Source: an uncultured Rickettsiales bacterium
Lineage (GTDB): Bacteria; Pseudomonadota; Alphaproteobacteria; Rickettsiales; Deianiraeaceae
DNA length: 60,084 nt
Reading direction: 5' to 3'
NCBI GenBank assembly: GCA_905480015.1
Contig: CAJQOT010000046.1
Location: 1-60,084 of the forward strand
Within the stretch, counting starts at the first letter, position 1, and each line of letters starts with the position of its first letter. Both the position numbers and the translations under genes were made by a program. Positions 1 through 60,084 of this stretch are shown piece after piece. The notes beneath the pieces are model-generated. The model worked only from the letters and a program-made list of their open reading frames with translations, ran no database searches and was not told the origin of the DNA.

Positions 1-2
1 AT

Positions 3-200
3 AAGATTGGTAAAAATCCAATTATTATCACACCAGGCATTCGTCCGCAATGGTATCAAACAGTAGACGATCAAGTTCGCACTTGTACACCAAAAAGTGC
101 CTTTAATGCTGGTTCTAATATTTTAGTAATAGGGCGACCAATTATGTCGTCACAAAATCCAATTCAAACATTGAAAAAGATTTTCAGTGAAGATATTTAA
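3..200 (+). CDS. pyrF: Orotidine 5'-phosphate decarboxylase, C-terminal part
   Basis: The reading frame is open from the window edge to a TAA and gives 65 residues. It contains TPGIRP followed by a DDQxRxxTPxxA segment and LVIGRPI. These are the phosphate-binding loop and last strand of the OMP decarboxylase TIM barrel, which makes UMP in pyrimidine synthesis. The N-terminal three quarters lie outside the window, so the catalytic Asp-Lys-Asp residues cannot be checked. It is followed by about 150 bases without a gene, so it appears to end its transcription unit. Confidence 0.85.
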   Translation, partial: KIGKNPIIITPGIRPQWYQTVDDQVRTCTPKSAFNAGSNILVIGRPIMSSQNPIQTLKKIFSEDI

Positions 201-271
201 TATCCTGCCATCATAAAGGTATGTCACTCTTTTGAAAGGTCAAATAAAGCAAACTTGTTAATCATTAAAGC

Positions 272-290
272 ATACAATTACCAATTGTAT
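272..290. promoter_or_regulatory. Palindrome upstream of serC
   Basis: ATACAATT and AATTGTAT form a perfect 8-bp inverted repeat around a 3-base centre, about 65 bases before the serC start. No T-run follows, so it looks more like an operator than a terminator. The factor that might bind it is unknown. Confidence 0.3.
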
Positions 291-354
291 AGCCAATTTC
301 TATTTGATTTTTTAAAATATACATATACTGTAAGATTATCTATATCACAACATT

Positions 355-1512
355 ATGAAACCAAGCAAACCAAGCAAACCAAGCAAGCCAAGTAACTTAT
401 GTTTTAGCTCTGGTCCTTGTAGTAAGCGTCCAAATTGGACAGGCGATGTTTTTAACAATATTCAACTTGGTCGCTCTCATAGAGCTCCAGAATCTTTAAA
501 GAAAATACAAGATTTAATTGCACGAAGCAAAAAGCTTTTGCAAATTCCTGACGACTACCTTATCGGTATTGTTGCTGGGTCAGACACAGGGGCATTTGAA
601 CTTGCCCTTTGGAATTTTCTTGGAAAAGTTGGAGTAGATGTAATGTATCAAGAGCATTTTGGAAAAATTTGGCACACAGATATTATCTCACAATTAAAAT
701 TGACAGACGTTCGCACCATTAATTCAAAATACGGCGAAGTACCAAATTATAAAGAAATTTCACCAGAAAGAGATTTAGTTTTTACTTTGAATGGCACAAC
801 ATCTGGAGTGTGTTTTAATAATTTAGATTTTATCTCCGAACATCGTACAGGTTTAACATTGTGTGACGCAACATCAATAGTTTATTCAATACCTATTGAC
901 TTTTCTAAATTAGATATAACCACCTATTCATGGCAAAAATCTCTTGGGGGGGAGGCTCAACATGGAATATTAATTTTAAGCCCACGTGCAGTGCGAAGAT
1001 TAAAAGAATATACGCCACCTTGGCCGTTACCAAAAATATTTCAAATTTCACAAAAGGGCGATATTATACCTTCAATATTTGAAGGATCCACCATTAATAC
1101 ACCATCAATGATGTGTGTATACGACTGTCTTGATTCTATAAGTTGGGCAGAATCAATTGGAGGAAGAGAGGCTTTATTCCAAAGGGTGCAAAAAAACTTT
1201 ACCGCTGTTAATGATTTTATTAATTCCAATTCATGGATTGAAAACTTATGTAGTAATAAAAAGTTTCAATCTCCAACATCGGTTTGCTTGCGTATTTGTA
1301 CACCTGAATTTGATTCCAAAACAGAAGGCGAACAAAGACTGTTTATTAAAAAAATTGCAGAATATATTTCTAACGACCATGCAGGGTTTGACTTCGTAAA
1401 TCATAAGAAAGCCCCTCCTTCCTTTAGAATATGGTGCGGACCAACAATTGAAAGCACAGATGTAACAGCTCTTTGTAACTGGATAAGCTATGCATACCAC
1501 TCAATTGTATGA
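355..1512 (+). CDS. serC: Phosphoserine aminotransferase
   Basis: SerC makes 3-phosphoserine from 3-phosphohydroxypyruvate with glutamate, using pyridoxal phosphate in the cytosol. The 385 residues match the alphaproteobacterial-type enzyme: FSSGPCSKRP near the N-terminus, the cofactor lysine in WQKSLGGEAQHG, and a final domain with FRIWCGPTIE. The start is the only ATG ahead of the conserved N-terminus. It opens with four KPS units encoded by a 9-base tandem repeat (358-393), which lengthens a normally variable tail. A run of seven G lies in the cofactor-lysine region near 946. The stop overlaps the start of serB in an ATGA, so the two are probably translationally coupled. Confidence 0.93.
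   Translation: MKPSKPSKPSKPSNLCFSSGPCSKRPNWTGDVFNNIQLGRSHRAPESLKKIQDLIARSKKLLQIPDDYLIGIVAGSDTGAFELALWNFLGKVGVDVMYQEHFGKIWHTDIISQLKLTDVRTINSKYGEVPNYKEISPERDLVFTLNGTTSGVCFNNLDFISEHRTGLTLCDATSIVYSIPIDFSKLDITTYSWQKSLGGEAQHGILILSPRAVRRLKEYTPPWPLPKIFQISQKGDIIPSIFEGSTINTPSMMCVYDCLDSISWAESIGGREALFQRVQKNFTAVNDFINSNSWIENLCSNKKFQSPTSVCLRICTPEFDSKTEGEQRLFIKKIAEYISNDHAGFDFVNHKKAPPSFRIWCGPTIESTDVTALCNWISYAYHSIV
358..393 (+). repeat. 9-base tandem repeat in serC (KPS x4)
   Basis: Three exact AAACCAAGC units plus one variant (AAGCCAAGT) encode KPS-KPS-KPS-KPS at residues 2-13 of SerC. Copy-number change would stay in frame and only alter the length of the N-terminal tail. Confidence 0.85.
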
Positions 1513-2165
1513 ATATTGTCTTTGATTTCGATTCAACACTGATCGATGTTGAAAGCCTTGATTTTGCTATATCGAAAATATCTGGAGGTAAATTTAGCAA
1601 ACAAATTGAAGGCATTACAAACCAAGGAATGGATGGAATTATTAATTTAGAGCAATCAATTAGTAGACGATTGGATATTTGCCAAATTACACAAAAGGAT
1701 ATTCAAAAAACCTCTTTTGTTAACAATATTACATATGGCTTAGAAGGTATTATATATAGTTTACAAAAAGACGGTCATAAAATTTATATTGTCTCTGGAG
1801 GAATTATAGACTTTATTCTTCCGGTTGCAAAAATACTTGATATACCACCACAAAATTGCATGGCAAATGAAATAATTTTCCACAAAAACGGCACATTAGA
1901 TTCACTCAACAATACCTCACCACTCCTTTTTAAAGATGGAAAAAGCATAGCACTTGAAAAGTTAGGCATTTTAAATGATAAAACCATTATGATAGGGGAT
2001 GGCTATACAGATTTGGAGGTCAACATTAATAACCCCCAAGTACACTTTATTGGATTTGGCTTAAATGTAGTACGTGAGAGTGTCCAAAATAAAGCAAAAT
2101 ATTTTGTTACAACGATAGACGGCCTGCGAGATGTTCTGAAACAAATTTTACGACCATCAAAATAA
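1509..2165 (+). CDS. serB: Phosphoserine phosphatase (HAD family)
   Basis: SerB removes phosphate from phosphoserine, the last step of serine synthesis. The HAD motif I, DFDSTL, is at residues 6-11, with the nucleophile Asp6 and acid Asp8. Motif II is the Ser of IVSGG near residue 97, and motif III/IV is a Lys in the LFKDGK segment followed by IGDGYTDLE. Its 218 residues are typical of the short SerB type without an ACT domain. It follows serC with a 4-base overlap, giving a two-gene serine operon. serA (3-phosphoglycerate dehydrogenase) is not in the window. Confidence 0.9.
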   Translation: MNIVFDFDSTLIDVESLDFAISKISGGKFSKQIEGITNQGMDGIINLEQSISRRLDICQITQKDIQKTSFVNNITYGLEGIIYSLQKDGHKIYIVSGGIIDFILPVAKILDIPPQNCMANEIIFHKNGTLDSLNNTSPLLFKDGKSIALEKLGILNDKTIMIGDGYTDLEVNINNPQVHFIGFGLNVVRESVQNKAKYFVTTIDGLRDVLKQILRPSK

Positions 2166-2274
2166 ACATTTAATTAGCAAGGGTATTCATAGCTTTTAAT
2201 AAAAAATGGGAAATATACAAAACACCATAAAAGACGGAAAAGATTGTTTTTAAACTGTATATGTGTGATAATGT

Positions 2275-3291
2275 TTACTCTAGCACACCAGTTGGCTTGA
2301 TAGGATTTTTAAGGAATTTAATCTCTGAAACAAATCGCACTCCATTGTCACCCTTTTTAAGTTGCACGATTATATCAACAACTTGCGTGATATAATTTTT
2401 TACTTCCGGCGGACTCATTCCAAGACCAGCCTGCATTACCATTAATTTTAATTGTTCAATTGCCATTTGTGGGGAATCTGCATGTAAAGTAGAAATTGAT
2501 CCAGGGTGACCTGTGTTGATTGCCCTTAAAAATGAAAAGGCCTCCTTCCCTCTAATTTCACCAACAATTATCCTGTCTGGTCGTAGACGAAGGCAGGCCT
2601 CTATTAAGTCTTGAGTTGTCACATTTGCTCTACCTTGCCCACCCTTTGATGCAACTAAGTGCAAGCGATTTGGATGCTGACTAAGCACAACCTCCCTTGC
2701 ATCCTCAACAGTAATAAGCCTTTCAACTCTTGGTATATCTTGCAACAAGGCATTTGTAAATGTAGTTTTACCTGTTGATGTACCTCCGCTAATTATAATG
2801 TTCTTTTTAAAACGGACGCACCCTCTTAAAAAGTCTTTAATTCTATTTTTTTCAAGAAGTGCTTCTAAAATATAATCATTTTTGTCTTTTTGCTCTTGAA
2901 TGGTAGCAAGTGCAAAGGCTCCCATTTTTTCATAGTCGTCTAGTGTGTAGCTAATTGTTGAAGGCTTTCTAATGGACATTGCAATTGTTCCCTTTGGGCA
3001 TACAGGTGGCAAAACAACTTGAACACGACAGCCGTTCGGAAGTGTTGCAGAGAGTAACGGCATTTCTTCGTTTATACCTTGGTCTGTAGATTGTGCAATT
3101 AACTTTGCAAGACCATAAAGGTGTTTGTATGTAAAAACTGGAAGTTTTACTGGGTGTATTTTGCCCATTTTTTCGACCCATCCTACGCCAGGGTCGTTGA
3201 TTGATATCTCCGATACGCCATCTTCTGAAAGAATTTCTTCAATAGGCTGAAGATATGTGTTTAAAACGGTAAAATTACTAGATGAATTCAT
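2275..3291 (-). CDS. virB11: Type IV secretion ATPase VirB11
   Basis: VirB11 is the hexameric cytoplasmic ATPase that powers type IV secretion at the inner membrane. The 338-residue protein has the full motif set: Walker A GGTSTGKT (169-176), Asp box ITVEDARE (193-200), Walker B with IIVGEIRGKE (241-250) and His box GHPGSISTLHA (261-271). No other virB gene is adjacent; the only other T4SS-like gene in the window is the virB8-like gene at 32482-33174. Dispersed vir genes are typical of Rickettsiales. It is preceded by a hairpin holding a strong Shine-Dalgarno sequence, which is unusual for this genome. Confidence 0.95.
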   Translation of the reverse strand: MNSSSNFTVLNTYLQPIEEILSEDGVSEISINDPGVGWVEKMGKIHPVKLPVFTYKHLYGLAKLIAQSTDQGINEEMPLLSATLPNGCRVQVVLPPVCPKGTIAMSIRKPSTISYTLDDYEKMGAFALATIQEQKDKNDYILEALLEKNRIKDFLRGCVRFKKNIIISGGTSTGKTTFTNALLQDIPRVERLITVEDAREVVLSQHPNRLHLVASKGGQGRANVTTQDLIEACLRLRPDRIIVGEIRGKEAFSFLRAINTGHPGSISTLHADSPQMAIEQLKLMVMQAGLGMSPPEVKNYITQVVDIIVQLKKGDNGVRFVSEIKFLKNPIKPTGVLE

Positions 3292-3323
3292 AACCTCTCC
3301 CTACAAAATTATAGGAAGAGGTT
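3292..3323 (-). promoter_or_regulatory. Hairpin that sequesters the virB11 ribosome binding site
   Basis: On the minus strand AACCTCTTCCTA, an 8-base loop and TAGGGAGAGGTT form a 12-bp stem with a single G-U wobble. The 3' arm contains GGGAGAGG and the virB11 ATG follows immediately, so the folded mRNA would hide both the Shine-Dalgarno sequence and the start region. The pairing is seen in the sequence; a role in translational control is inferred. Confidence 0.55.
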
Positions 3324-3362
3324 AATTCATAGCTTTTATAAAGCAAGTGTTATATGTAATGA

Positions 3363-3617
3363 TTAATTACCAACAACCTCTGTACAAGTTGTGAATGGTA
3401 AAGATAGTGTGTTAACAATTTTAATGTTAGTGATGTTACCATTTTTTGCAGCCGTACTAACACTGCCATCGCCCAAACCAAGAAATCTACAAGCTTTTCC
3501 TGTTGTTTCGTTACCAGTTAATTTAACAGTGCTAACACCGTTTAAATAATTTGGCGTAACTGTACAAGCTTGTGCTATCATAGTAATTAATGCTAACACT
3601 GAAAGTTTTTTAAACAT
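3363..3617 (-). CDS. TRL-like family lipoprotein
   Basis: This is a small exported lipoprotein of 84 residues from the ATG at 3617; a TTG four codons earlier is less likely. It has a Lys-rich N-terminus, a hydrophobic segment and a lipobox ending at Cys18 (MIAQAC). The mature part has the spaced pattern G-K-A-C...GLGDGS...AAKNGNITNIKIVNT. That is the signature of the TRL-like family, small bacterial lipoproteins of unknown role. It lies upstream of virB11 on the same strand, 71 bases away, so co-transcription is possible. A role with the T4SS is not shown. Confidence 0.75.
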   Translation of the reverse strand: MFKKLSVLALITMIAQACTVTPNYLNGVSTVKLTGNETTGKACRFLGLGDGSVSTAAKNGNITNIKIVNTLSLPFTTCTEVVGN

Positions 3618-3669
3618 AATTATATTCAAAATAAGTTATTTATTGATTTGATGTAAATTCATGATTTAG

Positions 3670-3694
3670 ATTGTCAAGAAAAAAGCTTGACAAT
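3670..3694. promoter_or_regulatory. Divergent promoter region with inverted -35-like boxes
   Basis: ATTGTCAAG and CTTGACAAT form a perfect 9-bp inverted repeat with a 7-base A-rich spacer, midway between the divergent TRL lipoprotein and the mlaC-like gene. Each arm holds a TTGACA-type -35 hexamer, one per strand. A TATAAT sits at 3714-3719 on the plus strand, but the 21-base spacing is longer than the sigma70 norm. Confidence 0.4.
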
Positions 3695-3741
3695 ATTCTA
3701 TAGTTGCAATTAGTATAATTGCATATTTAATATACTGCTTG

Positions 3742-4308
3742 ATGACCTTACGCCTTCTTGCTATAATGTTTATTATTGGCAGCGTTTCCTTTGCCTCTGA
3801 TGAGTGTAAAAATTTTGTTGAAGGATTTATTGGGCAGTCTAGTAAAAATGCAACAGTAGATGAATACAAACAGTACCTCTCGCAAACATTAGACACCAAA
3901 TACATTACAAAGTTTTCATTAGGTTCCAATTGGCGTGCTTTGTCTCCAGAACAAAGAAGAGCATTTCACAAGGTTTATTCAAAATATATTATAATAAAAT
4001 ACGCTTCACGGTTTGCAAAGTATCCTGCGCTGTCGCATAAAATTCAATCTATTACAACGGACAGAAGAAGAAAAGATATTTGCAATGTGAGTTTACTTAT
4101 TCGTACCATTGTAAATGGCGAAGAAAAAGAGTTCCCCCTTCAGGCAATTGTAAAAAATAATAGTAATAATTTGAAAATTCAAGATATTATCTTTGAAAAT
4201 ATCAGCATGTTGCAAAGCCATAGACAAGAAATTTCGTCACTAATGGAATCTCATCTTCTTGATGGTACAATGTCAACACTGGAAGATTTTATCAGTAAAA
4301 TAGAATAA
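3742..4308 (+). CDS. mlaC: MlaC-like phospholipid-binding periplasmic protein
   Basis: This is a periplasmic protein of the MlaC/Ttg2D family. In other bacteria it shuttles phospholipids between the outer membrane and the MlaFEDB ABC transporter to keep the outer leaflet asymmetric. It has 188 residues from the ATG at 3742, with a signal peptide ending near SFAS. The family features seen are WRALSPEQRRAF, a YASRFAKY segment and a C-terminal IQDIIFENISML...RQEISSL stretch. No mlaA, B, D, E or F gene is beside it. Its stop shares a base with the mraY start (TAATG), so the two are probably coupled. Confidence 0.8.
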   Translation: MTLRLLAIMFIIGSVSFASDECKNFVEGFIGQSSKNATVDEYKQYLSQTLDTKYITKFSLGSNWRALSPEQRRAFHKVYSKYIIIKYASRFAKYPALSHKIQSITTDRRRKDICNVSLLIRTIVNGEEKEFPLQAIVKNNSNNLKIQDIIFENISMLQSHRQEISSLMESHLLDGTMSTLEDFISKIE

Positions 4309-5240
4309 TGTTTTTAAGAATAATGTTTTTTAATATATTACTACCATTCATCATCTCCATACTATTTTTCTCTTTTGTAAGAAAATTTTTTAAGAACTGT
4401 AATCAGCCACAAAGGTCTTTCATAAAAGGTGCTGAATACAAGACAAAGTTTAAACCTATACCATGTGCTGGAATTATATTTTTTATACTTTACACAGTAT
4501 ATGCTTTTTTAAATGACACTCAGTGGCATGTGTATTGTACAATTGTTGGGTTTTTTACAATAGGATTATTAGACGACATTGGCAAGGTCGTGAAGGGTTC
4601 TCATATTTCTTACATCAGCGGAAAGAAGAGGCTTTTATTGGAAATATTGTTTTCATCTGTCTTTGCATACTTTTTCCTTCAAGGTCATAATCATGATATC
4701 CTTGTCATAGGGAAAATCATCACCATTCCATATTTTCTAGCTTTTTTCATTATAATTTTTTTAATTGTTGGAACTGCTAATGCTGTGAATTTAACAGATG
4801 GACACGATGCACTTGCGGGTACAGTTATTTTGCTTAATTTATTATTTATATTAATGGTTGCCGGCTTTTCTTCCATTGTACTTACTTTAATTGTGTCGTT
4901 ACTTGCATTTTTGCTATTTAATTCTAAACCTGCAACCATTTACATGGGAGACTCTGGCAGTATGTTTTTTGGCTCACTTTTGGCAATTCTCTTTATCGAA
5001 GCTAAAGCCGAACACTTTTTGCCAATTACTGGATTTGTTTTTGTTTTTGAAACGGTATCTGTTATTTTGCAGGTGCTTTATTTTAAGGCAACAAAAGGTA
5101 AGAGAATATTCAAGATGGCACCATTTCATCATCATTTGTCTCTATCTGGCGTACAGGATGAAAAAATTGTTAGTATTGCATTTGTGACAACGTCACTATT
5201 GTGTATTTGTGTGTATTATATATTTTATGTCGTCTCATAA
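4308..5240 (+). CDS. mraY: Phospho-N-acetylmuramoyl-pentapeptide transferase
   Basis: MraY moves phospho-MurNAc-pentapeptide onto undecaprenyl phosphate to form lipid I, the first membrane step of peptidoglycan synthesis. The protein is very hydrophobic, with around ten membrane segments. The catalytic and binding motifs are an Asp pair (89-90), NAVNLTDG (158-165), MGDSGS (213-218) and the MraY-type triple His (274-276) in MAPFHHH. The His loop separates it from WecA relatives. At 310 residues it is shorter than the usual 340-360, mostly at the N-terminus. It sits outside the usual mur-fts cluster. Confidence 0.9.
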   Translation: MFLRIMFFNILLPFIISILFFSFVRKFFKNCNQPQRSFIKGAEYKTKFKPIPCAGIIFFILYTVYAFLNDTQWHVYCTIVGFFTIGLLDDIGKVVKGSHISYISGKKRLLLEILFSSVFAYFFLQGHNHDILVIGKIITIPYFLAFFIIIFLIVGTANAVNLTDGHDALAGTVILLNLLFILMVAGFSSIVLTLIVSLLAFLLFNSKPATIYMGDSGSMFFGSLLAILFIEAKAEHFLPITGFVFVFETVSVILQVLYFKATKGKRIFKMAPFHHHLSLSGVQDEKIVSIAFVTTSLLCICVYYIFYVVS

Positions 5241-5436
5241 AGATTTCATTCAAAAATTTAGAGCTGAAATACCTCAATTTATGCAGAATGATGTAGTAAG
5301 AATTTACAATGATATTACAGAAATATTAACACAAGGGTTAAAAAAAGATGGGGTTGAAATTCGTAGCTTCTTTAGCATGAATGCTCAACAACATGACCAA
5401 AGGCATAGAATTACTTGTAAAGATTTATCCAAATGA
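5227..5436 (+). CDS. Short HU/IHF-like protein, probably truncated
   Basis: The start ATG at 5227 overlaps the end of mraY. The 69-residue product begins SSHKDFIQKFRAEIPQF, followed by a helix pair and then VEIRSFFSMN. This matches the helical dimerisation half of HU/IHF proteins up to the point where the conserved GFGSF motif should be; here it reads SFFSM. The DNA-binding beta arm and C-terminal helix (the last 25 or so residues of a normal 90-residue HU) are missing. It could be a decayed HU gene, frameshifted near 5420, or a diverged short form. Confidence 0.45.
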   Translation: MSSHKDFIQKFRAEIPQFMQNDVVRIYNDITEILTQGLKKDGVEIRSFFSMNAQQHDQRHRITCKDLSK

Positions 5437-5499
5437 ACCATATATATTTTTAATTACGATGCTTTCGTCAATAAAATCCGACATCTTTAAAAAGTTTTT

Positions 5500-6348
5500 T
5501 TACTCAAAACCAATTCTCTGAATTTCCCATTCAAGCATTATACCCGTTTCTTTGAGCACCGTTGTGCGTATTTGTTCGCCAAGAGTAAAAATATCCATTG
5601 CAGTTGCATTGTCATCGTTAATGAGAAAGTTTGAATGCTTTTCAGATACTTTCGCCCCTCCAACTTGCAATTTATGCGCTCCTGTTTTTCGAATTAGCTC
5701 CCATGCTGTGTAACCACTAGGGTTTTTAAATGTGCTTCCACCAGTGCGAACATTTTGTGGCTGTGCATCTGTTCTTTTTTTAACAAATGCATTTATTGTG
5801 CTCTGGATTTTTGCTGGCGTTGATTCTACACCATTTAATATTGCAGATAAAATTATACTGCCGTTTGGCAATGTTGCAGAGCGATATGTATGTGGTATCT
5901 CTTCTTTTAGAATATTCAAAACCTTTCCTTTGTACAATATTTCCACTGACTCTAAAATGTCAAAAATTTCACTACCAAAACAGCCTGCGTTCACTGCAAT
6001 GTTTCCACCAACTGTTCCTGGTATGGTTGCAAGAAATTCCATTCCGGAAATTCCTTGTCCTTGCATGTACTTTGCAAGAGTATTGTTAAGGCAAGACGAC
6101 CCAACGCGGAATTTTGTGTTAGAAAGATGTTCAACTTTACCAAAGGCAGATCCCAACTTGATAACACACCCTTGAAATGCTTTATCAGCAAATAAAATAT
6201 TTGAAGTATTGCCAATAATAATATTCTGAGGAAATGATTGTACTATATGTTGTAATTCTAGCAAAGTTGATGGGCGAGAGAAGTTCTCTGCGAACCCACC
6301 AACTTTAAACCATGTTATTTTTGACAGATCAAAGTTTGTGCGAACCAT
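5500..6348 (-). CDS. murB: UDP-N-acetylenolpyruvoylglucosamine reductase
   Basis: MurB is the FAD enzyme that reduces enolpyruvyl-UDP-GlcNAc to UDP-MurNAc with NADPH, in the second committed step of peptidoglycan synthesis. The 282 residues show TWFKVGG near the N-terminus, the FAD-binding run ATIPGTVGGNIAVNAG and a Tyr/Arg at HTYRSATL. They also show GGSTFKNP with the proton-donor Ser, and KVSEKHSNFLIN at the substrate site. It lacks the extra C-terminal loop region of type I E. coli MurB and fits the shorter type II form. It converges on the HU-like gene, with a 63-base gap. Confidence 0.93.
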   Translation of the reverse strand: MVRTNFDLSKITWFKVGGFAENFSRPSTLLELQHIVQSFPQNIIIGNTSNILFADKAFQGCVIKLGSAFGKVEHLSNTKFRVGSSCLNNTLAKYMQGQGISGMEFLATIPGTVGGNIAVNAGCFGSEIFDILESVEILYKGKVLNILKEEIPHTYRSATLPNGSIILSAILNGVESTPAKIQSTINAFVKKRTDAQPQNVRTGGSTFKNPSGYTAWELIRKTGAHKLQVGGAKVSEKHSNFLINDDNATAMDIFTLGEQIRTTVLKETGIMLEWEIQRIGFE

Positions 6349-6353
6349 GTACC

Positions 6354-7052
6354 TTATGCTGCGTTTTGTGTGTCAGTATCATGGATAAGAGAGTAATATT
6401 GACGATGGAAATCAATTTGCTTAAATGTTTTACTGTCTGCGTCAATTGCCCAATACTGTGAATGAGGTGTAAGTGTAACATTGTGGTCAATCAAACTGAT
6501 TGTATCATACATTTTTTGAGTTATGTCAATTACTTCCATAATATCATTTACACCCTTGCCTTGTAAGGCAAAATTTTGCATTGCTGAACGCACAGCTTTT
6601 AATTGAAATAGAGTTGTTAGTTGTTCACTTTCTGACCCTACGCAGCGGTATAGCAATTGCTTTGCAACTGAATATTTTATATCTGTGCTTCTATGTTGAC
6701 TTGAAACTGACACAGTGTACGAACAAAATTTTTGCTTACTTTCATCAAAATAACATAGGCATACTTGCTGTGTATCTTTAGTGTTGTCTTCTAAATCTGA
6801 AGTTTCTAGTGTTTTTTGGTGAAAAGTAGAGTTGGTATAATTTTGCAACAAAGCAATAGCCTCCTTTCTATGCGTGCACATCTTAAAAGCCTCCATATAG
6901 TTTTGCGGTATAGCATTTCCAGATATAGACATCATGATATTATTAGAGTTATTCAGGACGGCTCTTTCAAAATCTTTAGCATCTTTATGAGCATTAGCAT
7001 TGATAGCAATTAATGCAAATTCGTCATGAATAATATTTGTAATTATGGACAT
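6354..7052 (-). CDS. Hypothetical protein, possible Ntn-hydrolase-like fold
   Basis: I do not recognise this 232-residue protein with certainty. It has no signal peptide or membrane segment. The order of elements resembles the HslV/proteasome beta fold: an N-terminal strand SIITNIIHDEFALIAI, then IMMSISGN and a long helix. A second strand pair follows (VCLCYFDESKQKFCSYTV), and later an alternating helix with YWAIDAD. Residue 2 is Ser, where HslV has its Thr nucleophile. No sequence motif confirms activity. It lies 5 bases upstream of murB on the same strand and may be co-transcribed with it. Confidence 0.5.
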   Translation of the reverse strand: MSIITNIIHDEFALIAINANAHKDAKDFERAVLNNSNNIMMSISGNAIPQNYMEAFKMCTHRKEAIALLQNYTNSTFHQKTLETSDLEDNTKDTQQVCLCYFDESKQKFCSYTVSVSSQHRSTDIKYSVAKQLLYRCVGSESEQLTTLFQLKAVRSAMQNFALQGKGVNDIMEVIDITQKMYDTISLIDHNVTLTPHSQYWAIDADSKTFKQIDFHRQYYSLIHDTDTQNAA

Positions 7053-7080
7053 ACCTCAATTGTAAAAGTTAATTTTTAAT

Positions 7081-7245
7081 TTAAATAATAGATACATTGC
7101 TAAAAAGCAAGTATTTTTTATACCATTGTTTTTCTGCCATACCATAGCCTTTAACATCAATGATTATATACCTATCTTCCAAATGTAGCACACCTCGTAT
7201 ATTATGCAATGCCGTTGAAGCAGAGGAAGAAATTGAAATATCCAT
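7081..7245 (-). CDS. Small 54-residue ORF coupled to the glycosyltransferase gene
   Basis: This short reading frame starts with ATG only 2 bases after the stop of the glycosyltransferase gene, on the same strand. The product begins MDISISSSAS, continues with HNIRGVLHLEDRYIIIDVKG and ends in a basic YKKYLLF stretch. It has no signal or membrane segment and I recognise no family. Spacing, strand and the balanced, non-repetitive composition argue that it is a real gene. It could also be the remnant of a longer sugar-pathway gene. Confidence 0.4.
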   Translation of the reverse strand: MDISISSSASTALHNIRGVLHLEDRYIIIDVKGYGMAEKQWYKKYLLFSNVSII

Positions 7246-7247
7246 TG

Positions 7248-8795
7248 TTACCAAATGCAAACCTTCTGTAAATCTTTAGTTTTTGTCTCACCATGGTGGT
7301 ATTCACCCAAGTACGAACGCTTTGTGCTCATGCCAATTAAGTGGTTAAGAGTTGTGCCAATATCAATATATGTGTTTTCTGGGAAATCTTTATAAAGCTC
7401 ATAAATTGCCATTTTGCTAAACGAAGAAGCGGAAAACAAAAATAAATGCCCTTCGATGCCACGCCCTTTAATCCACTTCTTTATTTCATCAATTTTATGA
7501 ATATCGTTCACCATAGCATTATACCCTACACGGAAGTCTTTCACGATGAAATCAAGATTGGAAAGAGCTGCCTTATCATTGCATATCATCGCCGTTTTAT
7601 ATTGTTTTATCAATGGAAGAATTTCATCTAAAAACCGAGGATAATTCGCATTCACAAGCAAATTCGCCCATGTGCAATTTTTAATATTACCATGCAACAC
7701 TTCTTTTTGCCATTTAAAATTCTTTTGTCCAACGCAACACTTACACGAAAGTCCCTTAAAATAATTCTTACTATTAAACTTAAATGCATCCATTAATTTT
7801 TCACGCACAAAACTGTGCTCTTGTGGGTTAAAGTCTTTATGGTCTTCCTTTTCATAAACTGGCCCTGCATTTGTGTTTGTATCAACAATGGTATTTGTTT
7901 CGCAAAGTACAAGTCGTTTATTTTGTAAAATAAAAAGCTCTCCGTCAGAAAACCTATTGAACGCAAATGGCACTTGTTTTTCAAGTAATTTTTTGACTTT
8001 ATCAAAGTCTTTCATGAAATTTTGCCTCTCTTTTGCGTTTATTAACTTCCAGCCTTTGTGAACTTGTGATATAAAAAACTCATTCACATTGTTAACAAAT
8101 ATATTCTTTTTTTTCTTTTTATTTTTCTTTTTATGCATTAAAGAAATTGCATGACTATCCATTCCAAGCTTCCAACCCTTCAAACTTCCCCACATTTCTT
8201 TGTCACTTTCCGGATGAGGGGGAACATATGTATTTAAACGAAGGTATTTTTGCAACATATAAGAAAAATGCATATCTTCCCCACAAATTGTGTATTTTGA
8301 ATCAGGTAATTCACGGCAAAATGCTGAAAGCCATTTTCTTTCAAAAAACCAAGCATGCCCAACAATATCAACTTGCTCTACATTTTGATTGGGATTTGCC
8401 CAGCCAACTCTTGTATGGCTGTAATAATCTCCACAGGAATTAAAATTTACTCCTATTGTTCCAAGTAAACCTTTGTGCGTCTGAATGGTATTTAGGCAAT
8501 TTTCTATCCATTTCGACCCAGGTATTGTATCGTCATCTAAAACGCATACATATGTAGTTTTTGCATTCAGTGCATAATAAAACCTTGACCATACACCAAA
8601 GTTATGATTGGACACAGCAGCCTTTGTTTGCCAAATTGCACGAAAACTATACTTCCAAAAACCACCAGGAGAATTATACCAAAGCATAATTTCCTCCACT
8701 TTAATAGTTTGACCTTTAATTGCATCAATTTGCTTTAAAAGGTTTTTACCCCTTTTAAAGCCATTTAAAACTACAGTAACAGAAGTGTCATTCAT
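7248..8795 (-). CDS. Two-domain glycosyltransferase (GT2 plus GT-D fold)
   Basis: This is a 515-residue fusion from the ATG at 8795, chosen because that start overlaps the preceding stop. Residues 1-200 form a GT2-like GT-A domain with VTVVLNGFKR, the metal-binding VLDDDTIPGS (DDD at 87-89) and ICGEDMHFSY. A Lys-rich linker (222-231) joins it to a C-terminal domain with FNRFSDGEL (RFSDGE at 281-286). That pattern matches the GT-D (DUF1792) glycosyltransferases found in bacterial glycoprotein and surface-sugar loci. It belongs to the surface-polysaccharide operon with rmlB and the wecE-like gene. The A-rich linker tract is a slippage-prone spot between the domains. Confidence 0.78.
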   Translation of the reverse strand: MNDTSVTVVLNGFKRGKNLLKQIDAIKGQTIKVEEIMLWYNSPGGFWKYSFRAIWQTKAAVSNHNFGVWSRFYYALNAKTTYVCVLDDDTIPGSKWIENCLNTIQTHKGLLGTIGVNFNSCGDYYSHTRVGWANPNQNVEQVDIVGHAWFFERKWLSAFCRELPDSKYTICGEDMHFSYMLQKYLRLNTYVPPHPESDKEMWGSLKGWKLGMDSHAISLMHKKKNKKKKKNIFVNNVNEFFISQVHKGWKLINAKERQNFMKDFDKVKKLLEKQVPFAFNRFSDGELFILQNKRLVLCETNTIVDTNTNAGPVYEKEDHKDFNPQEHSFVREKLMDAFKFNSKNYFKGLSCKCCVGQKNFKWQKEVLHGNIKNCTWANLLVNANYPRFLDEILPLIKQYKTAMICNDKAALSNLDFIVKDFRVGYNAMVNDIHKIDEIKKWIKGRGIEGHLFLFSASSFSKMAIYELYKDFPENTYIDIGTTLNHLIGMSTKRSYLGEYHHGETKTKDLQKVCIW

Positions 8796-9486
8796 GAAAG
8801 GTCGTACTAAATTCTTGCACATTATTCACACGCATTGCTGCTATATTGCAACTTTTTTTTAACAAAGCATTATAAGATGGTGCAAGAAACATTGACCCTT
8901 TATATGAAATATCATCACTTATTAAAAAAGACCCCGCAGACGCCTCTAAAAATGTTGAAACATTCTTAAAAAAATACACACCTGCACTTGCGTTGCTTGA
9001 AATTACCTCCTTTTCCCTAATATTTTTAATACACCCTCCTTCAATTTGCACATAACTAAACTTTGAATTTTGCGATTCAAAAAATGGAACCAATCCATCA
9101 TAACCACAGCCTTGCATCACTTCCAACGGACACTTGTGGCAATCAAACATAATGTCTGCCAAATCAATGCAAACTGGAGCATTAAAATTTTTAATTAACG
9201 AAACGCCAGCCAAAGCAGAAAGCAATGCACCGTTTGTTAAATTCGATAACACAATGTACTTTGAACGCGGAAATTTTTTTTGTAAAAACTCTACAAACTC
9301 TTGTGTTTCTTCTGTTTTGCGTAAGACAAAAATAATATTTTCGTTTTCCAGCTTTCCACTTACATACCAATACCTTGATGTAATAACCTTTTCTATTAAA
9401 GTCTCACCTTGAATACGCCACAAAGGCTTTACCTTTCCACTTGGAAGAATAAAATCTGGACCTGCCAACGGAACAATAGAATACAT
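8788..9486 (-). CDS. Sugar nucleotidyltransferase-like protein
   Basis: The 232-residue protein begins YSIVPLAGPDFILPSGKVKPL, the shape of the nucleotide-binding loop of sugar-1-phosphate nucleotidyltransferases. Later come ALLSALAGVSL and an Asp in VCIDLADIMFD at the usual metal site. The canonical GxGxR loop is not conserved, so it is a diverged member, like those in capsule loci, rather than standard RmlA. It overlaps the wecE-like gene by 1 base and the glycosyltransferase gene by 8 bases, so translation is probably coupled along the operon. It may make the NDP-sugar used by the downstream transferase. Confidence 0.65.
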   Translation of the reverse strand: MYSIVPLAGPDFILPSGKVKPLWRIQGETLIEKVITSRYWYVSGKLENENIIFVLRKTEETQEFVEFLQKKFPRSKYIVLSNLTNGALLSALAGVSLIKNFNAPVCIDLADIMFDCHKCPLEVMQGCGYDGLVPFFESQNSKFSYVQIEGGCIKNIREKEVISSNASAGVYFFKNVSTFLEASAGSFLISDDISYKGSMFLAPSYNALLKKSCNIAAMRVNNVQEFSTTFHE

Positions 9487-10616
9487 TATATACTTTGTAA
9501 AAAATTATATATACAGCTTATGATATACTCAACCTTTTCATTTTTAAGATTAAAATACAAAGGAAGGCGAACAAGTGTTTGCGATGCTAAATCGGTATTA
9601 GTCATTTCCCTGCTAACTCTTCCGTACTTTACACCAGCAGGCGACGAATGAAGTGGTATATAATGAAATGGTGTCATAATGCCTTTTTCTTTCATAAACA
9701 ATATAAAGTCATCCCTGTATTGTGGCTTGCAAAAACGAATATAAAACATATGAGCATTATTCGTTGCATAATCATTTATAAAAGGAAGTGTGATTTTTCC
9801 TTCAAATTGCTTTAGTGCGTCATAGTACCTTTGCCAAATTTCCAATCTTCTTTTATGAATCACATCGTCAATTTCTAAATTTGAATAAAGATATGCAGAT
9901 ATAACATCACTTGGTAAGTAGCTAGAGCCAACATCAACCCATGTGTATTTATCAACCTGACCTTTGAAAAACTGCGTCCTATTTGTGCCCTTTTCACGAA
10001 TAATATGAGACCTATCAATAAACTTGTCATTATTAACAAGTAATGCACCACCTTCCCCGCTGATAATATTTTTTGTCTCATGGAATGAAAGTGTGCCAAA
10101 TTCCCCAATCGAACCTAAATGTTTACCTTTATAGTAAGACCCATAAGATTGTGCTGCATCTTCAATGACCATAAGGTTGTACTTCTTTGCAATTCTAAGA
10201 ATTGTATCCATTTCACACGCCACACCTGCGTAATGTACCGGAACAATCGCCTTTGTTTTTGGCGTAATTTCTTGCTCAATTAATTGCTCGTCAATATTAC
10301 AACTGTCTTGACGAATGTCCACAAATACCGGAACCAACCCACGCAACACAAACGCATTTGCTGTGGAAACAAATGTGTATGATGGCATTATGACTTCATC
10401 TCCAATATTTGCATTGAGCATAATTGCCGACATCTCCAACGCTGCCGTACAAGAATGTGTTATTAGTGCTGACTTTACCCCCGTTTTACTCTCTAAAAAA
10501 TTATTACAAAGTTTTGTAAACTTTCCACCTCCCGATGTATGGCCAGACTGAAATGCCTCGGTAATATAGCGAATTGTATTTTCACTATGGTTGCTTTTGT
10601 TAAATGGGGTTTTCAC
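9486..10616 (-). CDS. wecE: dTDP-4-amino-4,6-dideoxygalactose transaminase
   Basis: This is an aminotransferase of the DegT/DnrJ/EryC1/StrS family. It resembles WecE/RffA along its whole length: CTAALEMSAI, GDEVIMPSYTFVSTANAFV, VPVHYAGVACEMDTIL, EDAAQSYGSY, and the cofactor lysine K182 in SFHETKN. Also present are IREKGTNRTQFF and HYIPLHSSPAG. WecE adds an amino group to dTDP-4-keto-6-deoxyglucose to give dTDP-Fuc4N, a sugar of enterobacterial common antigen and some O-antigens. The adjacent rmlB makes exactly its substrate, which supports the assignment. It overlaps rmlB by 4 bases. Confidence 0.88.
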   Translation of the reverse strand: MKTPFNKSNHSENTIRYITEAFQSGHTSGGGKFTKLCNNFLESKTGVKSALITHSCTAALEMSAIMLNANIGDEVIMPSYTFVSTANAFVLRGLVPVFVDIRQDSCNIDEQLIEQEITPKTKAIVPVHYAGVACEMDTILRIAKKYNLMVIEDAAQSYGSYYKGKHLGSIGEFGTLSFHETKNIISGEGGALLVNNDKFIDRSHIIREKGTNRTQFFKGQVDKYTWVDVGSSYLPSDVISAYLYSNLEIDDVIHKRRLEIWQRYYDALKQFEGKITLPFINDYATNNAHMFYIRFCKPQYRDDFILFMKEKGIMTPFHYIPLHSSPAGVKYGRVSREMTNTDLASQTLVRLPLYFNLKNEKVEYIISCIYNFLQSI

Positions 10617-11587
10617 ACTTTCTGTAAAAATTCCCTCCGGACAATATCCTCAATATTCTCTTCAAAGGTTTTTTCTTGCCTTGTAAATCCAAGCTCTTTT
10701 TGTGCCTTCTCATCATTTATTGCGTATCGAAAATCATGACCTATGCGGTCCGCAATATGTACGATTAAATCTTCATAAACCCCATTTGTACGAGGCTTTA
10801 CACGGTTCATAATTTTGCAAATAATATGAATAGTATCACCAACGGATCTTTCACAATCTCCACCAAAACAGTAACTTTCTCCCAGTACACCTTTTTCAAG
10901 GGCAAGCCATATTCCATTACAATGATCTTTAACGTGAATCCAGTCACGAATATTTTCCCCTGAGCCGTAAATTGTCAAAGATTCCTCACTGAGGCATCGG
11001 GAAATAATTTTTGGAATAAGCTTTTCTTTATTTTGCATTGACCCGTAATTGTTTGAACAATTTGTTATTACTCCATTCAGACCAAATGTACGAATATAAG
11101 CGTGTACGATATGATCCGACCCTGCCTTTGATGCCGAATAAGGTGATGATGGATTGTATGCCGTGCTTTCAGAGAATTTTGGACTATCCGTATGGAGGTC
11201 TCCAAAAACTTCATCTGTTGAAACGTGTACAAACTTGAAATCTTTTTTTACTTTTTGCCATTCAATGCAAACCTTTAGCAGCCTATGCGTTTCCACAATA
11301 TTTGTTTGAATAAACACATCAGGGTTCGATATTGAATTATCTACATGGCTTTCCGCTGCAAAATTCACAACTGCATCAATTTTGTATTCACGCAAAATAT
11401 AGGCAATAAATTCCCCATTTCCAATAGAGCACTGAAAAAAATGATGCGGAATTGAGTGTATATTGTGCATGTTTGCTGCATATGTCAGCTTATCAACAAC
11501 AAAGATATTTAGTTCTTTTTCGTGTAATAAATGGCAAAAATGCGAACCTATAAAGCCACATCCGCCAGTCACAAGAATGTTTTTCAT
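10613..11587 (-). CDS. rmlB: dTDP-glucose 4,6-dehydratase
   Basis: RmlB converts dTDP-glucose to dTDP-4-keto-6-deoxyglucose in the cytosol. It is an extended short-chain dehydrogenase with the NAD loop TGGCGFIGS near the N-terminus, FAAESHVDNSI, VSTDEVFGDL with the catalytic Asp-Glu pair, and YSASKAGSDH with the Tyr-Lys pair. RDWIHVKDHC, at the substrate site, is also typical. The 324 residues fit the short end of the family. It is the first gene of the minus-strand sugar operon. Its partners rmlA, rmlC and rmlD are not in the window, so the product probably goes to Fuc4N rather than rhamnose. Confidence 0.93.
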   Translation of the reverse strand: MKNILVTGGCGFIGSHFCHLLHEKELNIFVVDKLTYAANMHNIHSIPHHFFQCSIGNGEFIAYILREYKIDAVVNFAAESHVDNSISNPDVFIQTNIVETHRLLKVCIEWQKVKKDFKFVHVSTDEVFGDLHTDSPKFSESTAYNPSSPYSASKAGSDHIVHAYIRTFGLNGVITNCSNNYGSMQNKEKLIPKIISRCLSEESLTIYGSGENIRDWIHVKDHCNGIWLALEKGVLGESYCFGGDCERSVGDTIHIICKIMNRVKPRTNGVYEDLIVHIADRIGHDFRYAINDEKAQKELGFTRQEKTFEENIEDIVRREFLQKV

Positions 11588-11626
11588 ATAATGTTTTTCA
11601 TAAAAAAGAAAATGTAGAAGGTGTTG

Positions 11627-12331
11627 TCAAGAAATTATTTTCTTTACAACATCTTGACACCACTCCAATTGTTCTAAATTTTCTGAAACTAATATAATTT
11701 CATATGCCGTTATATCTATTGTAACATCTCTAAAAAACTCACCAGCTTTTGCAATCTCACTATAAAAATGTAATACATTTTTGCTTAACGGCACAGAATA
11801 CATATATTTTTTATGACCATCGCAAAGTATTGTAGCAATTTTCTCACATAAAATTTTAAAGGCATTGTCATTGGGTATAGTAAATACATTTGCATACTGG
11901 AAACCAAAGCTACCAGTCACTTCATTTAATAAAACACGAGCATTCGTGGGAAGCGTTATTGTTTGTTTGTATGAATCATTATAAACTAACTCATTCTTAC
12001 GAAGAAATTCTTGAAAATATTTCATTGCTTTGGGATTTTCCTCTAAAACGCAATCAAATATATTTGCAAAGGCTTGCGGTATGTAATTATGAAACATACC
12101 AACTCCGCCGCATACTATCACAATATTATATTTCTTTGAAAGTTCCTTTAAGTTTTTTGCAATTTGTGTAAAAACATTACCAATGTACCTGACTTCGGAA
12201 ATATACCTCCCTTTCGAGCCTATTGCACGAGCTAAAACATCCACTTGCCTTTTATGTGTTATTCCAAGGAGGTGGCAATTATCAATAAATAGAACTGCTA
12301 TGTCATTTATAGCAAAATGATTGTTGTACAT
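11627..12331 (-). CDS. CinA-like molybdopterin-binding domain protein
   Basis: The 234 residues follow the MoaB/MogA-type fold of the CinA N-terminal domain. A first strand VLFID takes the place of IGDEL, followed by a QVDVLARAIGSKG helix. Then come IVIVCGGVGMF, the counterpart of tGGlGPT, and an NARVLLNEVTGSFGF segment like the GxAPGF strand. Several otherwise conserved loop residues have changed, notably the GPT/DD loop, so catalytic competence is doubtful. The family includes NMN deamidase and FAD-cleaving members. It sits 39 bases upstream of rmlB on the same strand with no functional link that I can see. Confidence 0.65.
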   Translation of the reverse strand: MYNNHFAINDIAVLFIDNCHLLGITHKRQVDVLARAIGSKGRYISEVRYIGNVFTQIAKNLKELSKKYNIVIVCGGVGMFHNYIPQAFANIFDCVLEENPKAMKYFQEFLRKNELVYNDSYKQTITLPTNARVLLNEVTGSFGFQYANVFTIPNDNAFKILCEKIATILCDGHKKYMYSVPLSKNVLHFYSEIAKAGEFFRDVTIDITAYEIILVSENLEQLEWCQDVVKKIIS

Positions 12332-12393
12332 TCGTTAGTTACAATGAATTTTCTTGATTTTATTAATCAATAATACTCTATTATAAAAAAACT

Positions 12394-13236
12394 ATGTATT
12401 TTCAAGAAATAATTTCCACTTTAAAGAACTTTTGGGAATTACAAGGCTGTACTGTTTTAGAAGGCTTCGACTACAATGTTGGAGCCGGCACCCTTGCACC
12501 ATATACCGCACTTTACACACTTAAGCACAAACAATGGTGTGTGTGTTATTCGCAATTTTGTCGAAGACAAACGGACGGAAGGTATGCACAAAACCCTAAT
12601 AGACTATCTGGATATTTTCAGTTTCAAGTGATTATGAAGCCTTTTCCACACAATGCACAAAAAATATACCTTCAATCCCTTGAGGCTGTCGGAATTAAAA
12701 CAGAAGATAATGATATCACATTCCTTGAGGATAACTGGGAGAATCCATCAATAGGAGCATCTGGCTTAGGAAGTGAGATATGGATTAACGGCATGGAGGT
12801 TACTCAGTGGACATATATGCAACAAATAGGAGGTTTAAAACTGGATGTTATTCCACTTGAAATTACCTATGGTTTGGAACGCCTTGCAATGTATGTGCAA
12901 GGAATTGATAACATATTTGATATTCAGTGGTCTAAAAACCTTACATATGGAGATATTTTTAAAGACAAAGAATACGAAATGTCATTTTATTACAATGAAG
13001 AGTCAAATACAGAAAACCTTTTTAACCTTTTTCAAAATGCAGAAAAGGAATGTAACAATTTGATACACAAAATGCTTCCAGAACCCGCTTATGAGCTTGC
13101 ACTTTCTTGCTCAAACACTCTAAATTTACTTGATGCACGCTCGGAGCTTTCTCAAGTTGAAAGAGCATCGTACATTCTTCGTGTAAGAAATTTAGTAAAA
13201 AAAATCTGTGAAGTTCAGGCAAAAAAATGCAAGTAA
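12394..13236 (+). CDS. glyQ: Glycyl-tRNA synthetase alpha subunit
   Basis: GlyQ is the catalytic (class II) subunit of the heterotetrameric glycyl-tRNA synthetase. The 280-residue sequence is highly conserved: FWELQGC, GAGTLAPYTALYTL, RRQTDGRYAQNPNR and YFQFQVIMKP, then IGASGLGSEIW, NGMEVTQWTYMQQ and EITYGLERLAM. The beta subunit gene glyS, normally the next gene, is not here. Instead recF follows with a 10-base overlap. glyS must be elsewhere in the genome. Confidence 0.95.
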   Translation: MYFQEIISTLKNFWELQGCTVLEGFDYNVGAGTLAPYTALYTLKHKQWCVCYSQFCRRQTDGRYAQNPNRLSGYFQFQVIMKPFPHNAQKIYLQSLEAVGIKTEDNDITFLEDNWENPSIGASGLGSEIWINGMEVTQWTYMQQIGGLKLDVIPLEITYGLERLAMYVQGIDNIFDIQWSKNLTYGDIFKDKEYEMSFYYNEESNTENLFNLFQNAEKECNNLIHKMLPEPAYELALSCSNTLNLLDARSELSQVERASYILRVRNLVKKICEVQAKKCK

Positions 13237-14261
13237 TTCAAAAAATTACAATACAAAATTTTCGATGTTTCTCCATCAATCAATTTTACTTTAATAAAAT
13301 TTCCCACATATGTGGAGAGAACGGCACAGGTAAGACAGCAATACTAGAGGCAATTGCACTTATTAATGGACAAAATTCCTTTAGATCAAAAGCATTGGAT
13401 AACCTTATTAGAGGCAACGTAGGGCAATTTGAAGTAATGTGCACAACAGCAGACCACGACATTTGCATAACATACGATGGTAGCCAAAAAAATCTTCTAC
13501 TCGACAATGAAAAGGTATCTGCAAATCGGTTAAAAAAAATGTTTTGCCCCGTTGTTTTTTCGCCACAACACGATCTTTCGCTTAATAGCAATACAACTGC
13601 ACGATCTTTTATTGACAAACTAACATCCCATCTATTTCACGAGCATGAAAAGCTGTTAAATAAATGCAAGGAATTACTTTCTGAAAGGCTAAAAATACTA
13701 CTCATCAGTGGGAATAAAGCATGGTTACATTCCATTGAAGAGCAAATTGCACAAACACTAACTATTATTTTCTATAATCGCCTTATTTTCACACAAAAAA
13801 CAAATAGATTTTTTCAAGAGATTTCCACTCATACAATAAATATTATCAACAAATATACTAAAATGCTTGAAGAAAAGCAGACATTTTCTACCATTGAAAG
13901 GCAAATTGTAGAAGATCTTTTTCAGGCACAAAGTTTAGATAAATCCTCCAACAGAAATTCTATCACTCCAAATAATGTAGAGTATGATATTTTATTCAAT
14001 GGGCAAAAAATAGAACTATGCTCTTCTGGGCAACAAAAGATTATTGGCTCAATACTAGCACTGTCAACTGCATTTTATGCAAAAAAACAATGTAATGGAG
14101 TTATAGTGCTTCTAGATGACATAAACGCTAAAATTGATAAAAAAAATCAAGGATACCTTCATGAAGTAATAAACTTTGCAAATTGCCAAACAATTATATC
14201 TACCATTGACGCGCCAAAATCTAATGCACATTGTATTAAACTGCAAACCCTAAATCAGTAA
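13227..14261 (+). CDS. recF: DNA replication and repair protein RecF
   Basis: RecF is an SMC-like ATPase that loads RecA at gaps with RecO and RecR. The N-terminus has TIQNFRCFS and Walker A GENGTGKT (30-37). The C-terminal part carries the ABC signature CSSGQQK and the Walker B segment VIVLLDDINAKID. The 344 residues are a little short for RecF but cover both ATPase halves and the coiled linker. It overlaps glyQ by 10 bases and converges on the pseudouridine synthase gene, overlapping its end by 26 bases. It is not beside dnaA, dnaN or gyrB. Confidence 0.88.
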   Translation: MQVIQKITIQNFRCFSINQFYFNKISHICGENGTGKTAILEAIALINGQNSFRSKALDNLIRGNVGQFEVMCTTADHDICITYDGSQKNLLLDNEKVSANRLKKMFCPVVFSPQHDLSLNSNTTARSFIDKLTSHLFHEHEKLLNKCKELLSERLKILLISGNKAWLHSIEEQIAQTLTIIFYNRLIFTQKTNRFFQEISTHTINIINKYTKMLEEKQTFSTIERQIVEDLFQAQSLDKSSNRNSITPNNVEYDILFNGQKIELCSSGQQKIIGSILALSTAFYAKKQCNGVIVLLDDINAKIDKKNQGYLHEVINFANCQTIISTIDAPKSNAHCIKLQTLNQ

Positions 14262-15081
14262 ACATCTTTGGTAGGTTTGTATAAAATGTTTTACCGGCAA
14301 AGTTTATTGAATAAGCGTGAAGCAACATTCTTTTGTAATGCATTCCACCATATTTGTTGTCTCCAATAATTGGCATACCAATGCTTGCAAGATGGGCTCT
14401 AATTTGATGCATTTTTCCCGTTTGAGGCTTAACTTCAAGTAAGGTAAAGTTGCCAATCGTTTGAATGGCAATATAATGCGTTGTGCATGAGTCTCCTTTT
14501 GTTACAATCATTTTTTGGAATTTTACATCTTTTTGTAAGTCCGTAGTAATTGTTCCACCATTACACGATGCATTTCTTTCTACTACCGCATAATAACATT
14601 TAGATACTTCGCCATTCGTAAAATATTCTGAAATACCTCTTGCACTGGCTTTATTTTTTGCAAGAACCATCACTCCAGAAGTTCCTCTATCTAACCTGTG
14701 TACAATTCTTGCTTCAGGAAAGTACGCCTTTGCAACTTCGTCAACGCCATAATCAACCCCTACACCACCTTGACTTGCAACACCATTTGGCTTATCAATG
14801 GTAATAATATCTGCGTCTTCGTGTAATATCCAGCCTTGAAATTCCTGCACCTTTTTGCTATCAATGTCCAATTCTACATCTTTGTGTTCCTCTATAAAGT
14901 AATAAATAGAAACTTCATCACTACACTGTAAACGATCGGAAATGTTAACTTTCTTTTTGTTCACTTTAACTTTTTTCTCTCGTAGCAACTTTGCTACAAG
15001 GCTTTGCGGAATATTAAACCGCTCTCTTAAAAATCTATCAATTCTTGAGGAGTGATAGTTATCGTCGATAATTATCTTCAT
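14236..15081 (-). CDS. rluC: 23S rRNA pseudouridine synthase, RluC/RluD family
   Basis: The enzyme isomerises uridines in 23S rRNA. An N-terminal S4 RNA-binding domain (SRIDRFLRERF...VAKLLREKKVKVN) is followed by the synthase domain. That domain has IDKPNGVASQGG, the catalytic Asp in RIVHRLDRGTSGVMVLAK, KPQTGKMHQIRAHL and GMPIIGDNKYGG. The length of 281 residues and the S4 domain fit RluC or RluD; RluC is preferred weakly. It overlaps ctpA by 4 bases (ATGA) and ends the long minus-strand operon that begins with murC. Confidence 0.82.
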   Translation of the reverse strand: MKIIIDDNYHSSRIDRFLRERFNIPQSLVAKLLREKKVKVNKKKVNISDRLQCSDEVSIYYFIEEHKDVELDIDSKKVQEFQGWILHEDADIITIDKPNGVASQGGVGVDYGVDEVAKAYFPEARIVHRLDRGTSGVMVLAKNKASARGISEYFTNGEVSKCYYAVVERNASCNGGTITTDLQKDVKFQKMIVTKGDSCTTHYIAIQTIGNFTLLEVKPQTGKMHQIRAHLASIGMPIIGDNKYGGMHYKRMLLHAYSINFAGKTFYTNLPKMFTDLGFAV

Positions 15082-16376
15082 TGTTTCATCATTAAAATTC
15101 TTAAGGAAGATATAGCAGACTGAATTGCGAAATCTTCTAAGTCTGAAGAAAAAACAGTGTTATTTTTATTTAAAATATTATCATTTACTTTAATGTGCTT
15201 TTTATAAATTGATTCGCTGTCTGGAAAAAAAACACTATTTTTTTCTGACTTCTTGATTTGAAAATCTGGTAAAATAATATCTGGGTTAACGCCAATAGCC
15301 TGTATTGAGCTCCCATTTGGGGAGTAATATAGTGCGGTAGTAAGTTTTAAAGCACCACGCTTACCTTCTTGCAACGGTACAACACTTTGAACCGAACCCT
15401 TGCCAAAGGTTTTTTGCCCCATTACAATTCCACGGTTATTTTGTTGCAACGCCAAAGAAACAATTTCCGAAGCAGAAGCGGAATATGTATTGACTAAAAT
15501 CACAATAGGAATGGCATTGCTAATTAAAGGGCTGTGTTTGTTCACTATTGATATTCTATCGCCTTCAATTTGATACAAAATATTTCTACAATACTTTTTT
15601 ACTCCAATGCAACTTTTTTCATTATACTTTTGCATATCTGCAACATTTGAGACTTGCACAATTACCTGATCTTTTTCTAAAAAAAGCGATGATATACCAA
15701 TGGCACCGTCTAAAACTCCACCCGGATTAGAGCGAAGATCTAAAATAATACCCTTATAATTTCTCTGTTTTTTTAAAATTTTCAAAAATTCTACATAGGT
15801 ATTTTCATTAAAATATCCAATTTCCAACAATAATATATCGCCTAATTTTTTCAGTGTAACGGTATCAACTGCGATATTGCTCCTTATAATACAAACCTGA
15901 ACTGGTTCTGCCTGACCTTCTCTCAAAAGCTTAACATTGACCTTTGTTTTTTTCTTTCCACGCAACATACTAGAGGCCTCATCCAAAGACATACCAAATG
16001 TGCTTTTGTTATCAATATGAGTAATATAGTCACCATTTTGAACTCCCGACTTCTCTGCTGGCATGCCTTTAATCACTCCACGCACGTGTATAACGCCGTC
16101 TTTTATATCAATATAAACACCAATGCCAGAAAAACTTCCATCAAGCGATTCTTGTAATTTTTTGTACTCCCCCTCTGTGTAATAAGTAGAATGAGAGTCA
16201 ATTTCTGCAAGTGCACCTTTCAACATCCCAGATGTAATGTCTTCATCGTCAATGTCTTTCTTAATTGAATGCTCTTTAGCATAATTAATAACTTCATTGA
16301 CAATGGCAAACTCATCAGTAGAGAAATCTTCTGCATAAGATGCAAAGGTGAATAGAAAGATTAAAAGGTAATTCAT
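15078..16376 (-). CDS. ctpA: Carboxy-terminal processing peptidase (S41)
   Basis: CtpA is a periplasmic serine protease that trims the C-termini of exported proteins and, in several bacteria, regulates peptidoglycan hydrolases. A signal peptide ends near SYAED. A PDZ domain spans roughly 85-150, with GIGVYI and the carboxylate-binding region. The S41 domain holds Ser301 in SASASEI and Lys326 in TFGKGSVQ, the catalytic pair at the usual 25-residue spacing. The 432 residues are normal. It lies between the fzlA-like and rluC genes in the murC operon. Confidence 0.92.
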   Translation of the reverse strand: MNYLLIFLFTFASYAEDFSTDEFAIVNEVINYAKEHSIKKDIDDEDITSGMLKGALAEIDSHSTYYTEGEYKKLQESLDGSFSGIGVYIDIKDGVIHVRGVIKGMPAEKSGVQNGDYITHIDNKSTFGMSLDEASSMLRGKKKTKVNVKLLREGQAEPVQVCIIRSNIAVDTVTLKKLGDILLLEIGYFNENTYVEFLKILKKQRNYKGIILDLRSNPGGVLDGAIGISSLFLEKDQVIVQVSNVADMQKYNEKSCIGVKKYCRNILYQIEGDRISIVNKHSPLISNAIPIVILVNTYSASASEIVSLALQQNNRGIVMGQKTFGKGSVQSVVPLQEGKRGALKLTTALYYSPNGSSIQAIGVNPDIILPDFQIKKSEKNSVFFPDSESIYKKHIKVNDNILNKNNTVFSSDLEDFAIQSAISSLRILMMKQ

Positions 16377-16378
16377 AG

Positions 16379-17044
16379 CTAAAAATCTAACTCTGAATAA
16401 TGCTTTGGCGTTGGAATTCCAACAATTCTTTCCTTTAACAGCGGTCGAAATGAAGGACGAGACTTAATAATGCAGTACCAGTCTTTAATTGTTGGAATTT
16501 TTGACCAACAAACCTCACCAAGAAAGTCTAAAATTGAAATTTGCGTTGCTGCCGTAATGTCTGCAAGGGACATTTTATCACCTGAAATCCATGCATTTGA
16601 TTCAAGTAGGTAGGCAAGATATTCAAGATGAACGCCTAAATTATACCTTGCAAGAGATAAAGTGTTAGCATTTGGCTGACACTTGTGATGGAAATGTGCA
16701 ATAAATTTCTCCTGAATAAAAAATTTAGTACAATCGTATTGTAACTTTTCATGAAACCATAAGTGAATTTTTTTTGTCTCCAACATATCATTTCCCTCTG
16801 GATACAGAATATCTGAGTTATAATTTGCATAAATATATTCCAATATTAGCTGTGTATGATTCAATATTACACCATTGCCTTGCACTAAAACTGGAACGGA
16901 ACCCATAGGATTAATTTGCAAAAACTTTTCACTACAGTCCCAGTACTTCTCCTCAAGTAAAATGTATTCGGCGCCAACCTCACTCAATATAATGCGTATC
17001 ATTCTTGAGGCAGGGCATATTGCATAATGGTAAAGTTTATACAT
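16379..17044 (-). CDS. fzlA: FzlA-like glutathione S-transferase-fold protein
   Basis: This 221-residue protein has the GST fold: an N-terminal thioredoxin-like half (LYHYAICPASRMIRI, NPMGSVPVL) and a helical C-terminal half (ISGDKMSLADITAA). The end, KSRPSFRPLL...GIPTPKHYSELDF, matches the distinctive tail of FzlA. In Caulobacter, FzlA binds FtsZ filaments and is needed for constriction. The alternative is an ordinary GST, but the tail and the operon with murC and ctpA favour a division role. It overlaps nothing and begins 39 bases after the preceding gene. Confidence 0.7.
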   Translation of the reverse strand: MYKLYHYAICPASRMIRIILSEVGAEYILLEEKYWDCSEKFLQINPMGSVPVLVQGNGVILNHTQLILEYIYANYNSDILYPEGNDMLETKKIHLWFHEKLQYDCTKFFIQEKFIAHFHHKCQPNANTLSLARYNLGVHLEYLAYLLESNAWISGDKMSLADITAATQISILDFLGEVCWSKIPTIKDWYCIIKSRPSFRPLLKERIVGIPTPKHYSELDF

Positions 17045-17083
17045 TGTGCTTAAGTAAGAATGTTTTGTTATATATCGGTAAAA

Positions 17084-17797
17084 TCAAATTTCAACTTGTT
17101 TTTCAATTTCCTCGGAAATTGATGCACATTTTGTTGTAATTATCATATCTGCTTTAAAAATACACTCACCATTCCTAAGGGTTACTACAATATTATGATT
17201 CTTCACCTGCACCCTTGTCATTTTATCAATTTCCTTACGCTTTGCACGTATTACCTCATGCATATCATCTTTTATTGGTATCACAAATTCTACTTGTGCA
17301 CTTGAAATACCTGTGATATTAATATCATCAATGTATGGCTTTGTATAAGTAAATTTACCAAGATTAGAAAATACAGTCCACTTTGTTTCATCATTATACA
17401 TAATGGACGACACCTGAATCAATGGGTGAACAATTCTTTCAAACTTCTTTGTGCTAAACATACGAGCCTTCACCTTCATTTTTTTACCACTCTGGAAATA
17501 ATCAAGTGCTTGATTAACAAGTGCAGAATCTTTTGGCATATAAAATATATCTTGAAAATCAACACTGTCATACTTTTTATCATAATCAATCTCACCACGA
17601 TCTACAGTTTTTGCCACTGGTGCACCTGCGTCAACCATACCGAACTCTTCTTTAGCAATGCCGGTGTTGTAAATTAATGAATTTTTTGCAAAATCAAGCA
17701 TATTTCCTGCTTTCTTCACCTGTTCAGCTTGCGTTGAAATATCTTGCGCCATAGCACTACACACCATCAAAAGAAATGCAGCAATATTGTATAACAT
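17084..17797 (-). CDS. Exported protein, possibly PilP/GspC-like
   Basis: The 237-residue protein has a signal peptide (hydrophobic residues 4-15, cleavage near AMAQ). The middle has an all-beta look with TKWTVFSNLGKFTYTKPY, followed by INITGISSAQVEFVIP. This pattern resembles the small beta domain of PilP and GspC, where a WTV-type strand and a regularly spaced I-x-x-I...V-x-F follow. No standard family motif proves it. Its position right after a GspL/PilM-N-like and a GspM/PilO-like gene, with 1 base between the coding regions, is the main argument. Confidence 0.5.
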   Translation of the reverse strand: MLYNIAAFLLMVCSAMAQDISTQAEQVKKAGNMLDFAKNSLIYNTGIAKEEFGMVDAGAPVAKTVDRGEIDYDKKYDSVDFQDIFYMPKDSALVNQALDYFQSGKKMKVKARMFSTKKFERIVHPLIQVSSIMYNDETKWTVFSNLGKFTYTKPYIDDINITGISSAQVEFVIPIKDDMHEVIRAKRKEIDKMTRVQVKNHNIVVTLRNGECIFKADMIITTKCASISEEIEKQVEI

Positions 17798-17798
17798 A

Positions 17799-18428
17799 TT
17801 ATTGTATAAAAAACCAATGTAAAATTAAGCGGTTACCAAGCATTGAAACTCTCTGACCATTATTAATGCTTTCCAAAAGATCTGCATCAATATCTTGAAT
17901 AATACGCCTTGAGTGAACTTGTTGCAACACAACGGCACCATTGCTGTTTTGTCGAACATCGTTTATAAAGCTCTCCATTTGTTTAGTTACAATGGAATTA
18001 AATGTTATGTCTACTTCATAAAGAACAGCATTCATTGTTGTTAAATCAGCGTACATCGTATTAACAATTGACTCTTTTTGTGCTATACTTTCTATAACAA
18101 AGTTTGATAAATTGTATTTGGCTGATATTTTTGTAAGATATTCAATAATATATTGCCTACCATGGCTTTTATTTTCACGCCGTAACGCAGTCAACTTTAA
18201 ATAAGCCCTAGAAACAGCATCACGATTTGCATTTAAAGAAGAGTTTTTAGAGGAAGATCTCTCTACCTTACGAATGTCTTCCTCTGCATTGCGATTTTTA
18301 TTTGCAAAGTACTTTTCTACAAAATGCAATGTGACAACTAAAAGAAGAAAAATAGTCGAAAAAACTATTACTTTTTTTATAAATGAGGCATATTTATTTT
18401 GTAAATAAACTTGATACGACCTATTCAT
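17799..18428 (-). CDS. PilO/GspM-like membrane protein
   Basis: The 209 residues start with a short cytoplasmic tail, one membrane helix near 19-38 (VIVFSTIFLLLVVTLHF) and a charged helical region (residues 44-90). A small alpha/beta periplasmic domain follows, with LYEVDITFNSIVTKQMESFIND, the strand-helix pattern of the ferredoxin-like fold in PilO and GspM. The start overlaps the preceding gene by 4 bases. I infer that it pairs with the product of that gene, as GspM does with GspL or PilO with PilN. Confidence 0.5.
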   Translation of the reverse strand: MNRSYQVYLQNKYASFIKKVIVFSTIFLLLVVTLHFVEKYFANKNRNAEEDIRKVERSSSKNSSLNANRDAVSRAYLKLTALRRENKSHGRQYIIEYLTKISAKYNLSNFVIESIAQKESIVNTMYADLTTMNAVLYEVDITFNSIVTKQMESFINDVRQNSNGAVVLQQVHSRRIIQDIDADLLESINNGQRVSMLGNRLILHWFFIQ

Positions 18429-19924
18429 ACTACTGAATTTTTATTTAATGCTATAATTTCTATTGAGAACACTCCATTTTTTTCGTCAATTTTTCTATTA
18501 ATTTCATGCTGGAAAAAAACCCTACGAACATCCGAAACAAGGTTGTAGTAGTCTTGCAATTCTATAACATGTCCAGTAATTGATACATCAAAAATTGTCG
18601 AATGAGTATGGCAATTTTTCACACATGTATACATGATGTCTGCAATATGCGTTGTACCATGAACCAATGTTTTAAATTTGCTAAAAAATTTATGCTGATA
18701 AACATCTAGTGGGAATAACGCATAAAAATCTACCATATGCCTTTGTTTTGATACATTGTCCTCAAGGGTTTGCACCTTCATCATTACATTGTCAATGTTA
18801 AGCGTCTCTTGGTTGTTATATTTTGTAAACGCACTCAATGCGGACAGCGAAGAAGTGCAAACTGTGTATATAAAAAATATTGCCGTACATAATGCTAGGA
18901 AGGTTAGTGCTGCTTTTTTTAGACGATACTTAAATATTGTAGCAAAATATACTTTGTTTTCAATAAAAAATGTAGGCTCGTATAAACATTTTGAAGCTAT
19001 CACATCTAATAACTGCACTTTGGCATTGCTCATGCTATACTTTTTATGATAGAATGACTTTGCATCCGACACGTCATCGTGTATATAAAATAAACTTTTA
19101 CTGTTAATTTTTGTTCGTAACATTGCTTGTAAAAGGTCATCATCACCGTATATATAAGACCTATACCCAACATTGTACTGCTTACAGTAGTTAAGTGCCG
19201 TTTCTACTGTAGTATGAATTTCACTTTCAATTGTGCTGTTGATTGCTTTACACACAATGGTGTGGTGAAATAAAATGCGACGACCTTGATATAAAGCAAA
19301 ATTTATACCTGAAATTGGACTAAACTGCACTGCGATACTCAGATCGTCTATATCTCCACCTTCAATATCAAAATCATCTTGCTTAACCACGGGAATTGCT
19401 GGTGAAAGATTTATTCTTTTTGCTTGACCTTCACATACAGACGGCATTTCAAGAATCATAGAAAAGTATCCAGCAAGTGGGTTTGGAAATTTATTCAGCA
19501 AGTCTATGTATACGCTGGCAATGGAAGTCTGTACAAGAGATACAACCTGATATGCATTGTCTGATTTCTTTTTATTCAAGCTGTCAATCTTAAAGTAATC
19601 ATGTATAGCATCCTGTGAGATATCTTGCCCAGCCTTTCTTATTATAGAATGATGGACGGCCTTAGAATTAATAGACTTTGAAAAACTGTACTCTGTAAAA
19701 GATTGATTTGGAATGTCAAAAATAATGCACACTGGTATACCACTCTTGCCAATAAAGTAATCTTTAAAAAATGATTTAACCGCCCCTTGATCAGCATCGT
19801 AAGAAACTTTATGCGATCGTGACGAAAAAATTTTACCAGAAACGAAGCGGATAAATCGAATTTCTCTATTTCCCACAACAAGAAAGATAACATTTTCTCT
19901 CAAGGAATTCAAATGCATAGCCAT
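18425..19924 (-). CDS. PilM-PilN/GspL-like protein
   Basis: The 499-residue protein has a cytoplasmic part (about 1-330) with the alternating pattern of an actin-like fold: NVIFLVVGNREIRFIRF, IPVCIIFDIPNQSFTEYSF and INFALYQGRRILFH. One membrane helix follows at about 339-356, then a coiled stretch and a periplasmic domain with STIFDVSITGHVIELQDYYNLVSDV. That layout is GspL, or PilM fused to PilN. In those systems it links the secretion ATPase to the inner-membrane platform. No pilin, PilB/GspE or secretin gene is in the window. The coding region starts 1 base after the murC stop. Confidence 0.55.
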   Translation of the reverse strand: MAMHLNSLRENVIFLVVGNREIRFIRFVSGKIFSSRSHKVSYDADQGAVKSFFKDYFIGKSGIPVCIIFDIPNQSFTEYSFSKSINSKAVHHSIIRKAGQDISQDAIHDYFKIDSLNKKKSDNAYQVVSLVQTSIASVYIDLLNKFPNPLAGYFSMILEMPSVCEGQAKRINLSPAIPVVKQDDFDIEGGDIDDLSIAVQFSPISGINFALYQGRRILFHHTIVCKAINSTIESEIHTTVETALNYCKQYNVGYRSYIYGDDDLLQAMLRTKINSKSLFYIHDDVSDAKSFYHKKYSMSNAKVQLLDVIASKCLYEPTFFIENKVYFATIFKYRLKKAALTFLALCTAIFFIYTVCTSSLSALSAFTKYNNQETLNIDNVMMKVQTLEDNVSKQRHMVDFYALFPLDVYQHKFFSKFKTLVHGTTHIADIMYTCVKNCHTHSTIFDVSITGHVIELQDYYNLVSDVRRVFFQHEINRKIDEKNGVFSIEIIALNKNSVV

Positions 19925-19925
19925 G

Positions 19926-21410
19926 CTATTTATTTATTTTATTGAACAATGTATGTGCGTAATTGCTAGAAAAACCTGCACCAAGAAATACATAAAACAC
20001 TTTTTGCGACCTATGTACGATCTCTTCTACAAACGAGAAGGTATCCTCCTGTAATACATCTTTATTATTTTTCAAGCATTTAATATAAAAACTATGATTT
20101 TTTATTTTTTTCCAACGTATTTGGATGTCATTTGTCAATTTTTCTGAAGAAATATTATTATTAACGCCACCGCCTTGAATGCCAAAAATATCCATCATTA
20201 TAAGGTTTTTACACCCATCAAAACAAGAAATGTATTCATCGTACAAGCTTTCCACTCTTGTGTATTTATGTGGCTCACAAATAATAACAAACTCTGCGTT
20301 AACATCGCGGCAATAAGATGCAAACGATTCAATGAATATTTTAATTTTTTTTGGGCTATGAGCATAATCATCAATTACTGTAATATTATTCACACTTCCA
20401 ACAATTTCTACCCTTTTTTTTATTCCCTTAAAACTATTAAATATGTTTGTATCATTTATACCAAATAAACGCTTTAAAAGCACCAAGCCTGGTAAGGCAT
20501 TAAAGGCATTAAACTTCCCAATCATTGGTATAAAAATACCCTTCCCTTCAACATAACCTCCACAAGAAAACACTACGCCATTTTCTACATTTTTTACGCT
20601 GGACAAGTAACAATCACCCTGCTTATAAGACGGAAGACTTGTAACCTTTGCAATCCCAGAATACGATACAATACTACTTACAAAATGAGGGATAAATTCT
20701 TGCATAACATCGCAGGTGATACGGCAATCAGAATTATACACCACAATGCCACCACAATGTAAAGTTTTATATGCAAATCTACGAAAACGATCAATCAAAT
20801 TATCACAGTCACCACCATAGCATTTATGGTCAAGGTGGTCCGCATCAATATCCGTTATCACTGCAACATTAAAATTCATATCCACAAAAGAACCATCGGA
20901 CTCATCCGCCTCAACCACACATACATCAGATTTATCGTTAACAAACACGCTCGACTGCGTTTCATTAAGTATTGTGCCAATAATACACGACGGCATTTCT
21001 TGCAAGCAAAGTGCTTGCCATATTATGGCAGTTGTCGTTGTTTTGCCAGACGAACCCGAAATACCTATTCGCGTTTCGAATGTTGCAATTATTAACTCTA
21101 AAGCTTGATAACGCTCAATAACTGGAATGTTAAGGCTATGAGCTTTCATAATTTCTGGGTTGTCATCTTTGACCGTTGAAGTTTTAATCACAAGTGCAAC
21201 GTCACTACATATATTTTCCTCTTTGTGGGAATCAAACAGATGAATGTTCATGCCTTTTAAATCTTGAACATACTTACAGCCATGCAAAGCGGAATCAGAC
21301 CCTTGCACTACAACGCCGTGTTCATAAAAATACTTTGCAATACCACTCATACTCACACCTCCTACTCCTATAAAGTGGACTACCTTCCCCTTAAAGTCTT
21401 TAAATAACAT
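19926..21410 (-). CDS. murC: UDP-N-acetylmuramate-L-alanine ligase
   Basis: MurC adds the first L-alanine of the peptidoglycan stem peptide to UDP-MurNAc with ATP. The 494 residues show FIGVGGVSMSGIA near the N-terminus, P-loop GSSGKTTTT (119-127), VVEADESDGSF, and ITDIDADHLDH with the Mur-ligase His. TVIDDYAHSPKKI and ICEPHKYTRV are in the C-terminal domain. It is the first gene of the minus-strand operon and diverges from lspA, with 30 bases between the start codons that must hold both promoters. Confidence 0.95.
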   Translation of the reverse strand: MLFKDFKGKVVHFIGVGGVSMSGIAKYFYEHGVVVQGSDSALHGCKYVQDLKGMNIHLFDSHKEENICSDVALVIKTSTVKDDNPEIMKAHSLNIPVIERYQALELIIATFETRIGISGSSGKTTTTAIIWQALCLQEMPSCIIGTILNETQSSVFVNDKSDVCVVEADESDGSFVDMNFNVAVITDIDADHLDHKCYGGDCDNLIDRFRRFAYKTLHCGGIVVYNSDCRITCDVMQEFIPHFVSSIVSYSGIAKVTSLPSYKQGDCYLSSVKNVENGVVFSCGGYVEGKGIFIPMIGKFNAFNALPGLVLLKRLFGINDTNIFNSFKGIKKRVEIVGSVNNITVIDDYAHSPKKIKIFIESFASYCRDVNAEFVIICEPHKYTRVESLYDEYISCFDGCKNLIMMDIFGIQGGGVNNNISSEKLTNDIQIRWKKIKNHSFYIKCLKNNKDVLQEDTFSFVEEIVHRSQKVFYVFLGAGFSSNYAHTLFNKINK

Positions 21411-21440
21411 TTTATTAACACAATTGAAGATATTGTTAAA

Positions 21441-21992
21441 ATGAAAATTGTTGATTTTTCAAGTTTTTATTTCACTGTTTCTCAACTTATTAAAAATATG
21501 GTGCCAAAAGTTTCAAAAAAAATGGAAACAATACTCATTTTCCTCCTCATCCCCCTTGTTGGCTTCATTTTTGACTACACTTCAAAGCAAGCAATTATAG
21601 AAAACATTTGCGTAAGTAGCTCACAAATTACAATATTACCTTTTTTTAATATTGTGTGTGTGTTGAATACGGGTGTCAGCTTTGGTATGATGTCTAGCGT
21701 AGAAAACGGCAAGGCTATCCTTCTTGTGCTCACAACGCTTATTCTTGTATTTATATATTTTCTCACATACAAAGAAAAGGATAAGTTTGTACAATATTGC
21801 TATAGCGTTATTATAGCGGGTGCGTTTGGTAACATTATTGACCGTGCAATAAACGGAGGCGTAATAGACTTTCTAGATTTTCACTATAAACACATGCACT
21901 ACCCCGCATTTAATGTTGCAGACAGCCTAATATTTATTGGAGTTTTTGGTATAATTATACGACAATTGACACAAAAAAAGCAAGTGCATTAA
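21441..21992 (+). CDS. lspA: Lipoprotein signal peptidase II
   Basis: LspA is the inner-membrane aspartyl protease that cleaves the signal peptide of prolipoproteins before the modified Cys. The four membrane segments and five family boxes are present, including FDYTSKQ, NTGVSFGM, GAFGNIIDR and FNVADS; the two Asp of the last two boxes are catalytic. Its 183 residues exceed the usual 160 or so. An internal Met at residue 28 (METILIF) would give the standard length, so the first ATG may not be the true start. Its substrates here would include the TRL, lipase and OmpA-type lipoproteins. Confidence 0.93.
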   Translation: MKIVDFSSFYFTVSQLIKNMVPKVSKKMETILIFLLIPLVGFIFDYTSKQAIIENICVSSSQITILPFFNIVCVLNTGVSFGMMSSVENGKAILLVLTTLILVFIYFLTYKEKDKFVQYCYSVIIAGAFGNIIDRAINGGVIDFLDFHYKHMHYPAFNVADSLIFIGVFGIIIRQLTQKKQVH

Positions 21993-22015
21993 ATATGCAT
22001 TGCTTTTACTTGATT

Positions 22016-22396
22016 TCAACTTCTTGCGCTTGTCCATTTAAGTGGCCGTTCATCTAAAACTTGTGTTTGACTTGTGACGGCTCTGCATCTTTTTTGACTT
22101 TGCCTTGAAAAACTTGAGCATGTGCTTTTTGTACCTTTTTTATAATCACCCGTTTTGGCTGTATCACTAGTCTTTTTTAGAATTGACACAGGATGCGTGC
22201 CTTTTGCCTCACGATCTTCTGATGGTTGTGCAAGTTGTGCAGATTTCACAAATCTCTCACGATCAGCACGTGCCTGTTCTTGTGCTTTTTTACCTTCTGC
22301 TGTTGTAGGTGGCTTTGTTTGAAATCCACATAGCTGAGCTTGATTTGATTTACGATCTACTGAAAACATCACTTTTCGCCTATTTGAATTTTGCAT
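22016..22396 (-). CDS. Hypothetical low-complexity basic protein
   Basis: The ATG at 22396 gives 126 residues; the longer form would need a TTG. The product is hydrophilic and rich in Lys, Arg, Gln, Ser and Thr. It has no membrane segment and little predicted order beyond one helix around AEGKKAQEQARADRERF. The last 40 residues are Ser/Thr/Lys-rich. I recognise no family. Disordered, basic, orphan proteins of this type in host-associated Rickettsiales are sometimes secreted effectors, but nothing here proves that. It lies between lspA (convergent) and bamA (same strand, upstream). Confidence 0.5.
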   Translation of the reverse strand: MQNSNRRKVMFSVDRKSNQAQLCGFQTKPPTTAEGKKAQEQARADRERFVKSAQLAQPSEDREAKGTHPVSILKKTSDTAKTGDYKKGTKSTCSSFSRQSQKRCRAVTSQTQVLDERPLKWTSARS

Positions 22397-22470
22397 ACTT
22401 ATGATTAACAATTTCTTTTGAATTGTAATGTATTTTTAGTCAAAATGCAAAGGTTTTTTACACAAAAAGG

Positions 22471-24798
22471 CTACATATTTACATTGCCAGTTCCACCAAA
22501 TGTAATTAAGAAGAAAAGCTTTTGGTCGTAAATTTCTTCACGGAGGGTTCTACCAAATGCAAAACCTATTGGTCCCATTGGAGATCTCCACGAAACCCCA
22601 AGACCTGCGGAGGCTCTATAAGACTTTTTATCAAATATTTTTACACCAGTTGTGTCAAAGCTACTGTGAAGGTCTATACCATAAAGCGTTCCTATGTCTG
22701 CAAATAAATATGTCACTAAACCTAAATCTTTTGGAATACCATTTGGAAAACGCATTTCTGCCGAAAGAAGCTGTAAATTCTTCCCACCATAAGAAAATGA
22801 TTCATAGCTTGCAACATTTCCGCCACCATCCAAGTACCCAAGTGTTGGCCCAACGCCACGGTAATTAAACCCACGAAGACCAAAGCCACCGCCTAATGCA
22901 TACAAACTTTGAACATTCACAAGGCTGACACCATAGCTCGCAATTCTAGCAACTCGACCCTTCAAAGCAAACACAAGTCCATCAACATCAAGTAAAGTTT
23001 TATACCAGTCTGCACGAATTTCATTAGAAATAAACTTCACATTTCCACCTAAGCCAGAAAACTCCTGCTTAAACATTAAAGAAAAGCCATCGTTTGGTAT
23101 AAAGCTGTTGTCTCGCTTGTCGTATTTGATGGTATGTGAAATTGCAGATGTTGTATAGTTGCCAATTTGTGCCTTAATAAAAGGGCTATTATTTGATGAA
23201 TTTTCCTCAACATTATCCAATTGATAGCGATAGTTTATACTGTGACGCAGATATTCCGTAATTGAATATGCCATTGTTAAATTAAATGCAGTCATTCGTG
23301 AATTGTATGCAACAAAATTAGGGTTGCCATAAAAAGAGTGTAAAACACTTCCGCCAAGCAAAATATCCCTCCCTTTGAAATAAGGCTCTGCAAAAGAAAT
23401 ATTGTACGATTGCGAAACTGCGGTTCTCTCTAAAGATATGCCAGCATTATACCCCTCCCCTAAAAAGTTAGATTCCCTCACACCAATGCTACCTGCAATA
23501 CCATTTATTTGGTCAAAACCAATTGAAGCATTTACGCTAGCCGTAGATCGCTCTTTTACAGATACCGTCAAGGATACTCTATCGCCAGCACCAGCAATAA
23601 TTTTTTCCCCCACCTGAACATCTTCAAAGTACTGTAAATTATGCAAACGCTGAACTGACCTTCTAATTTTTGCAACATTGTATACATCTCCTTCTTTTAC
23701 TAGCATTTCTCTGCGAATTACATTGTCAGATGTTTTGTCGTTGCCAATGATATTTATACTTTGCAAATACACCCTTCTAGAGTTTTTAATAATATATACA
23801 ACATCTGCGATATTACCACCTTTCAACACCATTTCATAGTCAACCTTTGCAAACATAAAACCACTTTCTTGTAACACTTCTTCAATATTTGCGACCGTTT
23901 GTTCTATTTTATTAATATTAAACACCTTACCATCAATATTTTTAATAAATTTATCCTTAATTTTCTTCTTATCAAAGCCCTCAATAAAGCTTTTAATATC
24001 GCTTTTGCCAAAAGTATAACGGCCACCTTCATCAATGTATATAGAAACATCAAATAGATTTTTCTTTGATACAAACTCACTCACAACATTTTTTATAACT
24101 ACCTTTGGAAAGCCCCTTTGTTTATAAAATCTCTTGATATTCTCTTGATCACTTTGAACGGTCTCCAAATCAAATCCCTGACCAAATCTTAACCTCCAAA
24201 GATTCCTTGGCTTTATTCTACTCCCCTCTCCCACAATTTCACCATCGCGAAAATGCTTGTTACCAACAATATTCACACTGCCAATTCTAGCTTTTTTACC
24301 CTCTTTAATATTAATAATAACCACCACCTGCGATCTATCATCTACAAATTCCACGAACGGCGTCACCTTTGCATTAAAAAATCCCATTTTTTGGTAAATC
24401 ATCTTTAGCCTTTTGACATCATTCATAATGTCAGTTTTAGCATAAAATCTTTTTTCTTTTGTCTGCATCTCTTCGAGCATTTTATCTTTACCAATAGCCT
24501 TACTACCATTAAATTCAATTTTTTTAACAACAGGCGTCTCTTCAACTGCAATTGTAATGTCACCGTCAATGCTAGAAATTTTTACATCACTAAAAAAACC
24601 TGTTTTATAAATCCTTTTCAACACCCTTGAGAGCTCAATATCGCCCATGGGTCTCTCATCATCAATTTGTGCATATTGCTTAACGGTTTGACTTTCAATG
24701 CTTTTATTCCCAACAACGGTAACTTCAGCATAAACATTGATAGCGATACACAACATTGTGGAGAATATCAAAAAAAACATTGACAAATAAAAATACAA
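22471..24798 (-). CDS. bamA: Outer membrane protein assembly factor BamA
   Basis: BamA inserts beta-barrel proteins into the outer membrane. The 775 residues begin with a signal-peptide-like segment, followed by five POTRA repeats, seen as recurring hydrophobic I-x-I and G-(Y/F)-F patterns such as [22 protein letters not shown] and [10 protein letters not shown]. The C-terminal 16-strand barrel includes [18 protein letters not shown], carrying the conserved VRGF-type motif as LRGF, and [13 protein letters not shown]. It ends in a strand with terminal aromatics (FLITFGG) but with a short NVNM tail. Confidence 0.95.
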
Positions 24799-24849
24799 AA
24801 TTCACAAGAAGCATTGAAACACTATTTTTTTATTGTAAAGTTATTTAAT

Positions 24850-25224
24850 ATGGTAACCACAAATCAATTGATACGCTTCGGTAGAACACCGAAAACTTAT
24901 AAAACAAAATCACCTGCATTAGAAAAGTGCCCACAAAAGCGTGGTGTATGTATCAAGGTTTACACAACAACTCCAAAAAAACCAAACTCTGCGTTGCGTA
25001 AAGTTGCAAGAGTAAGGGTTTCAAACGGATACGAGGTAATAGCTTACATACCCGGTGAAGGTCACAACCTTCAAGAACATAGCGTAGTCCTGTTACGCGG
25101 AGGCCGTGTAAAAGATTTACCAGGTGTTCGTTACCACATTATTCGTGGAGCACTTGACTTGCAAGGAGTAAAAGACCGCAAACAATCACGCTCTCTTTAT
25201 GGGGCAAAAAAACCAAAAAACTAA
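24850..25224 (+). CDS. rpsL: 30S ribosomal protein S12
   Basis: S12 sits at the decoding centre. The ATG at 24850 ([11 protein letters not shown]) fits the universal N-terminus better than one 36 bases upstream. Conserved parts include [23 protein letters not shown] with the streptomycin-site lysine, [15 protein letters not shown] and [19 protein letters not shown]. Its 124 residues are standard. It opens a seven-gene ribosomal cluster and is followed 16 bases later by S7, as in the usual str operon. Confidence 0.97.
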
Positions 25225-25240
25225 TTAAAAGCAAAAAATT

Positions 25241-25717
25241 ATGTCTCGTAAGGCACGAAAATTTAACTCTCATTTAATTCCAGACCCAAGGTTTAATAGC
25301 ATTATTGTTGCTAAATGTATAAACCATATAATGCTAGATGGTAAAAAGGCTTTAGCATCTAAAATACTCTACTCTGCACTCGGCAATCTTGAAAAGATTT
25401 CCAAAGAAAAGAAAGTCTCAATTCTTGATTTATTTATCAATGTAATTGAATCACTTAAACCCACAATAAGAATGAGATCGAGGCGTGTTGGTGGGTCAAC
25501 ATATCAAGTTCCATGCCCATTGAGAGAAAAAGAAAGTGAAATGATTGCAATCAAATGGCTTGTAGACGCTGCACGAGCCACCAAAGGTAAATCAATGGAG
25601 AGTAGCCTTATCGATGTTATTATTGAAACAATCGAAGGTAGAGGAACTGCAATTAAAAAGAAGGAGGAGATGCACCGCACTGCGGACGCAAACAAAGCTT
25701 TTGCACATTTTGCATAA
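25241..25717 (+). CDS. rpsG: 30S ribosomal protein S7
   Basis: S7 nucleates the 3' domain of 16S rRNA. It has 158 residues with MSRKARKF at the start, KCINHIMLDGKK and LKPTIRMRSRRVGGSTYQVP. WLVDAAR and KKKEEMHRTADANKAFAHF follow in the C-terminal helices. In most bacteria fusA and tuf come next. Here the next gene is rpsN, after a 58-base gap that contains a promoter. Confidence 0.97.
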   Translation: MSRKARKFNSHLIPDPRFNSIIVAKCINHIMLDGKKALASKILYSALGNLEKISKEKKVSILDLFINVIESLKPTIRMRSRRVGGSTYQVPCPLREKESEMIAIKWLVDAARATKGKSMESSLIDVIIETIEGRGTAIKKKEEMHRTADANKAFAHFA

Positions 25718-25722
25718 TCTTC

Positions 25723-25752
25723 TTGACAAACAAAAAATATAATTTGTATATA
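25723..25752 (+). promoter_or_regulatory. Sigma70-type promoter before rpsN
   Basis: TTGACA at 25723-25728 is followed, at an 18-base spacing, by TATATA at 25747-25752; a 17-base spacing gives GTATAT. It lies in the rpsG-rpsN gap, 24 bases before the S14 start, and implies separate transcription of the spc-type genes. Confidence 0.5.
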
Positions 25753-25775
25753 AAAAACTTAATTTAATTTGTTGA

Positions 25776-26081
25776 ATGGCAAAGAAAGGTAGAATTGAAA
25801 GAAATAACAGAGTGTTAAAAACAATTCAAAAGGATTCTGACAAAAGAAACTCTTTAGTTAAAATATTAAAAAGCTCTCAGTCTTCACAGGATGAAAAATT
25901 CGCTATTATGATCGCCCTTCAAAAAATATCTCGCGACGGTTCACAAACAAGGTATCGCAATAGATGTTCATTAACGGGACGCCCACGCGGATATTATTCT
26001 AAATTCGGACTATCAAGAAATATGATTCGTCACTATGCATCATTCGGTCAAATATCTGGCGTTAAAAAATCTAGTTGGTAA
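25776..26081 (+). CDS. rpsN: 30S ribosomal protein S14
   Basis: S14 is a 3'-domain 30S protein. The 101-residue, zinc-free (long) form ends with the typical [20 protein letters not shown] and a final SGVKKSSW. The start ATG gives [10 protein letters not shown], a normal N-terminus. It is the first gene after the str-type pair. The L5 gene that usually precedes it is missing. Confidence 0.95.
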
Positions 26082-26086
26082 AAAAT

Positions 26087-26485
26087 ATGAGTACAAATCA
26101 CATGGTGAGCTCCTTAATAAGCTCAATAAATAACGCTACTATTATTAACAAACCATCAATATCATTCCCACATAGCAAAATCTCTGTTGGAATACTCTCT
26201 GTATTGTTGGAAGAAGGCTTTATTCACTCCTTTGAAGAAAAAGAGGAAAGGAAAAATATTAAGTCTATCACGATTAACCTCAAGTATATTAGAGGCAAAT
26301 CATCAATTCAAGACCTTAAAGTTGTTTCTACACCTGGAAAAAGAGTTTATTCATCACCAAACTCTATCACACCACACTACGACTCTCTTGGTTTCTATAT
26401 TTTCTCAACAAGTAAAGGTATTATGACTGACTCAAACGCTCGTGCACTTAATGCTGGTGGCGAAATTTTATGTAAAGTATTTTAA
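26087..26485 (+). CDS. rpsH: 30S ribosomal protein S8
   Basis: S8 binds helix 21 of 16S rRNA. From the ATG at 26087 there are 132 residues. A TTG at 26075 would extend it into the S14 stop region and is unlikely. The C-terminal half has the conserved STPGKRVYSSPNS, LGFYIFSTSKGIMTD and ARALNAGGEILCKVF. The gap to S14 is 5 bases. Confidence 0.95.
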   Translation: MSTNHMVSSLISSINNATIINKPSISFPHSKISVGILSVLLEEGFIHSFEEKEERKNIKSITINLKYIRGKSSIQDLKVVSTPGKRVYSSPNSITPHYDSLGFYIFSTSKGIMTDSNARALNAGGEILCKVF

Positions 26486-26490
26486 ACATT

Positions 26491-27036
26491 ATGTCAAAAA
26501 TTGCAAGGCTACCAATCACCGTACCAAATGATATTAAGTTGCTTGTAGCTGACAACAAAAAACTTATTAGCATCGAATCAAAGAATGCAAAAATTGACCT
26601 GCCTTACCATACATCTATAAATATGGTACAAGATGGCGAAACAGTTTCCTTTCATTCCGACGGTCTTTTGCGAAATAGAACGACAAGGTCAGTTGTTGGA
26701 ACAGTATACGCAACGGTAAAGCGCACAATTGTAGACATACAAAATAAATTTACAGTAAAGCTAACATTAAAGGGAGTTGGTTATAAATCTTCGTATGACA
26801 ATCAAATATTAAGCCTATCATTGGGCTTTAGTCACCCTGTAAAAATTGCAATACCAAAAGATATTGAAGTAAAGGTTACTCAAAATACCATTATAGAGCT
26901 TTTTGGGTACAACCGCAGAAATGTTATGGATGTTGCCACATCAATTCGTAGCCTACGTAAACCCGAGCCATACAAAGGAAAGGGAATTTTCATCAATAAC
27001 GAAACAATAACACTGAAAGAAGGTAAAAAGAAGTAA
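26491..27036 (+). CDS. rplF: 50S ribosomal protein L6
   Basis: L6 binds near the GTPase centre of the large subunit. It has 181 residues with two similar domains and ends with the conserved VATSIRSLRKPEPYKGKGI. MSKIARLPITVPN is the usual N-terminus. The L6 gene starts 5 bases after the S8 stop. Confidence 0.95.
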   Translation: MSKIARLPITVPNDIKLLVADNKKLISIESKNAKIDLPYHTSINMVQDGETVSFHSDGLLRNRTTRSVVGTVYATVKRTIVDIQNKFTVKLTLKGVGYKSSYDNQILSLSLGFSHPVKIAIPKDIEVKVTQNTIIELFGYNRRNVMDVATSIRSLRKPEPYKGKGIFINNETITLKEGKKK

Positions 27037-27052
27037 TAATTAACAATATAAT

Positions 27053-27406
27053 ATGTCTTCATACAAGCATTTTGACCCAAAAGTTATCAAAAAGCGTACA
27101 AAATCCCGTGCAAAATCTTCATCTACTAGATTCGAGCTTTATGTACTTAAAACAAACAAACATATTGTGGCAGTCTTGTACGATAAGCTAGAAAAAAGAG
27201 ATGTTACCTCTGTATCTACACGCCCATCATCATTTGTTAAGTCCGAAAGCAGGGCAAACGATGCCTTTGAAATTGGAAAAAAAATAGCTACCATTTGCAA
27301 AACAAAAGACATTGCGTCTCTATGTTTTAATAAATTAAATTACAAGTTTCATGGTCTACTTAAAGAAGTTTCCAGAGGCGTTCAAGAATTAGGAATTAAT
27401 ATTTAA
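27053..27406 (+). CDS. rplR: 50S ribosomal protein L18
   Basis: L18 binds 5S rRNA. The 117 residues include RAKSSSTRFELYVLKTNKHIV near the N-terminus and a diverged FNKLNYKFHGLLKEVSRGVQELGI at the C-terminus, where most species read FDRxxYxYHGRVxALAxxAREGGL. Order and length support the call. Confidence 0.93.
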   Translation: MSSYKHFDPKVIKKRTKSRAKSSSTRFELYVLKTNKHIVAVLYDKLEKRDVTSVSTRPSSFVKSESRANDAFEIGKKIATICKTKDIASLCFNKLNYKFHGLLKEVSRGVQELGINI

Positions 27407-27413
27407 AATTACA

Positions 27414-27992
27414 ATGAATCGTAAAAAAGATCCAAAAAAAACCTCTTTCTATGACACCATTATCGATATTCGTCGCGTTGTCAAGGTCGTTAAGGGTGGG
27501 AGAATCTTTTCTTTCAGTGTCCTTGCAATTATTGGCAATAAGAAAGGGTCGTATGGAATTGGCAAAGGTAAAGCCTTGGACATCACTCAAGCTAAAAAGA
27601 AAGCTATATCTATGGCAAGAAATAATGTTATAAAAATTAACCTTCGTGCTGGCAGAACCCTTCATCATACCGTAACAGGTAAATTTGGTGCAAGTAAAGT
27701 AATATTACGCCCTTCCCAACCTGGTACTGGTGTTGTAGCTGGTGGTGCAGTTCGTGCACTTTTAGAGTCAATAGGAGTTCAGGATGTTGTAACAAAAATT
27801 ATAGGATCTGCGAACCCACATACCACTCTACTTGCAACTGCTGAAGCACTATCACAAACACAATCACTCCGCAGCATTGCATTGTTAAGGTCGAAAAGCA
27901 TTAAAGATATTGTTGCAAACATCAGGCAACGCAAATCATACGATGGCAATGATATCTCAGAAAACAAAGAAGATGAAAGTGTTACAGCATAA
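27414..27992 (+). CDS. rpsE: 30S ribosomal protein S5
   Basis: S5 helps in decoding fidelity. The 192 residues have RRVVKVVKGGRIFSFS, GYGIGKGKA in diverged form (GSYGIGKGKA), RPSQPGTGVVAGGAVRALLE and GSANPHTTLLAT. The C-terminal 20 residues are an acidic extension (GNDISENKEDESVTA), longer than usual. L30, L15 and secY normally follow; here mdh does, 2 bases downstream. Confidence 0.95.
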   Translation: MNRKKDPKKTSFYDTIIDIRRVVKVVKGGRIFSFSVLAIIGNKKGSYGIGKGKALDITQAKKKAISMARNNVIKINLRAGRTLHHTVTGKFGASKVILRPSQPGTGVVAGGAVRALLESIGVQDVVTKIIGSANPHTTLLATAEALSQTQSLRSIALLRSKSIKDIVANIRQRKSYDGNDISENKEDESVTA

Positions 27993-27994
27993 AA

Positions 27995-28945
27995 ATGTCT
28001 AAATACAAAATATCACTAATAGGAGCAGGAGCAATTGGGGGAACCATCGCACATTTGCTGTTTATGAAAAAATATTCCGATATCATTCTTCTCGATATCA
28101 ACTCAAATGTTGCAAGGGGCAAAGCTTTAGACATTAAACAGTCGTCCGGAATGTCATCTTCCGATGTAAATATCATTGGAACCGATGATTACTCACAAAT
28201 TGACAAAAGTGATGCAATTATTATTACTGCTGGCATTCCACGCAAACCTGGAATGTCTAGAGATGACCTTATCAACACCAACGCTAACATTATTAAGTCT
28301 GTTGCGGAAAATGTTGCTAAATATGCACCAAATGCTTTTGTTACAATCATCACGAACCCTCTAGATATTATGGTTCAACACTTTCAAGAAATTTCACAAA
28401 TGCCACATCAAAAGGTTGTTGGTATGGCTGGCGTTTTAGATACTGCAAGGTTTACAACTTTTTTATCGGAAGCTCTAAATGTTTCAGCATCTGACGTTAA
28501 AACATTTGTCCTTGGTGGTCACGGAGATACAATGGTTCCACTCATAGACTACACAACCATTGGAGGTATACCTTTAAAACAATTCATTCAAAATGGTGAC
28601 ATCTCGCAGAAAGATGTTGACGATGTAATTCAGCGAACTCGTCAAGGTGGTGCAGAAATTGTTTCCCTTCTTGGAAATGGTTCTGCGTTCTATTCACCAG
28701 CACACTCTGCGATTGAAATGGTTGAATCTTACATATTTAATAAACGCAGAATACTACCTTGTGCATCATATCTTCAAGGTCAATATGGTGTAAATGGTGT
28801 ATATGTTGGTGTTCCTGCTATAATAGGTGAAAATGGTATTGAAAAAATTCTTGAAATTGACCTATCGCAAACAGAAAAAGATATGATGGATAGCTCAATT
28901 AAATCTGTTCAAAACTTACTTGTTACACTAAAAAAATCAATTTAG
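27995..28945 (+). CDS. mdh: Malate dehydrogenase (LDH-like)
   Basis: Mdh interconverts malate and oxaloacetate with NAD in the TCA cycle. The 316 residues show IGAGAIGGTIA for NAD binding, with an Asp at the end of the second strand (LLDIN). The substrate loop Arg pair is in GIPRKPGMSRDDL, and the active-site His is in GGHGDTMVP. It is the LDH-like, tetrameric type usual in alphaproteobacteria. It sits 2 bases after rpsE, so it is probably co-transcribed with ribosomal genes. Confidence 0.93.
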   Translation: MSKYKISLIGAGAIGGTIAHLLFMKKYSDIILLDINSNVARGKALDIKQSSGMSSSDVNIIGTDDYSQIDKSDAIIITAGIPRKPGMSRDDLINTNANIIKSVAENVAKYAPNAFVTIITNPLDIMVQHFQEISQMPHQKVVGMAGVLDTARFTTFLSEALNVSASDVKTFVLGGHGDTMVPLIDYTTIGGIPLKQFIQNGDISQKDVDDVIQRTRQGGAEIVSLLGNGSAFYSPAHSAIEMVESYIFNKRRILPCASYLQGQYGVNGVYVGVPAIIGENGIEKILEIDLSQTEKDMMDSSIKSVQNLLVTLKKSI

Positions 28946-29030
28946 AACAGCATCCAGTCATCTTTTCTTCACACCCTTCCCCAGCTATCTTCATATATAT
29001 CACATAATATCTTTTTCCAACAATACATTG

Positions 29031-29275
29031 CTTTTGCACCATATAATTTTCCCAACTACATTTTGAAAAAAGTACTAGTAACAAAAGGTGCCGACGAAAC
29101 TATTAAAAATATATGAATAGCTCTATCAGAATGCTATGAGATAAATTTTATAGAAATAGGGGCGGACAAAGGCCGTGTTCACTTTTTATTATAATAAGCG
29201 TCAATACACAATATTACCAAAATAGTAATAATAAAAAGTATTTCAGCTAGAGATATTTAGCTTTTTAGCTTCCAA
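29031..29275 (+). pseudogene. IS200/IS605-type TnpA (Y1) transposase relic
   Basis: A broken reading frame reads HHIIFPTTF, then in another frame KKVLVTKGADETIKNI, a stop, ALSECYEINFIEIGADKGRVHFLL, two stops, and HNITKIVIIIKSISARDI. Put together this follows the Y1 transposase of IS200/IS605 elements (YHIIFPTKYRKKV... EIGTDxxHVHFLIQ... KIVxxIKSITAREIF). The HUH motif is reduced to RVH, and the stops and shifts show it is dead. The C-terminal catalytic Tyr region is not recognisable. It fills most of the 396-base gap before the IS1595 element. Confidence 0.6.
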
Positions 29276-29317
29276 AAGAGCGCAGAAGGAAAGATTGCAA
29301 GATTTTTTATCAAAGCA

Positions 29318-29341
29318 TAAGTATATAGTTACCCATATCTT
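29318..29341 (+). repeat. 24-base copy of the IS1595 right junction
   Basis: These 24 bases, ending GTTACCCATATCTT, match positions 31324-31347, at the right end of the IS1595-family element, with one mismatch and in the same orientation. Part of the match (CATATCTT) is the target duplication. The rest duplicates the last 16 bases of the element and so looks like the end of a second, lost copy. Confidence 0.55.
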
Positions 29342-29364
29342 GGTAATTACCCCAAAATGACACT

Positions 29365-29397
29365 AAAAAAGCTTGACATAATATCAAGTTCTTTTTT
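29365..29397 (-). terminator. Terminator-like hairpin at the end of the KilA-N gene
   Basis: On the minus strand an A-run and CTTGA, a 7-base loop and TCAAG are followed by C and TTTTTT. The A- and T-runs can extend the stem. It overlaps the stop codon of the KilA-N gene and, being nearly symmetric, could also act on plus-strand transcripts. Confidence 0.5.
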
Positions 29398-30334
29398 GAG
29401 GCAATATAATTTTTTCAAGTTTTTCCTCAAAATTATCATTGTTATTGAATTCTAGGTTATCGTTTTGTATTGTTTCAATTATTTTGCTTTCTTCCGTATT
29501 TTGTATATATTTAATTTTATGAGGTTTAATTTTAGTGCTGTCTATAAGTAATATCGCTTTTTGTAAAAAAGGTAAGGCTTTAATATCTCTCTTTTCAAAG
29601 TATTTAATAGCCTTTGTTTGAATCCACACATTATGAAAATGTTCTTTAAAATCTATTAATAGCTTATTTGGGTATAGCCTTGCAGGGTATGTTCTTCCAT
29701 CTTCGTATTCATGTTGATAAGTTGGAAAAGTTTTAGGGTCTACCTTCTTGACTTTACGTAACCAATCGGAGAACATTCTGCCTTGTGAAATATCTGGTAT
29801 CATATTTTCAGGTAAATTATACCCTTGTTTTTCCATTGGTGCTATTAAATCTATGGCTATCTCATTAAGCATCGAAAAATATCCGTGTGGAATTTTATGT
29901 TTATTTGCCATATATCTTTGCAAATGATATGGTAGATTGCTTACCACCGGAAGCTTGCCACTCATCCAGTCAAGTACCCATTTTGATACTTGTACTGCAA
30001 ACTTAGGTGAAAGCCATTGTGCGAGATTTATTGCAACTTGTGGATGTACCCAAGTACCTTGAAATCGTGGATCTCCACCTTTAATAATATGTACCAGATC
30101 CGATGTGTTAATGTGCATATCGGAAGATAAATGTTGTAAAAACTCTTGTGTGCTATCCAGTCGATTCCAACCAGCAAATTTTTTATTAACACTGTTACAA
30201 AGTTCGGTGGCATTAATATATCCATCACTTACCCTTTGATGGAATAAATTTCTTCCCCCTTTTTCTTCTATGGAATACTCCGTTGTTTCAAATCTATCAT
30301 ATAATGATAAACCTACCATACTATTATCACTCAT
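29384..30334 (-). CDS. KilA-N domain protein carried by the IS element
   Basis: The 316 residues carry a KilA-N DNA-binding domain (about 30-125): SDGYINATELCNSVNK, a helix, and GTWVHPQVAINLAQWLSPKFAVQVSKWV. A second conserved region (about 145-215) has HGYFSMLNEIAIDLIAP and SQGRMFSDWLRK, seen in larger KilA-N/P63C-type phage and viral proteins. The C-terminus is Asn/Glu-rich. KilA-N proteins are usually found in phages and large DNA viruses. Here the gene is 15 bases downstream of the transposase and inside the element ends, so it appears to be a passenger. Its function is unknown. Confidence 0.85.
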   Translation of the reverse strand: MSDNSMVGLSLYDRFETTEYSIEEKGGRNLFHQRVSDGYINATELCNSVNKKFAGWNRLDSTQEFLQHLSSDMHINTSDLVHIIKGGDPRFQGTWVHPQVAINLAQWLSPKFAVQVSKWVLDWMSGKLPVVSNLPYHLQRYMANKHKIPHGYFSMLNEIAIDLIAPMEKQGYNLPENMIPDISQGRMFSDWLRKVKKVDPKTFPTYQHEYEDGRTYPARLYPNKLLIDFKEHFHNVWIQTKAIKYFEKRDIKALPFLQKAILLIDSTKIKPHKIKYIQNTEESKIIETIQNDNLEFNNNDNFEEKLEKIILPQKRT

Positions 30335-30349
30335 ACTTTTATTAATAAA

Positions 30350-31255
30350 CTAACCAATTAAATTTTTATACATTACTCTTTTATTCTCACAACCGCTGAA
30401 CCAAATATCAAAATTACAAAAATCATCATTTGCTTTCCCATTACATCTAAACGCAAATTCATTCAAATAGTTGTTTATGTGCTTTTTGCTTGTCCAGTGG
30501 TAAATACCATAAATACCTCTTTTAACAAGCGACCAAAAGCCTTCAATAGTATTTGTGTGAATTTTAAATGCTACCCTTGAATCTAATCTTACACATTCAT
30601 TTGCAGAGTGTTTTATTGTGTAATGCTTATAGTTATTCTTGAGGTCTTTATACGCATTGTAAGTGTCAGTTACTATTGTTGAGCTTGTTTTTACATTACA
30701 ACCAATCTTTGGCAATAAGCACTCTTTACTTGGATTATCAATTTGCATTGCTTTCACTTGCTTTGTGTCTCTATCCACCAAACCAATTACAGCGGTTTTT
30801 TGACTTTTGAATTTATTTACCGTGTGCTTGTTTCCTTCCTTATCCCCAAAATACGCTTCGTCAATTTCAGTTACACCATCAAAAGGAGAGTTACCACCTT
30901 TCATAACCTCTCTAATTCTATGCAACATAAACCAAGCCGTTTTTTGTGTAACACCAATATATTTTGCAAGTTGAATACTAGAAATACCTTTCTTCATTGA
31001 AGTAAAAAGATATATTGAAACAAACCATTTAAAAAGTGGTAAACGGCTTTCTTGAAAAATAGTACCAATACGAATTGTAAATTGTTTTTTGCAATCAAGA
31101 CAAGTATAAAGAACATTATTTGAATGAATACAAATATTTTTTGCATTACAATGCGGACACACTGGAGTTTTCACGCTACCCCATCTTTTTTCTGCCAACC
31201 AATCTCTGCAAGCTTTTTCAGTGCCAAACTTCATTTGAAAATCAAGCAAATTCAT
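30350..31255 (-). CDS. IS1595-family (ISXO2-like) transposase
   Basis: The 301-residue transposase has an N-terminal zinc ribbon, CPHC (33-36) and CLDC (52-55), followed by the family's KKQFTIRIGTIF and LAKYIGVTQKTAWFMLHRIR segments. The catalytic domain has Asp132 in TEIDEAYFG, Asp197 in IVTDTYNAYK, and N235/E238 in HTNTIEGFW. The reading frame is intact. It would catalyse DDE-type transposition of its own element. The neighbouring IS200/IS605 relic belongs to a different superfamily. Confidence 0.92.
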   Translation of the reverse strand: MNLLDFQMKFGTEKACRDWLAEKRWGSVKTPVCPHCNAKNICIHSNNVLYTCLDCKKQFTIRIGTIFQESRLPLFKWFVSIYLFTSMKKGISSIQLAKYIGVTQKTAWFMLHRIREVMKGGNSPFDGVTEIDEAYFGDKEGNKHTVNKFKSQKTAVIGLVDRDTKQVKAMQIDNPSKECLLPKIGCNVKTSSTIVTDTYNAYKDLKNNYKHYTIKHSANECVRLDSRVAFKIHTNTIEGFWSLVKRGIYGIYHWTSKKHINNYLNEFAFRCNGKANDDFCNFDIWFSGCENKRVMYKNLIG

Positions 31256-31415
31256 AGGATTTATAATAACTATATATTAGTTATATACCTAGTTATTTAA
31301 AAGTTAAGTATTATTTTATGTGTTAAGTATATAATTACCCATATCTTTAAAATTTTCTTGACAATTTAAAATATATAGCCTCTTTTCTTGTAAGAAAGTA
31401 ATTGCGTGTAAGAAA

Positions 31416-31610
31416 ATGCCAAAATTGAAGACAAAATCCAGTGCAAAAAAACGCTTTAAGTTTAGTGCTAGTGGGTTGGTAATTCGTTACGCTGCAAAGC
31501 GTCGTCATAACCAAGGTAATCGCTGTCGCAAAGCTTTGCGTCAAAGTAAAGGTCCAATCACAGCAAAGCCAGAGGTTGCTAAAATCATTAAAAAGTACTT
31601 ATTTCAGTAA
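31416..31610 (+). CDS. rpmI: 50S ribosomal protein L35
   Basis: L35 is a 64-residue basic protein with [15 protein letters not shown] at the start and an AKRRHN segment in the middle. It lies directly upstream of rplT, as in most bacteria, but infC, normally the first gene of this operon, is about 10.6 kb away on the other strand. The start is 77 bases from the right end of the IS element, so the IS may have landed in the operon's leader. Confidence 0.95.
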
Positions 31611-31614
31611 ATAT

Positions 31615-31971
31615 ATGTCAAGGGTAAAAAGAGGCGTAACATCTCACAGGAGGCACAAAAAGGTCCTTCAGCAAACTAAAGGCTTTAGAGGCAGGGCAAA
31701 GTCGTGCTTTAGAATAGCCATTCGCAGATTACAGAAATCTTGGGAATATGCATATGTTGGTCGTAAGGTTAAAAAAAGAGACTTTCGCGCTCTTTGGATT
31801 CAAAGAATTAATGCTGCAGTTAGAGTACACGGATTAAAATACTCAACATTTATGAACGGGGTAAAAAAATCTGGCATTGAGCTAGATCGTAAAATACTTG
31901 CAGACTTAGCACTAAACCATGAAAGCGAATTTTTAGCAGTAATTTCAGAGGCAAAGAAGCATATTATTTAG
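31615..31971 (+). CDS. rplT: 50S ribosomal protein L20
   Basis: L20 is an early assembly protein for the large subunit and in some bacteria represses its own operon. The ATG at 31615 gives 118 residues with [31 protein letters not shown], and [14 protein letters not shown]. The upstream in-frame codons overlap rpmI and are not used. The gap to rpmI is 4 bases. Confidence 0.95.
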
Positions 31972-31976
31972 CTTAA

Positions 31977-32516
31977 ATGATGCTAATACATTCGTCTATA
32001 ATTATCCTATATATTGGGCTATTGTTTTCCGCAACATTTGTTTCCCGTGTGAACATTGCCATCTTGTCTTACAGTATAATATCATCGGTAACATTTTTTC
32101 TTTTTTATGTATACAACGCTGCAGATGTTGCATTAACGGAAATATCAATAGGCGTATTTATTACATTCTTCTTCTTCTATTTAGCTCACTCTAAGACATC
32201 GCATGTTCAAACATCCTCAAAAGTTAAGCCACTTACATTGATTGTTGCAGGTCTGTCATGTTTTGGGGTATTTTGTTTAATGATGTACACCGCTCTTTTA
32301 TTAGAAAGTATAACGCTTGTGACGGAGTATTCACACTATTATAATCAGCATTCTTATGCAGAAACACACATTGCTAACATTGTTACGGCTATATTGGCAT
32401 CTTACCGTGCATTTGATACACTGGGCGAAACCCTTATTATTGCAACTTCAAGCTTTGGTGTGTTGGCAATATTAAAACAATCTACACATAGCGATAGCTG
32501 TTTACAAAAAATTTAA
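31977..32516 (+). CDS. Mrp/Mnh-type cation antiporter subunit (DUF4040 plus MbhE-like)
   Basis: The 179-residue membrane protein has four to five membrane helices. The segment NAADVALTEISIGVFITFFFF matches DUF4040, found at the end of MnhA/MrpA and in the MbhD subunits of membrane hydrogenases. IVTAILASYRAFDTLGETLIIATSSFGV matches the MbhE-like part (VTaiLvdfRgfDTLGE). The whole therefore corresponds to the C-terminal end of MrpA. No MrpB-G gene is next to it, and it lies alone 5 bases after rplT. It converges with the virB8-like gene, sharing 35 bases. Confidence 0.72.
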   Translation: MMLIHSSIIILYIGLLFSATFVSRVNIAILSYSIISSVTFFLFYVYNAADVALTEISIGVFITFFFFYLAHSKTSHVQTSSKVKPLTLIVAGLSCFGVFCLMMYTALLLESITLVTEYSHYYNQHSYAETHIANIVTAILASYRAFDTLGETLIIATSSFGVLAILKQSTHSDSCLQKI

Positions 32517-33174
32517 TACCATTGTATTTACCATTTTTTTGTTTTTGTATTTTTTGGAAATATATATCCATCTCAATGCGAACCTCTTTTTTTAGTATTT
32601 TTTTACCATCATAAATATAAAGCAATACCTTTGCCATTGCCTTTTTTGGTATTGGCTCTGGTAAGAGAAAGTCTCTCATTGATTGTAAAATAGATTTTCT
32701 ATCAACATTAAATGTTATACCTTGTATTGACGCTTTCACAAATCCTCCATTGCTGAGTTTAACAGAATATTGCTCTTTAAATTTTTTTTCCAACAAAGAT
32801 ATCACAGATGAAGAAGAATACTTTTGTAAATATTTCACCTTTTGCACATAAGCTGTATATTGATTGTTTGTTTTAGGGTACGATTCAAAGTTTTTAATAT
32901 AAGTACTGACTGTATAAAGCAAAATATTCATATCGTTACTATGGTACTGCCTCCCAATTTTTTGTATAGATGGAAAAAGTGAAATATCGTAGTCTGTAAA
33001 TATTACCTTAGAAATTTGCTTTTGTGATGACACGACATCATACGCTTCTTTGGTTGCTAAAAAGCTCATCAATACGGCAACTATTGTTATAATTATTGAG
33101 AAAAATATAAAACGCAAAGATTGAATATATTTTAAATAATACCACTTTTTTGCATCTTCAAAATACTCCTTCAT
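32482..33174 (-). CDS. VirB8-like type IV secretion protein
   Basis: The 230 residues have a short cytoplasmic N-terminus, one membrane helix near 22-42 and a periplasmic part of about 185 residues. LLYTVSTYIKNFESYP and the following long helix, with YLQKYSSSSVISLLEKKFKE, then strands such as GGFVKASIQGITFNVD, fit the NTF2-like fold of VirB8. VirB8 is a bitopic assembly factor of the T4SS. The otherwise typical NPxG motif is not visible, as in the second VirB8 copy of Rickettsia. The 35-base overlap with the antiporter gene is tail to tail. Confidence 0.6.
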   Translation of the reverse strand: MKEYFEDAKKWYYLKYIQSLRFIFFSIIITIVAVLMSFLATKEAYDVVSSQKQISKVIFTDYDISLFPSIQKIGRQYHSNDMNILLYTVSTYIKNFESYPKTNNQYTAYVQKVKYLQKYSSSSVISLLEKKFKEQYSVKLSNGGFVKASIQGITFNVDRKSILQSMRDFLLPEPIPKKAMAKVLLYIYDGKKILKKEVRIEMDIYFQKIQKQKNGKYNGIKFFVNSYRYV

Positions 33175-33186
33175 TTCTATAAATTT

Positions 33187-36090
33187 TCATTTCTGTAAAT
33201 ATTTCAGTAAATATTGCCCCGTCACACTTTCTGGAACCGAAGCCACATACTCTGGTGTGCCAGCTGCAACAATTTTTCCACCTTCAACGCCACCCTTTGG
33301 CCCAACATCAATGACCCAATCTGCAGTTTTGATAACATCCATGTTGTGTTCAATGATAACCATTGAATTTCCTTGATTTACAAGCTGTTGTACAACTTCC
33401 AATAATTTTTTGATATCACTTGAATGTAGGCCTGTTGTTGGCTCATCTAGAATATACAATGTATTTCCCGTGTCTTTTTTTGACAGCTCTCTCGCTAGTT
33501 TAATTCTTTGGCTTTCACCACCAGAAAGAGTAGTTGCCGGTTGCCCAAGCTTCATGTAATCAAGCCCGACCATTGCAAGGTATTTTAGTTTATTGGCGAT
33601 TAAGTCAATAGGTTTAAAGAATATATATGCCTCACCAATTGACATTTCTAGCACATCGCAAATTGATTTACCTTTGTATCTAACCTCTAATGTCTCCTTG
33701 TTGTACCTTTTACCTTTGCATACCTCACATTCAACGTACACATCAGGTAAAAAGTGCATTTCAACTTTAATGATACCGTCTCCTTGGCAAGCCTCACATC
33801 TTCCACCTTTAACATTGAAGGAAAACCTTGAAGATTTATACCCCTTTCTTTTAGCTTCCGGAAGATTTGCAAACCAATCACGAATGTGTGTAAAGCATGC
33901 AGTATAAGTTGCGGGGTTAGATCGAGGAGTTCTTCCAATTGGTGATTGATCTATTTCAATGATTTTATCAATATATTCAAGGCCGGTAATTTCTGAGTGA
34001 AACCCTGGCTTAACAGATGTTGAGTGCAATCTTTTTGCAACAGCACGGTAAAGTGTCTCCATTACAAGTGAAGACTTACCACATCCGCTTACTCCTGTTA
34101 CACACACCATTTTAGCAAGAGGAAAGTCAACATCAATGTTTTGTAAATTATTAGCTCTTGCACCTTTGATGGTAATTTTAGCGTCGGGATTGCCTCTTCT
34201 TCTTGCGTGAAGACCTTCGATCCTTTCTTTTCCCGAAAGATACCTTCCTGTAATGCTATTTGGATTGTTCATCACATCTTCTGGAGTTCCAGACGCAACA
34301 ATGTGCCCTCCACCTTCGCCTGCAACGGGTCCAATATCAATTAACATGTCAGCAGCAAGCATTGTTTCCTCATCATGCTCTACGACAATAACAGTGTTGC
34401 CAATATCTCTTAAATGTTTAAGTGTTTTTATTAGCTTTGCATTGTCCGATTGATGCAATCCAATTGACGGCTCATCAAGAACGTACATAATTCCAGTAAG
34501 TTCGGAGCTAATTTGGCTGGCAAGTCTAATTCTTTGGCTTTCACCACCAGAAAGTGTCTTAGCTTCCCTTGCAAGGGTAAGGTAGTCCAGCCCTACATTG
34601 TGTAAGAAATACAGACGCTTAATTATTTCCTTAATGGGGCGCTCACCAATTTCCCTTTGTTGCTCCGTTAGCTGTGGAGCAAGTGCTTCAAACCATTTGA
34701 TAGAGGATGATATTGTCATAACGCAAACTTCTCCAATGTTTTTATCTGCAACTTTTACCGCTAAACTTGGCTGCTGTAAACGATATCCATGGCAAACATG
34801 GCAATGTGTTTCATCTTGAAATTTTGCAACTTCTTCGCGAATTGCTTCGCTTTCTGTTTCACGCAAGCGAGCCTCCAAAATATTAATAACACCTTCAAAT
34901 GCTCTCTTCATTCTAGATTTACGCAGGCCATCGGAATATTCAATATCAATTTCCTCGCCACCATTTCCATATAAAATCATCTTTTGAAATTTTTCAGGCA
35001 ATTCTTTCCATGGGTCTCTTGTTGAAAACCCATAATGACTGGCAAGTCCCCCAAGAATTTGATAGTACATTTTATTACTTGTTAAACTGCTCCATGGGGC
35101 AATTGCACCATCTGCAATAGACTTCCTGTCGTCCGGAATGATGATATCTTTGACGAAATATCTTTCCTTGCCAAGCCCACCACATGAGGGACAAGCACCG
35201 TAAGGGCTGTTAAACGAAAATATTCTCGGCTCTAAGTCTTCAATAACAAAGCCTGAAACGGGACATGAAAATTTTTCAGAGTACACTAAATTATGTTCTA
35301 AATCGATAACTTTGCCGTTTTTAAATGTAAAGCTGAGAACATCCTCCCCATCTTCATTTGAAGGAAAAGATTGTATATCTGCATATATAAGTCCATTTGC
35401 AACATCAAGGGTGCTTTCAACGGACGATGCAAGCCTTTCCTTAATGCCTTGTACAATCTCAATTCTATCTACAACAATTTCAAGTGTGTTTTTGCGGTTT
35501 TTATCTTCAATTTCAGCGTCGTCAATGTTCATATATTGACCATTAAGGCGTACTCTTTGATAGCCTTGCTTTCGCAATGATATTAAAAGTTTTTTATGCT
35601 CACCTTTTTGCCCACGCACCACTGGAGCAAGAATATTTATTTTTGTTCCAATTGGTAGTTCAAGAATTTCTTGAATCATCTGGGATGATGTTTGGCTAAC
35701 AATTGGCTTGCCAGTTGCTGGAGAATACGGCACACCTATTCTAGCAAACAAAACACGAAGATAATCGTAAATTTCCGTAACAGTTGCAACTGTTGACCGT
35801 GGGTTTTTTGAAGAAGTTTTTTGATCAATTGCAATAGCAGGAGACAAATTCCCAATGTAGTCAACATCAGGTTTTGATTGAATATTTAAAAATTGACGAG
35901 CATAAGCCGATAGGCTTTCAACATAACGCCTTTGACCTTCAGTGTATAGGGTATCAAACGCAAGGGACGATTTACCACTTCCCGAGGGACCGGTAATTAC
36001 TATAAGTTTATTTTTTGGTATTTCAATGTCAATGTTTTTTAGGTTGTGCTGCCTTGCACCGTGGATAATGATTTTGTCTTCTATGCTCAT
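33187..36090 (-). CDS. uvrA: Excinuclease ABC subunit A
   Basis: UvrA finds bulky DNA damage and hands it to UvrB in nucleotide excision repair. The 967 residues have two ABC ATPase modules: Walker A TGPSGSGKSSLAFDT and VSGCGKSSLV, and signatures TLSGGESQRIRLA and TLSGGESQRIKLA. They also carry zinc-finger pairs, such as CPSCGGLG and the pair around CEACQGDG and CEVCKG. All family parts are present. It lies 12 bases downstream of the virB8-like gene start on the same strand. Confidence 0.97.
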   Translation of the reverse strand: MSIEDKIIIHGARQHNLKNIDIEIPKNKLIVITGPSGSGKSSLAFDTLYTEGQRRYVESLSAYARQFLNIQSKPDVDYIGNLSPAIAIDQKTSSKNPRSTVATVTEIYDYLRVLFARIGVPYSPATGKPIVSQTSSQMIQEILELPIGTKINILAPVVRGQKGEHKKLLISLRKQGYQRVRLNGQYMNIDDAEIEDKNRKNTLEIVVDRIEIVQGIKERLASSVESTLDVANGLIYADIQSFPSNEDGEDVLSFTFKNGKVIDLEHNLVYSEKFSCPVSGFVIEDLEPRIFSFNSPYGACPSCGGLGKERYFVKDIIIPDDRKSIADGAIAPWSSLTSNKMYYQILGGLASHYGFSTRDPWKELPEKFQKMILYGNGGEEIDIEYSDGLRKSRMKRAFEGVINILEARLRETESEAIREEVAKFQDETHCHVCHGYRLQQPSLAVKVADKNIGEVCVMTISSSIKWFEALAPQLTEQQREIGERPIKEIIKRLYFLHNVGLDYLTLAREAKTLSGGESQRIRLASQISSELTGIMYVLDEPSIGLHQSDNAKLIKTLKHLRDIGNTVIVVEHDEETMLAADMLIDIGPVAGEGGGHIVASGTPEDVMNNPNSITGRYLSGKERIEGLHARRRGNPDAKITIKGARANNLQNIDVDFPLAKMVCVTGVSGCGKSSLVMETLYRAVAKRLHSTSVKPGFHSEITGLEYIDKIIEIDQSPIGRTPRSNPATYTACFTHIRDWFANLPEAKRKGYKSSRFSFNVKGGRCEACQGDGIIKVEMHFLPDVYVECEVCKGKRYNKETLEVRYKGKSICDVLEMSIGEAYIFFKPIDLIANKLKYLAMVGLDYMKLGQPATTLSGGESQRIKLARELSKKDTGNTLYILDEPTTGLHSSDIKKLLEVVQQLVNQGNSMVIIEHNMDVIKTADWVIDVGPKGGVEGGKIVAAGTPEYVASVPESVTGQYLLKYLQK

Positions 36091-36185
36091 TGAAATTATT
36101 CAATTAAATCTCGCCTGTGTAATGTGATAAAAGAAATGGAATGTCAATCTATTAATTTTTATGATACAATAAACACTTATTACGA

Positions 36186-36200
36186 TGCGACAAAGTCGCA
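36186..36200. promoter_or_regulatory. Palindrome between uvrA and the lipase gene
   Basis: TGCGAC and GTCGCA form a 6-bp stem around AAA, followed by an A-run, in the 181-base divergent gap. No T-run follows on either strand, so it is not a usual terminator. It does not match the alphaproteobacterial LexA box (GTTC-N7-GTTC). Role unknown. Confidence 0.25.
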
Positions 36201-36271
36201 AAAAATTAATCAATTGCCTTGTATATTAAAAAACATATGTTTTATTATATTTATAAATTTTATTTACCATC

Positions 36272-37153
36272 ATGTATAAATTGTTATTTTCGATTTTTAC
36301 ACTTACGATGTTTGGTTGTAATGGTAAATTACACATGCTAGAACAAGACACAAAAGAACAGATCATTGCATCTGGTGTTGCAATTTCGGATGTTGTCAGT
36401 CGGTACAATGGCCACAATTCAATCAATGTTGAAGGTTATACCAAAGTTAAAGATATATATGTAAATGAACGTCGCAGTAAAAATTTATTATTGTCTTCAA
36501 TATTTGAAAACAATAATGACAAAAAAGATATAATCATTGCAATTCGTGGCACAATAAATAAGTATGAAACGGCAAAAGATTTTAATGCAATATATACAAA
36601 ATTTAAGAATTACAATGGAAAGTTTAAAGTAAAGTATGGCTTTGCCGAGGCTGGTTTCTATACAATGTATAAAAAAATCCGCCCCAATATTATTGAATAC
36701 GTCAAACAATGTGATGGTTGCAACATTACCATCGCTGGACACAGCCTTGGAGCCGCTATGGCTGCATTAGCTGGTTACGACATGATGATGATGGTTGACG
36801 ATCTGAATATAAACAATGTGATTAATATATATGCCTATGCACCTCCAAAAATTGGAGATAACATATTAATGAATAATTTTAATAAGGTTTTAAAGAGTAA
36901 TACAAAAGGTCACACTATGTTTATTATTAATGAAAGTGATATTGTGACAAAAACACCACCTGCCCCACTTTATCCTTCTTATCCAAAAAGTTATATTAAT
37001 AATTTATGCTGGAACGCCAAACCATTAAAAGGAAGCTCACCATTAATAGAGGAGGTAACAAAAAATCATCATTTGTCTGACTATTTATCTGCATTGCGTA
37101 GAAATTTTAATTTACCACATAGCACAAGAGATGGTGTAAAATATTGTGATTAA
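36272..37153 (+). CDS. Lipase class 3 family lipoprotein
   Basis: This is a predicted secreted lipase. A signal peptide ends in a lipobox at Cys16 (TMFGC). The 293-residue product has the alpha/beta-hydrolase pattern of class 3 lipases: IIIAIRGT, the nucleophile Ser158 in IAGHSLGAAMA, Asp223 in NESDIVTKTPP and a late His (266 or 267) in KNHHLSDYL. These three fit the catalytic triad in order. Such enzymes cleave acyl esters of lipids. In host-associated bacteria this could serve membrane damage or nutrient release, which is inference. Confidence 0.85.
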   Translation: MYKLLFSIFTLTMFGCNGKLHMLEQDTKEQIIASGVAISDVVSRYNGHNSINVEGYTKVKDIYVNERRSKNLLLSSIFENNNDKKDIIIAIRGTINKYETAKDFNAIYTKFKNYNGKFKVKYGFAEAGFYTMYKKIRPNIIEYVKQCDGCNITIAGHSLGAAMAALAGYDMMMMVDDLNINNVINIYAYAPPKIGDNILMNNFNKVLKSNTKGHTMFIINESDIVTKTPPAPLYPSYPKSYINNLCWNAKPLKGSSPLIEEVTKNHHLSDYLSALRRNFNLPHSTRDGVKYCD

Positions 37154-37253
37154 AAGCTCCTCCTTCACCGTCACAGAAGGCAAGGCATACTCAAGCAAAG
37201 TGTCTGAATAACATAATAGAGTGTAATCGTATTAGGCTAAAGAAGCACTATTA

Positions 37254-37380
37254 ATGATTAGAATAAACGCAGTGTATCGGAGGGTTTTCGACAAGGACTG
37301 TGTGTACACCCGCGACCTTGTAGAAAGATGCGCGGACACCTAAAACATCCTACACAATCAATTGACTGTCCGCATTGCTA
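37254..37380 (+). ncRNA. Candidate structured RNA, unassigned
   Basis: This part of the 427-base gap between the lipase gene and mrdA is visibly richer in G and C than its surroundings and can fold. ACAAGG (37291-37296) pairs with CCTTGT (37316-37321), and GCGGACA (37332-37338) pairs exactly with TGTCCGC (37367-37373). ATGC/GCAT at the foot of the second stem could extend it if two bases bulge. It matches no RNA I know (not RNase P, SRP or tmRNA). The strand is assumed. It could also be a decayed gene: short open stretches exist on both strands. Confidence 0.25.
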
Positions 37381-37457
37381 AAGCTTTGATTTACATATAT
37401 TTACAAAAATATATTCAAGACAACTTGAGAGAGCCTCTTCTTATCAATTGCAATAAA

Positions 37458-37483
37458 ATTCCCCGCAGAAATTCCCCGCAGAA
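37458..37483. repeat. 13-base tandem duplication
   Basis: ATTCCCCGCAGAA occurs twice in a row, exactly, within the non-coding stretch between the lipase gene and mrdA. No larger array. Confidence 0.8.
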
Positions 37484-37580
37484 ATAAACTTTTGCACTAA
37501 ATTGCTTCGGCATTCCTTGTGTTGAAAGTGGACGCAATCTTCAGTCAAAGTCTCCAGTAAGAATTACAGGTATGATGTTT

Positions 37581-39392
37581 TTATTTTACTTGTGCAATAA
37601 TTTGCCTTCTAAAACTCTCTGCCTCGGCAATACGGCCATCATAAAGTTTTTGCACATAATACAAAGCATTAGAAGAAAATGGCAGGGCAGTTCTTGCGCC
37701 ATATCCACCTTTCTCATATACAGTTGATATCGCAAATTTTGGATTCTCAAATGGGGCAAAGCCTCCAAATAGTCCATGTGGTTTTTCGTTTGCAATTTTA
37801 TACTCTCCATCACTTACAAACTTTGAAACAACCTGCGCTGTCCCAGTTTTGCCTGCAAATTTATACTGCTTTTCATAAATTCTTGAACGGTACGATGTTC
37901 CACCTACAGTATTTGCACCGTCATATAATGCGGCACGCAATATTGCTAAATTTTCTTCAGAGACATCTAGATTGGGGAATGAAGTATTATTATTTTCAAT
38001 AAATGGCATTACTTTTTTACCAGATGCAATTCTTGCCATCATAATTGACGTCTGTAAAACAGTACACAGAACATTGCCCTGCCCAATTACCATATTGATT
38101 AAATCTCCACGATAAAAAGACTTGTTGGATTCCCTAGCCCATTTTGAATTTGGAATTAAACCAGATTTTTGACCAATAAACGGCACAGTGTCAAACACAT
38201 CGCCAAGACCAAGCACATTAACCGCAACATCATATATATCATCTTCATTGATGTAGTCCGCAAGGTTATAAAAATAAACATTACAAGAATGCTTAATGGC
38301 ATTGTGTAAATCCATCTTACCATGTCCATTACGTTTCCAACAATGAAATGTGCGCCTACCAACCTTATGCTTTCCATTGCAGCGGAATGTCTTCTTTGGG
38401 TTTACACCTTTTAACAATGCCGTCAACGCAACTACAACTTTAAAAAGAGACCCAGGAGCGTAAGTAGCTTGGTATGCTCTATTCAGCATTGGGTTATCAT
38501 TGCCCTCTAAAATTCCCCTCCACTCCATTTGGGTGATTTTATGAGATAAACGCTCTGAATTAAAATTTGGCGACGACACAATGCCAATAATATTTCCCGT
38601 CTGAATGTGAACTAAAGACGATGATACTACATTAGTTCCTGCTAATTCGGACATAAATTCCTGAACTTTAACATTTAATGTAAGACTGATGTCTTCACCA
38701 GATACGGACGGCTTGGTGGATAAGTCTCTCACCTTATAGCCAAATGCATCAGTTTCAATAACATTATAGCCATGCACTCCAGATAGCTTATCATTGTAAA
38801 TTCTTTCAATGCCATTCGCACCAATTTTAATATCTGGATGCTTACTTCTACCAGAGCGTATATCATCTACTGTTGGCGACTTTACATATCCCAGAATATT
38901 TGAATATGCACGACTGTGCCGGTAATACCTTGCAATACCTTCAACGGCATAAACATCTCTTAAGTAAGGAAGATTAACTTCAATGTTTATTAATTGCCTT
39001 TGCGTTAAGTACTCATACACAATAAAATCTTCAAATGGATTTTTTTTATAAAGATTTATAAAATACTCCTGCGAGCTCTTTGGGACTTCTAGTATGTCTA
39101 AAGTTTTATATAAATTTTCAAAATCTTTTTTTCTACTCTTTATTATAACTCTCCAATATTTTGCATTGTATGCAATCTTTTCTCCGTTTGTATCCAAAAT
39201 CAACCCTCTTTCTGGTGGAATAACAAAACTTTTAGTATGGTTGTTGTTTGACCTGTCTAAATACTTTCTATATGCCAGCACTTGTAAATTAAACAGCCTT
39301 CCAAAAATAATAAAAAATGCTAATATCTTTAAGGCCGACAATATAAAAACCCTTCTAGACAAAACGCCAACTTTTTTGGTGTCAAAAGACAT
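37581..39392 (-). CDS. mrdA: Penicillin-binding protein 2
   Basis: PBP2 is the transpeptidase of the elongation machinery that crosslinks peptidoglycan during cell widening and growth, working with RodA. The 603 residues have an N-terminal membrane helix (about 14-36), a pedestal domain and the transpeptidase domain. That domain carries S315-x-x-K318 in YAPGSLFKV, SCN (369-371) in KHSCNVYFYN, and KTG (515-517) in FAGKTGTAQ. rodA is not adjacent. The gap to the lipase gene is 427 bases. Confidence 0.93.
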   Translation of the reverse strand: MSFDTKKVGVLSRRVFILSALKILAFFIIFGRLFNLQVLAYRKYLDRSNNNHTKSFVIPPERGLILDTNGEKIAYNAKYWRVIIKSRKKDFENLYKTLDILEVPKSSQEYFINLYKKNPFEDFIVYEYLTQRQLINIEVNLPYLRDVYAVEGIARYYRHSRAYSNILGYVKSPTVDDIRSGRSKHPDIKIGANGIERIYNDKLSGVHGYNVIETDAFGYKVRDLSTKPSVSGEDISLTLNVKVQEFMSELAGTNVVSSSLVHIQTGNIIGIVSSPNFNSERLSHKITQMEWRGILEGNDNPMLNRAYQATYAPGSLFKVVVALTALLKGVNPKKTFRCNGKHKVGRRTFHCWKRNGHGKMDLHNAIKHSCNVYFYNLADYINEDDIYDVAVNVLGLGDVFDTVPFIGQKSGLIPNSKWARESNKSFYRGDLINMVIGQGNVLCTVLQTSIMMARIASGKKVMPFIENNNTSFPNLDVSEENLAILRAALYDGANTVGGTSYRSRIYEKQYKFAGKTGTAQVVSKFVSDGEYKIANEKPHGLFGGFAPFENPKFAISTVYEKGGYGARTALPFSSNALYYVQKLYDGRIAEAESFRRQIIAQVK

Positions 39393-39454
39393 ACGAAAAC
39401 AAAGTTTGACATAACATTAATAACCATTCAAAAAAAAGCAAGTAATGTTTACAA

Positions 39455-41968
39455 ATGTTCCTCAATACCACTCCCAACACACGGGCAATTGCCCAAGAAT
39501 TTCAAGCATTCATAGAAGCAAGCTTTCAAGACGTTGCAATGTGTTTAAAGCTTTGCGATGTCTCTCAAATTGAATTGAATTCAGAGCAGTTAATTCAGGC
39601 ATCATTGGCACTGGAATGTTTTATAAAGAAAAAATTTCACACACAAACAACAATAACACCTACACAGCAAAATATTGCCACTGTTAAAAAAGACTTTATT
39701 AAACGCTCCGTTTTTTTAAAATATCAAAACCAAGAAATATCTGACACATGGGAATCCACATACCACTTTACAAGTGAAAAGCAATTTATTGCAGATGTCA
39801 ACAACACACCAAACGAAGATCTAATGAAATACACTGCATTTGCATTGTTTACTCAAAAAGGTAAGGCAAAACATAGAAATGACACAATATTTCATTTGCC
39901 AAAAAAAAAAGATGAAAAAGATGACTTTATACAGTTGTATCAAAATACAGTATTAGCGAAAGATGTATACAAAAGAGAAGGCTTTAATTTAACCGATACA
40001 TTTCCTTCAAAACCTTCAATTGACTGGCATACCGGATATTGCCTACACTGCCACAAAAGAAATAAAGATAGCTGTGCGAAAGGTTTGAACGAAGAAAAGC
40101 AAGGCTGCCCTTTAAAGCAAGATGTTTCAGAATCAATATACCTTAAGCATAACAATCATCATATTGCGTCTCTAGCTGTCATTATGCGACATAACCCTTT
40201 TTGCATTATTACAGGCAGGAGAATTTGCAACGACTGCGAGGAAGCTTGTATTTTTCAAAAACAAGAACCCGTTGATATTCAATCCATAGAAACGCAAGTG
40301 TTGAATGATATTTTAACAATGCCATACGGACTTGAAGTATATAACCTTCTTCTGCTATGGAACCCCCTTCAAATAAAAGAGCACCACAATTTACAAGGTA
40401 AAGATATTCTTGTTGCGGGTCTAGGCCCAGCCGGATTATTCGCCAGCTATTTATTTGGAAAATCAGGAGCCAATGTTATTGGCATTGATGCAATCAACAT
40501 TGAAATTACCCCAAAAATACGATATATTATGGAAAATACAATAAAAGATGTATCTCCGTTGATATCTGAGCCATTAACAGAAAGACTACAATCAAACATT
40601 GGCGGTGTAATGGAATATGGAATTACCGCACGATGGAACAAAAACTACTTGGATCTCCTCATTGGATTAATTCTTCGTAAAAAAAATATTCAATTTGTAG
40701 GGTCTAGAAGAATTGGCGGGCTATTAAATTATAACGATGTTTCTCAACGCTATAAATTCAACCATATTGCCTTATGTGTTGGCTCTGCAAGTCCCAAAAT
40801 ACCATTTTATATAAATGGACTTTTTGACGATTACAGGCTCGCAAATGGTATAATGATGGCATCAGACTTTTTAATGTCCCTACATATTAATCGCCAAAGT
40901 GATTATTTACAAAGCATACAATCGCCGGTGTACATTCTTGGGTGTGGTCTAACCGCCATAGACACGGCGTGCGAAGTTCGCACATTTCTGTGTCAAACAG
41001 AAGCTAACCCACAAGTTAAAATACTTTACCATAAAAATTATGAACAGTCACCATCTTATAATATTAATCATTTAGAATTTAAAAAAGCCCTACAAGAAGG
41101 CATTGAAATTATACAAAATACCACAGCAATAGAGGTGATTAAAAATAAAAATAAGATTGAAGAAATTAAGTTAGCAAATGGGAAAACTTTGAAGTGTAAA
41201 CATTTAATTATTGCCATTGGCACAAGCCCCAATCATAAACATATTCAAGATTTCATTGGAAAAAATGATGTCTCGCTGTTTGGCGACTGCAATCCCCAGT
41301 ATACAGGTAGCGTTGTGAAAGCTCTTGCATCCGTCCGCAACAACATTAACATTGCTATTCAAAAAACACTTTGTAATCAAAATATTTCACAAAATGTGAA
41401 TGAAATCACCCATAATCCGGATGTATATATTAAAAATATTGAGAATAACTTGCATGAAGTCACGATAGAGTCTCCACTGTTTGCACACAAAGTAAAAGTG
41501 GGGAATGTTTTAAAATTGCAAGAAATGTACAAGAACTCCCTTGCCTTTACCGTTGTTAAAGTAAAAAATAATACAATTACATTGTACATTGATGGCAATG
41601 CCAACACCTCATCCTTAATAAAGGCAATTAAAAATCAAAAAATACACATTAATGGTATTAACTGCAACAGCTTTCCAATGATTGATAAAAACACAGCCGT
41701 TATTGTATCGTCCAAAACACAGATAATTTTCAAGGAAATATTTCCCAACAACAACATTATACTACACAGCAGTAAAATACCACCAAATGGCAAGTATCTT
41801 GTTGCCATTGAAGATGAACAAATACAAAAAGCAGTTTTAAATCAAATACAAGGCACGGCAACGGTTTTTCTTTACAATAAAATGAACTGCATGCTTGGCG
41901 GTATTTGTGGAAGGTGTATACAGCCCAATAGAACGTACTCTTGCATTAATAATATTGTTGAGGTGTAA
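39455..41968 (+). CDS. Fused GltD-like/PyrK-like flavin and iron-sulfur oxidoreductase
   Basis: The 837 residues combine several modules. Residues 1-190 are unrecognised. The next stretch has Cys clusters (HTGYCLHCHK, DSCAKG, CNDCEEACIF), like the Fe-S region of GltD-type proteins. The middle (about 310-650) is a two-dinucleotide-fold oxidoreductase: DILVAGLGPAGLFAS for FAD, YILGCGLTAIDTA for NAD(P)H, and LIIAIGTSPN. The C-terminal part resembles ferredoxin-reductase/PyrK with a [2Fe-2S] motif, CMLGGICGRC. It probably passes electrons from NAD(P)H through flavin to an Fe-S centre. The partner is unknown; a dihydroorotate dehydrogenase link is possible. Confidence 0.7.
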   Translation: MFLNTTPNTRAIAQEFQAFIEASFQDVAMCLKLCDVSQIELNSEQLIQASLALECFIKKKFHTQTTITPTQQNIATVKKDFIKRSVFLKYQNQEISDTWESTYHFTSEKQFIADVNNTPNEDLMKYTAFALFTQKGKAKHRNDTIFHLPKKKDEKDDFIQLYQNTVLAKDVYKREGFNLTDTFPSKPSIDWHTGYCLHCHKRNKDSCAKGLNEEKQGCPLKQDVSESIYLKHNNHHIASLAVIMRHNPFCIITGRRICNDCEEACIFQKQEPVDIQSIETQVLNDILTMPYGLEVYNLLLLWNPLQIKEHHNLQGKDILVAGLGPAGLFASYLFGKSGANVIGIDAINIEITPKIRYIMENTIKDVSPLISEPLTERLQSNIGGVMEYGITARWNKNYLDLLIGLILRKKNIQFVGSRRIGGLLNYNDVSQRYKFNHIALCVGSASPKIPFYINGLFDDYRLANGIMMASDFLMSLHINRQSDYLQSIQSPVYILGCGLTAIDTACEVRTFLCQTEANPQVKILYHKNYEQSPSYNINHLEFKKALQEGIEIIQNTTAIEVIKNKNKIEEIKLANGKTLKCKHLIIAIGTSPNHKHIQDFIGKNDVSLFGDCNPQYTGSVVKALASVRNNINIAIQKTLCNQNISQNVNEITHNPDVYIKNIENNLHEVTIESPLFAHKVKVGNVLKLQEMYKNSLAFTVVKVKNNTITLYIDGNANTSSLIKAIKNQKIHINGINCNSFPMIDKNTAVIVSSKTQIIFKEIFPNNNIILHSSKIPPNGKYLVAIEDEQIQKAVLNQIQGTATVFLYNKMNCMLGGICGRCIQPNRTYSCINNIVEV

Positions 41969-42013
41969 TCTCTTTTGATTGATGTGTAAAAAATAACAAG
42001 CACTCATAATTTT

Positions 42014-42029
42014 TTGCAAAATTTTGCAA
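42014..42029. promoter_or_regulatory. Perfect 16-base palindrome downstream of the fused oxidoreductase
   Basis: TTGCAAAATTTTGCAA is a perfect palindrome about 45 bases after the oxidoreductase stop, in a 207-base gap that ends with the convergent infC stop. It could be an operator or part of a bidirectional terminator, although no long T-run follows. The remaining gap shows nothing else I can name. Confidence 0.3.
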
Positions 42030-42175
42030 CTCTTTAGATGTTTGCATAAAAATGAAAAGAATTCATTTGGATTGATGCAACGAGCAATAGAAGATATGGA
42101 AGAATATACAGCCAGTTAAAGCAATATTGCATACTCATAATTTAAAAATATAACATTGCATACAATGCTAAATAT

Positions 42176-42688
42176 TTATTTTTTCTTTGGGCCAAATGTA
42201 ATAGATCCTGAATTTCCACTAAATGCCATTGGCACTACGGTAGAGGCAACGCTGTGTAAGTTGTCTTCAATTCTTTGCAAGAATGCCTTTGCCTTTTCAG
42301 GTGTAGATCTTTCTCTTCCCCTTAATTGGGACACAATCAACACCCTGTGACCATCTTCCAAAAATTTTATAACTTTCTTAAATTTTGTATCATAATCATG
42401 TTGACCGATATTTGGAGACATCTTAATTTCTTTTTGCTCAACCTTGTGATGCCTTTGCTTTGCATCGGACTCTTTCTTTTTAATGTCATATTTATAACGC
42501 CCAAAGTCCAAAATTTTGCACACGGGGGGGTCAACATATGGAGAAACTTCTAGCAAATCTAGCTTTAACTCTCTTGCCTTTGCTATTGCATCACGAACTG
42601 GAAAAATACCAAGCATTTCACCGCTTTGGTCAACAACTCTTACTGTTTTTGCCTGAATTTCATCGTTTTTTTTAGGTATTTTAGACAT
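42176..42688 (-). CDS. infC: Translation initiation factor IF-3
   Basis: IF-3 keeps ribosomal subunits apart and checks start codons. The 170 residues show VRVVDQSGEMLGIFP, ARELKLDLLEVSP, VCKILDFGRYKYD and KEIKMSPNIGQHDYDTK, the typical N- and C-domain motifs. The gene is separated from rpmI-rplT, its usual partners, which lie at 31.4 kb on the other strand. A run of seven G lies near 42526. It lies 5 bases downstream of the Fe-S carrier gene. Confidence 0.95.
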   Translation of the reverse strand: MSKIPKKNDEIQAKTVRVVDQSGEMLGIFPVRDAIAKARELKLDLLEVSPYVDPPVCKILDFGRYKYDIKKKESDAKQRHHKVEQKEIKMSPNIGQHDYDTKFKKVIKFLEDGHRVLIVSQLRGRERSTPEKAKAFLQRIEDNLHSVASTVVPMAFSGNSGSITFGPKKK

Positions 42689-42693
42689 TTATT

Positions 42694-43017
42694 TTAAAAA
42701 GTTGAAAAAGAATTACCGCAACCACATTGTGATGTAGCGTTTGGGTTGGATATTTTAAACGCACCTCCGCCGATGCCATCCTCTTCATATGTCAATGTAG
42801 AGTTAATTAGCTTTGCGTTTATATCGCCAGAAGCAGTGCACACATAAGGGCTTTCTAACACCGTTACCTCATCACTTGATTTGCTATCAATATCAAGAAC
42901 ATCGTACTTATAAGAAAAGCCATTGCATCCGCCAGGTATAATAGAAATAGTGAGGCATTGACCACTTTGCAACACCCTCTGAAGCCTTTCCTGTGCCTCT
43001 TGTGAAACTTGCAACAT
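42694..43017 (-). CDS. A-type iron-sulfur carrier (IscA/ErpA family)
   Basis: This A-type carrier delivers Fe-S clusters to apo-proteins. The 107 residues show the three conserved Cys in GGCNGFSYKY and the terminal CGCGNSF. The family's SPYVCTASGDINAKLINSTLTYEE segment is present in diverged form. ErpA and IscA cannot be told apart by sequence here. Likely clients in this window are the fused oxidoreductase and ThiC. It sits between infC and the Bax-inhibitor gene in a tight minus-strand run. Confidence 0.9.
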   Translation of the reverse strand: MLQVSQEAQERLQRVLQSGQCLTISIIPGGCNGFSYKYDVLDIDSKSSDEVTVLESPYVCTASGDINAKLINSTLTYEEDGIGGGAFKISNPNATSQCGCGNSFSTF

Positions 43018-43020
43018 ATA

Positions 43021-43734
43021 TTAACGGCGCTCTCCAAAGAGATGTAACAAATGAATAAATATATTAATGAAATCTAAATACAAAGAAAAAGCACCCATAA
43101 TTGCTACTTTTTTTATCCCTTCATCGTCAATCTGGCCAGACTGATAGTGGTAATACATTGCTTTAATCTTCTGTGTGTCGTATGCTGTCAAACCTGTAAA
43201 TATTAAAACAGCCAAAATCGAAAGGATAAAAGACATAACATTGCTATGCATAAATATATTCACAATTGAAGCAACAATAACACCAATTAACGCCATCATT
43301 AAAAAGGACCCAAACGCTGATAAGTCTTTTTTCGTTGTATACCCATACATTGACATACTAGCAAATGTAATTGCAGTAATAAAAAATACCCTCGCAACAG
43401 ACTGCCCAGTGTACATCAAAAGAATCGATGAAAGTGAAAGCCCCATTAATACGGCATATCCATAAAATAACCCACGAGCTTTTATAAATGACATACTATT
43501 AATTTTTACTCCCAAAAACAATGCCATACCAAGTGGTGCAAACATTATAATAAAGCGTAAAGGGCTTTGAAATACTGCGTGTTGTAACGCAGGGGAGGAT
43601 ATTATCATTTGTGAAAAAATATATGCAACAACACCTGTTAATGCAAGGGCAAAAGACATATTTTTATAAACAAATGCCATATAGTCCCTAAGGCCGCCAG
43701 TATTTGTTTGTGATGCAGAATAAACGGTATTCAT
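43021..43734 (-). CDS. Bax inhibitor-1/YccA family membrane protein
   Basis: The 237 residues have seven membrane segments and the BI-1 family pattern: VYKNMSFALALTGVVAY, FAPLGMALFLG, and near the end FTGLTAYDTQKIKAMY, followed by GAFSLYLDFINIFIHLLHLFG. YccA-type members interact with the FtsH protease in E. coli, and related proteins form calcium leak channels. Which of these holds here is unknown. It is 3 bases upstream of the Fe-S carrier gene. Confidence 0.9.
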   Translation of the reverse strand: MNTVYSASQTNTGGLRDYMAFVYKNMSFALALTGVVAYIFSQMIISSPALQHAVFQSPLRFIIMFAPLGMALFLGVKINSMSFIKARGLFYGYAVLMGLSLSSILLMYTGQSVARVFFITAITFASMSMYGYTTKKDLSAFGSFLMMALIGVIVASIVNIFMHSNVMSFILSILAVLIFTGLTAYDTQKIKAMYYHYQSGQIDDEGIKKVAIMGAFSLYLDFINIFIHLLHLFGERR

Positions 43735-44040
43735 AATATTTTAATTATTAATTAATGAATTGTAGATTAAGATATTTTCTTTGTCAAGTTGAATAAATAC
43801 TCATATGCAATATTATAACGCAGAAAATAAAGGTCTAATTATTCTTCAATGCCTGAGGTAGCATTATAAATATACACCATCACATATAGAAGTTTAGAAT
43901 AGATGGCAAATGATACAAGGAGATCGCTAGCCTACCCTACCTTAACAAGTAAAATTTTGTGCCATTTGCGGTACGAATAAAAAGTTGACAGAAGAAAAAG
44001 AGACCTTATACATAAAGTAGCTTACTTTCTAATATATTTA
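43735..44040. other. Intergenic region between BI-1 and secA
   Basis: These 306 bases hold the divergent promoters of the BI-1 and secA genes. I see no gene; the longest ATG frame I noticed is 25 codons (43903 onward). A 7-bp inverted pair (GCAAATG and CATTTGC, near 43905 and 43959) could be a leader stem of secA. The plus-strand promoter is listed separately. Confidence 0.5.
43985..44012 (+). promoter_or_regulatory. Sigma70-type promoter of secA
   Basis: TTGACA at 43985-43990 and TATACA at 44007-44012 are separated by 16 bases. The -10 ends 28 bases before the secA ATG, leaving a short leader without a Shine-Dalgarno sequence. Confidence 0.55.
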
Positions 44041-46443
44041 ATGTTTAAAATTCTCGCAAAAATCTTTGGTTCAAGTAACGATAGAACTCTCGTATCGTAT
44101 AAATCAAAACTTCCCGAAATTCATAAATTTTACGAACAATTTAAATATTTCAAAGAAAATGAATTTGAGGTAAAAACAAATGAATTTCGTAAAAGAATTA
44201 AAGAAGGTGCGTCGCTTGAAAGCCTAATTCCCGAAGCATTTGCATTGGTGCAGGTAGCCTCGGAAAATACTCTCGGCATGAAGCATTACGATGTTCAACT
44301 TATTGGAGGCATGGTACTTCATGAGGGAAAAGTTGCAGAAATGGCAACTGGTGAGGGCAAAACGCTTGTTGCAACTTTACCCGCCTACCTTAATGCACTC
44401 GCTGGGAACTCTGTGCATATTGTTACAGTGAATGACTACCTTGCCCAAAGGGATGCTCAAACAATGCAACCATTGTTTGATTTACTTGCTATGAAATGTG
44501 ACTTTATCACAAGTGCAATTCCACCACACGAACGCACTGAAAAATATAATTCTGATATACTATACATCACTAACAATGAAATTGGGTTTGACTACCTCCG
44601 CGACAACATGCGAGACTCTTCTTCTGAACTTACACTTACAAAGCATGGTTTAAACTTCGCTATTATTGATGAAATCGACTCAATATTAATTGACGAATCA
44701 CGCACACCATTAATTATTTCCGGACCTGTTCAGCAATCACAAGATATCTACCACCTTGCAAGAGACATAGTGCAATCCTTCATAGAAGACGATTATGAAA
44801 TTGAAGAGAAAAATAATAGTGTTTACATTACAGATGTTGGATATCAAAGAATAGACACATTCCTTCAAAAAAGTGGTATAATTGAAAAGAATGAATCGGT
44901 TTACGAAACACATGACCTACAAACTCAAATCCGTAACAACCACATTATTCACAGCATAAACCAAGCACTCAAAGCGCACAAAACACTCAAAGAAAATACT
45001 GACTATATTATACGAAATAAATCAGTAATGATTATCGATGAATTTACAGGCAGAATTATGGACGGAAGGCGTTACTCAGATGGACTTCACCAAGCCATCG
45101 AGGCAAAACATAAGGTAGAAATTCAACACGAGTCGCAGACTCTTGCATCAATTACATACCAAAACTACTTTAGAATGTATAAAAAGCTTTCAGGGATGAC
45201 AGGAACCGCCTCCACAGAAGCCTCAGAATTTCATGAAATATACAGTCTTTCAGTTGTTTTAATACCAACACACAAACCCCTTATTAGGGAGGATGGCGAT
45301 GACTTTGTATACCGCACAGAGAAGGAAAAATTGGATGCAATCGTTGACGTTGTGAAGGAATCACATCAAAAAGGTCAGCCAGTGCTGCTAGGAACAACAT
45401 CAGTTGAGAAGTCCGAACAGCTTTCAGCACTTTTAAAACAACATAAGTTGCCACATAACGTTTTAAATGCAAAGCATCATGAAAAAGAGGCAGAAATTAT
45501 TGCAGATGCAGGCAAGTTGAAAGCGATCACCATCGCAACAAATATGGCAGGCCGTGGAACGGATATTATCCTTGGTGGCTCAGTTGATAAAATCATAGCA
45601 AAAAAAATTCGTTATATTCAAGATGAATCACGGAAAAAAGAGATAGCAAACAATGTTAAAGAAGGGCATGCGATAGATGCTCAAAAAGTTAAAGATGTAG
45701 GCGGCCTGTTTGTATTAGCCTCGGAAAGGCACGAATCTCGTAGAATAGACAACCAACTGCGTGGCAGAAGTGGCAGACAGGGAGACATTGGTAAAACACA
45801 ATTTTTTCTTTCACTAGAAGACGATCTTCTGCGTATTTTTGGCGGAGAAAAGCTAAATTCAATTCTTAAAACATTTGGCTTTAAAGAAGGGGAATCCATT
45901 CAACATCCATGGCTGAACCGCATAATTTTAAAATCACAAGGTAAAATTGAAGCACAACATTTTGAAGTCCGTAAAAACCTCATCAAGTATGATGACATAA
46001 TGAATACACAGAGGCAAATTGTCTATCAAAAGCGTATGGAGTTAATTAATCATCAAGTATCAATTGATAGCCATATTCTTAACACTATAAACAAAGTATC
46101 AAGTCAAGAATATCTTGTTTCACAAGGTGATTCCCCTGAAATAACAAGCCTTGTTTTAAATGAAGAAGGAGATAGCCTTTCTGCAAAACTGATAAATAAA
46201 TACAACAAGATGTACGGCGAAGCAGAGGGTAAAAGTAAAGCACGACACTTCTCCATTGCTATTTTAGACAGCCTTTGGAAGGAACACCTTTATACAGTTG
46301 ACGGGTTAAGACACAATATGCACCTTCGTTCTTACGCTCAAAAAGACCCCCTTAATGAGTATAAAATTGAAGTCTTCCAAACATTTGAAGCTCTACTAAA
46401 TAATTACCATACATTCTTACTGAAAGAATTACTTTCCAAGTAA
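44041..46443 (+). CDS. secA: Protein translocase ATPase SecA
   Basis: SecA drives preproteins through SecYEG. The 800 residues have Walker A MATGEGKT (101-108), the DEAD-like IIDEIDSILIDE, GMTGTA, and TNMAGRGTDIILGG, plus the LRGRSGRQGD motif of the second nucleotide domain. It ends with LLNNYHTFLLKELLSK, about 100 residues short of E. coli SecA. It lacks the C-terminal linker and the Cys-rich zinc motif that binds SecB. It converges on metC, overlapping its end by 15 bases. Confidence 0.96.
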   Translation: MFKILAKIFGSSNDRTLVSYKSKLPEIHKFYEQFKYFKENEFEVKTNEFRKRIKEGASLESLIPEAFALVQVASENTLGMKHYDVQLIGGMVLHEGKVAEMATGEGKTLVATLPAYLNALAGNSVHIVTVNDYLAQRDAQTMQPLFDLLAMKCDFITSAIPPHERTEKYNSDILYITNNEIGFDYLRDNMRDSSSELTLTKHGLNFAIIDEIDSILIDESRTPLIISGPVQQSQDIYHLARDIVQSFIEDDYEIEEKNNSVYITDVGYQRIDTFLQKSGIIEKNESVYETHDLQTQIRNNHIIHSINQALKAHKTLKENTDYIIRNKSVMIIDEFTGRIMDGRRYSDGLHQAIEAKHKVEIQHESQTLASITYQNYFRMYKKLSGMTGTASTEASEFHEIYSLSVVLIPTHKPLIREDGDDFVYRTEKEKLDAIVDVVKESHQKGQPVLLGTTSVEKSEQLSALLKQHKLPHNVLNAKHHEKEAEIIADAGKLKAITIATNMAGRGTDIILGGSVDKIIAKKIRYIQDESRKKEIANNVKEGHAIDAQKVKDVGGLFVLASERHESRRIDNQLRGRSGRQGDIGKTQFFLSLEDDLLRIFGGEKLNSILKTFGFKEGESIQHPWLNRIILKSQGKIEAQHFEVRKNLIKYDDIMNTQRQIVYQKRMELINHQVSIDSHILNTINKVSSQEYLVSQGDSPEITSLVLNEEGDSLSAKLINKYNKMYGEAEGKSKARHFSIAILDSLWKEHLYTVDGLRHNMHLRSYAQKDPLNEYKIEVFQTFEALLNNYHTFLLKELLSK

Positions 46444-47640
46444 ATCTAAAGAACTTAGTAAATCTTGACTGATATCATTCGCGTCTTCAAGCCCCACATA
46501 ACAACGTACCCCTGTATTTTCCCCACTAATAAGTGGAAACGAACGAGATTGCTGTAAGTTTTGCGGAAATGGTATCGCAAGAGACTCATACCCTCCCCAT
46601 GAATACCCCATAGCACACAACTCCAATGCATTAAAGAATTTCCCCATTTGGTCATCGGGATATTTTTTATCAAGAATTATTGAAAAAAGACTTCCATACC
46701 CCTTACATTGTGATTTATAAAATTTATAACCAGGAGTGCTTTGCTGTGAAGGGTGAAGTATTTGTTTAATTCTTGGGTGAGTTTTAATATTTGTAATAAC
46801 TTCATCCACTGCCTTTTGGTGTGCATCAAGCCTTGTTTTGAGCGTTCTAATTCCACGTAAAATATAATAGGCGTTCATTGCAGTGGTGTTTGCTCCAATT
46901 TCACGAGTTGAACCTGAAATTGCATTTGCACACTCTTCATTAAATGTTATTACACCGGCCATAATATCAGAGTGACCTGTCAGGTACTTTGTACATGCCT
47001 CAACAACAACATCAATGCCATATTCAAATGGATTAAGATTGTAAGCAGTGTAAAATGTATTGTCGAGTATTGTACGAATATTATGTTTTTTTGCAAGAGT
47101 TGCTATTGATGCAATATCTTGTGTTTCAAATGTTAACGAAGAAGGGCTTTCAAGGTATATAACATTTGTGTTAGGTTTGATTAATTTTTCAATCTCTTCA
47201 CTTGATGCAGATGGACTATAAAATGTGTGCTCTACACCGTAGCGTGCCAATGTTTTTGCAATAAAGCTACGCGTTGGGCCATATACACCATCTGAAGCTA
47301 AAATATGCGAACCTGTACGACAAAAAGCATTTAAAGCAACAACAATTGCTGAATAACCACAAGATGTCATTTTAGAATAAAATGATCCATCGTAAAGGCT
47401 TGCAATTGCTTCTTGGCAGTCAAAAATTGTATCCGTTCCGTTCCGTCCATAAGTTTTTTGCCTTGGGTTCATTTTTGCTGACCCACTATATATTTTGTCT
47501 ACAAACATAAATTCTTCGTATGTATCAAAAATTATAGTAGATGTTTGAAAGATACCGTTATTCACACATCCGTTTTGTTTTTTGGTGTCTCTTACTGTGT
47601 GAATTGCATGCGTTGCAAATGCTTGTTTGTTTTTTGACAT
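46429..47640 (-). CDS. metC: Cystathionine beta-lyase
   Basis: This enzyme splits cystathionine to homocysteine, pyruvate and ammonia using pyridoxal phosphate. The ATG at 47640 is preferred to one 36 bases upstream because it gives MSKNKQAFATHAIH, a normal start. Family features are KTYGRNGTDT, TSCGYSA, IRTILDNTFYT, the cofactor lysine K218 in VEACTKYLTGHSD, and the alphaproteobacterial GYSWGGYESL. Cystathionine gamma-synthase is related, but the last motif favours the lyase. It suggests at least partial methionine synthesis. It converges on secA. Confidence 0.85.
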   Translation of the reverse strand: MSKNKQAFATHAIHTVRDTKKQNGCVNNGIFQTSTIIFDTYEEFMFVDKIYSGSAKMNPRQKTYGRNGTDTIFDCQEAIASLYDGSFYSKMTSCGYSAIVVALNAFCRTGSHILASDGVYGPTRSFIAKTLARYGVEHTFYSPSASSEEIEKLIKPNTNVIYLESPSSLTFETQDIASIATLAKKHNIRTILDNTFYTAYNLNPFEYGIDVVVEACTKYLTGHSDIMAGVITFNEECANAISGSTREIGANTTAMNAYYILRGIRTLKTRLDAHQKAVDEVITNIKTHPRIKQILHPSQQSTPGYKFYKSQCKGYGSLFSIILDKKYPDDQMGKFFNALELCAMGYSWGGYESLAIPFPQNLQQSRSFPLISGENTGVRCYVGLEDANDISQDLLSSLDLLGK

Positions 47641-47715
47641 AATATTAAGTACAAAATTACTATTCTTTACAATCACAACATTATCATTTTATAATTCAAT
47701 ACTTTTTGATTAATA

Positions 47716-48246
47716 TTATTTAATAAATAAGCTCTGCATTACAGTATGAAGTTGAGATTTGACATCTTCAGATTTTATGATATTATTCTCCGTGTCAAAA
47801 ATTTCATAAAAATTTGGTACCGACAAACTACCCTTTACACTTCCGTCAAAAAACTTCGCCGATGCTACAGCCGACGCTAAAACACTAGAAGCACCACCCT
47901 TGCCAGGAGAGGTTGAAAGCATAATGATTGGTTTATTTTGAAATACCTTTGGATTAATACGAGAGCACCAGTCAAAAAGATTTTTATAAGCAGCACTGTA
48001 TGAACCATTATGTTCAGCAAAAGATATAACAATAGCATCGCTGTTTCCAATTTTTGATAAAAAGTCCCGTGCTAATTGTGGAATGCCAAGCTCTAATTCT
48101 TTGTCCTCACTAAACAAAGGAAGTTCGTAGTCGTTTAAATCAAGAATTTCAGTTTGAGCATTTTCCAGTAATTCAACGCAGTATGTTACAAGCTTTTTGT
48201 TAATCGACTTTGTGCTACTACTTGCAGCAAATGCTAATATCTCCAT
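47716..48246 (-). CDS. NAD(P)H-dependent FMN reductase family protein
   Basis: The 176-residue flavodoxin-like protein has AFAASSSTKSINKKL for phosphate binding, DYELPLFSEDKE, and ISFAEHNGSYSAAYKNLFDW at the flavin site, with STSPGKGGAS in the next loop. It reduces FMN or quinones with NAD(P)H. Whether it supplies reduced flavin to a specific enzyme is unknown. It lies 75 bases upstream of metC on the same strand and diverges from thiC. Confidence 0.83.
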   Translation of the reverse strand: MEILAFAASSSTKSINKKLVTYCVELLENAQTEILDLNDYELPLFSEDKELELGIPQLARDFLSKIGNSDAIVISFAEHNGSYSAAYKNLFDWCSRINPKVFQNKPIIMLSTSPGKGGASSVLASAVASAKFFDGSVKGSLSVPNFYEIFDTENNIIKSEDVKSQLHTVMQSLFIK

Positions 48247-48327
48247 AATAATTTAAATGAATAATTAGAGATGTATACATATTTAGAAGTCAATATAAAC
48301 TAGATGTCTATGTCAAAAATATACAAT

Positions 48328-50200
<1,873 letters not shown>

Positions 50201-50294
50201 CTTTGCCAAGAGTTCAGTCCGGTGTATTTCACTGCAATACTTTACTGCCTGTATATTCTTGCAAACAATTTGATATTGTATTATACCTTGCTTT

Positions 50295-50325
50295 GTAAGT
50301 AAACTTTGCATATAAATTTACTTAC
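50295..50325. promoter_or_regulatory. Inverted repeat upstream of the 147-residue hypothetical
   Basis: GTAAGTAAA (50295-50303) and TTTACTTAC (50317-50325) form a perfect 9-bp inverted repeat with a 13-base spacer. The core CTTTGTAAGTAA recurs at 50883-50894, upstream of fabG, suggesting a shared operator. Confidence 0.35.
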
Positions 50326-50373
50326 ATTAGATAATAATGCACTTTATAGTCATACATAATTAATGATAAAAAT

Positions 50374-50817
50374 ATGCAAAAAGGCACAGATATGAAAGAT
50401 ACTAGTGGGCACTTGAAAAAGCTCCAAGCCAGGGAACGCTATGATAACATAAAGCCAATAATAGATAAAATACAAGGCAATCTTTCCTCAATAACTGAGA
50501 TGCCACATCCAGAAAACTATTCTCACCTTGTACAATTGTGTAAATATATTGACCCAGAAATCACCCTTGCAATACACCCCCTTACTTCAGATAACATGAA
50601 AAGGTTGACGTTTGACATCACCCGTAATAATGTATACGACGTATTAAACACAGATGATACATACAACAAAAAAGAAGAAGTGACTCAAGCGCAGTTTTTA
50701 GAAATTTATACGGAGAAAGGATGGCAAGGTAAATGGGAAGGTGTGCAAACTCCATCAAAAAAGAGAATTGATGAGATCAAAAGATTTCACAACATTGCCG
50801 AACAGGTATCTCGATAA
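50374..50817 (+). CDS. Hypothetical protein
   Basis: The 147-residue product is hydrophilic and mostly helical, with an acid-base mix (HLKKLQARERYDNIKPIIDK) and no signal or membrane segment. It has a central DPEITLAIHPLTSD and ends with a charged helix. I recognise no family. It stands alone between thiC and fabG with its own palindromic upstream region, so it may be regulated with fabG. An effector or regulator role is possible but unsupported. Confidence 0.55.
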   Translation: MQKGTDMKDTSGHLKKLQARERYDNIKPIIDKIQGNLSSITEMPHPENYSHLVQLCKYIDPEITLAIHPLTSDNMKRLTFDITRNNVYDVLNTDDTYNKKEEVTQAQFLEIYTEKGWQGKWEGVQTPSKKRIDEIKRFHNIAEQVSR

Positions 50818-50848
50818 TTTTATACCTTATTGAGCGTTGCGTCTATAT

Positions 50849-50900
50849 GTCAAGCAATACACACTTAATGCTTGACATTTACTTTGTAAGTAAGAATTAA
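50849..50900 (+). promoter_or_regulatory. Hairpin and promoter upstream of fabG
   Basis: GTCAAGCA (50849-50856) and TGCTTGAC (50869-50876) form a perfect 8-bp inverted repeat around a 12-base loop. The second arm contains most of a TTGACA -35 (50872-50877), followed at 17 bases by AATTAA. The repeat may end upstream transcription or act as an operator over the fabG promoter. Confidence 0.45.
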
Positions 50901-50927
50901 ATTCTTGTTTATTTTGAGTAAAAAATT

Positions 50928-51650
50928 ATGGTAAATCTTGCAGGAAAAAAGGCGTTAATCACAGGGGCAACAAGTGGCATTGGTGCAGAAATTCTTAAAG
51001 TTTTTAGTCAATTAGGGGCAAATTCTGTTGCATCGGGAACGAATGAAGGTAAGCTTTTAGAGATTGAAAGTTCAGGAATATTTGCAAAAAAATGTAATAT
51101 TGCTAGTGCAAGTGAAATTAACGACCTTGTTAAGTTTACCGAAGAAAAGCTTGGTGGAATTGATATTCTTGTGTGTAATGCAGGAATTACAAAAGACGGA
51201 CTTATTATGACTATGAAGGAAGAGCAATGGGACGATGTTTTAAATATCAATTTAAAGTCTTCATTTTTATTAAGCAAGCCCATTATTAGAAAAATGATTA
51301 AACAGCGCTATGGGAGAATTATATTTATTTCGTCCGTCGTTGGCTTTACTGGTAACCCTGGGCAAGCAAACTATGTTGCGTCAAAGTCGGCATTAACGGG
51401 AATGGCAAAGTCAATAGCAAAAGAAATTGGCAGCCGTGGTATTACCGTTAATTGTGTTGCACCGGGTTTTATTCAAACACCAATGACTCACACCCTGCCG
51501 GAAGAACAAGCACAAAAACTTAAAGAGCAAATTGCACTCGGAAGATTGGGTCAGCCAGAAGAGGTTGCAAATGCTGTCGCGTTTTTAGCATCAGATTCTG
51601 CATCTTATATTACAGGCACAACCATTCATGTCAACGGAGGAATGTATTAA
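50928..51650 (+). CDS. fabG: 3-oxoacyl-ACP reductase
   Basis: FabG reduces 3-ketoacyl-ACP with NADPH in fatty acid elongation. The 240 residues are a classical short-chain dehydrogenase: TGATSGIGAEI for cofactor binding, LVCNAGITKDG, the catalytic Ser in ISSVVGFTGNPGQ, and Tyr-x3-Lys in NYVASKSALTG. The C-terminal GFIQTPMT and HVNGGMY segments are typical of FabG rather than other SDRs. It stands alone; fabD, fabF and acpP are not nearby. Confidence 0.93.
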   Translation: MVNLAGKKALITGATSGIGAEILKVFSQLGANSVASGTNEGKLLEIESSGIFAKKCNIASASEINDLVKFTEEKLGGIDILVCNAGITKDGLIMTMKEEQWDDVLNINLKSSFLLSKPIIRKMIKQRYGRIIFISSVVGFTGNPGQANYVASKSALTGMAKSIAKEIGSRGITVNCVAPGFIQTPMTHTLPEEQAQKLKEQIALGRLGQPEEVANAVAFLASDSASYITGTTIHVNGGMY

Positions 51651-51684
51651 GACTGCTCTAGAGTTATAGTTAATATAAAAATGC

Positions 51685-51700
51685 TTTACAATGTTGTAAA
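51685..51700. promoter_or_regulatory. Palindrome upstream of the OmpA-domain gene
   Basis: TTTACAA and TTGTAAA form a perfect 7-bp inverted repeat around TG, 37 bases before the start of the OmpA-domain gene. The TTTAC half-site resembles the sites upstream of fabG and its neighbour. Confidence 0.35.
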
Positions 51701-51737
51701 AGTATGTTACTGTATAAGGAAGTATTAAAATATCTTT

Positions 51738-53063
51738 ATGAAGGGTGGCGAAATTATTAAACTTTGTGTTTTTCTATCTATAACAAGCTGTATAGGCACG
51801 AAAGGGTCGGACTTTTATTCTGACCAAGCATATAAATCAATGGGCGTACATGGTGGACAAGACAATCCAACCAATGTAGTTCCAATCGTCCCTGGTGATC
51901 AACACAGGCAGAAGAGAATTACTGACAACCAAAAACACCATGACGACTTTATTTCTAGAGACGTTAATCAGCAAATGCCCTTTGCGTTGCAGAACACTCA
52001 AAATCATTCACGCCAAGTCAGTGACTCAAGAAATATCAATACAGTGAACATTCATAACGATTACTACGCCGAGTACTTACACACACTTGCATCTGAATAT
52101 GGTAAATATTCTACATTGTTTGCAAAAAAAGGTATGCAAAGCGATGCACAACTTTTAGACGCCAAATCACAAACAGCATCAAGCGGGCATGACGTAGTGT
52201 TTGAAACAGAATATTCATTTAATTTACCAGCAGACAAACAGTCCATCATTGTTCAGCAGAGAAAAACTTTAGAAAATATTAAGGCACGAATTGACATTCT
52301 AAAAGAACAGCCGCAAACTATTGCAAGAATACAGTCTGCATATGACTGCACAGTGTTAGAGGCAAAAAACCGTATGTATTCAAGAAATACACCGTGTGGG
52401 CTTGCATACTTTCACTCACTTGAAGATCTTGAGCAATCTTATGGCAAACTCAACACTGTACATGGCAATCAAGGTTATACACGGACACGGACCGAAAATA
52501 CTTCGTATAGCAGTCAGGGAAGTGGCAATGATATGGTAAACAGTCAGGGAAGTGGCAATGATATGGTAAGCAACCAAAGAAGCAGCCAAAGCACTTCAGA
52601 GGGAGAAAGTCACTTCGTTGAGAACAACTTTGAATATGAAGACAGGGCAACATTAAAATACGATAACCACAAATCGTTCGTTGTATATTACGACATAGGC
52701 TCTGATACACTGGACTCTACCGCAGTATATGCAATAAACCGCGCAATTGCATTTGCTCAAGAATATGACGATTATAACATCAATGTACTGGGATTTACTG
52801 ATAGGCTCGCATCTCGCGATTATAACAAATCACTTTCCGATAAAAGAGCGTCCCGCGTTCAAAAGGCATTAATAGAGCGTGGCATACCACATGGTAAAGT
52901 TAACAAACTAGTTTTCGGTGAAGATTACAACAGCATTAACACTCGCGATGGAGTTGGTGAATCATTCAACAGAAGAGTTGTAATTGAAGTTGATGTAAGT
53001 GCAGAATTTGACGAAGATACATTTATTATACAGCAAGCCTCGGAAAGCTCTCTTGCAAAGTAG
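51738..53063 (+). CDS. OmpA-domain lipoprotein
   Basis: The 441-residue protein has an N-terminal signal with a lipobox-like SITSCIG (Cys at 18), a long hydrophilic middle and a C-terminal OmpA/Pal domain (about 315-420). That domain has YYDIGSDTLDSTAV, NVLGFTDR with the Asp that contacts diaminopimelate, and SLSDKRASRVQKALIERG, ending FNRRVVIEVD. It would anchor the outer membrane to peptidoglycan. The middle is Gln/Asn/Ser-rich and carries a 30-base duplication. The lipobox, with Ser-Cys and a weak hydrophobic core, is not ideal. It is upstream of tRNA-Thr. Confidence 0.8.
   Translation: MKGGEIIKLCVFLSITSCIGTKGSDFYSDQAYKSMGVHGGQDNPTNVVPIVPGDQHRQKRITDNQKHHDDFISRDVNQQMPFALQNTQNHSRQVSDSRNINTVNIHNDYYAEYLHTLASEYGKYSTLFAKKGMQSDAQLLDAKSQTASSGHDVVFETEYSFNLPADKQSIIVQQRKTLENIKARIDILKEQPQTIARIQSAYDCTVLEAKNRMYSRNTPCGLAYFHSLEDLEQSYGKLNTVHGNQGYTRTRTENTSYSSQGSGNDMVNSQGSGNDMVSNQRSSQSTSEGESHFVENNFEYEDRATLKYDNHKSFVVYYDIGSDTLDSTAVYAINRAIAFAQEYDDYNINVLGFTDRLASRDYNKSLSDKRASRVQKALIERGIPHGKVNKLVFGEDYNSINTRDGVGESFNRRVVIEVDVSAEFDEDTFIIQQASESSLAK
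52511..52570 (+). repeat. 30-base tandem duplication in the OmpA-domain gene
   Basis: Two 30-base units (52511-52540 and 52541-52570) differ at one base and encode SQGSGNDMV-N/S within the Gln/Ser-rich linker. Copy number may vary between strains without breaking the frame. Confidence 0.85.
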
Positions 53064-53107
53064 TTTTTGCTTGACAATTTTAATAGATAAGACTTTGAAG
53101 TTTTGAA

Positions 53108-53182
53108 GCCGAATTAGCTCAGTGGTAGAGCAGCCGTCTTGTAAGCGGCAGGTCGTCAGTTCGACTCTGACATTCGGCACCA
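53108..53182 (+). tRNA. tRNA-Thr(TGT)
   Basis: The cloverleaf is complete: acceptor stem GCCGAAT/ATTCGGC, a D arm with GCTCAGTGGTAGAGC, and anticodon stem GCCGT/GCGGC with a final T-G pair. The loop is CTTGTAA (anticodon TGT), the T arm GTCAG/CTGAC with TTCGACT, then discriminator A and an encoded CCA. TGT reads ACA and other ACN codons. Confidence 0.93.
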
Positions 53183-53414
53183 CCACTTTTTTAGTTATAG
53201 CAACACTTTAAGCACATTCTGCAATCATTTGAAAAATCTCTATTTTTTCTTGGTTTTACCCTGAGCTACAAAAATTGCACATCTACACAAACAAGAATCG
53301 ATTACTTATTAAGCAAGTAGTCACAATTAAATCCCCATGGAATAGCGTAAATACTCCTAGTTAGAATCTATAACTTTAACTTCAATTATAATTAATAGCA
53401 GTGAAAAAGAAAGT
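53183..53414. other. Non-coding stretch after tRNA-Thr
   Basis: This stretch contains T- and A-rich sequence with many stops in all frames. I see no gene or clear terminator beyond a T-run just after the tRNA (53187-53192). It probably belongs to the decayed insertion that follows. Confidence 0.4.
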
Positions 53415-53690
53415 GTAGCGTTTGAGTGATATGAATTCTATTTTCCACCTAAGAGATATAGAGGCAAAATAGGCAATGAGCGACCGTAAAGACCAATGTA
53501 TTTGGGTTGTTAAAAGAAGATAAGGCGTGTGATGAGGTAGTGAAGAATTGCTCAAAAGCTACACTTGCCAATTATAGCAGGTGTGGAACTTCAAGCAAGT
53601 GCAGTCAATACCGATGTATGGAAAGCTTACAATGCTTATTCTTCATTGTTATTACTTAGTTTATTTGCCATAATTGTCAATTAAACTAGT
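53415..53690 (+). pseudogene. IS1016-type (IS1595 family) transposase relic
   Basis: Fragments in different frames line up with one transposase: VAFE (stop) YEFYFPPKRYRGKIGNERP, then NVFGLLKEDKACDEVVKNCSKATL, then LPIIAGVELQASAVNTDVWKAYNAY. The corresponding parts of IS1016-type transposases read ESYFGPKRVRGKRGRGA, VFGLLKR, and YTDGWKAYNGL. At least two frameshifts and one stop kill it. Ends and target duplications are not recognisable. It is a different subgroup from the ISXO2-like element at 30.4 kb. Confidence 0.6.
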
Positions 53691-53832
53691 CTAGAGTTAA
53701 AATCAAATAGAATTAATTGAGTGTGTTTTAATTATGAATATGCAATGTTGCGTTGATTAACCAGAGGTGGGAAAATCTATGTTGATTTTTATTATATACC
53801 TTATATAGTGGTATTATATTTTATTAAATGAG

Positions 53833-54309
53833 ATGCCAAACCTTTACATCAAAAATAAAAAAGCTTGGTTTAATTACAAGATTTTTGAAACATTTGAGGC
53901 TGGAGTTGTGCTTAAGGGTGCGGAAGTAAAGGCAATAAGACTTGGAAAGATAGACATCTCTGAGGCATATATATATATTACAAAAAAAATGGAGGCAGAA
54001 ATTCTTAATTGCACAATACAAAATTATTCACATGCCACATTAGAGACAGAAAAATATGAAACTAAGCGTCCAAAAAAGTTACTTTTACACAGAAGGGAAA
54101 TTGAGAAAATTGCGGGGAAAATTAAAACAGGAGGGTTTACGGCAGTTCCTCTTTCAATTTACATCAATAAAAGACAAAAGGTAAAAATGGAAATTGCACT
54201 TGCAAAGGGCAAGAAAAATTACGACAAACGACAATCATTAAAAGAAAAGGATATGAAGCGTCAAGAAAAACAAGTTCAGAAAAATATTAGCCAGATATTA
54301 ATCAATTAA
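53833..54309 (+). CDS. smpB: SsrA-binding protein SmpB
   Basis: SmpB binds tmRNA and is needed for trans-translation to rescue stalled ribosomes. The 158 residues show the OB-fold pattern: FETFEAGVVLKGAEVKAIR, an IQNYSHAT segment, RPKKLLLHRREI and TAVPLSIYINKRQKVKMEIALAKGKKNYDKR, with a basic tail. An ATG 5 bases upstream is out of frame. No ssrA gene was seen in the window. Its end overlaps the COQ9-like gene by 8 bases, tail to tail. Confidence 0.95.
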   Translation: MPNLYIKNKKAWFNYKIFETFEAGVVLKGAEVKAIRLGKIDISEAYIYITKKMEAEILNCTIQNYSHATLETEKYETKRPKKLLLHRREIEKIAGKIKTGGFTAVPLSIYINKRQKVKMEIALAKGKKNYDKRQSLKEKDMKRQEKQVQKNISQILIN

Positions 54310-54778
54310 ACATGTCAGAATGCCTTACATGTAAGATGTTACACAGCTTCATTCTGCGCGTTATAAAATTATAATCTTCGTCGTAAACATATGTGCAGTT
54401 CCACATCTCGTTTGCAATGTACTTAATGTATGCTCGGTACATGCTCATGCAGTTATTTTGCATATATAATAATATTTTTTTAACCGACACATCAATTTTC
54501 ATGTTTACAATGTACTTAAAATAACCGTCAACCAAAATTTGTATCTTTGTCGAAGTTTTATTAATGCCTGAAAGGCTGAATGTCTGGGAAAAATCATTAA
54601 AAATCATTTTCATAATTTGCAACATTGACAGTTCAAAATTTAAAGTTAGAGACAGAATGGCACCGCTTTCAATATCATAGTTTGTGATAAATTCTGCAAA
54701 AGATATATCTTCCTCTTGATTGACCTTAAGAAATGATTTGAAAATGATATTTATGGGTGTATCAATCATTAAGTGCAT
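54302..54778 (-). CDS. COQ9-like protein, diverged and short
   Basis: The C-terminal region has MWNCTYVYDEDYNFITRRMKL, near the COQ9 pattern W-x-aGD-x(3)-DfNyYTkRaxLxxvy, and before it a set of amphipathic helices. COQ9 is a lipid-binding, TetR-fold protein of ubiquinone synthesis. At 158 residues it lacks the N-terminal DNA-binding-like helices. The fit is by pattern only, and an unrelated helical protein cannot be excluded. It diverges from the NDUFAF5-like gene with 22 bases between starts. Confidence 0.45.
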   Translation of the reverse strand: MHLMIDTPINIIFKSFLKVNQEEDISFAEFITNYDIESGAILSLTLNFELSMLQIMKMIFNDFSQTFSLSGINKTSTKIQILVDGYFKYIVNMKIDVSVKKILLYMQNNCMSMYRAYIKYIANEMWNCTYVYDEDYNFITRRMKLCNILHVRHSDMFN

Positions 54779-54800
54779 AAATAATCATACTTATATTTAA

Positions 54801-55568
54801 ATGAATAATATTTTCAATAGAAAAATAATTTTTCAAAGAGACAGAAGAATTAATTTTAATAACTCTCTATACAAAAAAATTGAACATCAAATATATGGCG
54901 AGCTTTTAGATTATTTTTTAATATTTAATAATTCTGAGCAAATTAAAAATATTTTATTATTAAATAATAAAAATAACTTTTTAGAAAAAGAATTATTTGA
55001 GTATTTTTTAAAAAAACAAAATAATATTAACAATATTCAATTTAATAATTTTAATTTTGTAGAAAATGATAAAAGTAACTTTGATTATCTTCGTAATTCT
55101 TGCAAAAATAATTTAATTATTGGAGTTAATTCTTTTCACAATGTGAATTATTTAGAAAAATATCTTTTTTGCATAAAAAATAACTTGGAAGATGGTGGTA
55201 TTTTTTGTGGAAATTTTTTTGGAAATAATAATTTATCAAAATTAAAAAAAATAATAATCAAAAATGATTCTATTTTTTCAAAAAATATATACCCAAGGTT
55301 TAACCCAACAATATCACCTGAATCAGTTTATTGTGTTTTACAAAAAGCCAACTTTAAAAACATCACGCTCATTCCTGAAAAAATAAATTATCACTTTAAT
55401 TCAAAAAATTCATTCGCCGAAGCAATGAATTTTTTAAAAAACACCAATGAACGAAATTATTTAATTGATGCACAAAAGAACATTCCAAATAGAAGGATAT
55501 TTTTGGAAAATATTCCATTGCAAATTACACTTGATTTTGAAGTTATAAGATTTTACTGTCACAAATAA
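54801..55568 (+). CDS. NDUFAF5/BioC-like methyltransferase family protein
   Basis: The 255 residues start with NIFNRKIIFQRDRR, the LFDRxLxxxRRxRA signature of the NDUFAF5-type family. NLIIGVNSFHNVNYLEKYL corresponds to its LSLHWVNDLPGxL region, then GGIFCGNFFG, then the PRFNPTISPESV stretch. Human NDUFAF5 hydroxylates an Arg of complex I subunit NDUFS7. The first SAM-binding loop, normally LDLGxG, reads ILLLNNKNNF here, so the cofactor site looks degraded. The protein is unusually rich in Asn, Lys, Ile and Phe, reflecting extreme AT content. Confidence 0.65.
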   Translation: MNNIFNRKIIFQRDRRINFNNSLYKKIEHQIYGELLDYFLIFNNSEQIKNILLLNNKNNFLEKELFEYFLKKQNNINNIQFNNFNFVENDKSNFDYLRNSCKNNLIIGVNSFHNVNYLEKYLFCIKNNLEDGGIFCGNFFGNNNLSKLKKIIIKNDSIFSKNIYPRFNPTISPESVYCVLQKANFKNITLIPEKINYHFNSKNSFAEAMNFLKNTNERNYLIDAQKNIPNRRIFLENIPLQITLDFEVIRFYCHK

Positions 55569-55581
55569 ATATTTAAATATA

Positions 55582-56172
55582 ATGCTCAAGTCTCTTGTTG
55601 TTCTAATATTCCTTCTGTCCAACACATCAAAGGCAGGTGATTTATTCCAAAATAAATATATTTTAGAAATAAACAAATCTCTTAAAAGCATTACATCGCA
55701 AACGGTTAAATTTCGACAGACGTACAAAGAAAAAGAGGAGGTTGGGGAAATTTATTATAAAAAAAATAAAGGACTTTTTGTAAAATACAAAACATCTCCT
55801 GTCACAATTCTTGTCAATCAAAATTCTGTAACATATTACGACTCCAAGCTAAATCAAAAATCGCAAATACCAACAAAAGATTCCGCTTCAGAGATTTTTA
55901 TTAATCCGTTGCAAATCAATAGTAACAACTTTGATCTACAAAGCGTTGAAGACCTTGGCGAGGCCATAAAAATTACCGCCATTCCAAGGAAGAGAAAAGA
56001 CGAGGGTATATTTATAATGTATTTTTCTAAAAAAGACAATATTTTACGCAGAGTGGACGTTAAGCAATTCGAAGAAGATAGTTTGGTAAGGGTAGATTTG
56101 CACTCACATCACTATAAGTCCATATCAAACGAAAGGTTTAAAGCCACCAATATAAACAAATATAAAATCTAA
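55582..56172 (+). CDS. lolA: Outer membrane lipoprotein carrier protein LolA
   Basis: LolA carries lipoproteins across the periplasm from LolCDE to the outer membrane. The 196 residues have a signal peptide ending near TSKAGD and a fold of alternating strands: VKFRQTYKEKEEVGEIYYKKNKG, LFVKYKTSPVTILVNQNSV and EDLGEAIKITAIPRK. The pattern of a hydrophobic half-barrel fits LolA. Clients include the lipoproteins in this window. The end overlaps the NDUFAF7-like gene by 4 bases, tail to tail. Confidence 0.8.
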   Translation: MLKSLVVLIFLLSNTSKAGDLFQNKYILEINKSLKSITSQTVKFRQTYKEKEEVGEIYYKKNKGLFVKYKTSPVTILVNQNSVTYYDSKLNQKSQIPTKDSASEIFINPLQINSNNFDLQSVEDLGEAIKITAIPRKRKDEGIFIMYFSKKDNILRRVDVKQFEEDSLVRVDLHSHHYKSISNERFKATNINKYKI

Positions 56173-57236
56173 AGTCTTTCGGCTAATGCCACCTTAAATA
56201 AATTACCCATTTGCGGGGCATCTATTATTCTGTCAATGCCAATTTTATTTTCCTGATTTACAGTAGAATTAATGCCATTTGCGACAAGGAACTCTCTTTG
56301 CGTTTGAATTGATGGCTTAATATTATATTTATAAAATGCATTTAATAGCAACTCAAAATTTACAAGGTGTGTAATGTCTGTATCACCAACATTTTTTAAA
56401 ATATCCGACGTTTTTACACCGCGATAAATTCCCTGTAAAGTAGATTCATCACAGCCGCCGACAAATCCGTAATCAAATGCTAAAAAAATAAATTTATTTT
56501 TTTGAATTAATTTAATAATATCGTCAATAATTTTCATACCTACAATTGGCAATTCTATAATATCATTTTTAATTAATTTTATATTTTCTGGAATTAATTT
56601 TAATTTATCGGAATTAATTTTAATTTTCTCAAAAATAAAATTATTATCTTTTTCCGTTACAATAATTTCAAAAAAACTACCTTCGTTGCGAACAAATTGT
56701 TTAATTGGCAGTGCATCAAAAAACTCATTTGACAAGAAAACAAAAATATTATTTTGACATAATTCTCTGTTTTTTAAGTATTCATCAAATTCAGAAATAT
56801 TGTTCCAAAAATACTTTTTTAAAGAAATGTTTTTTAATTTATTTTTTTGAATTAATTTTAATTTACTGGAAAATTCAATTGAGTGAAAACTAATTTTTTT
56901 AATTACTGAATTTATCTTTTTATTATTTAGCTTATTTAAATTAAATATAAAACTTAAAACATCAAAAGCTAACTTGCCAGACCCACCTCCAAATTCAACA
57001 AGATGTATCTCTTCGACTGCATCTAAGTTTTTTAATGTTAATAGTTTATTTATTATAAAATTTGCAATGACAATTCCAAATGCATTTGTAATTTCAGGAG
57101 ATGTTATAAAATCTTTTTTAATGGGATTTTGCTTTGCATAATATCCATAAAATGGGTGGCACATTGCCGTTGAAATAAATTCATCAAGTGTAATAAGCCC
57201 ATTAACGGCAATTAAATTTGAAAGATACCTTTGCAT
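56169..57236 (-). CDS. NDUFAF7/MidA-like SAM methyltransferase
   Basis: The 355 residues fit the family of NDUFAF7 (MidA), which in mitochondria symmetrically dimethylates an Arg of NDUFS2 during complex I assembly. Conserved parts are ALCHPxYGYY in the form TAMCHPFYGYY, KDFITSPEITNAFG, the SAM loop EFGGGSGKL (81-89), FLSNEFFDALPIKQF, FDYGF, and QREFLVANGI near the end. The protein seems complete. It lies near the NDUFAF5-like and COQ9-like genes. Its start overlaps the 5-FCL gene by 25 bases. Confidence 0.85.
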   Translation of the reverse strand: MQRYLSNLIAVNGLITLDEFISTAMCHPFYGYYAKQNPIKKDFITSPEITNAFGIVIANFIINKLLTLKNLDAVEEIHLVEFGGGSGKLAFDVLSFIFNLNKLNNKKINSVIKKISFHSIEFSSKLKLIQKNKLKNISLKKYFWNNISEFDEYLKNRELCQNNIFVFLSNEFFDALPIKQFVRNEGSFFEIIVTEKDNNFIFEKIKINSDKLKLIPENIKLIKNDIIELPIVGMKIIDDIIKLIQKNKFIFLAFDYGFVGGCDESTLQGIYRGVKTSDILKNVGDTDITHLVNFELLLNAFYKYNIKPSIQTQREFLVANGINSTVNQENKIGIDRIIDAPQMGNLFKVALAERL

Positions 57237-57853
57237 ACTTTTCTATAAATTCTTTTTTCAGTAAAAATATAATCAAGCTGTACGTCGTGTTTTTCATTAA
57301 TAAACTCCACTCTTTGAAACTCCGATGCAACTCCAATTTTTAATATTTTTTTATTTTTTAAATATTTATCATAAAATCCTCCGCCATACCCAATTCGAAA
57401 ACATTCTTTATTAAATGCAACCAATGGCACGAAAATTATCTCGGGTATAAAGTTATTTATTTTGAACTTTGGCTGAATTATTTTATTTTCAAATATTAAT
57501 TCATCATTATCTTTAAATTCCCAATTATTTTTTTTTATTTTTCGTGAATTAAAATTAATTAAATTTTTATTGAATGTATTTTTATATAAATCGGAATTAA
57601 TTTTATTAAAATACATTTTACCTTTATTAATTAAATGAATTTTTGGAAAATATAGTTTTATTTTACTGTGATACAAAAATAATGGAAATCCAACTTCATT
57701 ATTTATTGGAAAATAAATTCCTATTTTTTTATTAATTAAATTTATTTTTTGCATTATTTTAATATTTATTATATACGAATTTTTATTAATTTTTATTCGC
57801 TTTATTTTCCTTCGTGCCTTACAAAAAAAATTTCTAATTTCCCTCTTTTCCAT
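57212..57853 (-). CDS. 5-formyltetrahydrofolate cyclo-ligase
   Basis: The 213-residue product fits the family that turns 5-formyl-THF into 5,10-methenyl-THF with ATP. It has IIFVPLVAFNKECFRIGYGGGFYDKYL with the GYGGGYYDR-type motif, IGVASEFQ and HDVQLDYIFTEKRI near the end. The N-terminal half is almost nothing but Lys, Asn, Ile and Phe, again a product of AT drift. The family symbol varies (fau/ygfA). It diverges from the PPDK regulator gene with 57 bases between starts. Confidence 0.85.
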   Translation of the reverse strand: MEKREIRNFFCKARRKIKRIKINKNSYIINIKIMQKINLINKKIGIYFPINNEVGFPLFLYHSKIKLYFPKIHLINKGKMYFNKINSDLYKNTFNKNLINFNSRKIKKNNWEFKDNDELIFENKIIQPKFKINNFIPEIIFVPLVAFNKECFRIGYGGGFYDKYLKNKKILKIGVASEFQRVEFINEKHDVQLDYIFTEKRIYRKVCKGIFQI

Positions 57854-57910
57854 TGCAATAATTTTTTAAAATTTTAATTAATACTATACATACAATTTAA
57901 ACCTTTATTT

Positions 57911-58747
57911 ATGACGAAAAAAACATGTAATCTTCACCTTGTTTCAGACTCAACGGGCGACACGCTGCTAAATTTCACATCTTCAATTGTATCACAATTC
58001 CCAACTGTAACATTTATAAAGTTTGTATGGTTTTTAACAAGGACAGAAAAAGAAATGAATTTAATTGTCAAAGGTATTCAAAAAAGCAATGGGATCGTCT
58101 TGTACACAATGGTGTCTCCAAAATTTGAAGAAATACTTCAAGAGGTGTGCTCAAAACTTAACATACCATGTATACCAATTTTAGCAAAAACTACCAGAAC
58201 TTTTCAGCGTTACATTGGCGAAGAAAGTGTAGACGTGTTAAGAGACATACCGTCAAATGAATCTCCTCACGGGTATGTTAATAGAGTTGAGGCAATAAAT
58301 TACACAATATCACACGACGATGGCGCATCGCTTGAAGACCTTGACGGTGCGGATATTATTATTATTGGTGCCTCTAGAACTTCAAAGTCTCCAGTAAGTA
58401 TATACCTTTCATACAGAGGGTATAAAGTCGTCAACATTCCGTTTGTATCACTAGAAACATTTCCCCACATTGTATTTGAACTTACCAAGCCATTAATTGT
58501 TGGTTTAGTAGCAGACCCAGGACGGCTAGAAATGATACGAAAAATAAGAATATCGTCCTTAAGTGGCATCACAAAGACATCATACACCGACATTGACAAC
58601 ATTAGAGCGGAAGTTGCAGAGTCAAGAAAGCTTTTTATAAAATTAAAATGCCCCGTCATTAACATCACCGATCGCTCAATAGAAGAAACTTCAGTATTTA
58701 TTATGAAGCAATTAACGAAAAAAGTTATATTGCACGAAGTTGACTGA
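57911..58747 (+). CDS. ppsR: PEP synthase/PPDK regulatory protein (kinase and pyrophosphorylase)
   Basis: This bifunctional regulator phosphorylates pyruvate,phosphate dikinase or PEP synthase on Thr using ADP, and removes the phosphate with Pi. The 278 residues (DUF299) show LHLVSDSTGDTL near the N-terminus, P-loop GASRTSKSP (153-161) followed by YLSYRGYKVVNIP, and GLVADPGRLEMIRKIR. Which of the two targets it has cannot be told; Rickettsiales usually have PPDK. It stands between the 5-FCL gene and dapD. Confidence 0.9.
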   Translation: MTKKTCNLHLVSDSTGDTLLNFTSSIVSQFPTVTFIKFVWFLTRTEKEMNLIVKGIQKSNGIVLYTMVSPKFEEILQEVCSKLNIPCIPILAKTTRTFQRYIGEESVDVLRDIPSNESPHGYVNRVEAINYTISHDDGASLEDLDGADIIIIGASRTSKSPVSIYLSYRGYKVVNIPFVSLETFPHIVFELTKPLIVGLVADPGRLEMIRKIRISSLSGITKTSYTDIDNIRAEVAESRKLFIKLKCPVINITDRSIEETSVFIMKQLTKKVILHEVD

Positions 58748-58831
58748 TATCAAAATCTTTTTCAAACTTTTTAAAATCTTGACATTCACCCCTTCCTATA
58801 AAATCGTTATATAAATTTATCACACAAAAAT

Positions 58832-59731
58832 ATGGAAGCAAGTTCTAAAATTTCTGAATACTACCAAGAAATGCAAGGCAAGGTTATTCGCTATACTGCA
58901 AAAATAACAGAAGAAATTAATAGTGTTGTCGCAGATATTGACAGCGGAAAAAGAAGAGTCGCAAACAAAATTGATGAATCTTGGGTTGTTGACGAAGATG
59001 CTAAAAAAGCTATATTGCTTTACATGCATATGATGAAGGTTTCAACGATATCATGTCCACTTGACTCATACATTTCCACAGGAAGGGCATCGTCCACACA
59101 TAATGACTATGGAGTTTTAGAAAAGCAATCAAACGACAGCATAAAACATCAAATAAGATGGTACGATAAAATTCCACTCAAAACCAGCTCATGGAAAAAT
59201 AAAGACTTTGAAAATGCAGGCTTTCGTGCGGTTCCTGGCTCGTTTGTAAGGTATGGATCTTTTATTGGTAGTAATGTAGTTTTAATGCCTTCGTTTGTAA
59301 ATATTGGGTCGTATGTTGGCAATGGCACAATGGTTGACACTTGGGCCACCATTGGTTCATGTGCACAAATTGGTCAAAACTGTCATATATCCGGAGGCGT
59401 AGGAATTGGAGGCGTGCTTGAGCCATTACAAGCAAACCCTGTTATCATTGGAGACGGGTGCTTTATTGGTGCACGAAGTGAGATTGCAGAAGGTGTAATA
59501 ATTGAAGATGGAGCAGTAATTGGCATGGGCGTGTATATTGGCAAGTCTACAAAAATCATTGATCGCTCAACCGGCAAAGTTTCATACGGCACTGTACCAA
59601 AAAATTCCGTAGTGGTTTCTGGTTCAGCCCCAAGCACCGGAGGTGTAAGCCTGTATGCGGCTATTATCGTTAAACAAGTTGACGACCAAACAAGATCAAA
59701 AACATCAATAAACGAACTTCTTAGAGAGTAG
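58832..59731 (+). CDS. dapD: Tetrahydrodipicolinate N-succinyltransferase
   Basis: DapD adds succinyl to tetrahydrodipicolinate on the way to diaminopimelate and lysine. The C-terminal half is a left-handed beta-helix of hexapeptide repeats ([19 protein letters not shown] and more) with the family segment [25 protein letters not shown]-like [15 protein letters not shown] and the tail [12 protein letters not shown]. Length and motifs are standard. Diaminopimelate fits the peptidoglycan genes elsewhere in the window. Confidence 0.95.
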
Positions 59732-59851
59732 TATACCAAGGTGGAAGGTGTAGCAAAGAAAATGTGGTGTGCCTTCCCTGTTGTGTATACATATAATTAC
59801 ATCTTTCTACCAACTTAACACTCACTTGTGAGTGGTGTCATCAAAAAATAC

Positions 59852-60082
59852 CTACCTTGCCCCACTCTTAAAAAGTATGCTTTTTACAACCTTCCACAAA
59901 CCAAAAATTTTGACATTACAACAAGCGTCTTTCCAGTCGTGCTTAAACACAATTTTTATTCTGTTAAGTTTATATTTAATCCATCCAATTTTCTTCCGTG
60001 ACAACGAGCGATGCCCCTGACGAGAAATTCCCCCATTTTTGCAAATTGAACTTTCACAATGTAGTATATCAACAAAGTGTGG
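59852..60082 (-). CDS. Partial reading frame at the window edge
   Basis: On the minus strand a frame runs in from the window edge for 76 codons to a TAG. In DNA this AT-rich that length is unlikely by chance. The product is strongly basic (GHRSLSRKKIGWIKYKLNRI, then VFKHDWKDACC). It faintly resembles the basic C-terminal tails of LPS glycosyltransferases (GT25), but the family cannot be named. It would converge on dapD with a gap of 120 bases. Confidence 0.45.
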   Translation of the reverse strand, partial: PHFVDILHCESSICKNGGISRQGHRSLSRKKIGWIKYKLNRIKIVFKHDWKDACCNVKIFGLWKVVKSILFKSGAR

Positions 60083-60084
60083 AA

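Follow-up and report, generated by a model that had tools for sequence, protein, structure and literature searches.

Background

Defence genes are known to ride on mobile elements and to lie in defence islands, and IS1595 elements with passenger genes are in themselves known. BstA of prophage BTP1 belongs to an abortive-infection family (Owen et al. 2021, PMC8585504) that has so far been described as a prophage-encoded defence, and homologues in which only one domain is conserved exist (PMC8585504). The IS1595 family is usually described with a single transposase gene (PMC8101967).

In the stretch of DNA analysed here (60,084 nucleotides; the window), a complete IS1595-family element carries, next to its transposase gene, a gene for a BstA-like KilA-N protein. 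This protein has the two-domain plan of the BstA family, in which a KilA-N or KilA-N-like N-terminus is followed by a matching C-terminal domain, but it is borne by an insertion sequence instead of a prophage, it has a classical KilA-N domain at its N-terminus where BstA has a KilA-N-like version, and it ends in an extra C-terminal tail. The KilA-N proteins of phages vB_BPM-V3 and vB_EcoS-673R7 differ from it in being phage-borne and in lacking the tail. The element itself has the zinc ribbon, DDE domain, GG ends and 8-bp duplications of the IS1595 family, and differs from the usual description in having a passenger, as do most of the relatives surveyed. As with the immunity genes of mobile elements and defence islands in general, an immunity gene would here move with a mobile element, the carrier in this case being a minimal IS, about 2 kb long, that has room for one or two passenger genes. 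No earlier report of an IS-borne KilA-N or BstA protein was found in the open-access literature searched.

Structure of the element and its ends

The features of the element and of its immediate surroundings, by window position, are the following.

29318 to 29333, reverse strand: end of a second IS1595 element, decayed apart from this, GGTAACTATATACTTA, which directly adjoins the shared duplication
29334 to 29341: target duplication on the passenger side, CATATCTT
29342 to 31339, reverse strand: complete IS1595-family element of 1998 bp, transposase followed by BstA-like KilA-N passenger, with ends GGTAATTA and the 8-bp duplications outside
29342 to 29349, forward strand: 3' terminal repeat, of which only GGTAATTA agrees with the 5' end before the sequences diverge (CCCCAAAATG...)
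29364 to 29388, reverse strand: intrinsic terminator, CTTGATATTATGTCAAG plus a T-run, which overlaps the stop codon of kilA
29384 to 30334, reverse strand: passenger, KilA-N/BstA-family protein of 316 aa, starting 15 bases past the tnp stop
29387 to 29506, reverse strand: tail at the C-terminus (about residues 277-316), homologous with that of unrelated passengers from related IS1595 elements
29540 to 29932, reverse strand: BstA-type C-terminal domain, about residues 135-265, from PADLOC, PHROG 6287, hhalign and the predicted structure
29960 to 30244, reverse strand: KilA-N DNA-binding domain, residues 31-125, with Mbp1/APSES as nearest solved fold
30350 to 31255, reverse strand: IS1595/ISXO2-type transposase of 301 aa, intact, with zinc ribbon and DDE domain
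31324 to 31339, reverse strand: 5' terminal repeat GGTAATTATATACTTA, common to other elements of the same genus and family
31340 to 31347: target duplication on the transposase side, CATATCTT

The transposase matches Pfam DDE_Tnp_IS1595 (E=2e-33), NCBIfam IS1595 (188 bits, cut-off 75) and Pfam Zn_ribbon_IS1595 (PF12760; 28.6 bits, cut-off 25.4), an N-terminal zinc ribbon being a criterion for all IS1595 groups except IS1016, and its acidic residues are conserved in A3. Terminal inverted repeats starting with GG and a duplication of 8 bp, both features of the family, were found as well. The two flanking 8-mers are identical, both ends read GGTAATTA inwards, and 29334 to 31347 spans exactly the element with both of its target duplications; none of 200 shuffles of the flanks gave a pair of sites with an 8-bp duplication and 8 matching end bases. 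An earlier note on this DNA had placed the KilA-N gene between the transposase and the left end, inside perfect 8-base duplications and with a terminator of its own, and it was right on both counts, as seen from the coordinates, the pair of CATATCTT sequences, and the hairpin with U-tract that overlaps the kilA stop (fold z=-3.2).

The terminal repeats of the window element agree in their first 8-9 bases only, as against 14-20 of 20 in related elements. Since the agreement is so short and a foreign element end abuts the duplication, the 3' end may derive from another lineage, and the poor match implies that the window copy may no longer move. The arrangement in which two IS1595 ends abut with one 8-bp duplication between them (window 29318-29341) recurs at L066 771-796, in contig C17 of this genome, and looks as though a copy had newly inserted exactly next to an older one.

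Joint mobility of transposase and passenger

A single pair of ends, bounded by a target duplication, encloses both tnp and kilA, and in genome G382 an equivalent pair of genes has transposed jointly to several sites. This genome holds four copies, more than 99.7% identical, of a 1904-bp element consisting of tnp and a gene for a KilA-N/BstA-type protein, three of which are bounded by different perfect duplications (TTATTTTT, TAAAATAT and AAAAATTA), in addition to a fifth copy that is broken; kilA is included in every intact copy. Related elements with other passengers in the same slot (L053, L057 and L066) also end beyond them, and decayed transposase-kilA pairs occur in the related genome G084. 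Copies ending between the two genes, which by the earlier note would speak against a passenger, were not seen among the related elements or the intact G382 copies.

The passenger protein

A Pfam search with the passenger returned KilA-N only (residues 31-125, E=2e-26), and a fold search of the PDB likewise returned the KilA-N/APSES domain only. The BstA abortive-infection family PHROG 6287, on the other hand, matches residues 34-268 (E=4.9e-59), and the PADLOC BstA model matches residues 135-252 (E=7.6e-21), that is, in the C-terminal domain. Comparison by hhalign of a profile built from 44 relatives with a BstA profile including BTP1 BstA gave 98.9% probability across 240 columns (E=3.6e-17). 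The window protein itself is about 30% identical to BTP1 BstA over 93 residues, a low value, and does not reach the full-length similarity of about 40% found for the experimentally tested homologues; we therefore regard it as a distant BstA branch and name it BstA-like instead of BstA. Its predicted structure comprises two confident domains, a disordered linker (272-278) and tail helices.

In public phage records its nearest relatives come from Proteus phage vB_BPM-V3 and Escherichia phage vB_EcoS-673R7; the identity is 58-59% across roughly residues 29-268. In the Proteus phage the gene immediately follows cI, the position that bstA has in BTP1, and a plasmid relative is found near the anti-phage gene hhe.

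IS1595 elements as carriers of passengers

A passenger of at least 95 residues is present in 61 of 65 bounded IS1595 elements (median length 2525 bp), all of which have perfect duplications and ends agreeing in 14 or more of 20 bases. The sample is not random, several KilA-N carriers having come from KilA-N searches. Among 84 passengers scanned there were nine P63C proteins, eight N6/N4 methyltransferases, seven KilA-N proteins, four D12 methyltransferases, four DUF3800 proteins and three cytosine methyltransferases, and nine passengers match BstA. In the window's own order, the other passengers include an EcoRV-like enzyme, type IIG enzymes and a PADLOC candidate. At L048 (1225-2547), an IS1595-linked SocA/Panacea-domain protein is paired with a restriction enzyme of EcoRV type, next to which no methyltransferase is obvious. 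Passengers with a P63C domain, or resembling such proteins in sequence, are frequent (L053, L323, L325, L335, L344, L348, L369, L375, L397, L400 and L440), and P63C passengers are candidate defence proteins.

With respect to KilA-N and BstA, bounded elements carrying them were found in Nitrospira (L176), Dehalococcoidia (L147) and Oscillospiraceae (L183), in viral contigs (L241, L334), and in G336 (L056) and G390 (L313). The passengers of L056, L313 and L334 are of full-length BstA type, that of L056 (E=5e-117) being 44% identical to BTP1 BstA and thus within the range of the tested homologues. Nine of the 80 KilA-N homologues ranked nearest in genome_contigs have an IS1595 transposase upstream on the same strand, with tight coupling in three, and one has it in any other arrangement. 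Single-sequence scans of the sequence collection found nothing; alignment scans did find matches. A tree suggests several captures, only two changes being forced. In six further loci from alphaproteobacteria and Armatimonadetes (L154, L158, L159, L162, L168 and L314), an IS1595 transposase lies 160-276 bases upstream of KilA-N; no ends were found there, and for this reason they were not counted as passengers.

KilA-N is thus a real passenger of IS1595-family elements, recurring in several phyla. The earlier idea of a spread among intracellular bacteria is too narrow, since the carriers include Nitrospira, Dehalococcoidia and Oscillospiraceae. IS cargo in several phyla represents a second vehicle for the BstA family and its KilA-N relatives, and may account for some of the 'prophage-independent' homologues of PMC8585504.

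A peptide tag shared by passengers

The C-terminal tail of the window KilA-N protein, about 35-40 residues long and predicted to form helices past the disordered linker, is also present in a protein of unknown type (L047) and a P63C protein (L053), and at L049 the same tail sequence appears as a free-standing ORF of 60 residues; similarity of the window tail to these three lies 7.5-9.8 SD above shuffles (z). No Pfam family covers the tag. In 64 of 145 IS1595 loci the start of an ORF, usually for a short basic peptide, lies at precisely -4 relative to the transposase stop, and passengers are often extended at the N-terminus by a peptide of this kind, for instance ..IIEPIDAPFEAVAGAVARPK.. on the BstA of L334. 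The tag is present on four IS-borne BstAs (L056, L313, L334 and L326) and absent from BTP1 BstA and from the three BstAs of L316-L318, which stand in other contexts. A count of tag against context (8 of 18 IS-linked proteins, 1 of 128 others, p=9e-8) is to be read as descriptive, because the patterns were chosen after looking at the sequences. Judging by their common pattern, the tags at the N-terminus, the ORFs that stand free and the C-terminal tail of the window protein may all be one module; the shared tag is apparently an unreported feature of cargo carriage by IS1595. Short basic ORFs overlapping the transposase stop, often by ATGA, are common in the IS1595 elements of L321-L464.

Proposed function and alternatives

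The combination of element and passenger is probably best explained as an IS1595-family transposon with a BstA-family abortive-infection gene in its passenger slot; it would be a mobile module for phage defence that acts in the manner of BstA. The transposase would carry the passenger gene between sites and replicons, the KilA-N domain would bind DNA and the BstA-type C-terminal domain would halt phage DNA replication upon infection, with loss of the infected cell and protection of its kin; both the response to replicating phage DNA and the abortive infection are inferred from BstA (PMC8585504). The host lineage would gain by retaining the element. The tail may be an element-derived peptide module, used on other IS1595 passengers too, that perhaps contacts the transposase or DNA. 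An IS-borne BstA does not replicate as a phage and might for that reason not need the prophage-type self-immunity element aba in the same way. The earlier note had offered a regulator, an anti-phage factor or an addiction factor; the anti-phage role is the best supported of the three, given the homology of the protein to the BstA family, the activity itself being deduced from that kinship. The frequency of restriction-modification and other defence families among the passengers of the 65 bounded elements also speaks for the defence interpretation. Against it count the low identity to BTP1 BstA, the classical KilA-N domain, the poorly matched terminal repeats, and the P63C, DUF3800 and other passengers without a known defence role.

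Alternatively, the passenger could be mainly a regulator that binds the ends or promoter of the element and controls transposition or host genes, its likeness to BstA reflecting only a shared ancestry among phage regulators. KilA-N is a DNA-binding fold and passengers share a tag, which would fit such a role, but the homology extends over the BstA C-terminal domain, and passengers in the same slot elsewhere are restriction-modification enzymes and not regulators, so that we consider a mainly regulatory function unlikely. It is a good deal less probable that the locus is a dying or composite remnant, neither moving nor functioning any longer, whose 3' end and kilA were acquired when a deletion joined it to an abutting IS1595 element: the unequal terminal repeats, the second element end at the shared duplication and the decay of the related G084 copies would agree with this, whereas both ORFs are intact and the perfect 8-bp duplication suggests that the present ends were used. 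It is hardly credible that KilA-N belongs to the neighbourhood or to a prophage and lies beside a transposase that alone is mobile, with an end between the genes or a chance duplication. The shortness of the 3' repeat (8-9 bases) and the variable gene order around mdh and rpmI are in its favour, but perfect duplications enclose both genes (0/200 shuffles), the G382 copies move with kilA and related elements end beyond their passenger; chance adjacency, or a KilA-N gene outside the element, is ruled out by ends, duplications and G382 copies.

If the passenger is indeed a defence gene, tiny IS1595 elements may spread immunity genes between bacteria, and their passenger slots would be a simple place to seek unknown ones. 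A wider proposal, which we put forward tentatively as possible rather than probable, is that IS1595 elements are widespread small immunity transposons in which a short second ORF, often overlapping the tnp stop, encodes a tag that becomes fused to either end of captured passengers (BstA/KilA-N, P63C, methyltransferases) and that serves one purpose in all of them, for example by tethering the cargo protein to the transposase or the element's DNA. Were this true, P63C proteins would be candidates for new defence proteins.

Genomic context of the insertion

On the right side, a -35-like TTGACAATT upstream of rpmI starts within about 10 bases after the duplication at 31340 to 31347 and is common to genomes of the same genus, and because of this the right flank of the element looks native. 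In related genomes mdh and rpmI are not neighbours, so that comparison was confined to the promoter side of rpmI and no empty site can be read. Genome sizes, together with gene content across the order, point to Rickettsiales-like bacteria. In the window, mdh (27995-28945) stands between rpsE and the rpmI-rplT pair. In two genomes of the same genus its neighbour reads instead as mnmA, and in a third as pyrF, these names having been read from the sequence.
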